Shown here: positions 1 to 64,000 of the stretch, one piece after another
How positions within the stretch are numbered: the stretch's first letter is position 1
Layout of the letters: each line of letters starts with the position of its first letter
Assembly (NCBI RefSeq): GCF_000419585.1
Contig: NZ_ATTH01000001.1
Location: forward strand, 952,005-1,016,004
Direction of reading: 5' to 3'
Length of the DNA: 64,000 nt
Origin: Salisaeta longa DSM 21114
GTDB lineage: Bacteria > Bacteroidota > Rhodothermia > Rhodothermales > Salinibacteraceae
The notes under the pieces: model-generated
What the model saw: only the letters and a program-made list of their open reading frames with translations
What the model was told of the DNA's origin: nothing
The model's database searches: none
Program-made: the position numbers and the translations under genes

Positions 1-137
1 TGAGGCCCGGACAGGGGTGTGCCGGCGAGCGCCGGGCGTGCCCCGTCCCGCCTACTTGCCAACACGAGCTGCCATGATTCGGGGGGCGACCAAGTGTGTA
101 TACGCAACTACCCGCCCGGCGCACCGAAAAACCTTAC

Positions 138-262
138 TCCTCCGTGCCATCGCGAAGCCCAAACATGGTAAAGGACGTGAGGGCCGAAGGTCATGCATGC
201 CACTGCCCGAAGATACCGTCTCCATGTACGAAGCCGAACGGCCCGCTGCAAAGGGTACCCCG
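138..262. repeat. Degenerate copy of the dispersed intergenic repeat
   Basis: The stretch has CTCCTCCGTGCCATCGCGA near its left end, GAGGGCCGAAGGTCATGC in the middle and GTCTCCATGTACGAAG near its right end. The same blocks occur in the same order in the repeat cluster at 2610-3225 and again at 37848-38235. It is more diverged than those copies. Nothing in positions 1-400 reads convincingly as a gene; only this copy and the hairpin at 298-327 could be recognised there. Confidence 0.45.
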
Positions 263-297
263 CGCAGCAGATACGCACGCGACGCCCCCAACCACCA

Positions 298-327
298 AAC
301 GCCTGCCCGCAGCAGCGGACAGGCGTT
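298..327. other. Strong hairpin upstream of the Omp85 remnant
   Basis: AACGCCTG at the left pairs perfectly with CAGGCGTT at the right. An inner CCGC/GCGG stem and an AGCA loop continue the hairpin after one C/A mismatch. No U-run follows on either strand, so it is not a clear intrinsic terminator. It sits between the degenerate repeat and the truncated outer-membrane protein and may be part of the rearranged junction. Confidence 0.4.
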
Positions 328-401
328 CGTGTGTACATGTAGGGTGCTGCGCAAAATGTCCGTCAGGCGTCACTACCGGAAGCAATCAATCCTCTTGGAA
401 T

Positions 402-755
402 GGAGGCAAGACTTCCGACGTGGACCCAAGCGACTTGTTTCGCATCGGCGGGGCGTCGTCGCTGCGCGGATACGACGAGGATCGCTTTTCCGGGACGGTT
501 GTCGCGCGGCTGCTATTAGAGCACCGCCTCCAACTCGGACGCCGCTCGTATGCGTTTGCGTTTGGCGATCTGGGCTACGTGCAGCGCCCGGCCATCGAAC
601 GTGTCGCGGCATCGAGCGGCTGGCACCCGGGCTTTGGCATCGGCATCCAGTTCGACACGGCGCTGGGCCTGGTGAAGGCCAGCTATGCCCTCAGCACCGA
701 CGACGCCACCCCGGCCAACGGACGCGTGCACCTGGGGCTGTCACTGGGGCTGTAA
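402..755 (+). pseudogene. C-terminal remnant of an Omp85/BamA-type surface antigen
   Basis: The last roughly 115 codons read like the end of an Omp85 (BamA/TamA, bacterial surface antigen D15) beta-barrel. They contain the signature FRIGGASSLRGYDEDRF (the conserved GG-x-SLRGY loop), alternating strand segments and a terminal strand ending in GLSLGL. Family members carry POTRA domains and a 16-strand barrel of at least 350-400 residues. Here the reading frame upstream of about position 400 is low-complexity, repeat-like sequence with no POTRA or barrel character. I read this as a 5'-truncated pseudogene left by a rearrangement. A short lineage-specific protein is possible but less likely. The remnant is followed by a convergent lipoprotein gene. 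Confidence 0.7.
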
Positions 756-884
756 CGGCTACTACCTACTGCAGCCCGCGCATGTGCGGCGGCCGTTACC
801 GGAAGCAGAAGCGTGAGAAGAAGCGGGATGGCGCAAGTGAAGGTTCGCATAGCGGTCGGTTGTGGGGGGATGGGTCAGAGAGCG

Positions 885-1829
885 TTATTGCAGCGCCGCG
901 CGGAGAGCGGGCACGGCGTCGGTGCGGATGACGTAGTGGTTCCGGTTGTCGGACGTGTCCGCGGGCGAGCGCAGGCGGGTCGACGTGAGGAAGAACCGCT
1001 CGCCGTCGGGCGTCACGTACGGATGCGTGTCGCTGCCGTCCGAGTTGACCGCCGGGCCGAGGTTCACGGGCGCCGACCAGCCGTCGCCTTCCCGCGTCGA
1101 CAGGTACAGGTCTTCTTTCCCGTAGCCGTCGTCGCGCCCCCACGTGGCAAAGAGTATGAATCGCTTCTCGGGGTCGATGTACGGGTTGTTCTCGCCGCCA
1201 TCGTTCGGAAAGAGCAGCGGATCGGCATCCACCGTGTCGCGGATCGCGCCGTCGGGGCCCATCTGGCCGCTATAGAAGCCCATGCCTTCGCCGCGGGTGT
1301 ACGTCCAGTAGTACATCGTCCCGTCGTTGGCCACACCGCCGCGCTTCTCGCTGATGCGTTCGGTCGTCGTCATGCGCGTCACGTCCGTCCAGCCCGAGGC
1401 CCGGGACGCGCGGTAGAACTCATCGGCGTTGTTGGGCGCCCCGGCCCGGTCGGACGTGAACAGAACGTACTGCCCATCCGGCGTAATGGAGGGATGACCC
1501 TCGTCATGGTCGTCCGTTTCGAACGGGGCGGGCCACGGTGCCGTCCAGCCGGTGTCCGTGCGCGTCGTCATGGCGATGCCGCTCTGCCCGTCGCCGCGGT
1601 CGGTAGTGTGGAAGAAGAGCGTGTCGCCGCCGGGCGTGTAGGCGGTGCCGTACACGTTGGCCCCCGTGCGGGAGACGGTGCCCTCGCCGACGATCGTCAG
1701 CGAATCGGTGGCCTCGGCCCAGGCGAAGGGCGTGGGCGCCTCATCGGCAGGGGCGCAACCCGTCACCGTGAGGAGGCTCAGCGCGGATGCGACGAGCAGC
1801 CGGTGAACGTAGCGAAGCGTAATGGTCAT
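885..1829 (-). CDS. TolB-like PD40 beta-propeller lipoprotein
   Basis: The protein has 314 residues. Its N-terminus is a lipoprotein signal peptide ending in the lipobox LTVTGC at residues 20-25, so it should be anchored in the outer or periplasmic membrane. The mature part contains repeated PD40/WD40-like blades of the form HPSITPDGQYVLFTSDR, NPYIDPEKRFILFATWG and HPYVTPDGERFFLTSTR. This motif is shared by TolB, OmpA-associated PD40 proteins and exported hydrolase propellers. No catalytic domain follows, so a binding or scaffold role is likely but the ligand is unknown. It stands alone between two gene fragments. The start is the first ATG before a clear signal sequence. Confidence 0.8.
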   Translation of the reverse strand: MTITLRYVHRLLVASALSLLTVTGCAPADEAPTPFAWAEATDSLTIVGEGTVSRTGANVYGTAYTPGGDTLFFHTTDRGDGQSGIAMTTRTDTGWTAPWPAPFETDDHDEGHPSITPDGQYVLFTSDRAGAPNNADEFYRASRASGWTDVTRMTTTERISEKRGGVANDGTMYYWTYTRGEGMGFYSGQMGPDGAIRDTVDADPLLFPNDGGENNPYIDPEKRFILFATWGRDDGYGKEDLYLSTREGDGWSAPVNLGPAVNSDGSDTHPYVTPDGERFFLTSTRLRSPADTSDNRNHYVIRTDAVPALRAALQ

Positions 1830-1869
1830 GATTGGGTAGATGGATGGATGATGGGAAAGAGCGACAGAT

Positions 1870-2004
1870 CTATTCGGCGCGCAACACCGTGGCCGGATCG
1901 ACCCGCGCGGCCTTCAGCGATTGCCATGACACGGCACTCACGGCGAGAGCCAGCGCGCCGAGCCCCACGCCAAGGAAGACGAGCAGCGCGCTACTGCGAC
2001 GAAG
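1870..2004 (-). pseudogene. C-terminal scrap of an FtsX/MacB-type ABC permease
   Basis: The last 44 codons contain a hydrophobic helix (LLVFLGVGLGALALAVSAVS) followed directly by WQSLKAARVDPATVLRAE. That is the characteristic end of MacB/FtsX-family ABC transporter permeases (a final transmembrane helix, then A-x-x-A-x-x-x-P-x-x-x-L-R-x-E). Intact permeases have about 400-800 residues. Upstream in frame there is only Ala/Pro-rich sequence without transmembrane helices, and no ATPase gene is nearby. The sequence is best read as a decayed fragment. Confidence 0.65.
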
Positions 2005-2189
2005 GTGCGGTGCGCGCGGCGCGGACGCCCATGCCGGGGGCGCGGTAGTGGGCGCTGTAGTCGCCCCACTCCCGCGTGGCAAGCCGGAGGCCGCCAGGCC
2101 CGTCGCTGCGGGTGCGGCCGCTGCAGGCCGTTGGTCGTAGCTCGGATACGTTATTTCCGCAGACCCTGTGCTGACGCGCGCTTGCTTCA

Positions 2190-3225
2190 TGGCTTTTCAT
2201 GAATTTGCCATGAAGGCGTTTTGCGCAACCCTATGTAAAAGAACACTTTACGCGTGTGCCGCAGCCCCCCCGCCTTGAGCGGACATTTTAGGTCTGCAAT
2301 GCGCGTTGAATTCAACGGCTGTGCACTGAATTCAACACCACGCAATTGCCGGGTATATAAGCGGCTGGAGAATGTCAAGCGCGGCGGCCCGCTTTTTCTG
2401 TGCGGTGGGCTGGCAGGCGTGAGAGGGTGCCCGGCTGGGGAGATTGCGCTTTCAGCATGACCTAAAGGCCCCCGCGTCGTTCGCATCCGCTCACTCCTCG
2501 CAATGACATTGCAGGGTCCGCGAAAAGCCGCGCGTTGATGGTTCAAATGGCTGTTCGGGGTGGTGTGATCAAACTGCACGCCCAACGCACGAAAACAGCA
2601 AATTCCTCTCTTGTCATCGCGAGGAACGACCGAAGGGAATGACGCGGGGGCCGAAGGTCATATCTCTGATGGGGCCGGAGGTCATGCCCGTGGTGAGATC
2701 TCCATGTACGAAGGCAAACATCTCGTTACGGAAATTGCTCGACTGCGGAGATTGCGCTTTCAAGCATGACCCAAGGGCCCCCGCGTCGCCTCTGGCTCCT
2801 CGCAATGACATGAATGGATAGATGAAAGCACGAACGTTGATGGTTCAGATGGTTGTTCGGGTTGGTCTGCCCATCTGCACGCCCAACGCCCCAAAGCAGC
2901 AAATTCCTCTCTTGTCATCGCGAGGAACGACCAGAGGGAGTGACGTGGCGATCTCCGTGTACAGGCAGAAACGCCTTGTTGCGGAGATTGCACCTACGGC
3001 ATGACCTAACGGCCCCCACGCTCACTGCGTTCGCTCGCAATGACAACAGTGGTTGATGAAAAACGGAGCGTCGATGGTTCCGAAGGCTATTCGGGGTGGT
3101 GTGCCCATCTGCACGCCCAACGTCCCAAAAAAGCTCAACGCTTCTAATTATCGCGAGGATTGAAGGGCCTTGGTCGTGCCATGGGTCCAAAGTGAACGAT
3201 GGGGCCGGAGGTCATGGCTGAAGCC
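2190..3225. repeat. Gene-free cluster of dispersed inverted-end repeats
   Basis: About 1 kb without a supportable gene is built from at least four partial or complete copies of one repeat. Two are nearly complete: 2610-2811 and 2911-3046. Each begins CTTGTCATCGCGAGGAACGA and ends with CTCGCAATGACA, which is an imperfect inverted match of the beginning. Internal blocks GATCTCC(A/G)TGTAC and GCGGAGATTGC recur. A right-end-only copy ends near 2509, and a decayed copy runs from about 3145 to 3225. Copies are separated by a conserved spacer containing GATGGTTC and CTGCACGCCCAACG. More copies lie at 37848-38235. The structure resembles a small non-autonomous (MITE/BIME-like) family. Confidence 0.75.
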
Positions 3226-4827
3226 CTACTGCTGCCCGACGCGCGACTGGTGATCGGCCCAGTACTGCTCGCGCAGTTCGTACTTTTGCACCTTGCCGGT
3301 GGCGGTTTCCGGTAGCTTCTTTACAAAATCCACGCTGGTGGGCGCTTTGAAGTGCGCCAGGTGCTCGCGGCAAAACGCGATGATGTCGTCTTCGGTGGGG
3401 TGCATGCCCGCCCGCGGCACAACGACCGCCTTGGGCGTTTCGCCCCACTTTTTGCTGGGCACCGGGATGACGGCCGCCTTCTGCACCGCGGGATGGTCGT
3501 ACAACACATCTTCGACCTCAATGGACGAGATGTTTTCGCCGCCCGAAATGATGATGTCCTTCTTTCGGTCTTGGATCGCGATCATGCCGTCGCCGTCGAT
3601 GGTGGCCAGGTCGCCGGTATGAAAGTAGCCCGGCACCAGCGCGTTGAACGCCTCCCGCGTGATGTCGGGTTTGTTGAGGTAACGGTCCATCACCTGATTC
3701 CCACGCACCACCACCTCGCCCACGGTTGCACCATCGGCGGGTACGTCTTGGCCCGTGGCGTCCACCACCCGAATATCGGTGCCCAGCGTGGCCGCGCCTT
3801 GCTTCACCTTGAGCGTCCGGCCCCGTTCGGCCAGGCGCCGCGGGCTGTTGCTCGTCGTGATGATGGGCGCGGTTTCGGTAAGGCCGTAGATGTGGATCAC
3901 GCGCCAGCCAAACGTCTCCTCGATGGTTTGCAGCGTGGCTGTCGCAGGCGCGCTACCGGCCGTGGCGATGCGCACCGCGCGGGCTCCTTCCGTCTCCACC
4001 GCCTCTTCGGCCGCCTCGTGGTGCTGAATGAGGGCATTAAGCACCGTGGGCGCGCCGCACAAAAACGATACGTCGTGTGCCTGGATGCGACGAAAGACGC
4101 CGGCCGCATCGAACGTGCGCTGACAAACGTGCGTGCCGCCCACGCCCGTGATGGCATACGTGTGGCCCCATCCGTTGCAGTGAAACATGGGGAGCGTCCA
4201 CAAATAGGTGTCGTCGCCGCGAATCTCCATGTGATGTGCCAGCACAAGCGCATGCCAGTGCTCGGTGCGGTGCGTGCGCACAACGCCCTTGGGGTCGCCC
4301 GTGGTGCCCGAGGTGTAGTTGATCGACGCATCGTCGTCCTCGCTGATGTTGGGACGCGGATGTGCGGTGGTCGGCTGCCCCTCCAACACGTCTTCGTAGT
4401 CTGCCCACGCCCCATCAATCGCATCGGCGCGGTAGCCGATGAAGGTGTTGCAGGGGACCTCCTCGCGCACCGCCTCCACCTTGTCCGCGTAGTCGTAGTC
4501 GGCGATGATGGTGTGCGCCGCGCAGTCGTTCAGGATGTAGCGATAATCGCTGGGCGTGAGGCGGTAATTTAGCGGTACGAACACGGCGCCCAGCGTGTTG
4601 GTGGCGTACAGGGTCTCGATGAAGTAGTGCGTGTTGGGCGCTAGCAGCGCGACGCGGTCGCCGGGCCCTACGCCGCGGTCGGCCAGCGCATGCGCCAGCT
4701 GATTGACGCGCGCGTGCACCGCTTCGTACGTGTACGTGGTGCCGTCGTGGGCAATAATGCCCGGCACATCGGGGTAGAGTTCAACCGCCCGATCGAGAAA
4801 GTCGAGCGTCGTCATTTCGATTTTCAT
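3226..4827 (-). CDS. Long-chain fatty acyl-CoA synthetase (AMP-forming)
   Basis: The 533-residue protein belongs to the ANL adenylating superfamily. It activates a fatty or other carboxylic acid to acyl-AMP and then acyl-CoA. Visible motifs, in order, are YTSGTTGDPKG (phosphate-binding loop, about residues 170-180), GLTETAP (about 315), YFHTGDLATID, DRKKDIIISGGENIS (hinge and C-domain, about 425-436) and TGKVQKYE with the C-terminal catalytic Lys. The length matches the FadD/AlkK-type family. The chosen ATG at 4827 gives MKIEMTTLDFL, the usual family start; an upstream in-frame extension is low complexity. The substrate chain length cannot be read from sequence. It is transcribed alone and ends beside the repeat cluster. 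Confidence 0.9.
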   Translation of the reverse strand: MKIEMTTLDFLDRAVELYPDVPGIIAHDGTTYTYEAVHARVNQLAHALADRGVGPGDRVALLAPNTHYFIETLYATNTLGAVFVPLNYRLTPSDYRYILNDCAAHTIIADYDYADKVEAVREEVPCNTFIGYRADAIDGAWADYEDVLEGQPTTAHPRPNISEDDDASINYTSGTTGDPKGVVRTHRTEHWHALVLAHHMEIRGDDTYLWTLPMFHCNGWGHTYAITGVGGTHVCQRTFDAAGVFRRIQAHDVSFLCGAPTVLNALIQHHEAAEEAVETEGARAVRIATAGSAPATATLQTIEETFGWRVIHIYGLTETAPIITTSNSPRRLAERGRTLKVKQGAATLGTDIRVVDATGQDVPADGATVGEVVVRGNQVMDRYLNKPDITREAFNALVPGYFHTGDLATIDGDGMIAIQDRKKDIIISGGENISSIEVEDVLYDHPAVQKAAVIPVPSKKWGETPKAVVVPRAGMHPTEDDIIAFCREHLAHFKAPTSVDFVKKLPETATGKVQKYELREQYWADHQSRVGQQ

Positions 4828-4993
4828 GGCACCTGCAGCGCTGGTTGAAGGGGGCACGTGCTTTCCGCCGCCTATAACGAGCGAACGAAAAGCGCTTTCA
4901 TGGATGATGATACGGTGAAGTATACAACGGACCAATCCTTTCGTCAACCGTGTAGCGGATGGCCCGGTGCAGATCCGGCGATTGCTGCGGGCG

Positions 4994-5593
4994 TTAGCTC
5001 TCGTTGGACAGCACGCGGGCAATGGCCTCGGCAAACGCGTCGTGGCAGGGCTCGGGCCCCGGGCCGTAATTGACATGCGCTCCACTGCGCCACTCGCACA
5101 GCATGGTGTCCGGCGGGGCATCGTCGACGGCCATCACGTGTTCTAGCGTGAAGTACCGGCCGGACGTAGCCTGGGGCGCGTCGCCCCACCCTTCATCGGG
5201 CACTGCTGGCACACTGGGGGAGGCGCCGCCCGAGGCGCGCGCTTCGGTGTCAGGGGCATCGGCGTCCTCGGGACGACCTTCCACGATCGCCACGAAGTGG
5301 GCCTCGGTGGGAAAGCAGGCCGGGGGCATCAGCACGGTGACCGCCCGGCGGCCCGCAATCGTTTGCGGCTGAGCAGGCATGAACGCCGGATGGAAGAACA
5401 TGGGACGGCGCAGGCCGCACACCTGCTCAACGCGCTGGCAGAGGGATCCGAGGAATGCGAGGGCGTCGTCGAAGTGCGCCAGCCGGTCGATGGTAGCCCC
5501 GGGATCGTCGAGCGCTACGTCGCGGAGCACCCGGTGCACAAGGTGATTGTGGTGCGGATACTCCTCGCCGACGGGGATAAAGTTTTCGTTCAT
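4994..5593 (-). CDS. Hypothetical protein, acidic, unrecognised
   Basis: The predicted protein of 199 residues starts MNENFIPVGEEYPHHNHLVH. I do not recognise a family. It has no signal peptide or membrane segment. The N-terminal two thirds (His-rich start, then RRPMFFHPAFMPAQ) look globular. A low-complexity acidic linker rich in Glu, Asp, Ala and Pro lies in the middle, and the C-terminus is again ordered. Codon use resembles neighbouring genes, which supports a real coding region. The start at 5593 is the first ATG downstream of a repeat-like stretch (about 5620-5690) and is preferred over the extended frame. Confidence 0.6.
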   Translation of the reverse strand: MNENFIPVGEEYPHHNHLVHRVLRDVALDDPGATIDRLAHFDDALAFLGSLCQRVEQVCGLRRPMFFHPAFMPAQPQTIAGRRAVTVLMPPACFPTEAHFVAIVEGRPEDADAPDTEARASGGASPSVPAVPDEGWGDAPQATSGRYFTLEHVMAVDDAPPDTMLCEWRSGAHVNYGPGPEPCHDAFAEAIARVLSNES

Positions 5594-5689
5594 GGCAAAT
5601 CGTTGGTTTGGTGAAAAAGAAGCTTCGATGATTCGGACAGCCATTGGGCTTCGTGTGCCGGGCTGCACAGTTGACGCACCAAGCAGCCA

Positions 5690-6214
5690 TCACTCTACGC
5701 GCTGCAGGGTGTAGCGCACCCGGTAGCCGTTCCCGGACTCGACCCAGGACGCCGCCGTCGGGGCACCGCCCGATCCGCCGGAGAAGCGCACCGTCACGTC
5801 ACTTGCAAACGCGTAGCGGTCGGTGGACAGCTTGTCGAGCGTGTTGTCGCCCATTTGCTGCCCATCCATCGTGACGATGTACGAGCAGTCCGACTCCACC
5901 ATCAGGCCCACATCCCCGCGCTCCATCCCATATGCCGACGTTCCGCTGTACGTCCCCACGTACACGCCCTCCACGGTAGCGCAGGCGTCAGCGGACGACT
6001 CGCTGTCTTCGGTCAGGTGGCCAATAATTGCAAGAACGACCAAAAGCGCCAAGATGGTGGCACAGCCATTGGTAAAGCACCCGTTCTTCTGACAACCGTC
6101 CGGGAGCGACTCGTCGTCGGTTGGCTCGTCGGTCGGTGCGTCATCGGGAGGCAGCGATTCATCAGGGGAGGAGGCGTTGGGCGTGGAGGCATCGGGGGCG
6201 GTCGACATACGCAT
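5690..6214 (-). CDS. Hypothetical single-pass membrane protein with acidic N-terminus
   Basis: The protein has about 174 residues. The first 55 are very acidic and Pro/Ser-rich. A single hydrophobic helix (ATILALLVVLAIIGHL) follows, and then an exported-looking domain of roughly 100 residues with two Cys. The pattern suggests a type II or N-in membrane protein with an extracytoplasmic beta-rich domain (VEGVYVGTYSG ... YRVRYTLQRVE). The C-terminal part vaguely resembles lipocalin-like or META-like small barrels, but no family can be assigned. Two adjacent ATGs (6214 and 6208) are possible starts. Confidence 0.6.
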   Translation of the reverse strand: MRMSTAPDASTPNASSPDESLPPDDAPTDEPTDDESLPDGCQKNGCFTNGCATILALLVVLAIIGHLTEDSESSADACATVEGVYVGTYSGTSAYGMERGDVGLMVESDCSYIVTMDGQQMGDNTLDKLSTDRYAFASDVTVRFSGGSGGAPTAASWVESGNGYRVRYTLQRVE

Positions 6215-6434
6215 GCGGGGGTTGGTGCAAGCAATTGCTCGAAGTACACCCGGAGGATACGCCTCCCCCGACGCCCACCAGACACCAAACGTCCGATGCA
6301 CGACGCCCGCTCGGTCTTCACGCTGACACGATCGTGTGTGCTGATGGGGCACGCTGGCCGCGCAGGTGCGCACCTACCCAAAGAATCACCTGAACCATCA
6401 GCGGCTCGCCTCCCGCTGACGTCTCCAGCGGCGC

Positions 6435-6941
6435 TCAATCCATCCGTTCCAGGATTTCTTCGAGGTACGAGCGGAGCGCGCGCGGCGCGCCGTCTTCCAC
6501 CTGCTCAGCCTCATACGCGTCCGGAATGCCCTCCATGCGGCGGTTCAGCGGCGGATCCGTGATCAAGATGGCCAATGCCTCCAGCGTGTCGTTCACCGTC
6601 TCGGGCGCAAGATGCCGCTTCCCCGGGGCCCGCAAGTTTGCGTAGGTCTTGTTCACCGTCGACAGCGTAAACCACGAAAAGGAATCCCATCGGTCCGTCA
6701 GCCGATCCGTCAGGTGATCGCGAATCCGCTTGCCCAGATCCGTGCCAAAGGCCTTCCCCACGTACACCGTTTGGAAGTTGTCGTGCAAGACGTAAATGCC
6801 TTTGCCTTCCCAAAAGTCGATCGTGTAGGTTTCGCCGTCAATGCGGACCTCCCCGGGCAGCGATCCTTTATTCGAGCGGCCAACGCTTCCCCAGTCCACA
6901 ATTTCTGGGTTCCAAAATGTACCGTACGCGCGGATGAGCAT
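6435..6941 (-). CDS. GIY-YIG nuclease-like protein
   Basis: The 168-residue protein contains GKGIYVLHDNFQTVYVGKA, matching the GIY...YVG core of GIY-YIG endonucleases. A downstream Arg follows in KRIRDH, and the late Glu plus PPLNRR block (LEALAILITDPPLNRR) closes the fold. It has no zinc finger, UvrC or HNH partner domain, so it is a stand-alone version of unknown target. Stand-alone members occur in mobile elements, restriction systems and as housekeeping genes; context does not decide. The ATG at 6941 is chosen because the extended frame upstream is not conserved-looking. Confidence 0.65.
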   Translation of the reverse strand: MLIRAYGTFWNPEIVDWGSVGRSNKGSLPGEVRIDGETYTIDFWEGKGIYVLHDNFQTVYVGKAFGTDLGKRIRDHLTDRLTDRWDSFSWFTLSTVNKTYANLRAPGKRHLAPETVNDTLEALAILITDPPLNRRMEGIPDAYEAEQVEDGAPRALRSYLEEILERMD

Positions 6942-7121
6942 AGATCGATAGCTGTTAGGTGTGCAATGAATGAAACGGCCCTCATAGGATGTCCCACAGG
7001 GCCTAATTAGAAGATAATCAACGAACGGGCGAGATGACACCAGACGTACTGGGTCCGGTGGGCCCGCAAGCGCTGCTATGTTGGATGGTGCGTACGCTAT
7101 CTATCCACCCCCCGCACCGCT

Positions 7122-7919
7122 ATGGGATTTATAAGCCGCAACCTGTACGAATTTAGCGACCCCTACCTGAAAGAACTCTCGCGCCGCGCCGGGGCGTGCT
7201 GGGATCACGAACCGTGGATGCTTGGCTACACCCATTCAGGAACCTACGGGCGCATTCCACTGGCGCACGCCATTGTTGGCACAGTGATCGTGCTGCCCTT
7301 CAACTGCGACCGCGACCCGCTGTATCGCTTGACCTTATACAATCGTACAGGAGGCTCTATAGAAGACCCCTGCGCGGAAGACCAGTGGTGCGTGTCGAGA
7401 GCCCTACGGCCTATAACACCGAAAGTGTCGTTGGAGCACGCATGTGCACAGATGCTAGCGCTCTATCAGCTGTTCAAGACCTCCGCCTGGCTGCCGGATG
7501 TCGATCAGCCCATTCCGTCTCCCTACCCGCGTACCCTCTTATGCGATGACTTCTCTTTTGTCATCCGCGAGCGGCACGTTGCGCCCTTTCATCGCCGGTG
7601 GGCGGTGGAAGTGCGTCGGGCGGGCGCGCTCATCTACCTGCGCCACATGCACCGTTGGCGCCGGGCGGTTCGGCAGCAGTGGGTCTTTTTGCGGCGCCTT
7701 CAACTGCACCGATACGTCGATCTCTATGCTGATATCGAGGTTGAGGGAGCCCTGCTGGAGGACGAAGATGACGAGGTCGAACGATTCGACGACGTTGGAA
7801 AGCCGCGGCTCGCGGACGACTGGTTCCGGCAGCTTAACAAAGACGGCTCGCCTTACATGCCCAATCACCTACCGGAGCGCACCCGCTTTGTGGAACGCTG
7901 CTTCAGGATTCTGAACTGA
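7122..7919 (+). CDS. Hypothetical protein, unrecognised
   Basis: The protein has 265 residues and begins MGFISRNLYEFSDPYLKEL. No signal peptide or transmembrane helix is evident. It contains several Cys, a basic aromatic central region (RRWAVEVRR ... HRWRRAVRQQW) and an acidic segment (EGALLEDEDDEVE) near residue 210. Reading-frame length and codon use argue for a real gene, but I recognise no family. It is divergent from the GIY-YIG gene, with about 180 bp between them that probably holds both promoters. Confidence 0.55.
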   Translation: MGFISRNLYEFSDPYLKELSRRAGACWDHEPWMLGYTHSGTYGRIPLAHAIVGTVIVLPFNCDRDPLYRLTLYNRTGGSIEDPCAEDQWCVSRALRPITPKVSLEHACAQMLALYQLFKTSAWLPDVDQPIPSPYPRTLLCDDFSFVIRERHVAPFHRRWAVEVRRAGALIYLRHMHRWRRAVRQQWVFLRRLQLHRYVDLYADIEVEGALLEDEDDEVERFDDVGKPRLADDWFRQLNKDGSPYMPNHLPERTRFVERCFRILN

Positions 7920-7945
7920 TCGGCGAGGCGCATCGCAGGGCCGGG

Positions 7946-8932
7946 TCACGACGCGTCGCTGTAGGCCGCATGCATGGCTGCTGCCTCGGACTTCAGGCGC
8001 GCGGCGAGGGCCGCGGGGGCTTCTACCGTTATGCCAGGGCCCCACGACCGGATAAAGGCCGCAATGTCGTCGAGGCTCGACACCTCAAACGTCACCGTGG
8101 CCGGTTCCTCCGTGGTGTCCTGCGCAATCTGTTGCGACGGGTGGTACTGCTTGCGGTGGAAGTACGGCGCCTTGTCGGCGGCCACCGTAAGCTCCACCCG
8201 GTGCGTGCCTTCGCCCTTCAGCGCGTGAAAGCGGTCCGCGAAATGCGTCTCGGGATCGAAGTCGCGGGGCGGCATGAACGATGCCCCGGTAGGCGCGGCC
8301 GCCCGAATGCCCGCCAGCGCAAAGTCGCGAACGGCCTGGTGCTTGTGGCAGTACGCCGTCACCATCCAGGTTTGGCCCTGCTCGGCAACGACCAGCGGAT
8401 CGATGCGACGGCCTTCCGATAGGGTGCGCGACGACGCCGAGTAGTAGTCGATGGCCAGCGTATTGCGCTCGTTGGCCGCCTGCACCACCGTTGCCCAAAT
8501 GTCCGGATCGAACGTGCTGGCATTGCTCGAATCGAAGTGCCACAGATCGTTCTGAAACTCCGGCTCGAAGCTGTACACCGGCCCGGCGGCCTCCACCAGC
8601 TGCTCGATGGCATGCTGCAAGTCGGCAAGAAACGGCGTATTTCGGAGCGAGGGCCGCGCGGCGTACGCGGCGATGATGAGGGCTTGCAGCTCGCGCTCCT
8701 GAAGGTCCACCTTCGTCGTCATGCTGCGGGCCGACGAGGCGTACGAAAAGTATTTGCTACGGCCCTCGCGGCGCTCCTTCACGGTATAGCCCATGTCGTC
8801 GAGTGTGCTCAGCAGCCGGCGCGCGTGGCGGCGTGACACCTCAAGGCGTTCGGAAATATCATCGAGCGTAAATTCGTGACCGGCGTTGAGCCAGTTGTGG
8901 AGCTGGTCGATGCTTCGCTCAGCTAATGGCAT
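7946..8932 (-). CDS. WYL-domain transcriptional regulator (HTH-WYL-WCX)
   Basis: The protein has 328 residues. An N-terminal helix-turn-helix (about 5-60, FTLDDISERLEVSRRHARRLL) precedes a WYL domain (about 150-220, with RRIDPLVVAEQGQTWMVTAY). The C-terminal extension is of the WCX type, ending FIRSWGPGITVEAPAALAAR. WYL regulators bind ligands, often nucleic-acid-derived, and frequently control phage-defence or DNA-damage genes. It lies 96 bp downstream of the helicase-solenoid gene on the same strand. It is a paralogue of the WYL regulator beside the CRISPR array (42602-43654), sharing WCX sequence and domain order. Confidence 0.85.
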   Translation of the reverse strand: MPLAERSIDQLHNWLNAGHEFTLDDISERLEVSRRHARRLLSTLDDMGYTVKERREGRSKYFSYASSARSMTTKVDLQERELQALIIAAYAARPSLRNTPFLADLQHAIEQLVEAAGPVYSFEPEFQNDLWHFDSSNASTFDPDIWATVVQAANERNTLAIDYYSASSRTLSEGRRIDPLVVAEQGQTWMVTAYCHKHQAVRDFALAGIRAAAPTGASFMPPRDFDPETHFADRFHALKGEGTHRVELTVAADKAPYFHRKQYHPSQQIAQDTTEEPATVTFEVSSLDDIAAFIRSWGPGITVEAPAALAARLKSEAAAMHAAYSDAS

Positions 8933-9028
8933 GGTACATAGGATGGAGTGATGATACAATGGTTGGTTGATCCGTCGCCAATCTACACACGCCCTGCATA
9001 CAAGCAGACACGCAACGACCGGGTTGTG

Positions 9029-12000
9029 TTACGCGCGGCGGCGGCTGTGACGACGGCGGGCGCGCGGGGCATCGGCAGCCAGCACGTCCGGCACGTTGTC
9101 GGCGCCCTGCACCTTTTCCTCTACCACGCCCTCATCCGGATCCCACCGGTCGTACACGTACCAGCCACCGCCGTTGTAACGCAGGTTGCCCACCCGAACG
9201 CTCTCCACCGCCGCGCCCGTACAGGCGCGCAGCCAGGCCCGCATCACCGCCCCGGCCGAGCAGTCGAGCGTGAGCAGGTACGTTGCCTGCTTGGGCGTGA
9301 GGGATTCGTGAGCGTGCCGGATGGCTTCGAGCGCCTCGTTGGTGGGGCCATGGGTGGAAAGCGCCGAGCAGATGGTGGCCCAACGCGGCGCATCGGCGGC
9401 ATCGTAGCATGTCGCGGCCGCATCCCATGCCGCCGCCCGTCGGTACGCGTCGCCCGCGAGGTGCCACGCCTCGGCGTTTTCATAGCAGCGCCCCGCCGCG
9501 TCCCACTGCCTCACGTTCTCGTAGTCGGTGGCGGCCTCGTGCCAGGCCCCGGCTTTCTCGAACTGCCGAGCCGCCGCGAGCCACTTGCTATCGGCCCGGT
9601 AGCACGCGGCCGCCGCCCGCCAGTCCTCCACCGTCTGATAGCACTCCGCCGCCCGCGCCCACTGTCCGGCATCGGCGTAGCACTGGGCCGCGTCCTCGTA
9701 GGCACCCGCCTGCTGGCACAGGCGCGCCGCCCGGATGTGGTTGCCCTGGGCCCGATAATACGCGGCCGCCGCGGCGAAGCGCCCTTCGTCTTCGTCGAGG
9801 GCCGCCTGCAGCCGGTCGGCCGCCGCCGTGCGTCCGGCGCGCCGCAGCAAGGCAATCCGTAGCGGACGATCGGCCGCCCCGCCGCCGTGCTCCAGCACAA
9901 ACGCCGCCTGCTTGGGCGAGAGCGTCTCGGCCTGCGCGGGCGTCATCGCTACCGACGCATCGCGGGAGGCCTCCTCGCTCGGCTGGTGCTGACTCGCAAA
10001 CCACGTGCAGATGGTCGCCCAGTCGTCGCGGCCGCCCTTGCGGTACGCCTCGGCCGCCTGCGCCCACTGGTTCCGGTCGCGGTAGTAGCGGGCGCGCTCC
10101 AGCCACTCCTCGCCGGTCGGGTCGCCCGCCCACGGGGGCCGGAAGTCGGCCAGCGTGCTCGTGGTGGGCGCCACCGCGTCGGTGTCCCACAGCGAGTGTA
10201 CGGGGTCCGGATCGACCACCGCCGTAACGCTCCTTCGCGCGCGCGTCGCGGCGACGTAGTGCAGGCGCAAGATGTGCCGGTTCGTCTGCCGGATGGACTC
10301 CCGGTCGGCCGGTGCGGCGCCCGCTTGATCCTGCAGCTGATCGTCCATCCGATACATCACCACGTGGTCGGCCTCCAGGCCTTTCGCCTCGGCCACCGAC
10401 CACACAAACGGATGCCCCAGCCGCTCACGCAGCCGCGCCGCCCGCAATTCGGTGTCCGTAAGGATCAAGACGTTGGGGCGTTCTTCCGACAGGGCCTTGT
10501 CTACCGCTTCGCTCGGGGCCGTGCGCACCGGCGGCGGACCCTGCGCGCGGGCTTGCTCGGGATCGAGCGCGACCACTTCGCCGCCCTGCGCCTTCAGCAG
10601 CTCGGCCAGCGCCTGCGGAAGACGAAGCGTGGGCGCGGTGGCGCGGTACGACCGATGCAGCGTGTACGGCTCCGGCACCGGCCACCCGCGCTCGTGAAAG
10701 ATGGCACGGGGCATGCGCCAGCCAAAGCCCGATCCGCCCAGCGTCTGTGTGGGGTCGCCCGCCAGCAGCAACCGGTCGCGATAGCCTTCTTGAAGCGTAG
10801 CCAGCGCCACCCGCAACTGCTTCTCGGTTAAGTCTTGCACCTCGTCGAGCACAAGCCCCCGATAGCGCCGCTGCGCGGTGCCGTCCAACAACCGGCACAG
10901 CACATGCGTCGCCGCATCCTGGTCGTCCCACTGCTCGCGGTCCGCTAGATCCTGTTGATACTTATTGGCCAGGTCGTACACCTCATCGCGCCGCGCCTTT
11001 GGCACCGCGGCCCAGCCCTCAGGCATCGACCGATACACCTCGCGCGGCAGCAGCGGCGACACGTCCGATGCGCGGGCCGGCGTGTCTTGCAGCGGCAACA
11101 TTCCCTTGATAACAGCCCGAATGTCTTGCGCAAAAAGCTGCTTTTCGGTGCTACTCAGTGGAAAGTGCGAGAGGAAAAACCGAAGCCGATTCGGATGGGC
11201 CATGCGACGCTGCAGCTGGTCATCGGACCACCCGAGGCTCTCAGCCACCAGCGCCTGGTAGGTGCTAAAGTCAACCGGACGTGCATCGGCCGGTCGTTCG
11301 GGGAGGGCCTCGTACAGCTCCTGCGCATGCACCACAAGCCGCGGGTTGTGCGTCACAAACGCGAGCGGCGCGTCGGGATTTTCTTCTTGAAGCACCAACA
11401 GCCGGTACAGCGCGAGCGTCGTTTTGCCGCTCCCCGCCGGCCCGTTCAAAAATGTGGGCAGCGGCTGATGCAGCAGGTGCACCTGCTCATCCGAGAGAAT
11501 CAGCTCGGCGGGAATCTCATTCGCATCGGCCCACTCCTCAAAAATGGCGGGGCTCTCCAGGTACCAGGGGAGATTTTCGGGGGGCGCGGTGAGTGTCGGG
11601 TCGTACTCATCCGAGAGGGCGCCTAGCGCGTTCCAGCGCTCCGCGGCCGAAAAATCGCGCTCGATGGCCTCCAGGTCGGCCGCAGGATTGTCGGGCAGCG
11701 TGTCCGTCCATGTGCAGGCATCCACCTCGTCAGCCAGGATCCACTGCATGGCCTCGGGCACGTCAAACGCCTTGCGGCGCAGCTCCCGCGGCACGTCGTC
11801 GTGATCCATCACCACCGTCCAGCAGTGAGCGGTTAGCGTGGGCTCCTCCGAGCGGCGGTCGGCATGGCGTCCGTAGGTAAATAGCAAGCGCCCGGCGTCG
11901 CTCACGCGGGCCTCCCACACGGCCACCTCCGGCCGCGACTGCAGCTTCTTCACCCGCAGCCCGCTATCGAACTGATCATGATGAATTTTCTTGAGCGCTT

Positions 12001-12079
12001 GCACCACCTTCTGCCGCTGCTGCTCGGGGAGCGACGGCAAAAGGTGCACAAGATGACTGGAAAGCGCAACCTGAGGCAT
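9029..12079 (-). CDS. RelE-like/UvrD-type SF1 helicase/13-residue-repeat solenoid fusion
   Basis: The predicted protein has 1016 residues. Residues 1-105 resemble the RelE/ParE toxin fold: LPEQQRQKVVQALKKI, then VWEARVSDAGRLLFTYG and a closing HDDV. Residues about 200-620 form an SF1A helicase core with Walker A GPAGSGKTT (about 212), Walker B LVLDEVQDL (about 410), motif III AGDPTQT, motif IV-like LHRSYR, motif V AKGLEADHVV and motif VI YVAATRARR. From about 680 the chain is helical solenoid, including ten tandem 13-residue units (766-895), then a short unique C-terminus. Similar helicase-solenoid proteins are sometimes defence-associated, but a function is not established here. The ATG at 12079 follows prfB by 73 bp on the same strand. 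Confidence 0.85.
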   Translation of the reverse strand: MPQVALSSHLVHLLPSLPEQQRQKVVQALKKIHHDQFDSGLRVKKLQSRPEVAVWEARVSDAGRLLFTYGRHADRRSEEPTLTAHCWTVVMDHDDVPRELRRKAFDVPEAMQWILADEVDACTWTDTLPDNPAADLEAIERDFSAAERWNALGALSDEYDPTLTAPPENLPWYLESPAIFEEWADANEIPAELILSDEQVHLLHQPLPTFLNGPAGSGKTTLALYRLLVLQEENPDAPLAFVTHNPRLVVHAQELYEALPERPADARPVDFSTYQALVAESLGWSDDQLQRRMAHPNRLRFFLSHFPLSSTEKQLFAQDIRAVIKGMLPLQDTPARASDVSPLLPREVYRSMPEGWAAVPKARRDEVYDLANKYQQDLADREQWDDQDAATHVLCRLLDGTAQRRYRGLVLDEVQDLTEKQLRVALATLQEGYRDRLLLAGDPTQTLGGSGFGWRMPRAIFHERGWPVPEPYTLHRSYRATAPTLRLPQALAELLKAQGGEVVALDPEQARAQGPPPVRTAPSEAVDKALSEERPNVLILTDTELRAARLRERLGHPFVWSVAEAKGLEADHVVMYRMDDQLQDQAGAAPADRESIRQTNRHILRLHYVAATRARRSVTAVVDPDPVHSLWDTDAVAPTTSTLADFRPPWAGDPTGEEWLERARYYRDRNQWAQAAEAYRKGGRDDWATICTWFASQHQPSEEASRDASVAMTPAQAETLSPKQAAFVLEHGGGAADRPLRIALLRRAGRTAAADRLQAALDEDEGRFAAAAAYYRAQGNHIRAARLCQQAGAYEDAAQCYADAGQWARAAECYQTVEDWRAAAACYRADSKWLAAARQFEKAGAWHEAATDYENVRQWDAAGRCYENAEAWHLAGDAYRRAAAWDAAATCYDAADAPRWATICSALSTHGPTNEALEAIRHAHESLTPKQATYLLTLDCSAGAVMRAWLRACTGAAVESVRVGNLRYNGGGWYVYDRWDPDEGVVEEKVQGADNVPDVLAADAPRARRRHSRRRA
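9395..9784 (-). repeat. Ten in-register 39-bp (13-residue) coding repeats
   Basis: Ten consecutive 13-codon units encode the pattern x-x-W-x-x-A-A-x-x-C/Y-x-x-A. Examples are GQWARAAECYQTV, EDWRAAAACYRAD, SKWLAAARQFEKA, GAWHEAATDYENV and AAWDAAATCYDAA. The unit is shorter than a 34-residue TPR and matches the short-helix pattern seen in clathrin-like or WAA-type solenoids. Codons vary between units, so this is an old, selected protein repeat and not a recent DNA tandem expansion. Confidence 0.85.
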
Positions 12080-12152
12080 GAGGGGCGGCACTTCGAGAGT
12101 GGGAGAACGGAAAGAAACGCCGGTACAACATACGCAGCGCGCCGGCCACTTC

Positions 12153-13299
12153 TCAAGTCGTGCCCACCGGCGCCGGGGCGCGGTCCTTCCGTCCGTGCGT
12201 AAGCCACGCCTGAATGAGCGCATCAAGGTCGCCATCGAGCACGGCCTGCGCGTCCGATACTTTCGTCTCCGTGCGGTGGTCGTTGACCATCGTGTACGGA
12301 TGCAGCACGTACGAGCGGATCTGACTGCCCCACTCGATGCTCTTCTTCTGACTCTCGCGCTCGGCTTTCGCTTCCTCTTGCAGCGCGCGCTCGGCCTGGT
12401 AGATGCGGCTTTTTAGCATCGTCTCGGCGCGGTTTCGGTTCTGCAGCTGACTACGCTCTTCGGTGCACTCGGCCACCACCTCAATTTCTTCGCCGTTCGA
12501 TAGCGGTCCGTTCCAGATGAGGCGCACGCCGGTTGCCACCTTGTTCACGTTTTGGCCGCCTTTGCCGCCCGAACGGAACGTCTGTAGCTCCATCTCGCCG
12601 GCACTCAAATCCACCTCAATGCTGTCATCTACCTCCGGGTAGACAAACACGCTGGCGAACGAGGTGTGACGGCGGCTCTCGGAGTCGAACGGCGAGATGC
12701 GCACGAGCCGGTGCACGCCGCTCTCGCCTTTCAGGTAGCCGTACGCGTAGTCGCCTGCAATGCTTAGGGAGACGCTCTTGATGCCTGCCGTGTCGCCCGG
12801 CTGATGGTCCAGCAGCTCCATCTCGTAGCCGTGGCTCTCGGCCCAGCGCGCGTACATGCGGTAGAGCATCTCGGCCCAGTCCTGGCTCTCGGTGCCACCC
12901 GCTCCTGGATTGATCGTGAGGATGGCGTCCCGCTCGTCGTCGGGGTCGTCGAGCAAGCTCTTCAGCTCCAGCGCTTCCAAGTCGCGTTCGAGCGCTTCGG
13001 CCTCCGCCTGAATCTCGTCGCTCAGGTTTTCGCCTTCTTCGGCAGCAAGCAGCTGCAGCGTCTCGATGGTCTCCGCTTGTTCTTTGAGCGCTTCCCACGC
13101 GTCAATCCATTCCTGCTCCCGCGCAATGCGCTGCTCCACCGTACGGGCGCGGTCGGGATCGTCCCAAAAGGTCGGATCGAGGCGTTCGTGGTTCAGCTCT
13201 TCAATGATGTCCCGGCGTCCGGAGACGTCAAAGATAGCCCCCGAGCGCATCGACGCGCTCGATGAGGGTGGCCAGGTCGCTATCGGAGTATTTTTTCAT
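12153..13299 (-). CDS. prfB: Peptide chain release factor 2, with programmed +1 frameshift
   Basis: RF2 recognises UGA and UAA and triggers peptide release. The gene starts at ATG 13299 with 23 codons (MKKYSDSDLATLIERV...) ending CTT TGA. Translation must slip +1 there to enter the main frame (GACGTC..., from 13229 to 12153), giving about 381 residues. In the main frame I see the stop-codon-reading SPF motif (RISPFDSESRRHT) and the peptidyl-hydrolysis GGQ loop (SGGKGGQNVNK). The frameshift lets RF2 autoregulate: low RF2 means slow UGA reading and more slippage. A small membrane-protein gene lies upstream and the helicase fusion 73 bp downstream. Confidence 0.95.
13227..13245 (-). promoter_or_regulatory. 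Programmed +1 frameshift site of prfB
   Basis: On the coding strand the sequence is CTCGGGGGCTATCTTTGAC. It combines an internal Shine-Dalgarno-like G-run, the CTT slippery codon and an in-frame TGA followed by C. This is essentially the E. coli prfB arrangement (AGGGGGTATCTTTGAC). The zero frame ends at the TGA (13230-13228) and the +1 frame continues with GAC. Confidence 0.95.
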
Positions 13300-13326
13300 T
13301 GCAATAACGGATACAAAGTGAGAGGA

Positions 13327-13683
13327 CTATGCCGCAACGGATCGGTGCTTCATCCAGCGGGCGGTCTCGCTGCCGATCCATCCGCCGGTGGCGCCCAGAA
13401 CGGCACCCAGCAAAACCGTCGCCCCAACCACCGCCGCGCCGGGGATGTTTCCAAAAAGCGTGCCCAGAATGCGCAGCAGTTCGCGCGTAGGTGCCGGGGC
13501 CACCACAAACGTGTACACGACCCAGCCGCTCCACGACAGCAGCCCCGCGCCGCCGCCCACCAGCCAGCCGCGGTCAACAACCCACGCGCCGCCCGCGAGG
13601 CCCGCGACGGCGGTCATGGGCCAGCCGATCCATCCGTGCAGCAATGCAGCCAGGGCGGTGGTGCCAAGCAAAGGAAGCAGCAT
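13327..13683 (-). CDS. Small integral membrane protein, unknown
   Basis: The predicted 118-residue protein starts MLLPLLGTTALAALLHG. It has about three to four hydrophobic helices rich in Gly and Ala, with a Trp-containing loop (GWVVYTFVVAPAPTRELL) and a basic C-terminus (WMKHRSVAA), suggesting a cytoplasmic tail. I recognise no family. It lies 26 bp after the aminotransferase stop and just before prfB, so it is probably co-transcribed with them. Confidence 0.6.
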   Translation of the reverse strand: MLLPLLGTTALAALLHGWIGWPMTAVAGLAGGAWVVDRGWLVGGGAGLLSWSGWVVYTFVVAPAPTRELLRILGTLFGNIPGAAVVGATVLLGAVLGATGGWIGSETARWMKHRSVAA

Positions 13684-13709
13684 ACCAGCAGCAAGCGAGG
13701 AGCAAGGGA

Positions 13710-14906
13710 CTATTGGTGGCGCGCCACGAAGCGCTCCATGCGCACAAGCGCTTCTTTGATGTCGTCGAGCCCGGTGGCGTACGAGCAGCGGACGTACCCC
13801 GCGCCGCTTGGCCCAAAGGCATCGCCCGGCACGCAGGCCACGTGCTCTTCTTCGAGGAGTTGCTGGGCAAACTGCTCGGACGACAGGCCGGTGGAGGTAA
13901 TGTCTGGGAAGCAGTAGAACGCGCCCTCCGGCTCGAAGGTGGGCAGCCCCATGGCGTTGAGGCCATCGACAATCGTGCGGCGGCGCTCGTCGTAGGACTG
14001 GCGCATGGCCTCCACATCGTCGCCGGAGTCGCGGAGGGCAGCCACGGCAGCGTGCTGGCTGATGGTGGGCGCGCTCATCACCATGTACTGATGCACCTTG
14101 TAGAGCCCGCGCAGCAGCGGACGCGGCGCACACGCATACCCCACGCGCCAGCCGGTCATGGCGTGGCCCTTCGAGAAGCCGCCCAGCAGCACCGTGCGCT
14201 CGCGCAGCCCGTCGAGCGCCGGCACCGAGACGTGCCCCGCGGCGTGCGCGTCGCCGTAGACGAGGCGGTCGTAAATTTCGTCGGAGATGACGAGCAGGTC
14301 GTGTTCGATGACGAGCGCAGCGATGTCTTCCAGCGTCTCGCGCCGGAGCACCGCGCCCGTCGGGTTGTTGGGGTAGCCAAGAAAGAGCACCTTCGTGCGG
14401 TCGCTGATGTGCGGCTGCAGGTCTTCGGCAGTGACCTGGAAGTTGGTGTCTACAGAGGTCGGCACGTAGGTAACGTCGCCCCCGGCAAACGTGGCGGTTG
14501 GGCCGTACGACACGAAGCACGGCTCAGGAATTAGGATTTCGTCGCCCGGATCGAGCAGCGACAGCATCGTCAGTTGCATCGCCTCGCTGACGCCCACCGT
14601 CACCAGCACCTCATGCTCGGGATCGTAGCGCACGCCGTGGCGGGTGTCGAGGTCGTCGGCGATGAGGTCGCGCAGCTCCCGCAGGCCGGCGTTGGCCGTG
14701 TAGCTCGTTGCGCCGGCTTCGAGGGCCGCGTGGCCCGCTTGCATCACCGCGGGCGGCGAGACAAAGTCGGGCTCGCCAATACCCAGCGATATGACGTCGT
14801 CCATGGTCGCGGCAATTTCAAAGAAGCGCCGAATGCCGCTCGGTGGGGTGGAACGGACGCGCTTGGACAGGCGGTGCTGCAACTCCAACGTGCTTGATGC
14901 CGACAT
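13710..14906 (-). CDS. Class I/II PLP aminotransferase (aspartate/aromatic type)
   Basis: The 398-residue protein matches fold-type I aminotransferases of the AspC/aromatic aminotransferase subgroup. Motifs are SLGIGEPDF near the start, YPNNPTGA (substrate carboxylate loop), SDEIYDRLVYG and the PLP-lysine motif GGFSKGHAMTGWRVGY, with Lys as the Schiff-base residue; a C-terminal Arg (RCSYAT) should bind the substrate carboxylate. It transfers an amino group between an amino acid and 2-oxoglutarate, but the exact substrate cannot be assigned. ATG 14906 gives MSASSTLELQ, and the upstream extension is not family-like. It is in a minus-strand run with maf and lnt. Confidence 0.88.
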   Translation of the reverse strand: MSASSTLELQHRLSKRVRSTPPSGIRRFFEIAATMDDVISLGIGEPDFVSPPAVMQAGHAALEAGATSYTANAGLRELRDLIADDLDTRHGVRYDPEHEVLVTVGVSEAMQLTMLSLLDPGDEILIPEPCFVSYGPTATFAGGDVTYVPTSVDTNFQVTAEDLQPHISDRTKVLFLGYPNNPTGAVLRRETLEDIAALVIEHDLLVISDEIYDRLVYGDAHAAGHVSVPALDGLRERTVLLGGFSKGHAMTGWRVGYACAPRPLLRGLYKVHQYMVMSAPTISQHAAVAALRDSGDDVEAMRQSYDERRRTIVDGLNAMGLPTFEPEGAFYCFPDITSTGLSSEQFAQQLLEEEHVACVPGDAFGPSGAGYVRCSYATGLDDIKEALVRMERFVARHQ

Positions 14907-15010
14907 ACAGCCAGAACGGTTGATGGGTACGCTACGGTCGTGCCCGTGTACCGAAGCACGCCCGGATGGGATCCCACCCCTTGCAGAAGAGGCCCGCGGG
15001 CACCGGCCCA

Positions 15011-15604
15011 CTACCACGCCACCAAATCTCCAAACGAGCGACGCAACAGCTGATACAGTCCACGCAGCGGCAACCCCATGACGGTGTAGTAGTCGCCAGC
15101 GATGTGCTCAACGAACAGCGGCCCCATCGCGTCCTGAATGCCATACCCGCCGGCTTTATCCAGCGGCGACCCCGTTGCGACGTATGCGTCAATCTCGTCG
15201 TCGGAGAGCGACGCCATGGTGACGTCGGTGGAGAACACCTCGGCATCGACCCGGCCCGAGGCGCGGTGCATGAGCGCCAGGCCGGTGTACACGGTGTGGG
15301 TTTCTCCACTCAGGCGCCGCAGCATCTGACGGGCAGCGGCGGGATTGGCGGGCTTTTCGAGGATGTCGTCGTCCAATGCCACCACGGTATCGGCGGCCAG
15401 CGTGAGGGCTTCGGGATGGTCGTCGGCGACGGGTCGGACCTTCCGGAGCGCCAGCTCCTCCACGTAGTCGGCGGGCGGCGGCACCTCGCGCATAAACTCG
15501 TTGGCCGGGCTCACCTGCACCATAAACGACAGGTTCAGTTGCGCAAGGAGCGTGCGGCGGCGGGGCGACTGCGAGGCCAGGATCAGCGGGGCGGTGAGTT
15601 GCAT
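15011..15604 (-). CDS. maf: Maf-family nucleotide pyrophosphatase
   Basis: The protein has 197 residues, the family's usual length. It starts MQLTAPLILASQSPRR, containing the Maf signature S-x-S-P-R-R. It continues with the conserved ADTVVALDDDILEKP catalytic Asp loop and the SGETHTVYTG segment. Maf proteins hydrolyse non-canonical or modified nucleoside triphosphates (dTTP/UTP or m7GTP) and were once described as septum-formation inhibitors. The start at 15604 aligns with the family N-terminus. It lies 66 bp after lnt. Confidence 0.9.
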   Translation of the reverse strand: MQLTAPLILASQSPRRRTLLAQLNLSFMVQVSPANEFMREVPPPADYVEELALRKVRPVADDHPEALTLAADTVVALDDDILEKPANPAAARQMLRRLSGETHTVYTGLALMHRASGRVDAEVFSTDVTMASLSDDEIDAYVATGSPLDKAGGYGIQDAMGPLFVEHIAGDYYTVMGLPLRGLYQLLRRSFGDLVAW

Positions 15605-15670
15605 GGGGCTGTTGGTGGGTGCAAAGACGCGTACAACGCTTTCCATGATACCATACATTCCCCTCAACTG

Positions 15671-17188
15671 CTACAAAATAGCTGTGGATCGTCGTGTTTC
15701 CACGATCAGTCGCACAAGCAGCACAAGGAGTAGCGCGCCGGCCCCCACGGTGCTCCAGTCGCCCCAGCGGACGAACGGCGTGCGGTGCGTGTACAGCGGC
15801 AGCGCGACCACCTCTCCCCGGGCGGCAGCCGGTGCCAGGCGCGGATCGGGGCCGTAGGGATCGATCACCCCCGAGGGCCCGCGCACATCCGCCAGCAGCA
15901 CGGCGCGTCCCACCGCATGGGCCCGGAGCGCCGCCAGACGCTGGAGGTGACGCGTGCCCCGCAGGGGCCACCACCCCATCTGCGCCACCGTAACGAACGC
16001 CCGCGCCTGTTCGCGGCGCACGTACCGGCGCAGATAGGCTCCAAACAGCACCTCAAAGCAGATGAGCGGTCCCACCCGAGCGCCGTCGATGCGAAAGGAC
16101 CGAGGCCCCGCCCCCCGCACGTAGCCCGCGACACCCCCGGCGGGCAGGTTCCACTGCGCCAGCGCCGGCCATACCGATGCCAACGGCACCTGCTCAACGA
16201 ACGGCACCAGATGCCGCTTCGTGTACGACGCGGGCGGCGCGGGACCGGTCATCCACAACGCCTGATTGCGATACTGCTGCTCACCGGTGTCACTCGACGT
16301 GATCGCGCCCGTCAGCAACGGGATGTTTTGCGCGGCCGCCCATGCGAAGACGGCCGCGCGGAGGCTGTCGTTGGGGGGAAGCGCCGTTTCGGGCCACACC
16401 ACCGCATCGGGCCGCGTGCCGGGCGTGGTGCCGGCATGCAGGGTCAGACGCTTGAGGGTGCGTAGGCGCTCGCGAGGCGATCCATCGGCCCACTGTGTGG
16501 CCGGTAGGGCCGGTTGCACCACGCGCATGTGCAACGCGCCTGCAGAGATCGGGGCAGCCGCTGCGCCGACGCATGCGAAGGGCACAAGCAGCCAGGCCCC
16601 CAGCGCCACGCCGGCGGTCCACGTCTGGGCACGCGCCGCGTAGGCGAGGCCGCCGTTCAGGCCCCACACCCACGCACTCACCAGCGGCACGCCGCCCCAT
16701 GGCGCCAGGACGCCCCCTACGCCTGCCACCGGCTGGGTGTGGCCCATCAGCACCCCGGGCAGCGCCCACGGTCCGTACCGCAGCAGGGCCTCGACGGCCA
16801 ATGACCCCGCCCCCACCAGCACCAGATGCCCCCCGAAGCCCAACCGCCGCCTCATCCGGGCCGCACCGTACCACGGAAGCGCAAGCAGCGCCCCGCATCC
16901 CACCAGGGCCACGCCCGCCGCCACGCTCGGTTGGCCCATGGGATGCTGCAGCGCCCACCGGAAGGCCCACACGCCCCCCAGGCTCCACGCGGCCCACGCC
17001 GCGGCAAACACGCGATCCGGCGCCATGCGGTCGGAGCACAGCGCAAGCGGCACCCAGGCCGTCCACGCCAACGCGCCCCATCCGCTCGCTTGCAGGCTGA
17101 GGGCGAGACAGACCGCGGCCCACGCGCTTGCGCCAGCGGCCGTCAGCCACGCACGGTGTCGCAGAACGGCCCGCACCTCATCCATCAT
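15671..17188 (-). CDS. lnt: Apolipoprotein N-acyltransferase
   Basis: Lnt adds the third acyl chain to lipoproteins in the inner membrane. The 505-residue protein has an N-terminal half of about six hydrophobic helices and a C-terminal nitrilase-type domain. The catalytic triad is visible: Glu in WPETALP (about 263), Lys in YTKRHLVPF (about 320) and Cys in ICFEVLF (about 375). The final hydrophobic helix precedes a basic tail. The start codon pair at 17188/17185 overlaps the stop of the upstream TlpA-like gene by about 10 bp, indicating translational coupling. The many lipoproteins in this window are potential substrates. Confidence 0.9.
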   Translation of the reverse strand: MMDEVRAVLRHRAWLTAAGASAWAAVCLALSLQASGWGALAWTAWVPLALCSDRMAPDRVFAAAWAAWSLGGVWAFRWALQHPMGQPSVAAGVALVGCGALLALPWYGAARMRRRLGFGGHLVLVGAGSLAVEALLRYGPWALPGVLMGHTQPVAGVGGVLAPWGGVPLVSAWVWGLNGGLAYAARAQTWTAGVALGAWLLVPFACVGAAAAPISAGALHMRVVQPALPATQWADGSPRERLRTLKRLTLHAGTTPGTRPDAVVWPETALPPNDSLRAAVFAWAAAQNIPLLTGAITSSDTGEQQYRNQALWMTGPAPPASYTKRHLVPFVEQVPLASVWPALAQWNLPAGGVAGYVRGAGPRSFRIDGARVGPLICFEVLFGAYLRRYVRREQARAFVTVAQMGWWPLRGTRHLQRLAALRAHAVGRAVLLADVRGPSGVIDPYGPDPRLAPAAARGEVVALPLYTHRTPFVRWGDWSTVGAGALLLVLLVRLIVETRRSTAIL

Positions 17189-17756
17189 CGGCCGGCGAAG
17201 ATGTGTGCGCCGCGAGCTCCTCCAGCGCGTCGCGTAGCGCCGGCCCAAGCAACACGCCCGTGTGCCGGTAGCGCACGTGGCCCTCCGGCCCAATGATGTA
17301 GGTGCGCGGCACCACGCGCCCCGGAAACGCGCGCTGCGCCAGCTGCGGACTCACAATCTGCGGATAGTTGAGGCCGTATTCGTCCACAAACGGCCGAACG
17401 ACCGAAGCTGCGTGGTCGACCGACAGGCCGACAAATTGCACCCCGCGATCCGCAAACGCTTGCTGTGTCGCCACGAAGCCCGGCAGCTCCACGCGGCAGG
17501 GCGCGCACCACGTGGCCCACACATTGACCACCACCACCTGCCCGCGATAGTCGCTAAGCCGCAGCGTGGTGCCGGCCAGCGTTGTCGCCTGCACATCGGG
17601 CACGGCCCGGCCTTTCTGCGTAACGTCGATGGGTGGAAGGACCTGAAAGTACAGGTAGATCAGGGCGCCCAGCAGCACCGGCCAATGCCAGTACGCACGA
17701 ACGGCGCGCCACACGCGCTTCCCCCCTGACGGTGCATCAGATGCGGGTGTACTCAT
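17178..17756 (-). CDS. TlpA/ResA-like membrane-anchored thioredoxin
   Basis: The protein has 192 residues. One N-terminal transmembrane anchor (about 22-40, WPVLLGALIYLYFQVL) is followed by a thioredoxin/AhpC-TSA fold with the active site WATWCAPCRVELP (the C-x-x-C is CAPC), and the cis-Pro region GRVVPRTYII is present. Such proteins reduce extracytoplasmic disulfides, for example in cytochrome c maturation or oxidative protection. It overlaps the upstream zinc-ribbon gene by ATGA and the downstream lnt by about 10 bp, forming a tightly coupled set. Confidence 0.88.
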   Translation of the reverse strand: MSTPASDAPSGGKRVWRAVRAYWHWPVLLGALIYLYFQVLPPIDVTQKGRAVPDVQATTLAGTTLRLSDYRGQVVVVNVWATWCAPCRVELPGFVATQQAFADRGVQFVGLSVDHAASVVRPFVDEYGLNYPQIVSPQLAQRAFPGRVVPRTYIIGPEGHVRYRHTGVLLGPALRDALEELAAHTSSPADDG

Positions 17757-18019
17757 GAGGCAGCGGCGGAAGTATCAGACGCATCGAACAGTCCAATCAC
17801 ATCGCAATCGAGCTGCACCACGAACCCGCAGTATCCGCAAACGACGTTTGCGGCGCGCAGGGGCGCGTCATCGGCGGCGTCCGACGGCCCCAACACCGAC
17901 ACCTCGGGGCGCACGCGAAACGACGAGGCGTTGCACATGGGACATCGGGGCGCGCTAGCACGCGTGTTGAGGTGACGGGCAACGCGCTTGCGCTGCGCAA
18001 GGGTAAGACGATTGGCCAT
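17753..18019 (-). CDS. Small protein with two CxxC pairs (zinc-ribbon-like)
   Basis: The predicted protein has 88 residues. One Cys pair lies at CPMC and a second at CGYC about 35 residues later, consistent with a single zinc ribbon. The N-terminus is basic (MANRLTLAQRKRVARHL), suggesting nucleic-acid or protein binding. The stop overlaps the next gene's start (ATGA at 17753-17756). I recognise no named family. Confidence 0.6.
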   Translation of the reverse strand: MANRLTLAQRKRVARHLNTRASAPRCPMCNASSFRVRPEVSVLGPSDAADDAPLRAANVVCGYCGFVVQLDCDVIGLFDASDTSAAAS

Positions 18020-18050
18020 ACGGGCACAACGATTGGGAAAACGAAACGAG

Positions 18051-18080
18051 TTGAGGCTGCCCGTCGCCGAGCAGCCTCAA
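18051..18080 (-). terminator. Probable terminator after the rpoD/mini-sigma operon
   Basis: A perfect 10-bp inverted repeat, TTGAGGCTGC and GCAGCCTCAA, flanks a 10-base loop. Read on the minus strand it is followed by CTCGTTTCGTTTTCC, a T-rich but interrupted tract. It lies 110 bp downstream of the sigma-like mini-gene and before the zinc-ribbon gene, which suits termination of the rpoD transcript. Confidence 0.55.
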
Positions 18081-18190
18081 GGCACATCAGTCACGAATGA
18101 GTGGCGCGGATCATGCAGCCTTTAGACGCAGGGTTTGGTTGGAGTGTGTTTCACAGACCGACGGCAGCGATTGGTGTTGGTCGCGCACAC

Positions 18191-18412
18191 TCACGTGGCG
18201 CTACGTCTGAGCTTGTGCATGGCTTGTTTTTTGATTTGCCGCACACGCTGGCTTGCAATCTCAAGCCGCCTGCCAATTTCTCTGATGCTCCGCCTGCGTT
18301 TGTAGCCCAGTCCGTAGTACAGCCGCATGACCTCGGCCTCGCGGTCTTGCAGCGTGCTCAGCCTGTGATCAATCTCTTTCTTAACTTGCTTCTGAAGCGT
18401 AACCTCTCTCAT
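18191..18412 (-). CDS. Stand-alone sigma-70 region 4-like mini-protein
   Basis: The 73-residue protein is a near-copy of RpoD region 4. [18 protein letters not shown] matches [18 protein letters not shown] of the adjacent RpoD. A recognition helix-turn-helix, SIREIGRRLEIASQRVRQI, then matches [19 protein letters not shown]. Regions 1-3 are absent. It starts 17 bp after the rpoD stop with a good ribosome-binding sequence (AGAGGAT, 4 bases before ATG), so it is likely translated. Its divergence from RpoD shows an old partial duplication that kept its reading frame. It could bind -35 elements or the RNA polymerase flap as a regulator; this is inference. Confidence 0.75.
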   Translation of the reverse strand: MREVTLQKQVKKEIDHRLSTLQDREAEVMRLYYGLGYKRRRSIREIGRRLEIASQRVRQIKKQAMHKLRRSAT

Positions 18413-18429
18413 ATCCTCTGGGCGTTGTG

Positions 18430-19266
18430 TTAGATGTGCGTTTCGAGGTCTTCGCGGCGGTGGCGCTGCCGCAGTTTGCGCAGGGCCTTCTCCTTGATTT
18501 GCCGCACCCGCTCACGTGTCAGGTCGAAACGCTTGCCAATTTCTTCGAGGGTTAGCCGGTGCTCGCGGCCCAGCCCGTAGTACAGCCGCGTGATCTCGGC
18601 CTCACGGTCTTGCAGCGTGCTCAGCGCCCGCTCAATATCAATCTTCACCGACTCGCCCATCATTTCGTTATCGGGCGTTTCAACTTCGTCGTCGGGGAGA
18701 ACATCGAGGAGGCTATTGTCCTCATCCTCGCTAAACGGCGCATCAACCGAGAGGTGACGCGAGGTGTGCTGCATCGCTTCGCGCACCTTCTGCACGTCGA
18801 TTTCGAGCTCCTCGGCCAGCTCCTCAATGTTGGGCTTGCGTTCATGCTCCTGCTGCAAGCGCGCGCTGGCTTTGCGGATTTTGCTGATGGTGCCGATGCG
18901 GTTCAGCGGGAGGCGCACCACGCGACTCTGCTCGGCAAGGGCCTGCAAGATGGCCTGGCGGATCCACCACACGGCGTACGAGATAAACCGGAAGCCGCGG
19001 GTTTCGTCGAAGCGCTTGGCGGCTTTGATGAGGCCGTAGTTGCCCTCGTTGATGAGATCGGAGAGCGACAGGCCCTGGCCCTGATACTTTTTGGCGACCG
19101 AGACGACGAATCGCAGGTTTGCTTCGCAGAGATCGTGCAGGGCTTCCTCGTCGCCCTCCTTGATGCGTTGCGCCAGCTCTACCTCCTCTTCGGGTTCTAG
19201 AAGGTCGACCTTGCCGATTTCTTGAAGATACTGGTCGAGCATGCGTTGTTCGCGGGGAACGTACAT
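18430..19266 (-). CDS. rpoD: Primary sigma factor RpoD (short Bacteroidota type)
   Basis: The 278-residue protein contains region 1.2 ([23 protein letters not shown]), region 2 ([49 protein letters not shown]), region 3 and region 4 with [14 protein letters not shown]. The absence of region 1.1 and the length near 285 residues match the primary sigma of Bacteroidota, which recognises TTG/TAnnTTTG promoters. The mini-sigma gene follows 17 bp downstream. About 225 bp of intergenic DNA upstream should hold its promoter. Confidence 0.93.
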
Positions 19267-19492
19267 AAGACTCCGAACGATTGGTGATGGCAGCGGAAAG
19301 CGATAAAGATGAGCGCCACGCTACATGCACGGTGCGCCGTTTACGCACAGGGTGTGTTGCATATGGCGAAGGCGGCAACAGACAGTGGAAGCAACGTGGT
19401 TACGCAACTGTTATAAGTGCGCGTCGGGCTTGCAATTGTCATTACCGCCTTTCCTCACGGCAGAGCTTAACCCTTGTTCCAGGGTAAACCTA

Positions 19493-21061
19493 CTAATCAA
19501 CGACTTTCTGCCGATCAAAGTCAATAGTTGACGCGGGAATCTCCAGAATGCCCGTGGCGATATTGCGTTCTTCGCTCATGCGCGGCACTTTGGTTTGTCC
19601 GCTTACACTATCTTTGGTCTTTTTTAACCAGGCGTAGAACGTACCCTCGGGAACTGCGGTCACTTCGGGCGGCGCAAAGGCTTGGGCCTCGCGCCGGATT
19701 TGGTAGTGCCGGTTCACCTCTTGCAGGTAGGCGTCGATCTGCTTGGCAAAGGCCGCCCCATCGGCAGGGGGCTGCTTAAACTCGATGATCCATTCCAGCC
19801 CGGGCAGCGTGCCTTCTTGCGTTCGTTGCGGGGCAATGTGGTAGTCTTTCATGTGGGCGCCGGTGGCTTCGCATGCCGCCCGCAAAGCCGCGCGGGCTTC
19901 GTCGCCGTACACCGCTTCGCCGTATTTGTCGATCATCTCGCTGGTACGCCCAGCCACCTGAATCTTGTGCGGCTGGGTGGACGTGAAGCGCACCACGTCG
20001 CCCACGTCGTAGCTCCACAGCCCGCTGCACGAGGTGATGTAAAGCGCATACCGCACGCCGGGCTCCACGGTCGCAATGGTGTGGCGGGTGGGCTCCTCGT
20101 CGTCTTTCTCGTCCATGGGCACAAACTCGTAGAAGAGCCCATTGTCGAGGTGCAAGAGCATCGACGGATCGTCGACGGTGTTTTGGAACGAGAAAAAGCC
20201 CTCCGAAGCGCCGTACGTCTCGATGAAGTCGATGGGCGTGCCAATTTGGGCTTCCAGCAACGTGCGATACGACCGCAGCGCAACGCCGCCCGAAATGAAA
20301 AGCTGCAGGTTGGGCCACACGTCGGCAACGGTATGGGCCGTGTCGGCATGTTGCTCGTTGTACACCTCCAGGAGCACGTCAAACAGCACGAGCGCCCACG
20401 TGGGGGCCATCACGAGGAGGCGAATGTCCTCATCGACGGTGCGCTCGGCAATGGCGCGGAGTTTCTGCTCCCAGTTCGGAAGGAACGCAACGTCGTTGGG
20501 CACTGCCTGCAGCAAGCGGCGGAAATAGCCGGGGGCGGCCTCGGCCAACAGCCCGCTAATTTCCCCAACCATGGTGCCAGGGTAGTTCGGATCCTCCTCG
20601 ATGCGGCCCGGAAGCGTCAGGTGCTTGCCCAGCAGAAGCCGCCAATTCAGCGTCTCGGCAATGTAGTTGAATCCGGTGCCCATGCTGAAGGCCCGATCGC
20701 ACGCAATGATCTCGTCGCTGACCGGAATGACCTTGCCCTCGGACACGGTGCCGCTAGACACCGCGAACTTGTCGATGCGGCCCGGCCACGTCACGTCGGG
20801 GGCGCCGGCCCGGATGCGTTTGGCATCGTCCCGCAGGTCGTCGTAGGTGTGCAGGGGTACGCGCTCTTGATAGGCCCCCACCACGTCGCTAGCCTGCGCG
20901 ATAGCGCGAAAGTCGTAGCGCTGCCCCCATTCCGTATCGGCGGCCGTGGTGAGCAACCGGCGCAGCAGGCGCTCCTGCGTTGTTACCGGGTGCTGCAGAA
21001 AGCGATCGACGCGCCGCAGCGGACCGAGGCGACGAATCAGAGACCGCAAGAAATCCTTCAT
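19493..21061 (-). CDS. GH3 auxin-responsive promoter family protein (acyl-adenylate-forming)
   Basis: The 522-residue protein matches bacterial GH3-family enzymes, distant ANL-type adenylases that in plants conjugate amino acids to acyl acids. Seen are AVSSGTVSEGKVIPVSD (nucleotide-binding loop, about 95-110), FIETYGASEGFFSFQ, SYDVGDVVRF and a C-terminal domain ending with a conserved Lys region (SGQTKVPRM). The bacterial substrate is unknown. ATG 21061 gives MKDFLRSLIRRLGPL, the usual family start. It is divergent from folP across 134 bp. Confidence 0.85.
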   Translation of the reverse strand: MKDFLRSLIRRLGPLRRVDRFLQHPVTTQERLLRRLLTTAADTEWGQRYDFRAIAQASDVVGAYQERVPLHTYDDLRDDAKRIRAGAPDVTWPGRIDKFAVSSGTVSEGKVIPVSDEIIACDRAFSMGTGFNYIAETLNWRLLLGKHLTLPGRIEEDPNYPGTMVGEISGLLAEAAPGYFRRLLQAVPNDVAFLPNWEQKLRAIAERTVDEDIRLLVMAPTWALVLFDVLLEVYNEQHADTAHTVADVWPNLQLFISGGVALRSYRTLLEAQIGTPIDFIETYGASEGFFSFQNTVDDPSMLLHLDNGLFYEFVPMDEKDDEEPTRHTIATVEPGVRYALYITSCSGLWSYDVGDVVRFTSTQPHKIQVAGRTSEMIDKYGEAVYGDEARAALRAACEATGAHMKDYHIAPQRTQEGTLPGLEWIIEFKQPPADGAAFAKQIDAYLQEVNRHYQIRREAQAFAPPEVTAVPEGTFYAWLKKTKDSVSGQTKVPRMSEERNIATGILEIPASTIDFDRQKVVD

Positions 21062-21195
21062 ATGCGCAATGGAGCAGATGGAACGGCGCGGGAAAGATTG
21101 TGCCAAAAGTGCCCGGCGATCTGTTGGAAAGCACGCGACGTGTATACCTTATGCAAGTTGATTGTTCGGCCTTTTTGTTGATTTACTGCAAAGCC

Positions 21196-22089
21196 ATGTC
21201 AGATTCTTACGCAGCGCCGTCGTTTGTGCTGGGCGGACGCGCCGGTGGCCTTGATGCACGACCGGGCCAAGCGCACGGCGCCCACGTGATGGGCATCCTC
21301 AACGTCACGCCCGATTCGTTCTCCGATGGCGGGCGCTACGTTTCGGTTGAGGCGGCCGTGTCGCGGGCGGCGGCGATGCTCAGCAACGGCGCTGCGATCA
21401 TCGATATCGGCGGCGAATCGACGCGGCCCGGGGCCGACCCGGTATCCGCCGGCGAAGAGGCCGACCGCGTGGTGCCGGTGGTGGAGGCGCTGCACGAACG
21501 CTTCCCCGACGCCCGCTTATCCATTGACACCTACAAGCCGTCCGTGGCGGCGGCGGCCCTGGAGGCCGGCGCACACATCATCAACGACGTGACGGGCCTG
21601 CGGCTGCACCCCGAAATGGCCGCGGTGGTGGCGGCCCACGATGCCGCGCTCATCGTCATGCACTCGGTGGGCACGCCCGGCGGGCTGACGGCTCCGCAGC
21701 GCTACGACGACGTGGTAGACGCCGTCCGCGACGGCTTGGCGTCGGCCATTGCGCGGGCCGACGCGGCCGGGGTGCAGCACATCGCCATCGACCCTGGCTT
21801 TGGGTTTGGAAAAACCACGCGCGACAACCTCCGCCTGATGCACGCCGTGGATACCTTTGTAGCCTTGGGACGGCCGGTGCTGGTGGGCGTCTCGCGCAAG
21901 AGCAGCATCGGGAAGGCGCTTGGGACTGAGGACGAGCCGGTACCCGTTGCCGAGCGGCTCTTTGGCACCTTGGGCGCTACGGCCGTTGCCGTTCAGCGGG
22001 GCGCGGGCCTCGTGCGTACCCACGACGTGGCGGCAACCGTCGACTTTCTGCGCGTGCTGGGGCAAACGCTGGTGTCTGGCGAGGCCTGA
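21196..22089 (+). CDS. folP: Dihydropteroate synthase
   Basis: This folate-pathway enzyme condenses p-aminobenzoate with dihydropterin pyrophosphate. The 297-residue TIM barrel shows MGILNVTPDSFSDGG, DIGGESTRPGA, LSIDTYKP, INDVTG, DPGFGFGKT and GVSRKSSIG, all canonical pterin- and sulfonamide-site motifs. The start at 21196 gives MSDSYAAPSF; an upstream extension is possible but hydrophobic and unlike the family. The pathway partner folC lies elsewhere in the window (57019). Confidence 0.93.
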   Translation: MSDSYAAPSFVLGGRAGGLDARPGQAHGAHVMGILNVTPDSFSDGGRYVSVEAAVSRAAAMLSNGAAIIDIGGESTRPGADPVSAGEEADRVVPVVEALHERFPDARLSIDTYKPSVAAAALEAGAHIINDVTGLRLHPEMAAVVAAHDAALIVMHSVGTPGGLTAPQRYDDVVDAVRDGLASAIARADAAGVQHIAIDPGFGFGKTTRDNLRLMHAVDTFVALGRPVLVGVSRKSSIGKALGTEDEPVPVAERLFGTLGATAVAVQRGAGLVRTHDVAATVDFLRVLGQTLVSGEA

Positions 22090-22389
22090 CGGCGTAGACG
22101 CGCTGGGGGTGCTTCCCACCCTCAGGCACCGTGGATGCAAACGCCTCAGCACTTTCTAGAACGCAGGCGCCTCTCCAATTGATGTTCTACACGAGCGCCT
22201 TCCACTGCTCGTCGCCCCCTTCCATCTCTTCCATTGGCTTATCCTGGCGCAGTAAATGCGCCAAACCTCTGCCGCTCCATCAGCAAAAGACGATGTTACG
22301 ACGGATGCGGGATGGGTATAGTGTAGGTGCGCTTCATTCCCCTTGGTGAATGCGCGCCTCCCCTTGTAGCACCGTACCGCCCCCTACCC
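22090..22389. other. Intergenic stretch, no gene seen
   Basis: This 300-bp gap between folP and the GMC operon holds no credible coding frame. A small GGGTG/CACCC hairpin lies near 22110-22125, just after folP, without a T-run. The A/T-richer segment about 22230-22330 is where the promoter of the following operon is expected; I could not pick a convincing box. Confidence 0.4.
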
Positions 22390-22716
22390 ATGACGACTGA
22401 TGCAATTATCGAACGCCTGCTGCTGTGGTCTGGATGGATCGTCCTCTTCATGGGCAGTGCATTTTTGACTGCGAGCCTGCTCAGTGCCAGCATTAGCATC
22501 TTTTTGGGGATTCTGGTCCTCCTCGGTGCCTGGATCAGTTTCGGACTCCTGTACACCCTGAGCCGCGTACTGTGCTTGCTCCAAGAAGCGACAGCCCACG
22601 ACCGCTCGGCTGATGCGTCATCCGCCGCCCCGGAGCCTTCGGGCGACCACATGCCCTCTACCGTTGCGCCGGTGCCGCGGGCGTCGGGCCCCCGACAACC
22701 GACGGAGGCACCATGA
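22390..22716 (+). CDS. Small membrane protein, first gene of the GMC operon
   Basis: The predicted protein has 108 residues. Two hydrophobic helices (LLLWSGWIVLFMGSAFLTASLL and ISIFLGILVLLGAWISFGLL, about 10-55) precede a soluble Pro/Ala/Ser-rich tail. I recognise no family. Its stop overlaps the next start (ATGA at 22713-22716), so it is translationally coupled to the Tat-signal gene. Confidence 0.6.
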   Translation: MTTDAIIERLLLWSGWIVLFMGSAFLTASLLSASISIFLGILVLLGAWISFGLLYTLSRVLCLLQEATAHDRSADASSAAPEPSGDHMPSTVAPVPRASGPRQPTEAP

Positions 22717-23027
22717 CCCGACGCTCGTTTCTCCACATGCTGTGTGCTGCGGCCGGAGGCGCCGTGCTCGGCGCTGCTGGAGTCCGCGAGGCTCGGGCCG
22801 CCGCGTCGCCCGCGCTGCAGTCGCTGGGTGCGGCCTACGTCCGCCAGACCGGCCACACACACGCCTCCGTGGTACGTGCCCTACACGGCCAGGCCCACCC
22901 GCCGGCCGCGTACCTCCGGCGCCGCCATGCCGCGGATCGGGCCGCGGGGCGCCTGGTGAACCTGAACGGCCTCTACGTAACCGAAACCGAAGCGCTGCTG
23001 AGCGCCCTCGCCTACTTCTCCGGTTGA
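22713..23027 (+). CDS. Tat-signal small protein, likely partner subunit of the GMC oxidoreductase
   Basis: The 104-residue protein begins MTRRSFLHMLCAAAGGAVLG, a twin-arginine signal (R-R-x-F-L) with cleavage likely after AREARA. The mature part is about 75 residues of helical sequence (YVRQTGHTHASVV ... YVTETEALLSALAYFSG). In flavoprotein dehydrogenases such as gluconate and fructose dehydrogenases, a small Tat-signal subunit carries the signal-less GMC catalytic subunit across the membrane. The same role is inferred here from size, signal and the 4-bp gap to the GMC gene. Confidence 0.7.
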   Translation: MTRRSFLHMLCAAAGGAVLGAAGVREARAAASPALQSLGAAYVRQTGHTHASVVRALHGQAHPPAAYLRRRHAADRAAGRLVNLNGLYVTETEALLSALAYFSG

Positions 23028-23031
23028 TCGC

Positions 23032-24651
23032 ATGCATACCGACGCCCGAACCCTCGCCGCAAACACGATCCTGCGTGCAGACGTGTGCATCATCGGCGCG
23101 GGTGCTGCGGGCCTCACCCTTGCGCAGGCGCTCCACGGCTCGCCGCTGTCGGTGTGCCTGCTGGAGAGCGGCGGCTTTCAGGGCGATCCCCACACGCAGT
23201 TTCTGTACCACGGCCTGCACATCGGTCAGCCCGATCATGCCCTGGCCGCTGCGCGGCTCCGCTTCTTCGGCGGCGCCACCAACCACTGGGATGGCTTTTG
23301 CAGCCGCCTCGACCCCATCGATCTTGTCGAGAGGCCCTGGGTGCCCTACAGCGGCTGGCCCATCAACTGGGAGGATCTGGCGGCGCACTACCCCGCGGCC
23401 CACGCGGTGTGCGACCTGGGGCCGTACACCTACGCGGTAGACGACTGGGAGGCCCCGGCCCAGGGATACGGGCGCCTGCCGTTTGCGCCCAACCGGCTGG
23501 AGACAAAAATCTACCAGTTTAGCCCGCCCACGCGGTTTGGTGCCAAGTACCGCACGCTCATCGAGCGCTCCAAGAATATCCACCTGTTTACAAACGCCAA
23601 CGTCGTGCGCCTGGCGCATCACGCCACCGGGGGGCACCTGACGGGCGTTGACGTGGCCACGCTGGAGGGCACCCGGCTGCATGTGCAGGCGCAGCAGTAC
23701 GTGCTGGCGTGTGGCGGCGTCGAGAATGCGCGCCTCTTGCTGGCCTCCAACGACGTGATTCCCGCGGGCGTCGGTAACGAGCACGACACCGTGGGCCGCT
23801 TCTTCATTCAGCACCCGCACGTGCAGACCGGCACGGTGCTCCTTGACGACCGCCGGACAAACATCGGACTGTACCGCGAGCACGAGCAGCACAAGACGCC
23901 CATCCGCGCCTTGCTGCGCCTCGCAGATGCGGTGCAACGCCGCGAGCAAACGCTCAACTACAGCGTGTCGCTGGCCGATCAGGGCGGTACCGAAAGCGGC
24001 TACGTCTCGGCGCGCTCCATTGCCCACTGGATAAAAGATGGCACGCTGGGGACGGCCTACGGGGAGGCGCTCCTAAACGCGCTTTCCGATTTTGATGCGC
24101 TTATTTATGGTCTCAACCAAAATATGCTCGGGCAGCATGTAAAAACGCCGCGTATGTTTCACCTCAAGACGCGCTTGGATCAGGCGCCCAACCCGCACAG
24201 CCGCGTCATCCTCGACCACGCGCACACCGATGCGCTGGGCATGCCCCGCGTGTTGGCCGACTGGCAACTGACGGCCCTGGACCGTCACACGCTTCGCGTA
24301 GCGAACGATGTCCTGGCCCAGGAACTCGCGCGCACCGGGATGGGGCGCCTCGTGGCCCCGCCCTGGATTTGCACCGACGACGCGTGGCCCGAAGGCATGA
24401 CCGGCGGCTATCATCACATGGGCACCACCCGCATGACGGAAGACCCGACCCAGGGCGTCGTGGATGCCAACGCGCGCCTACACACCGTGGATAACCTGTA
24501 CGTGGCGGGTTCTTCCATCTTCACCACCGCCGGCTGCGCCAACCCAACGCTCACCATTGTGGCCCTCACGCTTCGCCTGGCCGACCACCTGCACGCCGTT
24601 GTGCGCCCCGAACGCCCATCGCTCACCGCCCACACGCCTCCCTCCCCATGA
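23032..24651 (+). CDS. GMC-family FAD oxidoreductase
   Basis: The 539-residue protein has an N-terminal FAD dinucleotide motif (VCIIGAGAAGLTLAQAL, residues about 22-38). The GMC C-terminal block is also present, with HHMGTTRM containing the catalytic His, and AGCANPTLTIVALTLRLADHL containing the conserved Asn-Pro-Thr. It oxidises an alcohol or sugar hydroxyl with FAD; the electron acceptor is unknown. It lacks its own signal peptide and probably uses the preceding Tat-signal protein. Its stop overlaps the next start by ATGA. The co-encoded asparagine-synthase-like protein and glycosyltransferases suggest a sugar or glycan substrate. Confidence 0.85.
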   Translation: MHTDARTLAANTILRADVCIIGAGAAGLTLAQALHGSPLSVCLLESGGFQGDPHTQFLYHGLHIGQPDHALAAARLRFFGGATNHWDGFCSRLDPIDLVERPWVPYSGWPINWEDLAAHYPAAHAVCDLGPYTYAVDDWEAPAQGYGRLPFAPNRLETKIYQFSPPTRFGAKYRTLIERSKNIHLFTNANVVRLAHHATGGHLTGVDVATLEGTRLHVQAQQYVLACGGVENARLLLASNDVIPAGVGNEHDTVGRFFIQHPHVQTGTVLLDDRRTNIGLYREHEQHKTPIRALLRLADAVQRREQTLNYSVSLADQGGTESGYVSARSIAHWIKDGTLGTAYGEALLNALSDFDALIYGLNQNMLGQHVKTPRMFHLKTRLDQAPNPHSRVILDHAHTDALGMPRVLADWQLTALDRHTLRVANDVLAQELARTGMGRLVAPPWICTDDAWPEGMTGGYHHMGTTRMTEDPTQGVVDANARLHTVDNLYVAGSSIFTTAGCANPTLTIVALTLRLADHLHAVVRPERPSLTAHTPPSP

Positions 24652-26114
24652 CTGCTCCCTCGCTCGATCCGCTTCGGCGCCGCTTCATCCTGGGCCCGCG
24701 CCTGCACCCGGCCTTCAACGACGCCACGCACGTTAGGCTGCGCACCGGCGGCCTCGTCCTTCAGGCGCATCCCGACCTCGACGTGACACACGACACGAAC
24801 GATGCCGGGGTCTCGGCGACGCTGCTTGGCTTCGCCCTCGATCCGCGTACCCCACGCGCTACCAACGCGGACGTGCTCAACCGCCTGCTGCAGGAAACCA
24901 CGTGCGCCGCAGACGCCCACCGGGTCACCCACTTCTGGGGCGGCCGCTGGGTGCTTGTGGTGGAAGACGCGAGCGGCGCGCGCCTTTTCGCCGATCCGTG
25001 CGGCTTTCGGCAGGCGTTTTACACCGACGCCGCCCACAACGAGCGATGGTGCGCCACCCACCCTGGGCTGCTCAGCGATGTGATGCCGCTAACGGAAGCC
25101 CCCAACGCCCGCGAAGGATTCATAGAAACCGGCGCCTACCAGAACCGCCCCGAATGGGTGTGGCCCTACGACACCGCGCTGTACCAGGGCGTGCGGCGGC
25201 TGCTTCCCAATCACTTTCTTGACCTTACCACCGGCCACGCGCACCGCTTTTGGCCCACCACGCCCCGTCGTGAGGCGCCCCTTGTCGACGTCGTAACGGC
25301 CGTCGCACCGCTGCTGCGTGGCCTCATGGAGGGCATGGCGCATCGGGCGCCGCTGGCCGTTGCAGTAACCGCGGGCCTCGACAGCCGGCTCGTGCTCGCT
25401 GCGGCCCGCTCGGTCGCCGACCGCGCCTGGTTTCACACGCAACAATACTGGGCCCACACCGCCCGCACACCCGACATGTACCTGCCCCCGCGGCTGTGTG
25501 CCCACCTGGGCCTTGCGCACCACATCGTCGATTGTCCGGCTGACATGACGCCGGCGTTTGCGGCGCAGTATCATGCGCACACCCACGACGCCCACCCGGC
25601 CTATGGCGTGATCGCCGAGGGCCTGCACCGGCACCTGCCCGCCGGCCACGTGCTGGTAAAGGGTAATGGTGCCGAGATTGCGCGGGGTCGGCAGGTGAAG
25701 GTTGAGCGACCCTCAATAGAAGATTTGGCTCGAATTACGGTGCATGCTAGCCACCACCCCTTCACCGAACACCACACGGCGCGTTGGCTGAAAGAAGTAC
25801 GCCCGGTGGCGGCCCGTACGGGCTACGCCATCCCCAGCCTGCATTACTGGGAGCACCGCATGGGAAGCTGGCAGGCGCAGGCCCAAACCGAGTGGGATCT
25901 GGTGTGCGAGTCGTTTACGCCGTTCAACTGCCGCGCGGTGCTCGTGCATTTGCTTGCAACGCCGGTGCCCGTGCAAGAGGAGACGCAGGGCCACTTCTAT
26001 CGGCTTATTGACACGCTGTGGCCCGAGGCGCTTGCGCTGCCTGTCAACCCCACGCCGCTGCGCGAGAAAATTCGCGCCACGCTGCGCACAGTGTGGCGCC
26101 GTGTGCGGGCCTAA
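24648..26114 (+). CDS. Asparagine-synthase-like protein lacking the glutaminase Cys
   Basis: The 488-residue protein has an N-terminal Ntn-hydrolase-like region and a C-terminal PP-loop adenylation domain (AVTAGLDSRLVLAA, about residues 238-251), a variant of SGGxDS. The second residue is Thr, not the nucleophilic Cys needed for glutamine hydrolysis, so ammonia transfer from Gln is not expected. Such proteins occur in exopolysaccharide and peptide-modification clusters, where they form amides or related bonds. The gene is coupled to the GMC oxidoreductase by a 4-bp overlap. Exact reaction unknown. Confidence 0.75.
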   Translation: MTAPSLDPLRRRFILGPRLHPAFNDATHVRLRTGGLVLQAHPDLDVTHDTNDAGVSATLLGFALDPRTPRATNADVLNRLLQETTCAADAHRVTHFWGGRWVLVVEDASGARLFADPCGFRQAFYTDAAHNERWCATHPGLLSDVMPLTEAPNAREGFIETGAYQNRPEWVWPYDTALYQGVRRLLPNHFLDLTTGHAHRFWPTTPRREAPLVDVVTAVAPLLRGLMEGMAHRAPLAVAVTAGLDSRLVLAAARSVADRAWFHTQQYWAHTARTPDMYLPPRLCAHLGLAHHIVDCPADMTPAFAAQYHAHTHDAHPAYGVIAEGLHRHLPAGHVLVKGNGAEIARGRQVKVERPSIEDLARITVHASHHPFTEHHTARWLKEVRPVAARTGYAIPSLHYWEHRMGSWQAQAQTEWDLVCESFTPFNCRAVLVHLLATPVPVQEETQGHFYRLIDTLWPEALALPVNPTPLREKIRATLRTVWRRVRA

Positions 26115-26234
26115 CGGTCATGCGCCAAAAACGCATGCAAGCCCTCCCCAAACCGACCCGGCGCCTGCGCCGCACACCGGTAGCGCGCTTGTGCGATCGG
26201 GGGTATCTAGTGGCTGCACAGTTTCCCCTTTCTC

Positions 26235-27167
26235 ATGAAACCTATGGCTACGTTCCCCCTGGTGTCGGTCATTGTGCCGGTGTACAACGGCGCGGCTACC
26301 CTGCCGGCATGCCTCGACGGGCTGGCTGCGCAGGCCTATCCGGCCGACCGCTTCGAAGTGATTGTCGTTGATAACGGCTCGACCGATGCCACCGCATCCG
26401 TCGCCCGTGCCGCCGGCGTGCGCGTCCTGCACGAAACCGACATTCAGTCGTCGTATGCTGCCCGCAACCGCGGCATTCGGCATGCCAAGGGGCGCTTGTT
26501 TGCGTTTACCGATGCCGATTGCGTTCCTGCGCCCGACTGGCTCATGCAGGCCGTTCCGGCGTTCGAGGATGCTACGGTGGGCGCTGTGGGCGGCGCTATC
26601 ACGGGCGGCGCGCCCCGCACGTGGGTGGAGGCCCAACTGGTGGCCCAGGGCTGGCTCTCGGAGCACGGCGGGCTGCAACACCCGTACCGGCCGTTTCCCC
26701 AGACGGCAAACGCCATCTACCGGCGTGAGGTCTTCGATGCCGTGGGCCTGTTCGAGGCCCGCTGGATCTCGGGCGGCGACGCCGATTTGGCCTGGCGCAT
26801 GCAGGCCGAAACCAACTGGCGCGTGCGGCACGTACCCGCGGCTGCGGTAGAACACCGGCACCGCACCGATTTGCGCGGGCTGTACCGGCAGTGTAAAAAG
26901 TGGGGCCACGGCCACGCCAACCTCGCCCGTCGCTACGGCATCGAGTGCGTACGGCCGGCGCTGCGCTCCCCCACCGCCACCTTGCGCTTCCTGGTGCGCA
27001 CCTCGGCCTCGCTGGTGGTTCAGGTGCTGTGGGCCGCTGCCCGCGGGCGCACCTTCGCGAAGGCACCGCACTACCTCATTCTCCTGACCACGCGTGCCGG
27101 CGAGCACATCGGATTTCTCCGCGGCCGCCGCGCGATCACCCCCGGACCCCAAGCTGCCCAATGGTAA
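26235..27167 (+). CDS. Family 2 glycosyltransferase
   Basis: The 310-residue GT-A enzyme begins VSVIVPVYNGAATLPACLDGL. It carries the nucleotide-sugar site VIVVDNGSTDAT and the metal-binding FTDADCVPAPDWL. An HRHRTDLRGLYRQCKKWGHG region and a hydrophobic C-terminal stretch suggest membrane association. It transfers a sugar from an NDP-sugar to a glycan or lipid acceptor. Its last codons overlap the next glycosyltransferase start by 7 bp. Confidence 0.87.
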   Translation: MKPMATFPLVSVIVPVYNGAATLPACLDGLAAQAYPADRFEVIVVDNGSTDATASVARAAGVRVLHETDIQSSYAARNRGIRHAKGRLFAFTDADCVPAPDWLMQAVPAFEDATVGAVGGAITGGAPRTWVEAQLVAQGWLSEHGGLQHPYRPFPQTANAIYRREVFDAVGLFEARWISGGDADLAWRMQAETNWRVRHVPAAAVEHRHRTDLRGLYRQCKKWGHGHANLARRYGIECVRPALRSPTATLRFLVRTSASLVVQVLWAAARGRTFAKAPHYLILLTTRAGEHIGFLRGRRAITPGPQAAQW

Positions 27168-28231
27168 CCGCTCCGCCCACCTGCACCGTCACCCTTGCGC
27201 TGTGCACGCGCAACAACGCCAACAGCCTGCAGGCCACCCTCGGCTCGCTGGCCGCCTGCACGCTGCCCACCGGATGGACCGGCGAGTTGCTGCTCGTCGA
27301 CAATGGATCGTCGGATGACACACAAGCGATGATGCGGGCCTTCCGCCATCCGGTGTTGTCGGTTCGTATCGTGGAAGAACCCCGTGCGGGCCTTAGTCGC
27401 GCCCGCAACGCCGCCCTGCACGCCGCCCGTGGGCACGTCATCCTGTTCACCGACGACGACGTGCACGTGCCGGCGCAATGGATCGAGCACATGTCTCGGC
27501 CCATCTTGTACGGCGATGCAGATGCCGTAGCGGGCGCTGTGCACCTCGCGCCCCACCTGCGCCGCCCGTGGATGACCCCGCTCAACACGCGCGTCCTGGC
27601 CGCCACGCAAAACTTTACGTCCGATCGGTACCCGCGCCTTGTGGGCGCCAACATGGCGCTGCGCCACGACGTAACGGCCGATGTGCCGGCCTTCGACCCC
27701 GAGCTGGGCCCGGGCGCCCTCGGCTTTGAGGAGGAAGTCCTCTTCTCCGATCAGTTGCGGGCGGCGGGGCGGCGCATCGTTGCGGCCGCGGACGTCTCGG
27801 TGGAGCACCACTTCCGGCCCGATCGGCTGCTGCATTCGAGCTTCGCTACTACCCTGCAACGCATGGGCGAGAGCGCGGGCTACGTGGCCCACCACTGGCA
27901 TCACCTCCCGGCGCCCGCCCTAAGCACATGGGCCGCGCTCCTGCGCTGCCGCCTGATGCGCGCCGTCTACCGCCGGCGCCGCGGGACGGCCACCGCCGAG
28001 GGCATGCGCGCAGCCGAGCAGTTCTGGATGCGCTGGTACCACTACCATCGCACCCGCTGGGCCCTGCGGCACACGCCGCGCCACTACGCGCGCCACGGGC
28101 TGGTGAAGCTACGTGGCGTGTTGCCCGAGGACCCGTCTTCAGCGAACGAGCGTGGTACGTCGCGTGGCCGTGAAGTGCTCACCCCGCACCCGGATGAAGT
28201 AGACGCCGCTCGCCAACCGGTTGGCGCGTAG
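27161..28231 (+). CDS. Family 2 glycosyltransferase
   Basis: The 356-residue GT-A enzyme has VTLALCTRNNANSLQATLGSL, LLLVDNGSSDDTQ, GLSRARNAAL and FTDDDVHVPAQWIEH (metal-binding D-D-D). GFEEEVLFSDQLRAAG likely contributes the catalytic acidic residue. The ATG at 27161 overlaps the preceding stop (ATGGTAA). The final roughly 31 codons run antisense into the convergent T9SS-cargo gene and look non-conserved, so the ancestral stop may have been earlier. Together with the preceding gene it probably builds a surface glycan. Confidence 0.85.
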   Translation: MVTAPPTCTVTLALCTRNNANSLQATLGSLAACTLPTGWTGELLLVDNGSSDDTQAMMRAFRHPVLSVRIVEEPRAGLSRARNAALHAARGHVILFTDDDVHVPAQWIEHMSRPILYGDADAVAGAVHLAPHLRRPWMTPLNTRVLAATQNFTSDRYPRLVGANMALRHDVTADVPAFDPELGPGALGFEEEVLFSDQLRAAGRRIVAAADVSVEHHFRPDRLLHSSFATTLQRMGESAGYVAHHWHHLPAPALSTWAALLRCRLMRAVYRRRRGTATAEGMRAAEQFWMRWYHYHRTRWALRHTPRHYARHGLVKLRGVLPEDPSSANERGTSRGREVLTPHPDEVDAARQPVGA

Positions 28232-29206
28232 CTCCAACCGCTGCGGGCTGTTGGCCGGCACGCGCCCGTCAAACAAGGTGGCCACGCGCTGTCCCAACAC
28301 GTTGTACACATGCACAGCGACGTCTTGCCCTTCACGCACTGTAAGCGACAGGCGCCCGCGCTCACGCATCGGGTTAGGCGCCACCTCCGATAGCGCAAAG
28401 GCTGACTGCAATGCAATCTGCACGGGCACCTCTTTCGAGAGCGCGGTGGTACCGTCCAGGTCGGTTTGCTTCAGGCGGAAGCGGTAGGTGCCCGGTGCTA
28501 GCGGGTCGGTCGCGAAGCGATACGTTTGCGGCTCGTTGGTCGTCCCGGCGCCCGCTACATATCCAATGTCTTGCCAGGTGCTCGTGCCCGCATCGGCGCG
28601 TTGCACGGCGAAGCCCGCGTTGTTCGTCTCGCTCAGCGTCTGCCACTGCAGTACCACGCGATTGCCGTTCCGCGTAGCGTCAAAGCCCGCCAGCTCCACA
28701 GGAAGCGCCCCGGCGCCCAAGGCATCCACCACGTAGATCCGGTTGGTGGCATACGCGCCATCATCACGGCAGAGGATCTGCTGGGGCGTGCACGCGGCAT
28801 ACCGCACCGCATCGCCGATTTCCACCACCCGGTCGGCCGACGCATCGTACACCCGAAAGCTGAGCACCTCGCCCGCTGCGTAGCCGGTCTCCGAGTCTGG
28901 CACGTTGGGGTCGCTCGTGGCTTCGCTGGGCCCCGCAATGGAAAGCGTCGCAAGGCGGCCGTCGGTCCACGCCACCTGGCCCACGCACCGCCCCGCGGCA
29001 TTCACCGCGGCCACCACATCGCCTGAGGCCAGCGTTGCGGAGCCGCCGAGGGCGCTGTCGAGCGTGTCTGGCAAAACGACCGTTGCGTTGTCTACGTTTT
29101 GGATGCATTCGCTGAACGGCGTCTGTGCGTGCGCGGTGGGCGCGGCCGCGCCCACCCATCCCATCCAGCAAACGATGAGGTACAAACGAAAGGTGGTGCG
29201 TGTCAT
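28139..29206 (-). CDS. Secreted protein with type IX secretion C-terminal sorting domain
   Basis: The 355-residue protein has an N-terminal Sec signal (about 28 residues, ending AAAPTAHAQ) and a Cys-containing beta-rich body. An FN3-like segment with VVLQWQTLSETNNAGFAVQR is common in Bacteroidota surface proteins. The C-terminal T9SS type A sorting domain is LSEVAPNPMRERGRL, then VHVYNVLGQRVATLF, LASGVYFIRVRG and a basic end (RRTTLVR). It should be exported through the T9SS translocon and retained at the surface. No catalytic domain is seen. Confidence 0.85.
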   Translation of the reverse strand: MTRTTFRLYLIVCWMGWVGAAAPTAHAQTPFSECIQNVDNATVVLPDTLDSALGGSATLASGDVVAAVNAAGRCVGQVAWTDGRLATLSIAGPSEATSDPNVPDSETGYAAGEVLSFRVYDASADRVVEIGDAVRYAACTPQQILCRDDGAYATNRIYVVDALGAGALPVELAGFDATRNGNRVVLQWQTLSETNNAGFAVQRADAGTSTWQDIGYVAGAGTTNEPQTYRFATDPLAPGTYRFRLKQTDLDGTTALSKEVPVQIALQSAFALSEVAPNPMRERGRLSLTVREGQDVAVHVYNVLGQRVATLFDGRVPANSPQRLELRANRLASGVYFIRVRGEHFTATRRTTLVR

Positions 29207-29273
29207 AAGTCTCCGGTGTTACCATCAGGATGTAATCCAATGTCACCGGATACTTATCCAAACCCTATTCCAC

Positions 29274-29434
29274 CTATGCGCCTTTTCTCCTATGATGGTG
29301 TGCGCACGAGACCTAGCGTTGCGAGGTTGTTGGAACTTATGGCCGTAAGCGGCCGCCTGCGGCCTTTCGAAAAGATCCTGCAAAGGATCGCGCGGACACG
29401 GCCGCAGCTACCGACGGGTAGCTATGCCCCTTTT
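29274..29434. repeat. Hairpin-rich element bounded by direct repeats
   Basis: CTATGCGCCTTTT (29274-29286) and CTATGCCCCTTTT (29422-29434) are 13-bp direct repeats with one mismatch. Between them lie short perfect hairpins: GGCCG-TAAG-CGGCC, GATCC-TGCAAA-GGATC and AGCTACC-GAC-GGGTAGCT. A competing GGCCGC-CT-GCGGCC pairing is also possible. No coding frame crosses the region. It may be a small repeat/transposable remnant or a structured RNA 5' of the T9SS-cargo gene on the minus strand. Confidence 0.5.
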
Positions 29435-29464
29435 AGGAGAGAAGATGGTACCACCGCGCGCCCC

Positions 29465-30649
29465 TCACGCGCGGAGCGGCGCGCGGGCATCGAGCCAATT
29501 TCGGGGCGACGTGCGCCAGCGTGGGGCATATGTACTCATCCACGACCGATCGACGTAGTGCTTGACGCGGAGGAGCGGGCGGCCGCGCAGCCAGCGCGTG
29601 CCGTCGGTCCAGAGCCCGGCAGACGTGCCGGTGGACAGGATGAGGGGCGCCACAGGGTACGGCCGGAAGCGCCGTAGGGGGCGGGCGTCGGTGGTACGCC
29701 CCCGGGCCCGCGCACGAACGACGCGGTCCAGATTATCTCGCAGCACCGGCCCTTGCTTGACGGCGTGCACGCCAATGTTGGCAAGCCCAGGATGCGCCTG
29801 CACAGTCGCACAATCGCCGGCGGCAAACACGCCGGGCGCGCTGGTTTGAAGCGTCGACGCCACCTGCGCAAAGCCGCGGGCGTCGGTGGCTAGGGCGCCT
29901 TCGAAGAACGCGGGCGCCGCGGTGCCCGTCGCCCACAGCACCGCATCGGCCGGGAGTTTGTGGCCCGTCGCCAGCTGCACGTTGGTCGCCCGCACCGTAG
30001 CCACCGGTGCGCCGGTGTGTAGGTGGGCGCCGCGGGCCTCCAGCAGGCGCTGCACAACCGCCTGAAGCCCCGTGGGAAATCCTGGCAGCAGTCGATCTTC
30101 CGCTTCCACAAGGTGTAGCGTAAGGTCGTGGGCGCGGCCGGCGGCAACGAAGCGGGCCGAGAGGTTCAGGGCGCACTCGACGCCCGCGGCCCCACCGCCC
30201 ACGATCGCGAGACGCAAGGCGGCATTCGCGGCGTGCAGCGTCGCCTCCACCCGATCGGCCAGGGGAAGCAGGCGATGCAGCGGCTTGCTCGGCACCACGC
30301 CCTCGGGTTGGCCCGGCGGACGCGTGCCTACGTCGAAGGCCGCAACGTCGTACGGCCAGCGCCGCCCGTCTGCGGTAGCAACGGTACGCGATGCGGGCGC
30401 AAGACCCGCCACCGCGGCTTCCACCCGCTGTACGCCCGCAGCCTGGCACAGCGCCTGCAGATCGATACGCACCGCCGACCGCCGGTACACCCCGCCCAGG
30501 TACTCCGGCACCATGCCCGAGTAGTACAGGTACCGCGACGGGTCGAACAGGGTGACGGTATGCCCGGCGCGCGTCCACCGACGCGCCGCCTGCAGCACCG
30601 GCAGCATGGCGTGCCCGCCGCCCACCAGCACAATGCGTTGCGCTTTCAT
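29465..30649 (-). CDS. NDH-2-like FAD-dependent pyridine nucleotide oxidoreductase
   Basis: The 394-residue flavoprotein has an N-terminal FAD motif (VLVGGGHAMLPVL), a second NAD(P)-binding motif (LAIVGGGAAGVECALNL, about 150) and the late FAD block (GVFAAGDCATV ... VHAVKQGPVLRDNL). Family members include type II NADH dehydrogenases and the flavoprotein partners of selenide-dikinase-like proteins, whose N-terminus also reads GGGHA. Electron acceptor and role are unknown. It follows moxR by one base, so it belongs to the same transcript. Confidence 0.82.
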   Translation of the reverse strand: MKAQRIVLVGGGHAMLPVLQAARRWTRAGHTVTLFDPSRYLYYSGMVPEYLGGVYRRSAVRIDLQALCQAAGVQRVEAAVAGLAPASRTVATADGRRWPYDVAAFDVGTRPPGQPEGVVPSKPLHRLLPLADRVEATLHAANAALRLAIVGGGAAGVECALNLSARFVAAGRAHDLTLHLVEAEDRLLPGFPTGLQAVVQRLLEARGAHLHTGAPVATVRATNVQLATGHKLPADAVLWATGTAAPAFFEGALATDARGFAQVASTLQTSAPGVFAAGDCATVQAHPGLANIGVHAVKQGPVLRDNLDRVVRARARGRTTDARPLRRFRPYPVAPLILSTGTSAGLWTDGTRWLRGRPLLRVKHYVDRSWMSTYAPRWRTSPRNWLDARAPLRA

Positions 30650-30650
30650 G

Positions 30651-31631
30651 CTACGCCTCAAGCAACCGATCGATAACGGCCAGTGCGTCAACGCCGTCGG
30701 CTTCGGCGTTGAAGTTGGGAACGATGCGGTGCCGCAGCACCGGACGCGCCATCCGCTGCACGTCAGCCTGTAGCGGCGTCATGCGGCCATCCAGCGCGGC
30801 CAACGCCTTCGCGCCCAGCACCAGGTACTGCGAGGCGCGGGGCCCCGCGCCATAGCTCAAGTAGTTGTCCACAAACTCGGGGGCCGCGTCGGTGCCGGGG
30901 CGCGTGCGCGCCACCAGCCCCACCGCATACTCGATGAGCTGATCCGCCACCGGAATCTGCCGCACGAAGCGCTGATAGGTTTGCAGCTCCTCACGCGTCA
31001 TCACCGGCGCTACCGATTGGTTGGCGCCCGATGTGGTGCCCCGCACGACCTCTACCTCCTCATCGAACGACGGATAATCGAGCCACAGATTCAGCATGAA
31101 CCGGTCGAGCTGCGCCTCGGGCAGCGGGTAGGTGCCCTCCTGCTCGATGGGATTTTGGGTGGCCAGCACAAAGAAGGGCGGATCAAGCGGCATCGTCTCG
31201 CCCGCCGCCGTCACGTGATGCTCCTGCATGGCTTCTAAGAGCGCGGCCTGCGTTTTGGGCGGGGTGCGGTTGATCTCGTCGGCCAGGACGATGTTGGCAA
31301 AGATGGGCCCCCGCGAAAACTCGAACGAGCGCGCGCCGCCCGCGTGCTCCTGTAGAATTTCGGTGCCGGTGATGTCGCTCGGCATGAGGTCCGGCGTAAA
31401 CTGTATGCGGCTGAACGACAGATCGAGGGCCTGCGACAGCGTGCGCACCAGCAGCGTTTTGGCCAACCCGGGCACGCCAATCAGCAGCGTATGCCCGCGG
31501 GCCATCAGGCACACGCACACCATCTCCACGATGTGCTCCTGACCGACAATGACTTTTCCGATTTCGGTGCGCAGCCGCTCATAGGCGGTGCTGAGTTCTT
31601 CGAGCGTGGCAGGGTCGTGCGCGTCGGCCAT
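30651..31631 (-). CDS. MoxR-family AAA+ ATPase
   Basis: The 326-residue protein shows a MoxR-type AAA+ core: GHTLLIGVPGLAKT (Walker A), VLADEINRTPPKTQAALLEAM (Walker B) and LATQNPIEQEGTYPLPEAQ. The C-terminal lid contains ARPVLRHRIVPNFNAE. MoxR ATPases act as chaperones for complex assembly, commonly with VWA-domain partners; none is present in this window. It is downstream of three parvulin-type foldases on the same strand, suggesting an envelope-maturation operon. Confidence 0.9.
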   Translation of the reverse strand: MADAHDPATLEELSTAYERLRTEIGKVIVGQEHIVEMVCVCLMARGHTLLIGVPGLAKTLLVRTLSQALDLSFSRIQFTPDLMPSDITGTEILQEHAGGARSFEFSRGPIFANIVLADEINRTPPKTQAALLEAMQEHHVTAAGETMPLDPPFFVLATQNPIEQEGTYPLPEAQLDRFMLNLWLDYPSFDEEVEVVRGTTSGANQSVAPVMTREELQTYQRFVRQIPVADQLIEYAVGLVARTRPGTDAAPEFVDNYLSYGAGPRASQYLVLGAKALAALDGRMTPLQADVQRMARPVLRHRIVPNFNAEADGVDALAVIDRLLEA

Positions 31632-31675
31632 AGAGCGGGGACGTTAGCAGGAGAAGAGGGGCAACGGACGCGCGG

Positions 31676-33073
31676 TTACCGCACGCTCGCCAGCGAACTG
31701 CGGATGGAGCTTGGATTGACCCGGATGTCGACGTATATGTCTTCGCGGAGGTTGGACAGCCACTCATCCAGCACGCGCTGCCGCTTGCTCCGCAGGGCAT
31801 ACTGACGGATACGAATGTAGTCAGTAGCCAGGCTGACGGTGTGCGCGGGCATGCGGCGGTCGAGCTTCAGGATGTGGTACGCCTTTTCGCCGCTCAGGAG
31901 CGTCACGCGTGTGGGCTTGCTGATCTCGCCTTCTTCTAGCGTGCGAATGGTGCGCTGCCACGAGGGACCCAAGGCACGCAGCACCAGGTCGCGGGAGTTC
32001 GACTGCGGCGCCAGCACTTGTCCGCCGTTTTCTTTGGAGGCCGGCTCCTCGGAGTGCCGCCGTGCCATCAGCTCAAAGGGCACGTCGTAGTTCAAGAGGG
32101 TGTCGCGCACGGCGCTCAGGTACTGCTTGGTTGCTTTCGCATCGACCTGCCCCGGGTTCACTTGTATTAGAATGTGGTTGAAGTCGATGACGCCGGCTTC
32201 GCGCGCGTTCACCCGCAAGATGTGGTAGCCCTTACGCGACTCGTTGTAGAAAATTTGCGAGACCTCGCCCACCGGCGTGCGCGTGGCTACAGCGGCAAAC
32301 TCCGGCTCCAGCTGTTCAACCTGGATGTCAACCAGGCGTCCACCGCCGGGGGCAGTTCCTTCGTCGTCGGAATACTGGCGGGCCATGGCTTCAAAGGAGG
32401 CGCCATCATTTACAATGGAATCGCGCAGGGTGGTGATAATCTCGCGGGCCTGGCGGAGCGCCGTCTTGGTGGGCTCGGGATAGCGCACGATGTGCGAGAG
32501 CCGCACGGTGGCCGGTAGGTCGGGCAGCGAATCCTTCGGGATACGTTCAAACCAATCGCGCACCTCGCTCGGCGTAACGTCTACTTTTTGCAGGCGCCGG
32601 CTGCGCAGCTGTTGCGCCAGCAGTTGGTCGCGCAAGCGGTCGCGGAAGTCGGCCTTGATCTCGATAAGGCTTTTGCCAAAGGCCTGCTCCAGCGCCTGAC
32701 GGCCGCCGGTCTGCTCGATCATGCGATTGACCTGCATGTCGAGCTGATCGGTGAGCTGCTGCTCCGAGACGGTGATGGTGGTGTCTTGGCGGGCTTTTTC
32801 GGCCATCACCTGCTGGTTGACGACCTGCTGCAGGGCCTGCATCCAAAGCTCCTTGGAATACGTCATGCGCCGCTGCTGCATCATCGAGCGCACCAGCTGA
32901 TCCACATCCGACTGCAGGACGATGTCGTCACCCACGACGGCCACGATGCGGTCGATGACCGGGCGCTGCGCAGCAGACTGCTGGGCATGCACTGGCGCGA
33001 CGACAAAAAATAACGCGACAGCCGCCAGGAGGCTACGAAGCAGGCCGTGACGGATGCGAGACAATAGAAGCAT
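31676..33073 (-). CDS. surA: SurA-like periplasmic peptidyl-prolyl isomerase
   Basis: The 465-residue protein has a cleavable signal (ending VVAPVHAQ). A SurA N-domain follows (VIDRIVAVVGDDIVLQSDVDQL ... KADFRDRLRDQLLAQQL), then two parvulin domains, the first marked by ATVRLSHIV and QYSDDEGTAPGGGRL, the second by FNHILIQVNPG and RRHSEEPASKENGG. The C-terminal helix ends the chaperone core. SurA delivers outer-membrane proteins to BAM. The start at 33073 (MLLLSRIRHGL) gives a proper signal; it follows the lipoprotein foldase by 43 bp. Confidence 0.85.
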   Translation of the reverse strand: MLLLSRIRHGLLRSLLAAVALFFVVAPVHAQQSAAQRPVIDRIVAVVGDDIVLQSDVDQLVRSMMQQRRMTYSKELWMQALQQVVNQQVMAEKARQDTTITVSEQQLTDQLDMQVNRMIEQTGGRQALEQAFGKSLIEIKADFRDRLRDQLLAQQLRSRRLQKVDVTPSEVRDWFERIPKDSLPDLPATVRLSHIVRYPEPTKTALRQAREIITTLRDSIVNDGASFEAMARQYSDDEGTAPGGGRLVDIQVEQLEPEFAAVATRTPVGEVSQIFYNESRKGYHILRVNAREAGVIDFNHILIQVNPGQVDAKATKQYLSAVRDTLLNYDVPFELMARRHSEEPASKENGGQVLAPQSNSRDLVLRALGPSWQRTIRTLEEGEISKPTRVTLLSGEKAYHILKLDRRMPAHTVSLATDYIRIRQYALRSKRQRVLDEWLSNLREDIYVDIRVNPSSIRSSLASVR

Positions 33074-33116
33074 GAACAGCGAGGAACAAATCAGCGGGAC
33101 AGCGAGGCGGAGGGCG

Positions 33117-33989
33117 CTACGGCGTAGCGGGCAGCTCCAGTTCGTTTCGGGCGCGGGCTTCGTTGCGGAGGCGTTGAACCTCACGCGCATAGGTCTGTTT
33201 CCGGGCCTGCATGCGGAGTCGGCGGCGTATTTCGTCTTCCACCCATGCTTGTTTCGGAATGGTGCCGGCAGGAATCCGCTCTACGACCTGTAGGATGTGG
33301 TACATCGAGTCGGTTCGGAGCACCGGCGCCACGGCGCCCGCGTCCAGTTGCAGCAGTTCGTCGCGGAGGTACGGCGCATGCCCAAAGAGGCGGGCCTCGG
33401 ACACTAGGGTGGCGCTTAGGGTGCGCGCTTGCTCCGGGCGCGCGGCATACCGGGCGACGAGCCGGCTCCAAAGCGAATCGGCCTGCGCCGCGGGGGCTTC
33501 GGCCAGTGCATCGCGCGCGGCCTGCGCATCGGCACGTACCGGCGTTTCAAGGTGGCGCACCCGCACAAGCGGCGTGTGCAACCGCAACTGCTCTTTGTGC
33601 TGCTGATAATACGCCGCGACGGCCGAGGCGGTGGGGGCTTTTTCGGCCTGGGCGTACAATCGGTTGGTGAGGGCTCCCACCAGCACGGCGCGCTCTTGTT
33701 CGCGCAATTGCTCGCGCACGGCCGGATCGTTCTTCAGGTCCCGGTTCAGCGCCTCCCGAAGCAGCAAGGTGTGCGTCACCCATTGTTCGATGATCTGCTT
33801 GCGGGCCTGTGCCGAGTCGCCCTGCAAACCCGTTCGCGGGAGCATCTCCGAGAGCTCCTGCTCGGTCAGGTAGTAACCGCCCACGCGCGCGACATAGTCG
33901 ACGCGCGGATCGGGCTGTTGGCACCCCGCGAGCAGAGCGACAAGCAGGGCGAGGCCGGTGCAAGAAACGATGCGCTGTAGCATGAACAC
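33117..33989 (-). CDS. Lipoprotein of the parvulin/SurA foldase family
   Basis: The protein has about 290 residues and a lipobox LLAGC at residues 20-24. A SurA-like helical N-domain (VGGYYLTEQELSEMLPR) is followed by a degenerate parvulin domain (VRVRHLETPV ... DSMYHILQVVERIPAGTIP). Many catalytic positions look eroded, so a chaperone role without isomerase activity is likely. GTG at 33989 overlaps the preceding stop (TAGTG); ATG 33983 is the alternative start. It sits between two other foldases. Confidence 0.78.
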   Translation of the reverse strand: MFMLQRIVSCTGLALLVALLAGCQQPDPRVDYVARVGGYYLTEQELSEMLPRTGLQGDSAQARKQIIEQWVTHTLLLREALNRDLKNDPAVREQLREQERAVLVGALTNRLYAQAEKAPTASAVAAYYQQHKEQLRLHTPLVRVRHLETPVRADAQAARDALAEAPAAQADSLWSRLVARYAARPEQARTLSATLVSEARLFGHAPYLRDELLQLDAGAVAPVLRTDSMYHILQVVERIPAGTIPKQAWVEDEIRRRLRMQARKQTYAREVQRLRNEARARNELELPATP

Positions 33990-36010
33990 TACTTCGTCGA
34001 CGAGGAATCAGGGGCGGCGGGCACGAGGCGGCGTAGGCGCTTGGGGTACGTTTCCGCACGATACCGGCGGCGCAGGCGGTCCATTACGCGCGCTTCGTAG
34101 GCGGCCTGGTAGTCGTTAACCACCGCCGCCCGCGCTTCATCAAACGTTTTGCGGCGTGCCACCCGCGTGCCCAACCGTATCATGAAGTAGGCCGTTCCCT
34201 CGTGCGTGAGCGGGCCCACGGCTTCGCCGGTGGCAACATCCAGCACCTGCGGATAGGGCGCGGCCTGCGACGTGTCCACAAGCATCGTGTCCACCGCAAT
34301 GAGCGAGTCGGACGCCGCGCGCTGGGCCACGGCGGCAAACGTGCGGCGGTCGTTGTACAGCGCGATTACCGGCTGAAGGAGCGAATCGGACGGGCTGCGA
34401 AAGACCAGCGTTTCGGCGCGGCGCGGCCAGCGGTAGGCCGCCCGGTGCGCCCGGAAGTACGCGCGCAGCCCCGCGGTGTCGCGGGCCGCGGCCGTCCACA
34501 CCGAATCTTGCATAAACCGGAAGAGCAGCAAGCCCTCGCGGTACCGCTGCATGGTGCGCGCAAACGCCGGGTCGCGGGCTTCAAGCCGCTGGGCGGCATA
34601 GCGCAACGCGGCGTCGTTCAGAAAGTCGGTGAGCGTGGCAGCAAACGGTTGCTGCGCCTGCCCGCTCGTGCTTTGGACGAAGCGGCGGAGGTCGGCCAGC
34701 GTGTACGTCGAGTCGCCCATCGCCGCAAACGGGCGCGCATCGAACGCCTCGGCGCGGGACAGCACACGCCGTGTAGACGCCGCGAATGTGGTCGTGTCGA
34801 GGGCTGCACGGACGCGGGCCGTGTCTACGCGCATGCCCTCGCGGGCCCGGATGCCCGCGGCAAAGGCCGCCTGTTGCCGATCCGAGCGCGGCAGGCGCGC
34901 CACGGTCTCCTTCAACTCGGGGTACGCGTCCTCAAACGTGGGCCGCGCTTCTTTGCCGCGCAGCTGCAGGATGTGAAAGCCGAAGCGCGTGCGCACCACA
35001 TCAGAGATTTGGTTGAGCGAGTCGAGCGCAAACGCCGCCTCCCGAAACGCAGGGGGCAGGCGCTGCTCCGGCGAGACGGTGCCCAGCAGGCCGCCCCGTA
35101 CGCTGGTGCGCGTGTCATCGGAAAACTGACGGGCCAGCCGCTCGAAGCTCGAGCCGTTTTGGAGGGCCGTGTGCAGCGAATCGACGAGCCGGCGCGCCGA
35201 TGCCCGGCTGCTGTCCGGACGAATCATGATGTGCGCGATGGTAACGGGCTGCGGACGCGCCCGGCGGCCGTGCACCTTCAACAGGTGATAGCCAAAGCGG
35301 GTACGGATGATGGGGGAGAGGCTGTCGACCGGCGTGGCATACATCGCATCCTCGAACGGCTTCACGAGCTGCCCCGCCGTCAGGTAGCCCAGGCGGCCCT
35401 CGTAGCCGCGCGCGCCGCGGCGGGCGGCGCTGGGATCTTCGGAGTTACGCCGGGCGAGCGCGGCAAACGGCACGCCCTGCTGCAGCGAATCCCGGAGGGC
35501 TTGCATGCGGCGATACACCGCCAGCGTATCTTTGGGCGACGCCCCCGCAGGCACCCGCAACAAGATGTGGCTCACGTCCACCGAGGTGTCGCGGCGGGCG
35601 TACAGCTCGCGCACCAGCGGCTCAATCACGGCATCGGCCACCAGGCGCGGCTGGGCCACCTGCCGCCTGTACGATGCCACCTCGCGGCGCACACTCCGCA
35701 GCGTATCGAGACCGGCCGCGCGGGCCGCCCGCACCTTCAGCTGATAGTTGACGTACCGCTCCAAGAAGTCGCGGTAGGCGGCCAGGGTGTCGGTGGTATC
35801 GGTGGGCGCCTGTGTGGAGCGGGCGTACGCCCGTTGCAACCGGCCCCAGGTGAGCGTCGTGTCGGCGTAGCGGGCCACCACCACCGTCGAATCGGGCGGT
35901 GGCGCGGCGGCCTGTTCGGGCGCGGTCGTCGATGCACTGCCCGAGCAGCCCACCAGCCCCCCACCAATGACCAGCACGCACGCGATCCACCAAAACCCCC
36001 GTTTTGTCAT
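33989..36010 (-). CDS. Two-parvulin-domain peptidyl-prolyl isomerase lipoprotein
   Basis: The 673-residue lipoprotein (lipobox LVGCS, about residue 20) has two consecutive parvulin domains. The first carries VDVSHILLRVPAG and ARRNSEDPSAARRGARG; the second carries TIAHIMIRPDS and RQFSDDTRTSVRGG. Both end with RTRFGYHLLKVHG / RTRFGFHILQLRG blocks. The long C-terminal half contains a further degenerate parvulin-like segment (GEAVGPLTHEGTAYFMIRLG). It is the first gene of a four- or five-gene minus-strand run. ATG 36010 is preferred to GTG 36016. It probably assists outer-membrane protein folding. Confidence 0.85.
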   Translation of the reverse strand: MTKRGFWWIACVLVIGGGLVGCSGSASTTAPEQAAAPPPDSTVVVARYADTTLTWGRLQRAYARSTQAPTDTTDTLAAYRDFLERYVNYQLKVRAARAAGLDTLRSVRREVASYRRQVAQPRLVADAVIEPLVRELYARRDTSVDVSHILLRVPAGASPKDTLAVYRRMQALRDSLQQGVPFAALARRNSEDPSAARRGARGYEGRLGYLTAGQLVKPFEDAMYATPVDSLSPIIRTRFGYHLLKVHGRRARPQPVTIAHIMIRPDSSRASARRLVDSLHTALQNGSSFERLARQFSDDTRTSVRGGLLGTVSPEQRLPPAFREAAFALDSLNQISDVVRTRFGFHILQLRGKEARPTFEDAYPELKETVARLPRSDRQQAAFAAGIRAREGMRVDTARVRAALDTTTFAASTRRVLSRAEAFDARPFAAMGDSTYTLADLRRFVQSTSGQAQQPFAATLTDFLNDAALRYAAQRLEARDPAFARTMQRYREGLLLFRFMQDSVWTAAARDTAGLRAYFRAHRAAYRWPRRAETLVFRSPSDSLLQPVIALYNDRRTFAAVAQRAASDSLIAVDTMLVDTSQAAPYPQVLDVATGEAVGPLTHEGTAYFMIRLGTRVARRKTFDEARAAVVNDYQAAYEARVMDRLRRRYRAETYPKRLRRLVPAAPDSSSTK

Positions 36011-36261
36011 CAGCACAAGCTGTTTTGTTTGTAATCAACACGCAAATCGGCATGCCATACGCAACGCGTGCCGTAACGATTCCATCACGAAACGCGGGCG
36101 GCGGGCGCAGCCGGTGAGGATTCGGATAAGCTTTTCTGCGCCGGTGGTGCGCGGGCGGCGGGAAAGGAACTCCCCTTCGCACGTTTCTTACGCTCATGAC
36201 GGCCTGCCGCTGCGGCGGGCCGCTGGCGCTTCGTCTTTTTCCACACAAGGCTTGTTTGCTT

Positions 36262-37752
36262 ATGGCTCCCTCTGATCGTCCGGTTCGCGTACGTTTTGCT
36301 CCCAGCCCTACCGGCTTCCTGCACATTGGCGGGCTGCGTACGGCGCTGTACAACTACCTGTTTGCCCGCAAGCACGAAGGCACTTTCATCTTGCGGATTG
36401 AGGACACCGACCGGTCGCGCTATGTGGAAGAGGCCGAGGCCGACATCCAGCGGGCCCTCACCTGGAGCGGGCTGGCGTATGATGAAGGACCGGGCGCCGA
36501 GGGGCCGCATGCGCCGTACTACCAATCGGAGCGCAGCGCCCTCTACCGGAGATATGCCGATACGCTGATTGAAGAAGGCCACGCCTACTACGCGTTCGAC
36601 ACCGAGGACGAGCTGGCGGCCATGCGAGAGGAGCTGGCCACCGAGGCCAATCCGCAGCCCACCTACAACGCCGCCACGCGCATGCAAATGCGCAACAGCC
36701 TGACGCTACCCGACGACGAAGTGGAGGCGCTGCTCGCCAAAGACACCCCGCACGTCATCCGCCTGAAGGTGCCCCGACGCGAAACCATCCAGTTCACCGA
36801 CGAGATTCGCGGCACGGTGTCGTTTGAGGCCAGCGGCCTCGACGATCAGGTGCTCCTGAAGTCTGACGGCATGCCAACGTACCACCTCGCGAACGTGGTG
36901 GATGACCATCACATGGAGATCTCGCACGTCATCCGCGGCGAGGAATGGCTCTCCTCCACGCCCAAGCACATCCTGATGTACCGCGCCCTGGGCTGGACGC
37001 CCCCCAAGATGGCGCACCTGCCGCTGATCTTGAGTCCGGAGGGCGGCAAGCTGTCGAAGCGCGACGCCAACGAGCTGGGCATTCCGGTGTACGTGCGCGA
37101 CTACATCGAGGAAGGCTATGAGGCCGAAGCGCTCGTCAACTTCCTGGCCTTCCTGGGTTGGAATCCGGGCACCGAGCAGGAGCTCTTTACGCTGGAAGAG
37201 CTCGCAGAGGCCTTCTCGCTCGACCGCGTGGGCGCAAGCGGCGTGCAGTTCGACCTCGACAAGCTGCAGTGGTACAACGAGCAGTACGTGCGCAAGCTGT
37301 CGGTGGAGGAGCTGGTCGCGAAGGCGCGTCCGCATGTGAAAGCCGCCGGGTACGATCCGTCCGATGAGACGCTACACACCGTCTGCGACCTGATGCAGGA
37401 TCGCATCACGCGGGTGCAGGACATTGCCACGGAGGCGTTCTATTTCTTTGAAGACCCCGACAGCTACGAGCCGAAGGACGTGAAGAAGCGCTGGAAGGAC
37501 GACTCGGCCGACCTGCTGCGCATGTACGCCGATCGCCTTGAAGCGGCCGATACGTTTGACACCGACACCGTGGAGGCGCTGCTGCGCGACCTGGCCGATG
37601 CCGAGGACGTGGGCGCGGGGCGCATCATCCACCCGGCCCGCCTGGCGGTGAGTGGGCGCACCTATGGGCCCGGCGTGTTCGGGCTGCTTGTGGGCGTCGG
37701 GAAGGAGGCGTGCATCCGCCGGATGCGCCGCGCCGTGGAGGAGCTTGGGTAA
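36262..37752 (+). CDS. gltX: Glutamyl-tRNA synthetase
   Basis: This class I synthetase charges tRNA-Glu, and in species lacking GlnRS also tRNA-Gln. The 496-residue protein shows the HIGH-type motif [11 protein letters not shown] (about 12-22) and the KMSKS-type motif [10 protein letters not shown] (about 261-270). The Rossmann fold [14 protein letters not shown] and a helical anticodon-binding C-domain are also present. ATG 36262 gives [18 protein letters not shown], the family start. It is divergent from the foldase operon across about 250 bp. Confidence 0.93.
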
Positions 37753-38374
37753 GCCCCGGGGCCACTGCATCAAGTGAGGAGCATCCTGGCAGCGTTCGGG
37801 TGGATTTGTGCATCTGCACGCCCAACGCACAAGAAAGCAGTGCCCTCCTTGTCATCGCGAGAAGTGAGAGGCCTTGGTCATGTCGTAGGTGCGATCTCCA
37901 TGCACGAGCAGGAACGCCCCCTTGCGGAGATTGCCACGCTCACTCCGTTCGCTCGCAATGACAAGAGGGTTGAAGCGCAAAGACCATACGTGAATGGTTC
38001 AGATTGCTGTTCAGACGGGTTTGACCAACTGCACGCTCAACGCACAAAAAAGCAGTGCCCTCCTTGTCATCGCGAGGACTGAGGGGCCTTGGTCATGCCA
38101 CTGGTGCGGACGCGAAGGACGCGGGGGCCGGAGGTCATGCCCGTGGTGGGGCCGGAGGTCATATCTATGATGCGATCTCCATGCACGGGCAGGAACGCTC
38201 CCTTGCAAAGATTGCCGCACGCAAAGTTGCAGGGCATAGACCGCCAGCCCCACAGCGCCTGAGCAATCAGCGCAAATTCATGGCCCCACCGGAGTCTGCG
38301 GGAACCGTTGTAACGAAAAAGTATGTCCTATAGTCCCTTCACTCGATACCTGCTACCGCACACACGCACCTGCT
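37753..38374. repeat. Gene-free gap with dispersed inverted-end repeats
   Basis: The 620-bp gap between gltX and acnA has no gene. One complete copy of the repeat seen at 2610-3046 spans 37848-37965, from CTTGTCATCGCGAG to CGCTCGCAATGACAAG. A second starts at 38063 and loses its right end near 38235. The spacer blocks CTGCACGCCCAACG and GTTCAGATTGCTGTTC recur. Within the second copy GGGGCCGGAGGTCATGCC and a related unit are tandemly repeated. The acnA promoter should lie in 38240-38374. Confidence 0.75.
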
Positions 38375-41128
<2,754 letters not shown>

Positions 41129-41157
41129 CCGGGCCAACGACGCGTAGTCACGCCATG

Positions 41158-41193
41158 ACGCCTCACGGAGCCGCGCGCTTCGTGGGGCGTTTT
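41158..41193 (+). terminator. Intrinsic terminator of acnA
   Basis: ACGCCTCAC (41158-41166) pairs with GTGGGGCGT (41182-41190, one T-G wobble), followed directly by TTTT. It lies 30 bp after the acnA stop codon. Confidence 0.7.
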
Positions 41194-41255
41194 GTGTTGA
41201 TGGCCCCATGGCCCCACCCGCCACATGCTGCATGCCGGGACGCTACGCGTGCCCC

Positions 41256-41321
41256 AAAGGCCATTTGCAGCGGTGACAGCCAGGCCTTGCGCGGACACAG
41301 CACGTAGTAGCCGATGAGCAT
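41256..41321 (-). pseudogene. N-terminal scrap of a Cas4-like nuclease
   Basis: Starting at ATG 41321 the minus strand encodes MLIGYYVLCPRKAWLSPLQM. This strongly resembles the N-terminus of Cas4 (I-x-Y-Y-x-x-C-x-R-K-x-W-L, with the first Fe-S Cys). The homology ends after about 22 codons, and no RecB nuclease motifs or three-Cys C-terminus follow. It lies 330 bp from the CRISPR array. In type I-B loci an intact cas4 normally sits beside cas1 and cas2. It is read as a leftover of a deleted adaptation module. The rest of 41129-41650 shows no gene. Confidence 0.6.
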
Positions 41322-41650
41322 GCCGCCCACGCGAAAGGAGGAGCGGGCGGCGCGGATGACACGTCTGAAGCGGGCATTGGGCGGACGGGGGGCAGAAGCA
41401 GTGCAGCGGCAACGGATCTGCGAAACGATCCGCTTCCACCTTACGACAGCACTGCGGCCACTCCGGACACCGGGCGTCCACCCACCGGGCGATGCATCAG
41501 GAACGCCCGTGCAAGCGATCAAGCGCCCACAGCCACACGCCCAGAAGATACGCTACAGATAGGAGAACCCTACAGCAACGCACCACCGCCACGGCGTGCG
41601 CAGACAGCAACGAAGGTCCGTAACGGATCCAAACAGCCGCTGCGAACCGA

Positions 41651-42210
41651 TATGCAATACCTCAAAGGTGCGATTAAAAGCCGTGGAGGATGGATACCTT
41701 CACGTTGTGCAAACTGGATTTCAATACCTCAAAGGTGCGATTAAAAGAGGGCATTGAGACGTTGCACTACCATCGCTTGACCAATTTCAATACCTCAAAG
41801 GTGCGATTAAAAGGAGTGCGACGCCTTCGCGGTCGTCAAGGACAGCGAATTTCAATACCTCAAAGGTGCGATTAAAAGGGTAACGCTAACAAGGGCTTAC
41901 AGCGTGTGAGCATGATTTCAATACCTCAAAGGTGCGATTAAAAGCGTGCTTGATCATGCCCGTCTCATACAGCGCAGCCACATTTCAATACCTCAAAGGT
42001 GCGATTAAAAGGGTGTGGTGCCAGGAGTGCAGGGCCAGCCTCGTGTAATTTCAATACCTCAAAGGTGCGATTAAAAGCACGTGCAGAAATCGAGGTGAGC
42101 GAGGACGTCAACAAATTTCAATACCTCAAAGGTGCGATTAAAAGACCGCCTGAGGCCATTGGGATCAGCCCGCCGATGATATTTCAATACCTCAAAGGTG
42201 CGATTAAAAG
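41651..42210 (-). CRISPR. CRISPR array, nine 30-bp repeats, eight spacers
   Basis: Repeats start at 41651, 41718, 41784, 41849, 41915, 41982, 42048, 42115 and 42181. The eight spacers are 35-37 bp. On the minus strand each repeat begins CTTTTAATCG and ends ATTGAAAT, the 8-base type I 5' handle, so crRNA is made leftward. The repeat at 41651 differs in its first four plus-strand bases (TATG for ATTT). In crRNA orientation this is the 3' end of the last repeat, the usual position for terminal decay. The leader should therefore lie to the right (42211-42600). Seven of the other eight repeats start flush with the consensus, with no internal mismatches seen. Confidence 0.97.
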
Positions 42211-42524
42211 CCTACCACCAACCTCTAAAAAAGCGGGGAGAGATGCAAGTGCGCGGCGATTTTAGCGAAGGGCGTGGGCCCGTTAAGTCGTCGCCCGTCG
42301 GTCGTGCATAAACCCCCGGGGGGACGACGACATGACGCTAACCTCTTGTTTTGAACCAGGGTGGAGTCAATCATCGGGTCGCCGTGCGCACATTATCGGT
42401 TGTGATCGTTCAACAACGAGCCCGGGCGACGACATCCGCGCATCGGCAGGGCGTTGCAATCGCCTCGGTTGGGGAAGCATCAACGAGATGCGCTGGCGTT
42501 TGCTCCACCGCGCAAGTGCATGCC
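42211..42524. other. CRISPR leader and intergenic region
   Basis: No gene is seen between the array and the WYL promoter. By array orientation this contains the leader and, on the minus strand, the crRNA promoter. The octamer CCCGTTAA at 42279-42286 recurs inside the WYL promoter at 42533-42540, hinting at a shared regulator site. A minus-strand TTGTTG/TAATGT pair near 42385-42420 is a weak promoter candidate. Confidence 0.45.
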
Positions 42525-42553
42525 TTGACGTTCCCGTTAACGGCTTGTATTGT
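42525..42553 (+). promoter_or_regulatory. Promoter of the WYL/cas operon with internal palindrome
   Basis: TTGACG (42525-42530) and TATTGT (42548-42553) are separated by exactly 17 bp, a sigma-70-like arrangement, and lie about 50 bp before the WYL GTG start. A perfect 10-bp palindrome, CCGTTAACGG (42534-42543), occupies the spacer, where a bound repressor would block polymerase. The adjacent WYL protein is the obvious candidate ligand; this is inference. Confidence 0.6.
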
Positions 42554-42601
42554 AGTGTAAGCATTTAATGAAGCTTTCCCGTCTAGTTTCGTTTCCACAC
42601 C

Positions 42602-43654
42602 GTGCTACACCACTTCTCTAACGACACCCAGCAGGCCCTGTACGAACTCCTGCGCGACGGCGAGGCGCTCACCTACCGCGAAATGGAAGATGCGCTCGAC
42701 CGCTCAAACCGCCAGGTGCGTCGTACCGTGAAGAAACTGAAGGCCGCGGGCCTTCCGGTCCAAACCCGCAAACGTGGCCGGGCGAACGAATATTATCTGC
42801 CGAGCTCGCACCAACAATCTGCCCACTTGACGCTCGACCTTGATGAGCACGAGGTGCTGGCGTTGGTGATTACCGCCGCGGCGGCCCGCTCCAATCACAG
42901 CCCCTCGCCGCTCCACGAGCCGCTGGCCGCCGCGTTCGATCAGATCATGCAGTCCTTGCCCACCGGCATCAGCGGGTTCGAGCCGCGCACGCTGATCCAT
43001 CACATCCACTTTGGACAGGCCCCGCACGTGTCGGTTGACGCAGATGTATTTCTTGCGCTTGTGCGTGCGCTGGGCAACCGCCGCCGCATGGCCATCGACT
43101 ACCACGCCGCCTACAACGACACCTTTCACGAGGGGCGCGTCATTGAGCCGTACGCGCTGGCCCGGCGCGGCGACGCCTGGTTGTGCGTGGCCCGCGATCC
43201 TAACAAGCCGGCCGGCGACGACCTCCGCGACTTCAACCTCAGCCGCATCTCGGATGTGCGCCCCGCCGACCCCGACCGCCCCGGCGGCCAGTACACCATT
43301 CCCGACGCCTTCGACCTCGACATATACTTTTTGCCCCGCTTCGAATCCATTGAAGGCGGGGAGGACTACGTCGTCACGCTGCTCTTTGCACCGGAGTGCG
43401 TGCCGTACCTCCAATCGAAGCGGTACCAGCGGTCGCAACAGATCCACGACACCGAGCGGCCGGACGGACGGGTGGAGGTATCGTACGAGGTCGCCGGGTT
43501 GGACGAGATTGCGACGTTTGTGCGCTCGTGGGGCCCCAAGGTGGAGGTGCTCAAGCCCGCAGCGCTGCGCGACAAGATTCGAGACGAGGCCCGCGCGGTG
43601 GCCGCTCAGTACGAAACGGCTTCATCCGCCGCGGCCCCTTCCGCAACGCCGTAG
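42602..43654 (+). CDS. WYL-domain regulator of the CRISPR-Cas locus
   Basis: The 350-residue protein (GTG start) has an N-terminal winged HTH (LTYREMEDALDRSNRQVRRTV, about 21-41). A WYL domain follows (about 155-230, RVIEPYALARRGDAWLCVARD), then a WCX extension ending TFVRSWGPKVEVLKPAALRD. WYL proteins are known repressors of CRISPR-Cas operons, for example in cyanobacteria. It is the first gene of the rightward cas run and is paralogous to the WYL protein at 7946-8932. Autoregulation via the palindromic promoter is plausible. Confidence 0.88.
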   Translation: MLHHFSNDTQQALYELLRDGEALTYREMEDALDRSNRQVRRTVKKLKAAGLPVQTRKRGRANEYYLPSSHQQSAHLTLDLDEHEVLALVITAAAARSNHSPSPLHEPLAAAFDQIMQSLPTGISGFEPRTLIHHIHFGQAPHVSVDADVFLALVRALGNRRRMAIDYHAAYNDTFHEGRVIEPYALARRGDAWLCVARDPNKPAGDDLRDFNLSRISDVRPADPDRPGGQYTIPDAFDLDIYFLPRFESIEGGEDYVVTLLFAPECVPYLQSKRYQRSQQIHDTERPDGRVEVSYEVAGLDEIATFVRSWGPKVEVLKPAALRDKIRDEARAVAAQYETASSAAAPSATP

Positions 43655-43746
43655 CCCAGCCACCCCGGACGCCCGGTGTCCACCGACACGCGACTGCTTG
43701 TGTATGCTGGAGCCGTGCCCAACCGTTTCACGATCCGCTGTTTTCC

Positions 43747-44043
43747 ATGGCTACTGCTTCTGCCGTCGTGTCCGTATCGCTGACGTTTGACGCCTCACAG
43801 CACGACCGCCTGACCCAACCGGGGGCTGCCCAGTTGCCGACCCCCGTGTGGAACGGCCGTCCGTTGGTGCTTGCGCGGGCCGCGGGGCCGTACCAACTGA
43901 TTGGGTGCACGCCCGACATCGAAACGCTAGTGCCCTGGATACTGAGCTTCGGCGCGTCCGTCGGCGTCGACAGCCCGGCGTCGTTGCGTCGGCACATCGC
44001 CGCTGAAGCTCGGGCGTTGGCCCTACGCTACGCCGCCGCCTAA
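43747..44043 (+). CDS. Stand-alone WCX-like mini-protein
   Basis: The 98-residue protein ends IETLVPWILSFGASVGVDSP, then SLRRHIAAEARALALRYA. This matches the WCX C-terminal extension of the upstream WYL regulator (LDEIATFVRSWGPKVEVLKP...LRDKIRDEARAVAAQY) and of the paralogue at 7946. It has no HTH or WYL domain. The N-terminal half (VSVSLTFDASQHDRLTQPG) corresponds to the first WCX strand. It lies between the WYL gene and cas6 in the same direction. A role as oligomerisation partner or modulator of the regulator is inferred. Confidence 0.65.
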   Translation: MATASAVVSVSLTFDASQHDRLTQPGAAQLPTPVWNGRPLVLARAAGPYQLIGCTPDIETLVPWILSFGASVGVDSPASLRRHIAAEARALALRYAAA

Positions 44044-44076
44044 TTCGCTCACTATCGCTTCTCTATCGATTCTCGC

Positions 44077-44766
44077 ATGCGCCTGAACCTACGCCTGACC
44101 GGCAACACCGAACCGGTTCCGTTCAATCACCTGCATCGCCTCACGGGCTTTCTGCACGACCGCATTGGTCCCAACGCGCTGCACGACGCCATCAGCCTGT
44201 ACAGTTTTGGCTGGCTGCACGACGGGCAGAAGGTCGACGGCTCCGCCGAATATCCGGAGGGGCACCTCACCTTTCCGCAGGGTGCAACCTGGCGCGTGAG
44301 CTTCTACGACGACGCCATCGCGAAGCGGCTCATGGAGGGCATCCTGCGCGATCCGGTGGTGTTTGCGGGGATGCGCATCTACGAGGTGAAGGAGCAAGCC
44401 GCGCCACACTTTGGCGGGTGCTACCGCTTCAAGACCGACCGGGGCCCCGTGGTGGCGCGCACGGAGCGTCCGGGCGGCGGCCGCGACTACCTGGCGTGGG
44501 ACAACGCGGATGCCGACGCTGTGCTGACGCGCTTGCTGCGCCACAAGCTGGACATCGCGGGCCTGACGGGCGCGCATCAGGACGTGACCGTGCAGTTCGA
44601 CCGGACCTACCGCCACGCGCACACCAAGGTGGCCGCCGTGAAGGGCGTGCAGCACAAGGGAAGCATCTGCCCGGTGGTCGTTCGCGGCACGCCCGCGGCG
44701 GTGCGGTTTGCCTGGCTCGTGGGCGTCGGGGATTTGACGGGCTCCGGGTTTGGCGCGCTGCGATGA
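44077..44766 (+). CDS. cas6: CRISPR RNA endoribonuclease Cas6
   Basis: The 229-residue RAMP protein begins MRLNLRLTGNTEPVPFNHLH and ends with the Gly-rich loop WLVGVGDLTGSGFGALR, the hallmark of Cas6. N-terminal His residues (HLHRLTGFLHD) include the likely catalytic base. It cleaves the repeat 8 bases from its 3' end, leaving the AUUGAAAU handle. It is first of the cas genes proper, but separated from cas5 by an inserted transposase gene. Confidence 0.9.
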   Translation: MRLNLRLTGNTEPVPFNHLHRLTGFLHDRIGPNALHDAISLYSFGWLHDGQKVDGSAEYPEGHLTFPQGATWRVSFYDDAIAKRLMEGILRDPVVFAGMRIYEVKEQAAPHFGGCYRFKTDRGPVVARTERPGGGRDYLAWDNADADAVLTRLLRHKLDIAGLTGAHQDVTVQFDRTYRHAHTKVAAVKGVQHKGSICPVVVRGTPAAVRFAWLVGVGDLTGSGFGALR

Positions 44767-44781
44767 CGGCCCTACAGACCG

Positions 44782-44805
44782 TGCGTCATGGCGTGCCATG
44801 ACGCA
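44782..44805. repeat. Perfect palindrome between cas6 and the RAYT gene
   Basis: An 11-base arm TGCGTCATGGC, a 2-base centre GT and the exact complementary arm GCCATGACGCA form a hairpin. It lies 15 bp after cas6 and 19 bp before the RAYT ATG. REP-type hairpins next to a RAYT gene are its usual substrate. No T-run follows, so it is not a standard terminator. The decamer GCCATGACGC also occurs near 41152. Confidence 0.75.
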
Positions 44806-44824
44806 GCACCTACAACCACGATGC

Positions 44825-45472
44825 ATGTTCATGCCCCGCGATTACGATCAATACCACACGCACCACCGGTCACGCCGCCTGGCGGGATGGGATTATACCC
44901 GCGCAGCCGCTTATTTCGTGACCCTCTGCACGGACCATCGGGTGTATCTGTTTGGCGAGGTGCAGGACGGGCGGATGGCGCTGAGTGCGTACGGACAAAT
45001 CGCGGCCGCCGGGTGGTACCGGTCCGAGGGTTTACGCGACGAGGTGCACCTGGACGCCTTTGTGGTCATGCCTAACCACGTGCATGGCATCGTGGTGATT
45101 GCCCCACCCGCGGCCGACGCGCCGACCGACCCGCACGGCTACGACCTGTGCGTCACTGCGGATAAGGGGCAAAACGCAGCGTCGCGCAGTGATGCGACAT
45201 CGGTTTCGAAATCCGACGACGACGTAACGTCGACCGGCCGGTCGACGTTACCGGTGGGGCCTCCGCCAAAGTCGCTAGGGGCGATGATGGCCGGGTACAA
45301 GTCGGCCGTCACCCGCCGCATCAACAAGGAGCGCGGCACCCCAGGCACGGCGGTCTGGCAGCGCAATTACCACGACCACATCATCCGCACCGAACGCGCA
45401 TGACGCCGCATTCGGCGGTACATCGAAACCAATCCGGCGCGGTGGACAGAAGATCTGCATCATTCAGATTAA
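44825..45472 (+). pseudogene. REP-associated tyrosine transposase (RAYT) broken by one in-frame TGA
   Basis: The open part (44825-45403, 192 codons) starts MFMPRDYDQYHTHHRSRR. It has the HUH motif VMPNHVHGIV and the Tyr-containing AMMAGYKSAVTRRIN, typical of Y1 transposases of the RAYT (TnpA-REP) family. At 45401 a TGA interrupts the usual C-terminal block: IIRTERA-stop-RRIRRYIETNPARWTEDLHH then runs to TAA at 45470. The downstream sequence is exactly what the family has next, so this is a recent nonsense mutation (or possible readthrough). The gene sits between cas6 and cas5, ending 10 bp before cas5. Confidence 0.88.
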
Positions 45473-45482
45473 CCATGAGGCA

Positions 45483-46277
45483 ATGCACAAAGATATGATA
45501 GACTTCTCGTTCTTTTTAGAGCCGCCCGAGCTTGACGTGGCCGCGGTACTGACTATCGAAGCGCTCACGCCGCTTTCGATGTCGACGGCGCAGCCGGGCA
45601 CGTACTACCGAAGTCAGCCTGCCCCCAGCGAGGCCATGCTGTACGGCTTGCTCGAAAACGCGCTAGGCTGGCACTTCCCAGAAGACGTGCGGACCGATGT
45701 ATTAAAGCAATTACGCCAAGCAGCGAAAGACGAACTTGGTCACGGCCATCCCCTCAAAAAGGAACCGTGGATTACAGGCGACGAAGACTCCGAATCTGCC
45801 TCCGGCTTCGTAACCCTGCTCCAGTATCATTTGGAATTCGAAACCGCTTTTCTCCCGGAAACGACGCACTTCGATGATCTTTGGGCACGGCATGCGCGAA
45901 GTACAGGCACGCAGTTTTCGGGTGGAAGCCGAAATTATAACATTGGGATAGAGCGCGTCATGAACTTGAAAGGCGCTGAAGCTATCAACTTTGGAGATCG
46001 TTCAAGTTACAAGATTCGCGACCCCGAAAAGCTGCTCGATGTGGAGGCCGGCGACAAAGTGCATGTAAATGCGCTACGTCCACATTTTCCACAGTTTTAC
46101 GTAAGCCCCACAAAGCGAGAATATGTAATTCCGGAAGGAGCGTACCGTTACCGGATTCGCACGTCGGCAACACTTGCTGAGATGCTTGGTGCCGCGCTGG
46201 AAGCCCCGGCCGCACCGCTCTACCTTGGAAGTAATGACGGTTGGGTGGAAGCGCGGCTGGAGGAAGTGCACCCGTGA
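45483..46277 (+). CDS. cas5: Cas5 subunit of the type I-B Cascade
   Basis: The 264-residue RAMP protein carries LTIEALTPLSMSTAQPGTYY then RSQPAPSEAMLYGLLENALG, the Cas5 N-terminal strand and Gly/Tyr loop, in the form seen in Bacteroidota (Csp/PGING-like) I-B systems. Cas5 caps the crRNA 5' handle and contacts the large subunit. GAGG 5 bases before the ATG is a reasonable ribosome-binding site. Its stop overlaps the next start (GTGA). Confidence 0.82.
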   Translation: MHKDMIDFSFFLEPPELDVAAVLTIEALTPLSMSTAQPGTYYRSQPAPSEAMLYGLLENALGWHFPEDVRTDVLKQLRQAAKDELGHGHPLKKEPWITGDEDSESASGFVTLLQYHLEFETAFLPETTHFDDLWARHARSTGTQFSGGSRNYNIGIERVMNLKGAEAINFGDRSSYKIRDPEKLLDVEAGDKVHVNALRPHFPQFYVSPTKREYVIPEGAYRYRIRTSATLAEMLGAALEAPAAPLYLGSNDGWVEARLEEVHP

Positions 46278-47842
46278 TAGCCCCCACCCCCACGATGGAA
46301 GCTTCGAACGATTCTGTTCTCTTCTTCGACCATCCGTACCCCCGATATGGACTTGCTGCTACACTGGCCCAACAGGGCAAGACAAACAGCTGGCAAGCGG
46401 CTCTGGACAATCCCAAACTCCTGATTCGTATGGCGGGCCACGCCGTCGAAGCAGCACTGGGCACGTTCCGTCTACATACGCAAGACGACCTCGACGAAGA
46501 TCGCATACTGCGCTACCGCTATCTCACGGCCGATGAATTAGAGACGAGCGGCCAGAAGGCAGCGGGTGGGTATTACATTGCCCCCCATGTGGTAATTAAT
46601 GACCGGAACGCCCGGTATCTTATCAAAGAAGCTCGCGGTTTTCTGCATGAGCTGAATCAAAAGATAGATCCTCATGCATCGACGGATTTAAAGCGTTCAT
46701 TTGCGCCCTTCACCACGAAGCTGAACGAGGGCACGGCGTCGCTCTCCAACCCGAAATCGACAAAGCTGGAGACCGTGTTTTCGCTGGTTGCGACACTGAC
46801 GCCTGCCAAACCAGCCGGCCAAGTGGATTTCACGAACCAAGTTATGATTCCGGATCTCGACCTGGAGGGCATGATCCGCTTCGTACAGCTCTTTCGGGAC
46901 ATGCAGGACAGCGAGCTGAAACGACCGCTGACGCTCCAGCGCAAAGAAGGCAGCAAGCGAAAGCGACCACCCCTCTTCGATGGCAACTACCCGGACGCCC
47001 CGCGGAGCAGCGCCTTCGGGCCTGTTGGACTCCTGGGCGCGATGGGGCAATGGGCCAAGCGGGCAGATCGACTTTCGGAAGTGGCGCCCATCCTCGACCA
47101 AATGGCTGGACGCCCGATCTACCTCGTCAGCTACGACGGTAATCTGATGCGGCAGGAGTTTATCGGGCACCATGCCGCGCGCCTCGCGCAGGAGCACAAC
47201 CTTCCAAGAGTCATCGACAGCCTCTATCGGGCACGGTTTTACAACGAGGACGACAACAAACCCGACAGCCCCACGAGGAAGAGCTTCTTTCGGATGGCGA
47301 GTCGTTTTCTCCAGCTCTACACGCGAGCTGCCTTTCGTGATTTTCTGGCCTTCCGCGTGCAGTACGAAACCGTTTTCTCATCCATCATCACTGACTTTAT
47401 CATGAGCGAATACACAATTGACCCTGACATTGTCCGCTCTGCTCGGGCCTATGGGGCATACCTCAATACAGTAGCATACTTCGTAGCCAGAGACGAAGTG
47501 GAGCAAAATAAGGAGCAGGAAGGCGGCGGCACGGGGCGCACTTTGTACGAAGCAAAGGCTCGTGCGCTTGCCCAACTTGAGGGCACGGCGCTGAGCGCGC
47601 GGCGCCCGAGTGCACTTTTTGCTCAACTGAACGTCATGGCTGGACGTCAGGCAAACCAAGATGTGCCGGCCGAGGCCGCCCGGTTCATTGAAGCCGTCAA
47701 CACCGGCGAAGTCGCATTTGACGAGGCAAAAGACCTCGTGCTGGCCTACATGCGCCTTCGTTCCAACAAGTCGTCGCCCGACGTCACGGAAACCTCTGCC
47801 GATGAAATCGACGAGACCGGCTACATGACGGACGACAGCTAA
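46274..47842 (+). CDS. cas8: Cas8-type large subunit (type I-B, Csp2/PGING-like)
   Basis: A 522-residue protein (GTG 46274 overlapping the cas5 stop; ATG 46295 is the alternative). I recognise it mainly by size and position: it is the large gene between cas5 and cas7, where the PAM-reading large subunit lies. Features are an N-terminal segment LFFDHPYPRYGLAATLAQQG, a basic linker (KEGSKRKRPPLF) and a helical C-terminal region rich in Arg and Ala, consistent with a fused small-subunit-like bundle. No CxxC zinc motif is seen. The precise Cas8 subfamily is uncertain. Confidence 0.75.
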   Translation: MIAPTPTMEASNDSVLFFDHPYPRYGLAATLAQQGKTNSWQAALDNPKLLIRMAGHAVEAALGTFRLHTQDDLDEDRILRYRYLTADELETSGQKAAGGYYIAPHVVINDRNARYLIKEARGFLHELNQKIDPHASTDLKRSFAPFTTKLNEGTASLSNPKSTKLETVFSLVATLTPAKPAGQVDFTNQVMIPDLDLEGMIRFVQLFRDMQDSELKRPLTLQRKEGSKRKRPPLFDGNYPDAPRSSAFGPVGLLGAMGQWAKRADRLSEVAPILDQMAGRPIYLVSYDGNLMRQEFIGHHAARLAQEHNLPRVIDSLYRARFYNEDDNKPDSPTRKSFFRMASRFLQLYTRAAFRDFLAFRVQYETVFSSIITDFIMSEYTIDPDIVRSARAYGAYLNTVAYFVARDEVEQNKEQEGGGTGRTLYEAKARALAQLEGTALSARRPSALFAQLNVMAGRQANQDVPAEAARFIEAVNTGEVAFDEAKDLVLAYMRLRSNKSSPDVTETSADEIDETGYMTDDS

Positions 47843-47884
47843 TTATCCGGACACACCATCTTTCATCAATCACTGCACGACACC

Positions 47885-48814
47885 ATGCAAAACATCAAAG
47901 GTATTTCAGTCGCGCTTCTTTCGCCAATGACGAACCACACGGCCAACGGCGGTGAAAAGCTGCTTGGTAATGCATCCTCGATCAAGCGTCGCCCCGACGG
48001 GCGCGTGTATATCTCTGGCCAAATGCAGCGTCACGCACTCTTCAGCGCGATCGAGCGGCTCAACCTGGAGGATGAGGACCGGGGGGACACGTACGTCAGC
48101 AACGGAGACGGTACGACGAATCAAATCGAAAAAGACCTGCGGGCGGACATGGGCGGCTTCATGCACCCATCGCAGGGAAGTTACTCAGGACGTAGGACAG
48201 CACCGGTGAGCGCGACGTTCGCAGTGGCCACCGAACCGAGCGAGGTGGGCCGCGATCTACTCATACGCATCAAGCAGAACACAAACGAAGAGTCGAAGCA
48301 GAAGCAGGCCCTGGCCACGAATGAGTTTAGTCAAGACGACGAGATGCAGATGAGCTTTCATCTCGACGCGACGGCGCTCTCTGTCAGCAAAGCCTTCACC
48401 TACGAAGACGAACGGCACATCAAGACCGAGTACGTAAAGCACGTCGACAACTCCGAACGGCAACGACGGGCACGCCTCTTTCTGGAGGCAACACGCTTCC
48501 TCACCGATTACGCCAACCAGGCGCGCAACGCCACCACCGGCGAGCCGCAGAAAGCCCTGATCGTGCTCGACACGCGCCTCTCACGCAAAGCGGCTCGGTA
48601 CTTTGACATGAGTAAGGCCGAGCAAGAGAATCTGAAGGCGGAGCTCAAAGCCCGCGGCGCAACCTACTTCTTCGGCGACGACACGACCACCGACGGCCCT
48701 AGTGTTCACGAGGCGTATCAAGCAGCCCTGGATGCTATCGATAGCCTGTTCGATCCGACAGACGGGGCGGACCCGGTACCCTTCGAAGAATTTGCCGAAC
48801 AGGCCGATGCCTGA
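47885..48814 (+). CDS. cas7: Cas7 backbone subunit (DevR/Cst2-like)
   Basis: The 309-residue protein begins ISVALLSPMTNHTANGGEK, followed by KRRPDGRVYISGQMQRHALF and GYS-like GSYSGRRTAPVSATFAVA. This matches Cas7 of the DevR/Cst2/Csp1 group (RAMP fold, RNA-backbone wrapping). It has an acidic C-terminus. Cas7 polymerises along the crRNA spacer. Its stop overlaps the cas3 start by 8 bp (ATGCCTGA), indicating coupled translation. Confidence 0.82.
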   Translation: MQNIKGISVALLSPMTNHTANGGEKLLGNASSIKRRPDGRVYISGQMQRHALFSAIERLNLEDEDRGDTYVSNGDGTTNQIEKDLRADMGGFMHPSQGSYSGRRTAPVSATFAVATEPSEVGRDLLIRIKQNTNEESKQKQALATNEFSQDDEMQMSFHLDATALSVSKAFTYEDERHIKTEYVKHVDNSERQRRARLFLEATRFLTDYANQARNATTGEPQKALIVLDTRLSRKAARYFDMSKAEQENLKAELKARGATYFFGDDTTTDGPSVHEAYQAALDAIDSLFDPTDGADPVPFEEFAEQADA

Positions 48815-51056
48815 GATCCTCGCCAAGACAGACGGGACGACGCTGAAGGCCCATACGCGCCACGTTGTCGATGAGGCGCGCCGCTGGCTGGATGCGTTCC
48901 CCTTTCTGGAAAAGAAGTATCAGATCCAGACCGGCGAGGCGTTGCGTCCGCAGGTGCTTCACGCTGCCGAGGTGCACGACAAAGGGAAGATGCATCCGAC
49001 GTGGCAACGTGCCTGCCGAAAGGATGCGGAGCAAGGAGGAGGCCGGCACTTAATGCAAGCCCACTTGCGCCATGAACTGGCTTCACTCGATTGGGCAAAG
49101 AAGCACGGCGTGGAACTGACCCTGCCCGAAAAGACAGCCATTGCGGCGCACCATGGGAAACTGAGCTACCGGCACAAACACCGATGGTTGGAAGACGCCA
49201 ATGGGCAGTTTGAAGAACTCTGGACGGCGTTTTACCAGACGGCACGTCGCTGGACGTTTCGCCCGCCAGACAATCTCACGGAAGAGGCGCTGAACGAGCG
49301 CTTTCGCCTTACAGGGGTTCGCACCCTGTTGCAACTGGCCGACACACGCGCAAGCATCCAGGAGAAGAGCGGATGGGTGCCAGATCCCACTACCGATCTT
49401 ACGTTTGATTATACGTTCCCGTACGATGCACCGCGTGGCGTGCAGAGGGTCATAGAAGAAGCATGGAACGAGCCTGCCATGATTCTACGGGCTCCCACCG
49501 GCAGCGGCAAAACAGATGCAGCCCTCCTGTGGGCCCAGCACCAGATTGACGCGGATCGAGCCGACCGGTGTGTTATCGCTATGCCCACACGGTTTACGTC
49601 GAACGCGCTGGCGCTGGATGTAAACAAGAACGTGAGCGAAACCGGCCTTTACCACTCAAGCGCTTGGTATGCGCGCTACAAAAAGGGAAACAACGCGCAG
49701 GAAGGCGCGGACGTGGACCCTAACGCAAAGCATCATGCCCGCGAAATGCATCGCATGGCACGCTTGCTGGCAACACCGGTCACCGTCTGTACCATTGACC
49801 ACCTGTGCATTGCACTCACGGGTACCCGCGAGGATCACCACAGCATCTTCTATCACCTGTGCAATAGCTGCGTGATCATTGACGAAGCCGATTTCTATGA
49901 TTCCTTTGTACAGGCTAACCTTCAGGTACTGCTACAGGTGCTGCGCCAGTTTGAGGTGCCAGTGCTCATTATGAGTGCGACGGTGCCAGATGCCGCGAAA
50001 GAATTCTACTGCATTGATGTGTTGGTTGAGGACACCTCCGACCTTGATCGTACGCGCTGCACCTTCGTCGACGCCGGTGCTGCTGAAACGCCCGGTGATA
50101 TTTCCGATGTTTTGCGTCCCATCGCCAACATGGAGACACCGACGGCCATCATCTATGCCAACACCGTCAAGCGAGCGCTAGCCTACTACGACTGGTTTTG
50201 TGAACAGGACACTCGGCCAATCCTGTATCACTCGCGATTTACCGAGTCCGATAAAAAAGACATCGAGGGCCAGCTCATCGACGCGCTCGGGCAAGAAGCG
50301 TGGGCAGAGGACAAAGCAGACGGAATAGCTATCCTCACCCAAATCGGCGAGATGAGCCTCAACATTAGTGCCCCTGTGATGGTGAGCGACCTGTGTCCGT
50401 ACGACCGGTTGGCCCAACGGGCGGGACGAGCTGGGCGGTTTGAAGGCATGGAGGTCGGCGTCCTGCACGTGGTTACGCCGATGAAAGATGGCGAGTTATA
50501 CCCAGCACCCTACGGCACGTACGACCGGGACGAAAACACATGGCACCCCGGTCTTCCCCTCCGCGAAACACAAGAGACCCTCCGGTACAAGCCACACGCG
50601 GCACAAGACTTTATCGATGCAGTGGACCAGCTCTATAGCACGCCTGATGACTTTGCGCCGATGGATACACGTATTGAGCAGAACAGCGCGCGCCTGCGGA
50701 AGCATCTGGCGCAGGACTGGCTCATCGTAAATGCCCGTCACGTAGATGAAGACAGCGGCGCAACCGATGACTGGCAGAGCCGCGACATCCCACCGCAAGT
50801 TACCGTCTTGACCCAACGCCCGCACCGCTTCGACAGCTACGCCGACTTTCGGCAGTTTGCGCAGGACTGTGGCGTCTCGGTGCCCCGCTACCAGGTCGCA
50901 ATCGGCCAAAAGATCGGGCGCGTGCCGCAGGAAAAGCTGCGGTTTCGCGTGGGCGACGAGGAGGAGACGGCCTGGTATGCGCCGGTCTACTCATCCACCG
51001 AAGGACTCATCCTCGACCTTAACCGCCAGCGATCCTATCAGGACCGCTGCGTATAA
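48807..51056 (+). CDS. cas3: Cas3 nuclease-helicase (HD + SF2)
   Basis: A 749-residue protein. The N-terminal HD nuclease shows HTRHVVDEA, VLHAAEVHDKGKMHPTW, HLRHELASLDW and IAAHHGKLS (metal-binding His/Asp). The helicase shows RAPTGSGKTDAALLWA (Walker A, about 230), CVIIDEADFYD (DExD), LIMSATVPD and the RecA2 arginine motif RLAQRAGRAGRF. Cas3 degrades DNA bound by Cascade. It is the last cas gene; the next gene (MerR) is 139 bp away and unrelated, so cas1, cas2 and cas4 are missing from this end. Confidence 0.93.
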   Translation: MPEILAKTDGTTLKAHTRHVVDEARRWLDAFPFLEKKYQIQTGEALRPQVLHAAEVHDKGKMHPTWQRACRKDAEQGGGRHLMQAHLRHELASLDWAKKHGVELTLPEKTAIAAHHGKLSYRHKHRWLEDANGQFEELWTAFYQTARRWTFRPPDNLTEEALNERFRLTGVRTLLQLADTRASIQEKSGWVPDPTTDLTFDYTFPYDAPRGVQRVIEEAWNEPAMILRAPTGSGKTDAALLWAQHQIDADRADRCVIAMPTRFTSNALALDVNKNVSETGLYHSSAWYARYKKGNNAQEGADVDPNAKHHAREMHRMARLLATPVTVCTIDHLCIALTGTREDHHSIFYHLCNSCVIIDEADFYDSFVQANLQVLLQVLRQFEVPVLIMSATVPDAAKEFYCIDVLVEDTSDLDRTRCTFVDAGAAETPGDISDVLRPIANMETPTAIIYANTVKRALAYYDWFCEQDTRPILYHSRFTESDKKDIEGQLIDALGQEAWAEDKADGIAILTQIGEMSLNISAPVMVSDLCPYDRLAQRAGRAGRFEGMEVGVLHVVTPMKDGELYPAPYGTYDRDENTWHPGLPLRETQETLRYKPHAAQDFIDAVDQLYSTPDDFAPMDTRIEQNSARLRKHLAQDWLIVNARHVDEDSGATDDWQSRDIPPQVTVLTQRPHRFDSYADFRQFAQDCGVSVPRYQVAIGQKIGRVPQEKLRFRVGDEEETAWYAPVYSSTEGLILDLNRQRSYQDRCV

Positions 51057-51195
51057 TTTTCGGACGCCACGACCCGTCGTTTTATTACGCAAATCGACGC
51101 ATACCGCCGATTGAGCAGCAGCAATTGTTCATGCGGGGAACCAAAACGCATGTGCTAACAAGAATATAACGCTATTTGCTAGCAATCCGTGCCGC

Positions 51196-51723
51196 ATGCC
51201 GCGTATCAAGCTCAGGGTTCATACCGTGGTCGCGCCGAATAACGACACATCGCCGGCTCATGACGCGACGGAGGACGACACGCCGCCGGCCGCGACGCCT
51301 CCATCGGCGTCGGCGGATACGCCTCCGGTGCCTTCCTCTGATAGCGACCCATCGGCGGCCGAGGCGCCCATCCTGCAGCCGGCCGAGCATCCGGCCAACA
51401 CCTTCACCGCGCACGAGGTGAGCACCTACATCGACCAGCCGCCGCACGTCCTCCGCTACTGGGAGTCGCAGTTTGACGTGCTCAACCCGGTGCGCGACCG
51501 TAACGGCCATCGCTACTACACGGAAGAGGACGTGGCCGTCATCGAGCACATCGACCACTTGCTCAACGAGCAGAAGTACACCACCGCGGGGGCGCAGCAA
51601 GCCCTGGCCGCCGAGCGCGAGCGCGCGGCACGCGAGGCCGAACTGCGCGGCGCGCTCCAGGACATCCGTGGGACGCTGGTCTCCTTGCTGGATGCCATCG
51701 TCGACCCGTCGCCTCACGACTAA
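51196..51723 (+). CDS. MerR-family transcriptional regulator
   Basis: The 175-residue protein has a long Pro/Ala/Asp-rich disordered N-terminus (about 1-65). A MerR winged HTH follows (FTAHEVSTYIDQPPHVLRYW then NGHRYYTEEDV), and then a short helical dimerisation region. Compact MerR proteins of this type (MerR/HTH_17 next to envelope genes) often regulate stress or envelope functions. No effector domain or metal-binding Cys cluster is seen. It is followed 15 bp downstream by tspO. Confidence 0.85.
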   Translation: MPRIKLRVHTVVAPNNDTSPAHDATEDDTPPAATPPSASADTPPVPSSDSDPSAAEAPILQPAEHPANTFTAHEVSTYIDQPPHVLRYWESQFDVLNPVRDRNGHRYYTEEDVAVIEHIDHLLNEQKYTTAGAQQALAAERERAAREAELRGALQDIRGTLVSLLDAIVDPSPHD

Positions 51724-51738
51724 TCCTGTACTGCTGCC

Positions 51739-52218
51739 ATGCGCCGCCCGTCCTCCATCGTGGCCCTCATCGCCTGGATCGTAGGCTGCGAGGCCGCCGG
51801 GGCCCTCGCGGGATGGGCAACCCGCCAGTCGGTGACCACCTGGTACCCCACGCTCAACAAGCCCTTCTTTACGCCGCCCGATGCGCTCTTTGCGCCGGTG
51901 TGGATCGTGCTCTACGCCCTCATGGGCCTCGCGGCCTACGGCATCTGGTCGCTCGACCGGTCGCCCACGAAGCGGCGCGTCGCCCTCGGCCTCTTTGGCC
52001 TGCAACTGGTCTTCAACGTGGGGTGGACGCTCGTCTTCTTCGGCGCCCGCGCCATCCTGAGCGGGCTCATCGTCATCGTCGGCCTCTGGCTGCTCATCGC
52101 CGCCACCCTCTACGCGTTTGGACGCCTGCGCCGCTGGACGGCCTGGCTCCTCGTGCCCTATCTGCTGTGGGTCACCTACGCGGTGGCCCTCAACGCGGCC
52201 ATCGCGTGGCTCAACTGA
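51739..52218 (+). CDS. tspO: TspO/MBR tryptophan-rich sensory protein
   Basis: The 159-residue integral membrane protein has five predicted helices. The family's Trp/Pro-rich loop is seen as WYPTLNKPFFTPP and FAPVWIVLYALMGLAAYGIW, and LVFNVGWTLVFFG is typical of helix 3. TspO binds tetrapyrroles and affects porphyrin/redox or stress responses. It probably shares a transcript with the MerR gene upstream. Confidence 0.93.
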   Translation: MRRPSSIVALIAWIVGCEAAGALAGWATRQSVTTWYPTLNKPFFTPPDALFAPVWIVLYALMGLAAYGIWSLDRSPTKRRVALGLFGLQLVFNVGWTLVFFGARAILSGLIVIVGLWLLIAATLYAFGRLRRWTAWLLVPYLLWVTYAVALNAAIAWLN

Positions 52219-52380
52219 TGCGTCTGCGGCGGCTGTAACGATCGCTGCGCCACGTGCGTAAAACGGGTGTGTAGCCGCCACGCCGGTTGTCCGGTGCGCG
52301 CGCAAACATACGCTTTATTCCGTGGCGGCTTTCCAGCGCCGTCATCTCACGCGTTTTCTTCTTCCAACAGCCTCCCACCC

Positions 52381-52995
52381 ATGTTCAAGAAAATGGCCTC
52401 CGATGCCCTCGGCATCAGCGACATTGGCACCATCATTCCGCCGGAAGACTACGACAAGACGGCCTCCGACGACTACATCCTGCACGAGGACGGCGAAAAG
52501 ATCTTCTTCCTCATCAAGTCGAAGCAAGACGAGTACTGCTTCACCAACCGGGCCCTCATCCACGTCGATGGCCAGAGTGCGCAGAGCACGAAACGCACCT
52601 TGAAGCGCTACGAGTACTACAAGCACCCCATCTCAAGCGTCACCCTCGAAACCGCCGGCCGCGTGGACCGCGACGTGGAAATCAAGTTCGGCATGGGCAA
52701 CCAGACCCTGTCGCTGGACATCGAAAAGGACCAACTCTCGCAGCTGAAAGACCTCTACAAGACGCTGATCGAGATGGCCCTCATTGCGGAAGACAACCAG
52801 CGGAAACGGCGCGAGGCGGAGGAAAGTCTTGACAAAACCACGCACATCCTCCAAAGCGGCAACCACGAAGGGGTGAACAAGGGCGAGGCGTTCAAGGCCG
52901 TCCATACGTACATCCACGAGGCCATGCAAAGCGCCTACACAGACCATACCCGCAAGGACTTTGGCGCGGTCTTTAGCAAGTACATCAAGAACTGA
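52381..52995 (+). CDS. Bacterial PH-domain protein (YvbH-like)
   Basis: The 204-residue cytoplasmic protein has a bacterial PH-like domain (residues about 25-125, with DYILHEDGEKIFFLIKSKQD and RYEYYKHPISSVTLETAG). A helical C-terminal region follows, with a basic-acidic coiled stretch (EDNQRKRREAEESLDKT). Such proteins resemble Bacillus YvbH, whose C-terminal region oligomerises; function is unknown. The ATG at 52381 is the first in frame after a 160-bp gap. Confidence 0.78.
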   Translation: MFKKMASDALGISDIGTIIPPEDYDKTASDDYILHEDGEKIFFLIKSKQDEYCFTNRALIHVDGQSAQSTKRTLKRYEYYKHPISSVTLETAGRVDRDVEIKFGMGNQTLSLDIEKDQLSQLKDLYKTLIEMALIAEDNQRKRREAEESLDKTTHILQSGNHEGVNKGEAFKAVHTYIHEAMQSAYTDHTRKDFGAVFSKYIKN

Positions 52996-53016
52996 CGCCG
53001 TTGCCTACAGGCCGCA

Positions 53017-53093
53017 GCGTCCTTTTCGTGGGACGCGTTGCGCATGCGAACACCCGAATCGGGCCCTGCCTGGTTCGGGTGTTGTTGCATGCG
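53017..53093 (+). terminator. Two adjacent hairpins downstream of the PH-domain gene
   Basis: GCGTCC/GGACGC (53017-53036) is followed by AACACCCGAA (53049-53058) pairing perfectly with TTCGGGTGTT (53074-53083). The outer bases CGCATGC and GCATGCG (53041-53047 / 53087-53093) pair around it, giving a long stem. GTTGTTGC follows rather than a pure U-run, so termination is likely but not certain. Confidence 0.6.
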
Positions 53094-53154
53094 GTGCCCT
53101 TACGTTGTAAGCTATGGGCCGTCAACTGGCTCCGCTTCTAGGCCCCCGTCATCC

Positions 53155-53676
53155 ATGGTTCTGCCGGTTTCGCCCCGCCGCTCGCTGCTTTTCGTGGCCC
53201 TCTGGCTGCTCGGGCCCTCGCTGCTGTGGGCGCAGCAACCCGTCTCCGACAGCACGCGCGCCGCGCTCGATGCCTTCTGGGAAACCGCCGCCCGCACCGT
53301 CCGCACCGGCGATTTTGAAGGCTATGCGGCCCTCTACCACGAGGATGCGGTGCTGGTGAACGGCCTCTCGGGGCGCTCGTATCCGATCGAAAAGGCGCTG
53401 CAGCAATGGAAGCCGGGCTTTGCGGCCACCCGCCGCGGTGAGCGGACGGCACGCGTCTCGTTTCGCTTTACCGAACGCCGCCTGGGCGCGTCTACGGCGC
53501 ACGTTACCGGCATCTTCCGATACGCCGCTGCGCCCGAGGGCACCTCCCCAACGCCCTCCTACATCCACTTCGAGGCGCTGCTGGTTCGCACGCAGGGCGC
53601 CTGGCAGTGGCTCATGGAGTATCAGAAGGCGCGGGCAACGGCCGCCGAGTGGGACGCCGCGGCGTCGCCACATTAA
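53155..53676 (+). CDS. Secreted NTF2-like (SnoaL/DUF4440) protein
   Basis: The 173-residue protein has an N-terminal signal peptide ending LLWAQQ. The mature domain has the SnoaL/DUF4440 pattern: an opening helix (DAFWETAARTVRTGDFEGYAALYHEDAVLVNG) and a beta sheet containing WQWLMEYQKARA. Such cone-shaped folds bind or isomerise small ligands, and many family members have no known activity. Start at ATG 53155. Confidence 0.8.
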   Translation: MVLPVSPRRSLLFVALWLLGPSLLWAQQPVSDSTRAALDAFWETAARTVRTGDFEGYAALYHEDAVLVNGLSGRSYPIEKALQQWKPGFAATRRGERTARVSFRFTERRLGASTAHVTGIFRYAAAPEGTSPTPSYIHFEALLVRTQGAWQWLMEYQKARATAAEWDAAASPH

Positions 53677-53767
53677 CGCTTGATAACTTCAACCACGGTT
53701 AACAGCAGAACGCCCGGTCTTCGTTATCATGAAGCGTGTTTGTCCTTCTGGTTGCCTCCTTTGTGCC

Positions 53768-55150
53768 ATGCGTACCCTCCGCACCGCCGCCCTTGCGCCC
53801 CTTTGGCTGCTTCTAACCTGCACGGCCCTTCTCGCCCAAGATGCCACGTCGCTGCTGCGCTCTGGCCCCATGGTGGGCTACGGCACGCACCGCGAGGTGG
53901 CCGTGTGGCTGCAAACCACGCGCCCCGCAGACGTGCAGCTTCGCTACTGGAGCCTCACCGACCCCTCCACCGACAATCCGGCCATTCGCCCCGACCCGGA
54001 TACGCTGCTGACGCCGGTGCACCACACCACCGCCGCGGGCGACCACATTGCCGAGTTTACGATCGCGCACCTCGAACCCGGCAACACCTACCGCTACGAG
54101 GTGATTCTGAACGGCGTGACGATCGACCGGCCCTATCCGCTGCGCTTCCAAACGCAGCAGCTGTGGCAATGGCGCACCGATCCACCGCGCTTTACCGTGG
54201 CCGTGGGCTCCTGCGCCTACATCAACGACCCGCCGTACGACCGGCCCGGCGAGCCCTACGGCGGCGACTACCGCATCTTCGAATCCATTGCCGCCCTGAA
54301 CCCCAACCTGATGGTGTGGCTGGGCGACAACGTGTACTACCGCGAAGTGGATTGGGCCACGCCCACCATGATGAGCTACCGCTACGCCCACACGCGCCAG
54401 ACGCCCGAGATGCAGGCGCTCCTGGGCAGCACGCACAACTACGCCACGTGGGACGACCACGACTACGGCCCCAACAACTCGAATCGCTCCTACCGGCTGC
54501 GCGGCGCGGCGCTCGACATCTTCAAGCGCTACTGGGCCAATCCCAACTACGGGCGGCCCAACGTGCCCGGCGTCTTTGGCAAGTTTCAGTGGAACGACGT
54601 GGAGTTCTTCCTGCTGGACGACCGCTACTACCGCTCGCCAAACGATGCGCCCACTACCGACGAGAAAACCATGTGGGGCGAGGCGCAGCTCCAATGGCTG
54701 ATTGATGCGCTGGCCACGAGCGATGCGCCGTTTAAGATCGTGGTGAACGGCGGACAGCTGCTCAACCCCGCCAACCGCTACGAGGCCCTGTCCAGCTTCC
54801 CCGACGACCAATCCGACCTGCTCAGCGCCATTCAGCAGCGAAAGATTGAGGGCGTCGTGTTTCTCTCGGGCGACCGGCACCACACCGAACTGATGCGCTA
54901 CACCCCGGAAAATTTCTATCCGCTCTACGAGTTTACGAACTCGCCCCTCACGGCTGGCGCAGCCAACGTAAACGAGGACAATCCGCGGCGGATTGAAGGG
55001 ACGCTCGTGGAACAGCGCAACTTTGGCACGCTCACCTTTAGCGGGCCGCGCACAGACCGCACGCTCACCATTCGTACCTACGACATCGACGGCGCTTTGC
55101 TATGGAAGCGGAGCATCAAGGCGCAAGACCTTCAGCTGGACGACGAGTAA
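53768..55150 (+). CDS. PhoD-like alkaline phosphatase/phosphodiesterase
   Basis: The 460-residue protein has a Sec signal (MRTLRTAALAPLWLLLTC...LLAQ), an N-terminal Ig-like PhoD domain (SGPMVGYGTHREVAVWLQT) and a metallophosphatase domain. The latter shows VAVGSCAYIND, VWLGDNVYYREVDW, ATWDDHDYGPNNSN and LSGDRHHTELMR, the metal-binding residues of PhoD. It should hydrolyse phosphate esters outside the cytoplasm. The 3' end and 36 bp of downstream sequence are duplicated at 56891-56964. Confidence 0.88.
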   Translation: MRTLRTAALAPLWLLLTCTALLAQDATSLLRSGPMVGYGTHREVAVWLQTTRPADVQLRYWSLTDPSTDNPAIRPDPDTLLTPVHHTTAAGDHIAEFTIAHLEPGNTYRYEVILNGVTIDRPYPLRFQTQQLWQWRTDPPRFTVAVGSCAYINDPPYDRPGEPYGGDYRIFESIAALNPNLMVWLGDNVYYREVDWATPTMMSYRYAHTRQTPEMQALLGSTHNYATWDDHDYGPNNSNRSYRLRGAALDIFKRYWANPNYGRPNVPGVFGKFQWNDVEFFLLDDRYYRSPNDAPTTDEKTMWGEAQLQWLIDALATSDAPFKIVVNGGQLLNPANRYEALSSFPDDQSDLLSAIQQRKIEGVVFLSGDRHHTELMRYTPENFYPLYEFTNSPLTAGAANVNEDNPRRIEGTLVEQRNFGTLTFSGPRTDRTLTIRTYDIDGALLWKRSIKAQDLQLDDE

Positions 55151-55186
55151 ACCGGTTTCCTTCGTGGTTGATTTGTAAACGGGGCG
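55113..55186 (+). repeat. phoD 3' end, original copy of a 74-bp duplication
   Basis: This segment covers the last codons of phoD and 36 bp beyond. It matches 56891-56964 over the same 74-bp length (both contain GACCTTCAGCTGGACGACGA and GGTTGATTTGTAAACGGGGC), with only a few substitutions. It directly abuts a folC-derived fragment (55188-55244). Confidence 0.9.
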
Positions 55187-55187
55187 A

Positions 55188-55244
55188 GCGGCCGAGCTGC
55201 TGTTCGATCCGCCGGATGAAACGGCCCTGCGCACAGGCTTGGAT
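55188..55244 (+). repeat. folC-derived 57-bp fragment after phoD
   Basis: The segment matches 57826-57882 inside folC over 57 bp with two or three differences (GCGGCCGAGCTGCTGTTCGA ... GGCTTGGAT). It is out of context here and does not encode FolC. Its partner, the phoD-end copy, sits before the real folC. Confidence 0.9.
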
Positions 55245-55281
55245 AAAAACATGAAGTGACCGTTCTATCGCAGAACAATAA

Positions 55282-55320
55282 AAAAGCCCAGCCTCGGTAG
55301 CGCTCCGAGGCTGGGCTTTT
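55282..55320. terminator. Bidirectional intrinsic terminator between phoD and asnA
   Basis: AAAAGCCCAGCCTCGG pairs perfectly with CCGAGGCTGGGCTTTT across a 7-base loop. The flanking A-run and T-run give a U-tract on both strands, so it can end phoD and the leftward asnA transcript. Confidence 0.93.
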
Positions 55321-55338
55321 GCTGTATCGAAGGGCGGG

Positions 55339-56361
55339 TCACAGCAGAGGAATGCCCATGTCTTCCAACTCGGCGCGCATCTCGTCAGACCAGATGCTGG
55401 CTTGCACCTCGCCGATGTGGGCTTTGCGTAGCATGAACATACACACGCGCGACTGCCCAATGCCGCCGCCAATGGAGGGCGGAATGGACCCATCGAGGAT
55501 GCCTTTGTGAAACGCCTGATCGCTGTAGTGCTCGCGGCCTACGTGCTTAAGCTGGCGCTTGAGCGCCTCTGGGTCAACCCGGATGCCCATCGAAGAGAGC
55601 TCCAGCGCGCGCCCGCGCACGTCGTCCCACACCACAATGTCGCCGTTGAGGCCCGGCCCCTCTGCCGTTGGGGTAGTCCAGTCGTCGTAGTCGGCGGCGC
55701 GCAGGTCATGCGGATCGCCTTCGGGCAGCGGCGCGCCAATACCTATAACGAAGATGGAGCCGTGCGCGCGTGCCGCGGCGTCTTCACGCTCCTTCGGCGT
55801 CTTATCCGGGTAGCGCTCGGCCAGCGTTTCGGTGTGAATGAAAGTGATCTCTTCCGGCAGACGCGGCGCCAGATCGGGGTAGGCGTGGGCCATTTCTGAC
55901 TCCGTGTAGCGGAGCACGTCGTAAATCGTGCGCACCGTCTGCCTCAGGAAGTCCAGCGTCCGTTGTTCTGCGGTGATGCGTTGCTCCCAGTCCCACTGAT
56001 CCACATGTACGCTGTGAATTTCACTGATGCTTTCATCCTTGCGGATAGCATGCATATCGGTGAGAACGCCTTCGCTCACGGGGATATCGTAGCGAGCCAG
56101 CTGGGCACGTTTCCATTTGGCAAGGCTGTGCACCATCTCGTACTTGTCGTCAGAGAACGTGGTGTGGAAGCTTACAGGTTCTTGCGTGCCGGCGAGGTCA
56201 TCCTGCAGGCCGGTGCCTACGCGGAGCGCTTTGGGCGCGCTGATTTTGATGAGCGAGAGACGGTCGGCGAGCGCATCGCCAAATAGGCGTTTAATGCGTG
56301 CGGCGGCGCGCTGCGTCTCGACTACGCCGAGGACAGGGGTGTAGGTTGCTGTGGTAATCAT
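55339..56361 (-). CDS. asnA: Aspartate-ammonia ligase (asparagine synthetase A)
   Basis: AsnA makes asparagine from aspartate, ATP and ammonia. The 340-residue protein has the class II tRNA-synthetase-like fold: SAPKALRVGTGLQDDLAGTQ, KWKRAQLARYDI, VDQWDWEQ, LPEEITFIHTETL, GLNGDIVVWDD and SIGGGIGQSRVCM near the end. Length matches the family (about 330-345). ATG 56361 gives MITTATYTPVLGVV. The leader upstream on the same transcript contains an Asn-rich peptide and a terminator, indicating attenuation. The gene lies in a block flanked by phoD/folC duplications. The degradative ansA is 4.8 kb away. Confidence 0.95.
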   Translation of the reverse strand: MITTATYTPVLGVVETQRAAARIKRLFGDALADRLSLIKISAPKALRVGTGLQDDLAGTQEPVSFHTTFSDDKYEMVHSLAKWKRAQLARYDIPVSEGVLTDMHAIRKDESISEIHSVHVDQWDWEQRITAEQRTLDFLRQTVRTIYDVLRYTESEMAHAYPDLAPRLPEEITFIHTETLAERYPDKTPKEREDAAARAHGSIFVIGIGAPLPEGDPHDLRAADYDDWTTPTAEGPGLNGDIVVWDDVRGRALELSSMGIRVDPEALKRQLKHVGREHYSDQAFHKGILDGSIPPSIGGGIGQSRVCMFMLRKAHIGEVQASIWSDEMRAELEDMGIPLL

Positions 56362-56433
56362 GGCGCTTATCGTTGGTTGATAGTGTGAGCGATCACGATC
56401 AAGCGCCCGCCCTGCATCAGGCCGCCAGGCAAT

Positions 56434-56468
56434 AAAAAAACCCACCGGCACCTGATGGCCAGCGGGTT
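56434..56468 (-). terminator. Intrinsic terminator (attenuator) in the asnA leader
   Basis: In the transcript AACCCGCUGGC (56468-56458) pairs with GCCGGUGGGUU (56449-56439), 11 bp with two wobbles and an 8-base loop, followed by a run of seven U. It lies 73 bp before the asnA ATG and 31 bp after the Asn-rich leader stop, so it can terminate transcription before asnA. Confidence 0.88.
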
Positions 56469-56498
56469 CACTCGAATACGGTACGGGAGTATGCGGTG

Positions 56499-56645
56499 CT
56501 ATCCGCCGGCTGTCATGGCGTTGTTATTCGCGTTCAAATTCAAATTTGAATTCAGATTCGCATTCACCCATACGTTGGCCTGCGCGCTGCATACCGGGGC
56601 GTGCAGGCAGGAGAAACCGACGGATATGTGGGGATGAATGCTCAT
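56499..56645 (-). CDS. Asn-rich leader peptide of asnA (attenuator peptide)
   Basis: A 48-codon open frame from ATG 56645 to TAG 56499 ends A-N-V-W-V-N-A-N-L-N-S-N-L-N-L-N-A-N-N-N-A-M-T-A-G-G. Ten Asn codons fall within 19 residues, with both AAU and AAC used. The last codons (ACA GCC GGC GGA) form GCCGGCGG, which can pair over 8 bp with CCGCUGGC, the 5' arm of the following terminator. Stalling at Asn codons would leave this segment free and block termination; reading through to the stop would mask it. That is the trp/his-type attenuation layout, here for asparagine. A shorter GTG start at the VNAN segment is possible. Confidence 0.82.
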   Translation of the reverse strand: MSIHPHISVGFSCLHAPVCSAQANVWVNANLNSNLNLNANNNAMTAGG

Positions 56646-56654
56646 GACGCTTGA

Positions 56655-56683
56655 CAACATAGGGGGGGTCATGAAAGATGCAA
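56655..56683 (-). promoter_or_regulatory. Candidate asnA promoter
   Basis: On the minus strand TTG (56683-56681) is followed 19 bases later by TATGTTG (56661-56655). This fits the Bacteroidota -33 TTG / -7 TAnnTTTG pattern. The start site would fall a few bases before the leader ATG at 56645, giving an almost leaderless peptide mRNA. Confidence 0.5.
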
Positions 56684-56704
56684 GGAGATGACCCAAAAAG
56701 TTTG

Positions 56705-56890
56705 AGATGGGCTTTTATTTGCTCTGGATCCCGGTATTTACTCTGGATCCCGGATCGGGGTCCGGGATGACTTGTGCGGGATGAGGCCCGGAATGACGTG
56801 GATGGGGGAGCGTATGGGCGCGGGTTAGGTCGGCATCTGGCTTATTTACTTTGCCTGTCATCCTGAACGTGATTTAGGATCCAGGACGGG
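56705..56890. repeat. Second dispersed-repeat type (GGATCC-containing)
   Basis: CTCTGGATCCCGG occurs twice within 30 bp (56720s and 56740s). A CCCGGA/TCCGGG inverted pair and GTCATCCTGAACGTGATTTA then GGATCCAGGAC follow. This kind of CTGGATCCCGG/TGTCATCCTGAA block recurs in many bacterial genomes as an intergenic repeat. No gene is seen in 56646-57018. Confidence 0.55.
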
Positions 56891-56964
56891 GCATCAAGGC
56901 GCAAGACCTTCAGCTGGACGACGAGTACGCCCCTTTCCTTCGCGGTTGATTTGTAAACGGGGCG
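56891..56964 (+). repeat. Second copy of the phoD 3' end, before folC
   Basis: This is the 74-bp partner of 55113-55186. It carries a stop-mutated copy of the last phoD codons and the following GGTTGATTTGTAAACGGGGC, and lies about 55 bp upstream of folC. With the folC fragment after phoD it marks both ends of the asnA-bearing block. Confidence 0.9.
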
Positions 56965-57018
56965 CTCGCTGCTTATTGTGCAAGCAGCCGCGATCCGTTT
57001 CCGTTACGCCTCCCATCT

Positions 57019-58317
57019 ATGACCGTCGACGCTGCGCTCGCTCTGCTGCATGACCTTCCCCGGTACGCCGGCGAGGCCGATGCTGCCTACAAGCCGGGGC
57101 TGGAGCGCATGCACGCGCTGCTGGATGCCATGGGAAACCCACACGAGCAGCTGCGCTGCGTGCACGTAGCGGGCACCAACGGCAAGGGCTCGGTAGCCTC
57201 GATGATTGCGGCCATTGCCACCGCGCACGGCCACCGCACGGGCCTCCACACGTCGCCGCACCTCGCCCACGTAACCGAGCGCATGCGCGTGGACGGCACC
57301 CCGGCGCCGCCCGAATGGCTGGCGCAGGCCTTCGCAGCCCATCAGTCGGCAATTGCTGATATTCAGCCGAGTTTTTTTGAGGCCACCGTGGCGCTTAGCT
57401 TCCGCTACTTTGCCGAGGAAGCGGTCGACTGGGCGGTGATCGAGGTGGGGCTGGGCGGCCGCCTGGACGCCACAAACGTGATCACCCCGGCGCTCGCGCT
57501 CATCACCACGGTGTCGCTGGAGCACACTGCCATCTTGGGCGACACGCTCGGCGCCATCGCCCGCGAAAAAGCAGGCATCATCAAACCCGGCGTGCCGGTG
57601 CTCAGCGGCGTGGCCCCGCCCGAGGCGCGCGCGGCCATCGAGGCGCAGGCCCACGCACAAGACGCCCCGCTGCACCACCTGCACGACGAGGTCGAGTGGG
57701 CGGCGCACGCGGGCGACGGCCTAGGCACCACGTTTGACTGCTGGACGCCGCTTCGGCATTACGAGCGCCTTCGCCTGCCGCTCTCGGGTCCGCATCAGCA
57801 GATGAACGCGGCGCTCGCGGTACGGGCGGCCGAGCTGCTGTTCGATCCGCCGGACGAAACGGCCCTGCGCACCGGCTTGGATGACGTACGGAAGCTCGCG
57901 GGCCTGCGGGGGCGGTTCGATGTGATCTGCTCGGCCCCGCTGGTGGTCATGGACGTGGCCCACAACGCAGCAAGCATTGCCGCCACGCTCTCCACCGTCG
58001 CCCCGATCATCGCGGGCCGCGGGCGGCGTCTGCACGTGCTGCTGGGCCTTCTGCGCGACAAAGACGCCGCCTCCATTGCGCGGCTCCTGCGCGCCTTCAA
58101 CACCACCGTCACGCCCCTCATCCTCTCGTCCGAGCGCGCCTTGTCGGCCGAGGCGCTGCGGACCCGCCTCGACGCCCACAACGTTCCGACCACGCCGCCG
58201 GCCACCGTGGCCCGCGGCATCAAGGCCTTTCTACGCAACGCAAGCCCCAACGACGGCCTGCTCGTCACCGGGTCGCACCACGTGGTGAGCGCCGTTCCCG
58301 ATCTGCTGACCCTGTAG
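57019..58317 (+). CDS. folC: Bifunctional folylpolyglutamate/dihydrofolate synthase
   Basis: FolC adds glutamate to dihydropteroate and polyglutamylates folates. The 432-residue Mur-ligase-type protein has VHVAGTNGKGSVASMIA (P-loop, about 48-58), HTSPHLAHVTERMRVDG, ATVALSFRYFAEE, VIEVGLGGRLDATNVI (metal-binding) and MDVAHNAASI in the C-domain. It ends 7 bp before the ArsA-like gene. A 57-bp part (57826-57882) is copied beside phoD. Confidence 0.93.
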   Translation: MTVDAALALLHDLPRYAGEADAAYKPGLERMHALLDAMGNPHEQLRCVHVAGTNGKGSVASMIAAIATAHGHRTGLHTSPHLAHVTERMRVDGTPAPPEWLAQAFAAHQSAIADIQPSFFEATVALSFRYFAEEAVDWAVIEVGLGGRLDATNVITPALALITTVSLEHTAILGDTLGAIAREKAGIIKPGVPVLSGVAPPEARAAIEAQAHAQDAPLHHLHDEVEWAAHAGDGLGTTFDCWTPLRHYERLRLPLSGPHQQMNAALAVRAAELLFDPPDETALRTGLDDVRKLAGLRGRFDVICSAPLVVMDVAHNAASIAATLSTVAPIIAGRGRRLHVLLGLLRDKDAASIARLLRAFNTTVTPLILSSERALSAEALRTRLDAHNVPTTPPATVARGIKAFLRNASPNDGLLVTGSHHVVSAVPDLLTL

Positions 58318-58324
58318 CCCGCCT

Positions 58325-59533
58325 ATGCTGCCCCGCGCTGACGCCCCCAACCTTCCGGACGACGCCCCGCGCATCTTGCTCTTTACCGGAAAGGGCGGTG
58401 TCGGGAAAACGACCTGTGCGGCCGCCACGGCCCTCCACGCCGCCCGCGCGGGCTACAAAACGCTCGTGCTGTCCTCCGACCCGGCGCACAGCCTGGCCGA
58501 TGCCCTCGACTGCGACCTCGGCCCCGAGGCGCGCACCGTAGCGCCCAACCTCTACGCGCAAGAGGTGGACCTGTACTACTCGATGCGCAAGTACTGGGGC
58601 TCGATGCGCGAGCTGATGCTTACGGTCTTTCGGTGGCAGGGCGTAGAGCAAGTGGCCGCCGAGGAGCTGGCCGCCCTGCCCGGCATGAACGAAGGCTCGG
58701 TGCTGCTGTGGCTGGAGCAGGCCGCCCGCGAGGACGACTACGACCTGATTGTGGTCGACAGCGCGCCCACCGGCGAAACGCTTACGCTACTCACGCTGCC
58801 GCAGGTGACGCGGTGGTGGCTCGCCAACGCATTCCCTTTTCAAAAGTGGGCGTTTAAGTCCGTGGGGTTTGGCGTGCGCAAAACAACCGGCATCCCGCTG
58901 GACAAAGGCTACGACGAGCTGGAGGCTATCTTCGACAAGCTGGAACGCGTGCGTGCGCTGCTGTCAGACCGCGCCGTCACGTCTATTCGCCTGGTGATGA
59001 ATCCCGAAAAGATGGTCATTCAGGAGGCCCGGCGGGCCTACACGTACCTTCAGCTGTACGATTATGGCGTCGACAGCGTGATTGTAAACCGCGTGTTGCC
59101 AACCGACGACATCCCCGACGGGTCGTTCTTCCACCGCTACGTAACCGCCCAGCGCGACTACCTGGAGGAGATTGAACGCAGCTTTGCGCCGCTGCCGGTG
59201 CTGCGCGTGCCGCACCAGGGCGCCGAGGTGTTTGGCATGGAACGCCTTGCACCGCTTGCCGAGGGCCTCTACGACGGCCGCGCCCCCACCGACGTGTTCT
59301 TCGATGAGCCGACGTACGTGGTGGAAGAACGCGACGACACCTACGAGGTCCGCATCCGCCTGCCCTTTGCCGATACAGCGACGGTGAGCGCCCAGCAGTT
59401 TGGCGACGAGTTGGTGGTGCAGGTGGCCAATCAGCGCAGAAATTATACATTGCCCAATTTCCTTCGTTATTATACGTTAACCCGCAGCTTTTGGCGCGAC
59501 GGGTGGTTGCACGCGCGCTTCGCGGCTGCGTAA
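58325..59533 (+). CDS. ArsA/Get3-family ATPase with C-terminal HSP20-like domain
   Basis: The 402-residue protein has an N-terminal deviant Walker A (LLFTGKGGVGKTTCAAA, about 21-36), a switch region (LIVVDSAPTGETLTLL) and the Get3-like FKSVGFGVRKTTG. A fused alpha-crystallin/HSP20-like C-domain follows (about 320-402, YVVEERDDTYEVRIRLPF). This architecture is common in Chlorobi and Bacteroidota. Despite the arsA label, no arsenite pump gene is present, and a tail-anchored-protein or envelope role is more likely. It is co-directional with folC and HMG-CoA reductase. Confidence 0.85.
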   Translation: MLPRADAPNLPDDAPRILLFTGKGGVGKTTCAAATALHAARAGYKTLVLSSDPAHSLADALDCDLGPEARTVAPNLYAQEVDLYYSMRKYWGSMRELMLTVFRWQGVEQVAAEELAALPGMNEGSVLLWLEQAAREDDYDLIVVDSAPTGETLTLLTLPQVTRWWLANAFPFQKWAFKSVGFGVRKTTGIPLDKGYDELEAIFDKLERVRALLSDRAVTSIRLVMNPEKMVIQEARRAYTYLQLYDYGVDSVIVNRVLPTDDIPDGSFFHRYVTAQRDYLEEIERSFAPLPVLRVPHQGAEVFGMERLAPLAEGLYDGRAPTDVFFDEPTYVVEERDDTYEVRIRLPFADTATVSAQQFGDELVVQVANQRRNYTLPNFLRYYTLTRSFWRDGWLHARFAAA

Positions 59534-59562
59534 CGCCACGATCCTTCCTTTTTCCGACCGCT

Positions 59563-61110
59563 ATGTTCGTTCCTACCGCGCTTCTTAAGCAGCTTTACAC
59601 CTTCAATAGCCTCGAAAATACCGATCAGGGGGTGCAGTTTTCGATCAAGAACCGGCTGACCGATGCCACGCTAACCGAGCTGCTCCGCGTGAAGATTGCC
59701 GGCACGCCGGTTCCGCTCGACGACCTGCAGCTTATCACGGGCGACGGGGACGTCTACGAACCCGGCGACATCTCCAAGAGTCAGCCGCTCGACTTTCCGC
59801 TGCGGCGCACCATGACGGTTGTGGCGCGGGGCATTGGGCCGCTGGAGCCCGGCAAGTATGGCGTCGAACTCGCCTTTCGGAGCAAGCCGTTTGGCAAGCT
59901 CGACTTTGCCGTTGAGGATGCCATCACCGAAGACGACGATTCGTTGCCGCGCATTCCCCGGAGCAGCGAGGACGACTACAGCGAAGCCATCATCAAGGAG
60001 CGCCAACACTTTGCTGAGGACTTTACCGGAAAGGCGCTGGAGCATGTAAAGCACTACTCGTACGATCCGCACAGCACGAAGGGAAACATAGAGAACTTCG
60101 TTGGCAGCGCCCAAATTCCACTGGGCTTAGCCGGTCCCCTCACCGTGAACGGCGAGCACGCGCAGGGCGACTTCCTCATTCCGCTGGCCACTTCAGAAGG
60201 CACGTTGGTGGCCTCTTACAACCGCGGCATCAAACTGTGCAACCTCAGCGGCGGCATCAAAGCCACGGTGGTGGCCGATTGCATGCAGCGCGCCCCGGTG
60301 TTTGTCTTCAACGACGCCCGCGAAACCCGCGACTTCGTGCAGTGGGTACGCGCCCACATGGATACCATCCGCGAGGAGGCCGAGGCCACCTCCAGCGTGG
60401 CGAAGCTGCTCTACATCGACGAGTTTCAGTCGAACCGCTTTGCCTACCTTCGCTTCAACTATGAAACCGGCGACGCGGCCGGGCAAAATATGGTGGGCCG
60501 GGCCACGTTTGCCGCCTGCGGCTGGATCATCGATGCCTACCCGAAGCCCATCCAGCATTTCTACCTCGAATCAAACTTCGCGACCGACAAGAAAGCCTCG
60601 CAGGTCAACGTGATGCGCACCCGCGGCAAGCGCGTAACCGCCGAGGCCGTCATCGACCGCGACGTGCTCATCCAAACCATGCGTGTGGAGCCCGAGAGCC
60701 TGCACTACCACTGCAACGTGGCCACCGTAGGCGCTTTTCTGTCGGGCGCTCACAACAACGGCGCCCACTCGCCCAACGCCATCACGGCAATGTTCATTGC
60801 CACCGGGCAGGACGTGGCCAACGTATCGGAGTCGTCGGCCGGCGTGCTTTACTCTGAACTCACCGACGACGGCGACCTGTACGTCTCGCTCACCATTCCG
60901 TCGCTCATCGTGGCCACGTATGGCGGCGGCACCGGGCTCGCCACGCAACGCGAGTGCCTGGAGCTGATGGGGTGCTACGGCAAGAACAAGGTGAAGAAGT
61001 TTGCCGAGATTGTAGCCAGCGTGGCGCTGGCCGGCGAGCTCTCGCTCGGGTCAGCCATCTCGTCGTCGGACTGGGTCTCCAGCCACGAATCGTACGGCCG
61101 CAACCGGTAG
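59563..61110 (+). CDS. HMG-CoA reductase with extra N-terminal domain
   Basis: The 515-residue protein reduces HMG-CoA to mevalonate, a step to isoprenoids and carotenoids. Catalytic blocks: VGSAQIPLGLAGPL and PLATSEGTLVASYNRG (Glu), FATDKKASQVN (Lys), IATGQDVANVSES (Asp), ATYGGGTGLATQREC and a C-terminal SSHESYGRNR (His), all class I-like. Residues 1-115 are an additional beta-rich domain (FSIKNRLTDATL ... VARGIGPLEPGKYGVELAF) not needed for catalysis. The gene is 29 bp after the ArsA-like gene, which is the only likely transcript partner. Confidence 0.9.
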   Translation: MFVPTALLKQLYTFNSLENTDQGVQFSIKNRLTDATLTELLRVKIAGTPVPLDDLQLITGDGDVYEPGDISKSQPLDFPLRRTMTVVARGIGPLEPGKYGVELAFRSKPFGKLDFAVEDAITEDDDSLPRIPRSSEDDYSEAIIKERQHFAEDFTGKALEHVKHYSYDPHSTKGNIENFVGSAQIPLGLAGPLTVNGEHAQGDFLIPLATSEGTLVASYNRGIKLCNLSGGIKATVVADCMQRAPVFVFNDARETRDFVQWVRAHMDTIREEAEATSSVAKLLYIDEFQSNRFAYLRFNYETGDAAGQNMVGRATFAACGWIIDAYPKPIQHFYLESNFATDKKASQVNVMRTRGKRVTAEAVIDRDVLIQTMRVEPESLHYHCNVATVGAFLSGAHNNGAHSPNAITAMFIATGQDVANVSESSAGVLYSELTDDGDLYVSLTIPSLIVATYGGGTGLATQRECLELMGCYGKNKVKKFAEIVASVALAGELSLGSAISSSDWVSSHESYGRNR

Positions 61111-61143
61111 CGCGTAACCGGCAGCCCGGCGCCCGCTTGCTTC

Positions 61144-62241
61144 CTAGCGCTGCCGGTAGCGTGCGAGGCGACGCCGCGTCTTGCCTACCGATGTCGGCTC
61201 TTCTTCGGGCGGGGTGAGCTCGCCCCGAAGATTCTTTTGCATCAGGGCGGCAACGCGATCGGTGGAGTGGCCCTGCTCGAACAGGTAGTACAGCTTCGCA
61301 AGGGCCGCCTCGGTGGTCATGTCGTACCCGCTCACCACGCCGGCGTCCAGCAGGGCCCGCCCGGTGGCGTAGAGCTCCAGGTCGGCCGTGCCGTAGAGCG
61401 GCTGGGTGACATCCACAATGACGACGCCGCGGGCCGTGGCCTCGCGCAGCGCCTCCAAAAAATCGGTGTTGGCGTGCGGGGCATTGCCCGAGCCGTAGCA
61501 CTCCAGCACCACGCCCTGCACCGGCGGGGCCAGTACGTTGGCAAGGTAGCGTGCTTCCAGGCCCGGAAAGAGCCGAAACGCGGCCACGGTGGCATCGCCC
61601 AGTGCCGTAACCGCGGGCGCCGTGTCGTCGGGCGATGGCCCCTCGGGCGAGCGCGGGCGCAGGGCTTCGGACGCAATCTCGATATTGATGCCCGCCGTGC
61701 CCACCGGCGGCACGTTGGGCGAGTCGAAAGCCGCAAACGCATCGGCATTCACCTTCGTGACGCGGTTGCCGCGGTACAGGCGGTCGTTAAAGTGCAGAAA
61801 AACCCCCGCGAGGCGCGCGGCATACTGTTCCAGCAACAGCAACGCCGTGAGCAGATTGCCTTGCGCGTCGTTGCGGGTTTCCGCCAGGGGAATCTGCGAC
61901 CCGGTGAGTACCACGGGCTTATCGAGCGGATCGAGCATAAACGACAGGGCCGACGACGTAAACGCCATCGTGTCGGTCCCGTGCACCACCAAAAAGCCGT
62001 CGTAGGCCGCATAGGCGTCGCGGATGGTTTCCGCGATGCGCAGCCAGTCGCGCGGCGCCATGTTCGCGCTGTCGAGCAGCGGATCGAACGCATGCACCTC
62101 AAACGCCGGCATGCCATCGCTCTGAAACGGCGGAAGCGCTTCGATTTGCGCCTGTAAGTAGCCGGGCACCGGGGCATAGCCCTGTGCCGTTTTCTTCATC
62201 CCGATGGTGCCGCCGGTGTACACGATGAGAATGCGCGCCAT
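61144..62241 (-). CDS. ansA: L-asparaginase, type I
   Basis: It hydrolyses asparagine to aspartate and ammonia. The 365-residue protein shows IVYTGGTIGMKK (Thr nucleophile, about 8-18), FLVVHGTDTMAFTSSAL (second Thr-Asp motif), VVLTGSQIPLAETRNDA and VVLECYGSGNAPH. There is no signal peptide, so it acts in the cytoplasm. ATG 62241 gives MARILIVYTGG; the upstream extension is repeat-like. It is convergent with HMG-CoA reductase and divergent from copZ. Confidence 0.93.
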   Translation of the reverse strand: MARILIVYTGGTIGMKKTAQGYAPVPGYLQAQIEALPPFQSDGMPAFEVHAFDPLLDSANMAPRDWLRIAETIRDAYAAYDGFLVVHGTDTMAFTSSALSFMLDPLDKPVVLTGSQIPLAETRNDAQGNLLTALLLLEQYAARLAGVFLHFNDRLYRGNRVTKVNADAFAAFDSPNVPPVGTAGINIEIASEALRPRSPEGPSPDDTAPAVTALGDATVAAFRLFPGLEARYLANVLAPPVQGVVLECYGSGNAPHANTDFLEALREATARGVVIVDVTQPLYGTADLELYATGRALLDAGVVSGYDMTTEAALAKLYYLFEQGHSTDRVAALMQKNLRGELTPPEEEPTSVGKTRRRLARYRQR

Positions 62242-62396
62242 AAGCAGATGCTGTGGTGGACAAGAGCTTTCGCGCCACAAGATAGCGGGCCGCGGTTGGC
62301 GATTGCAACGCGCTTGCGTCCGCTTTCAACGAAACAATTCGCCCCCCAAGCGGGGTATTTCCGATCCACAAGCTATAGATCCTCCTGCAGCATTCC

Positions 62397-62618
62397 ATGA
62401 AGGAAGAAACGCTAATCATTGAAGGCATGCATTGCGACCACTGCGTGAGCGCAGTGCGCGATGCCCTCGAAAACGTCAAAGGGCTGACGGTACAGACCGT
62501 AAACGTTGGCTCGGCCAAGGTGCAGTACGATCCATCGGCAGTATCGGGCGATGCGCTTGCCCAGATCATAAGCGACGCCGGCTACACCCTCACCGACCGT
62601 ACCCCAGCGGCTGCTTAG
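62397..62618 (+). CDS. copZ: Copper chaperone CopZ (HMA domain)
   Basis: The 73-residue protein has the metal-binding loop GMHCDHCVSAVRDAL (C-x-x-C at residues 13-16) and a complete ferredoxin-like HMA fold. It delivers Cu(I) to P-type ATPases or regulators. The divergent gap to ansA holds its promoter. It lies 40 bp before the DUF411 gene, another metal-linked protein. Confidence 0.92.
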   Translation: MKEETLIIEGMHCDHCVSAVRDALENVKGLTVQTVNVGSAKVQYDPSAVSGDALAQIISDAGYTLTDRTPAAA

Positions 62619-62658
62619 CACCGGCGCTGCATACTTTTTTCATGACGCTGCACCCTAT

Positions 62659-63159
62659 ATGTCTACGTTTCCAACATCCGCTACGTACGTAAAAGTCTTT
62701 GGCATTGGGCTGGTCTTGGCCGCCCTGGGCTTGGGCGGCTACACCTGGTGGCAGCAAGCCACTGCAGCCGAGGCCCCCGCCGACGCGCCCACGATAACCG
62801 TGTACAAAAGCCCCACCTGCACGTGCTGCGGCAAATGGGTGGACTACCTGAAGGCCAACGACTGGCCGGTTGAGGTGAAGACGCGCCCGAATGTGCAGCC
62901 GACCAAGCAGCGCCTGGGCGTGCCCCGCGGGCTGCGCTCGTGCCACACCGCCACGGTGGGCAATTACGTGCTGGAAGGACACGTGCCCGCCCCCGAAATC
63001 AAGAAACTGCTGGCCGAGAAGCCCAACGTGCGCGGCCTTACCGTGCCGGGGATGCCCGTCGGTTCGCCGGGCATGGAAGGGCCCAACCCGGACCCGTACA
63101 ACGTGGTCGCGTTTCTGCCGGACGGCCGCTCGTACATCTTTACCAAGCACCAGCCGTGA
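62659..63159 (+). CDS. DUF411 periplasmic metal-binding protein
   Basis: The 166-residue protein has an N-terminal membrane/signal segment (FGIGLVLAALGLGGYTWW) followed by the DUF411 core. YKSPTCTCCGKWVDYLKAND carries the Cys pair plus a third Cys; GLRSCHTATVGNYVLEGHVP and GLTVPGMPVGSPGME complete it. DUF411 proteins are linked to copper or other metal resistance. Its stop overlaps the lptC start (TGATG). Confidence 0.88.
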   Translation: MSTFPTSATYVKVFGIGLVLAALGLGGYTWWQQATAAEAPADAPTITVYKSPTCTCCGKWVDYLKANDWPVEVKTRPNVQPTKQRLGVPRGLRSCHTATVGNYVLEGHVPAPEIKKLLAEKPNVRGLTVPGMPVGSPGMEGPNPDPYNVVAFLPDGRSYIFTKHQP

Positions 63160-63728
63160 TGCGACAGGCCTTGCTGTGCGGCCTTGGAGTGCTCCTTTGC
63201 ATCGGCTGCCGACGCGCGCCTTCGAACGCCCCGCGCGCCGGTACTACGGCCGACTCCCTTCGCGGCCCGCGTCCTACGTTCGTGAGCTACGACGTGTCGC
63301 TCCTCCTCGAAACCGGCGACCGTCCGCGCGCTCGTATTCGCGCCGCCCGCATGGCCCAGTACGAATTTGAAGACAGCACCTACGCCGTCTTCACCGCCCC
63401 CGACACGCAGCGCGTACGCACCACGGTGTTCAACACGCGCGGCGATTCGTCGGCCGTCATCCACGCCGACAGCATTCGCTACTACAGCGAGGACAAGCGC
63501 GCGGAGGCCTTTGGCGCGGTGGTGGTGCGCACGGTAGACAACAAGCGCTTGTACACCGAGCACCTCACGTGGCAACAGGAAGACCGTCAGATACGAACGC
63601 GCCGCTTCGTCCGTATTGTGACGCCCACCGAGCGCGTGCAGGGCAACGGGCTGGTGGCCGATGAAACGCTCGATTCGTACCGCCTGGGTCGCTTTTCTGC
63701 CGCCGTTGACGTGGAGGATGATGCGTAG
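63159..63728 (+). CDS. lptC: LptC-like LPS export periplasmic lipoprotein
   Basis: The 189-residue protein has a lipobox LLCIGC at 12-17 and an OstA/LptC-type beta-jellyroll: YDVSLLLETGDRPRARIRAA, VRTTVFNTRGDSSAVIHADS and AEAFGAVVVRTVDNKRLYTEHL. LptC bridges the LptBFG transporter and LptA. It overlaps the DUF411 stop by TGATG and the next gene by 8 bp, so it is part of a tight operon with lptA. Confidence 0.85.
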   Translation: MRQALLCGLGVLLCIGCRRAPSNAPRAGTTADSLRGPRPTFVSYDVSLLLETGDRPRARIRAARMAQYEFEDSTYAVFTAPDTQRVRTTVFNTRGDSSAVIHADSIRYYSEDKRAEAFGAVVVRTVDNKRLYTEHLTWQQEDRQIRTRRFVRIVTPTERVQGNGLVADETLDSYRLGRFSAAVDVEDDA

Positions 63729-64000
63729 CCTGCTATTTGCTTTCTTTTGGTGCTGCGCAGCGGTCCCCGTAGCGGCCCAACCCGCGACCACCGACACCTC
63801 GCGCGTGTTTGTGCAGGCGGACTCGCTGGTCTCTGGCACGCGCGCCGGGCAACGCATCCAGGAGCTCTTTCGGAACGTACGCGTGCGCCAAGACAGCACG
63901 ATCGTAACGTCGCGGCATGCCCTTCGCTACCTGTCCGAGCGCGTGATTCGCTTCGATGAGAACGTGGTGATTTACGAACGCGGCGACACGCTGCGCGCCG
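63721..64000 (+). CDS. lptA: LptA/OstA-like protein, N-terminal part (cut by window end)
   Basis: ATG 63721 overlaps the lptC stop (ATGCGTAG). The visible 93 residues begin MRSLLFAFFWCCAAVPVAAQ, a signal peptide. They continue VFVQADSLVSGTRAGQRIQE and NVRVRQDSTIVTSRHALRYL, the OstA-like strand pattern (a non-repeating beta-jellyroll with QDST/VTS motifs) that carries lipopolysaccharide across the periplasm. The C-terminus lies beyond 64000, so LptA and a longer OstA/LptD-like protein cannot be told apart. Confidence 0.82.
   Translation, partial: MRSLLFAFFWCCAAVPVAAQPATTDTSRVFVQADSLVSGTRAGQRIQELFRNVRVRQDSTIVTSRHALRYLSERVIRFDENVVIYERGDTLRA

Follow-up and report, generated by a model that had tools for sequence, protein, structure and literature searches.

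The 64-kb stretch of DNA analyzed here (the window) carries, upstream of asnA, what is very probably a ribosome-mediated, asparagine-specific transcription attenuator of that gene. The predicted element combines a leader open reading frame (ORF) rich in Asn codons with four RNA regions that can pair in mutually exclusive ways (Table 1).

Table 1. Elements of the predicted asnA attenuator and its locus in the window, and the tandem attenuators of one Bacteroidales locus
Feature	Position	Strand	Basis
Leader ORF, 48 codons + UAG	56499..56645	-	translation
Region 1, TATCCGTCGGTT (leader nt 20-31), 12-bp pairing with region 2 (protector helix 1:2)	56615..56626	-	
Asn-codon cluster, codons 24-42, AAT 6 + AAC 4, proposed sensor	56520..56576	-	
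Region 2, AGCCGGCGGATA, covering the final leader codons and the stop	56500..56511	-	
Antiterminator 5' strand, GCCGGCGG, within region 2	56510-56503	-	
Region 3, terminator 5' arm, AACCCGCTGGC	56458..56468	-	
Region 4, terminator 3' arm, GCCGGTGGGTT, and seven-U tract	56434..56449	-	
asnA, aspartate-ammonia ligase (340 aa), proposed regulated gene	55339..56361	-	TIGR00669 354.4 bits + PF03590
Terminator 3' of asnA, AGCCCAGCCTCGG...CCGAGGCTGGGCTTTTTT	55280..55320	-	
Tandem attenuators before one asnA	L048:1917-2046 and 2099-2213		

The working of the switch, from leader translation and stalling to how efficiently the terminator acts and in which direction the response runs, is inferred as follows. 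Transcription would start shortly 5' of the leader, and a ribosome would translate the leader behind the moving RNA polymerase. When Asn-tRNA(Asn) is plentiful, the ribosome would read through the Asn codons as far as the stop codon and cover region 2; region 3 would then pair with region 4, forming the terminator and ending transcription short of asnA. If Asn-tRNA(Asn) runs short, the ribosome would stall within the Asn cluster, its leading edge just short of region 2, and the free region 2 would form the antiterminator with region 3, so that transcription reaches asnA. Without translation, region 1 could hold region 2 in the 1:2 helix, which would favor termination by default.

The asnA product scores above the TIGR00669 cut-off of 293 bits, and the gene forms a single-gene unit because its own terminator ends the transcript. 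In the window's genome, a search found AsnRS but no AsnB scoring above the family cut-off; free Asn therefore apparently comes from AsnA, and the charging of tRNA(Asn) would be the natural signal for controlling AsnA. The enzyme itself contains 1 Asn in 340 residues, compared with 10 in 48 for the leader. The segment holding asnA and the leader is bracketed by a 78-nt direct repeat (92%; copies at 55109-55186 and 56887-56964) that derives from the 3' end of a PhoD-like gene (53729-55150, plus strand), and its upstream half has a G+C content of 54-58%, compared with 65-70% in the surroundings. This arrangement resembles a scar left by an insertion that brought in asnA together with its switch.

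The leader (56645-56499, minus strand) translates as MSIHPHISVGFSCLHAPVCSAQANVWVNANLNSNLNLNANNNAMTAGG, followed by the stop codon. The sequence-only reading had described ten Asn codons within 19 residues of a 48-codon leader, and translation reproduced this exactly, to the base. As in trp-type attenuators, codons for the end product are thus abundant in the short ORF, with 10/48 specifying Asn and kept as Asn in relatives. No other short ORF on either strand of the 64-kb window is Asn-rich (at least 5 Asn in 20), and a terminator follows this one. Its ATGAGC start is conserved at two loci from the same family (L002 and L003). The -10-like hexamers TATGTT, TATTCT and CATCAT lie 9-10 nt 5' of the leader ATG in the window (~56661-56646, minus strand) and at the equivalent site in L002 and L003, and at so short a distance the leader mRNA may be nearly leaderless. 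A scan for the sigma-70 consensus promoter 5' of the window leader gave no match. Farther 5' in the window lies a repeat-like GTCATCCCGGACCCCGATCCGGGATCCAG (56800-56720, minus strand), which resembles dispersed intergenic repeats; in Hymenobacteraceae, a TATACTTG box is located ~30-40 nt 5' of the leader.

An intrinsic terminator separates the leader from the structural gene: positions 56468-56434 read AACCCGCTGGC-CATCAGGT-GCCGGTGGGTT and are followed by seven T, so that the 11-bp, seven-U terminator first noticed by eye of a model lies where it had been placed. The same holds for the antiterminator, in which GCCGGCGG (56510-56503) pairs over 8 bp, one of them G-U, with CCGCTGGC (56465-56458). 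This complementarity between the leader end and the terminator 5' arm exceeds that of shuffled sequences (p=0.010), and the antiterminator strand begins 9 nt past the last Asn codon, so that a pairing which shares a terminator strand sits just 3' of the control codons. A third, protector helix competes with the antiterminator: the 12-bp 1:2 helix (56626-56615 with 56511-56500; p=0.002 vs shuffles) is mutually exclusive with it and has a probability of about 1 when the leader prefix of the window is folded. Taken singly, the 1:2 helix is non-significant in L002 (p=0.49) and L003 (p=0.32).

To follow the proposed switch, only the RNA 3' of a ribosome mask was folded, at the moment when region 3 is made. 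At all nine loci with a located region 2 (9/9), the predicted probability of 2:3 pairing was 0.75-1.00 with the ribosome stalled at the Asn codons and 0.00 with the ribosome at the stop codon, the latter value following partly from the mask geometry. In full-length folding the terminator is thermodynamically favored in several states; the decision must therefore be kinetic, as in trp. A ribosome stalled at the Asn codons of the window lies 3' of region 1, and simple masking therefore does not explain how stalling breaks the 1:2 helix.

Within the window's own lineage asnA is rare, being present in 3/60 near relatives and in 3/245 genomes of the class, of which the window's genome is one. In all three asnA-bearing genomes of the family (3/3), an Asn-rich leader comes with an intrinsic terminator and with a leader-end segment complementary to the terminator 5' arm, and the AsnA proteins of the relatives are only 59-64% identical to that of the window. 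In L003 (genome G006), the leader MSTDLYVAAGLHGSLALPNNGARVANGRNNNSNSNLNWNLPPDASGS precedes the terminator AGCCCGCTGGC-tccggt-GCCGGCGGGCT, whose 5' arm is complementary to the leader-end GCCAGCGGGT over 10 bp. In L002 (genome G011), the leader MSKRLHTTTAPNGTGRPVQGHLGPVGVNLNPASNLNNGSSNNRAFSRAGDS precedes GCCCGCCGGC-cgac-GCCGGTGGGT, and GCCGGTG provides complementarity over 7 bp, which is singly non-significant as an antiterminator (p=0.25). Apart from the ATGAGC start and the Asn codons, the leader peptides of the family align poorly.

A further sample of about 135 asnA loci covered other Bacteroidota and also a few Pseudomonadota. The same layout recurred in Hymenobacteraceae, at 27 loci (for example, leader MRHFRNIRQNNNSNNNIIRDWKAIAPWEK) that include one identical pair, and at the Bacteroidales locus L061 (leader MLKGFFINNNNNNCPP). 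A second Bacteroidales locus, L048, contains two successive Asn leaders, MIKINNNLFNNLNDNYIRAGRLLL and MREVTFSFNNNNNNNRPPPMASVTLL, both followed by a terminator of their own, and a weaker version occurs in L089, where 4 Asn in 18 residues are accompanied by a terminator. The layout is absent from Bacteroidaceae, Prevotellaceae and most other loci of this sample. An Asn-rich ORF before the asnA of Paludibacteraceae (L009) was rejected, as it has no terminator. For asnB as a second target, none of 30 loci from about 250 genomes has an Asn-rich ORF with a terminator; at one asnB locus (L191, genome G208), a 15-codon ORF, MIELIKCTNHNNNNN, ends in HNNNNN ~12 nt before the gene, again without a terminator, and is possibly a chance occurrence or a translational variant. 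In the window's family, Hymenobacteraceae and Bacteroidales, the comparison of relatives that had been suggested along with the initial reading recovered the Asn run, the terminator and helices that exclude one another.

In all the DNA retrieved, we looked for ORFs that start with ATG, span 12-60 codons and contain six or more Asn in 20. The 600 nt upstream of asnA hold 33 such ORFs, many of them closely related and representing about four independent lineages, and an intrinsic terminator lies downstream in 32/33. Elsewhere, about 2.2 million strand-bases contain 13, and none of these (0/13) has a terminator. No other amino acid shows such an association of leader and terminator upstream of asnA. 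These counts bear on the view that a low-complexity AAT/AAC-rich ORF and the ordinary terminator of an upstream transcript precede asnA by chance. AAT-rich repeats do arise easily, and the G+C content of the segment (54-58%) is below that of the adjacent DNA, but chance would have to account for the recurrence in independent lineages of the same order and spacing with unrelated RNA sequence, for terminators at 32/33 ORFs before asnA vs 0/13 elsewhere, and for an interval between leader and asnA without any other gene; we regard it as extremely improbable.

The spacing of the attenuator is conserved while its sequence is not. In every lineage the antiterminator strand starts 8-16 nt past the last Asn codon, which matches how far the leading edge of the ribosome extends beyond the A site, and the strand itself differs by lineage (GCCGGCGG, GCCAGCGGG, GGAAGGCT, GGGAGG or GGCGG). 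Among Hymenobacteraceae, the changes at Asn positions are mostly AAT/AAC exchanges, and the GGRAGGC motif is read in one frame in 22 loci and in another in 5; it is therefore kept as RNA. The automatic antiterminator search mis-scored several members of this family that have an Asn codon past the motif near the leader end, and the motif is present in their alignment. Judged from these alignments, the Hymenobacteraceae leader appears to be kept first as a peptide, in its Asn stretch, and then as RNA, in GGRAGGC. The 1:2 helix recurs with 15 bp in L048 (p=0.001) and 8 bp in L061 (p=0.034), and it covaries across 26 Hymenobacteraceae sequences, with 14 both-side changes compared with 4.1 in shuffles and 1-2 when slid. 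Compensatory changes had been anticipated in both helices; they are clear for 1:2, but the antiterminator is nearly invariant within Hymenobacteraceae and shows no covariation there, so that its support comes from the different sequences across lineages.

An Asn-rich leader might also report another cause, such as general ribosome slowing, antibiotics or a self-stalling Asn-rich nascent peptide, with the same antiterminator outcome. Leader attenuators that respond to antibiotics are described for bmrCD (PMC4191407) and msrD (PMC10314930), and stalling of any cause would act alike here. However, the peptides share their Asn content only, differing in order, spacing and other residues, and the regulated gene makes Asn. 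Although a little less remote than a chance arrangement, a signal other than asparagine supply is thus very unlikely.

The attenuator also follows the gene. In a tree of 62 AsnA proteins, leader-bearing genes occupy one part, and the leader state changes twice, compared with a mean of 16 in shuffles, which argues that leader and gene were inherited together; some inner branches of this part are weakly supported, L002 and L061 form long branches, and L089 was scored leaderless despite its weaker version. Two Hymenobacteraceae genomes with an AsnA from another branch have no leader. It is fairly likely that an undescribed Asn attenuator stayed with one asnA lineage, comprising the window's family, Hymenobacteraceae and Bacteroidales, while its helices were rebuilt with new sequence, and that it was doubled in one genome; the window may hold gene and switch through horizontal transfer. 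AsnA contains 1 Asn in the window's family, 3-5 in Hymenobacteraceae and 6-21 where leaderless. Leader-controlled AsnA is thus mostly Asn-poor, a trend that is confounded by G+C content and to which L048, L061 and L089 are exceptions.

Finally, a non-ribosomal element (a T-box, riboswitch or RNA-binding protein) could control the terminator, the Asn ORF being incidental. T-boxes do an equivalent job in Firmicutes, and the leader holds further hairpins. Yet Rfam scans of the window and its relatives found no family above threshold, so that the T-box covariance model recognizes neither, and a survey reported no T-box in 7 Bacteroidetes/Chlorobi genomes (PMC2494555). What is conserved, moreover, is the Asn frame and not the RNA sequence, and we consider such an element as improbable as chance. 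A RybB match in the same scans, at E 2.5, was discarded as a chance hit.

The trp/his-type mechanism is known; the predicted asparagine specificity is undescribed in the literature searched. Full-text searches of open-access papers, covering their main texts, gave no description of an Asn-specific leader attenuator, and an unnoticed prediction may exist. Main-text passages of a broad attenuator survey (PMC2965389) and of a survey of Actinobacteria (PMC1262725) mention none, the latter presenting trp, leuS and ilv leader attenuator candidates. Closer to the window, transcriptome maps of Flavobacterium psychrophilum (PMC9723704) and Bacteroides thetaiotaomicron (PMC7366714) report putative leader peptides and short ORFs in long 5' UTRs, and the former suggests attenuation for amino-acid operons; their main-text passages name neither an Asn leader nor asnA. 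The predicted system would add asparagine to the amino acids sensed through leader-peptide attenuation and would show the trp-type design at work in hosts for which it is poorly documented. It would also offer a clear case of regulatory logic conserved while sequence is replaced, and opens the control of asparagine supply to testing in Hymenobacter species that can be cultured.

The trp, his, leu, thr and phe operons of Proteobacteria are textbook examples of control by leader-peptide attenuation. The asnA system shares with these classical attenuators a short ORF with codons for the product, strand-sharing protector, antiterminator and terminator helices, and an intrinsic terminator before the gene; it differs in the amino acid (Asn), the gene (asnA) and the hosts (the window's family and Bacteroidota), and no sequence relationship is claimed. 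Asparagine genes of Firmicutes are controlled by T-box riboswitches that respond to uncharged tRNA(Asn). These likewise act by transcription antitermination, but involve no ORF translation, and a T-box was not detected at the asnA of the window. In E. coli, asnA is under the control of AsnC. This control is asparagine-responsive, too, but it is exerted by a protein regulator at the promoter, whereas the asnA leader described here would act through RNA attenuation.
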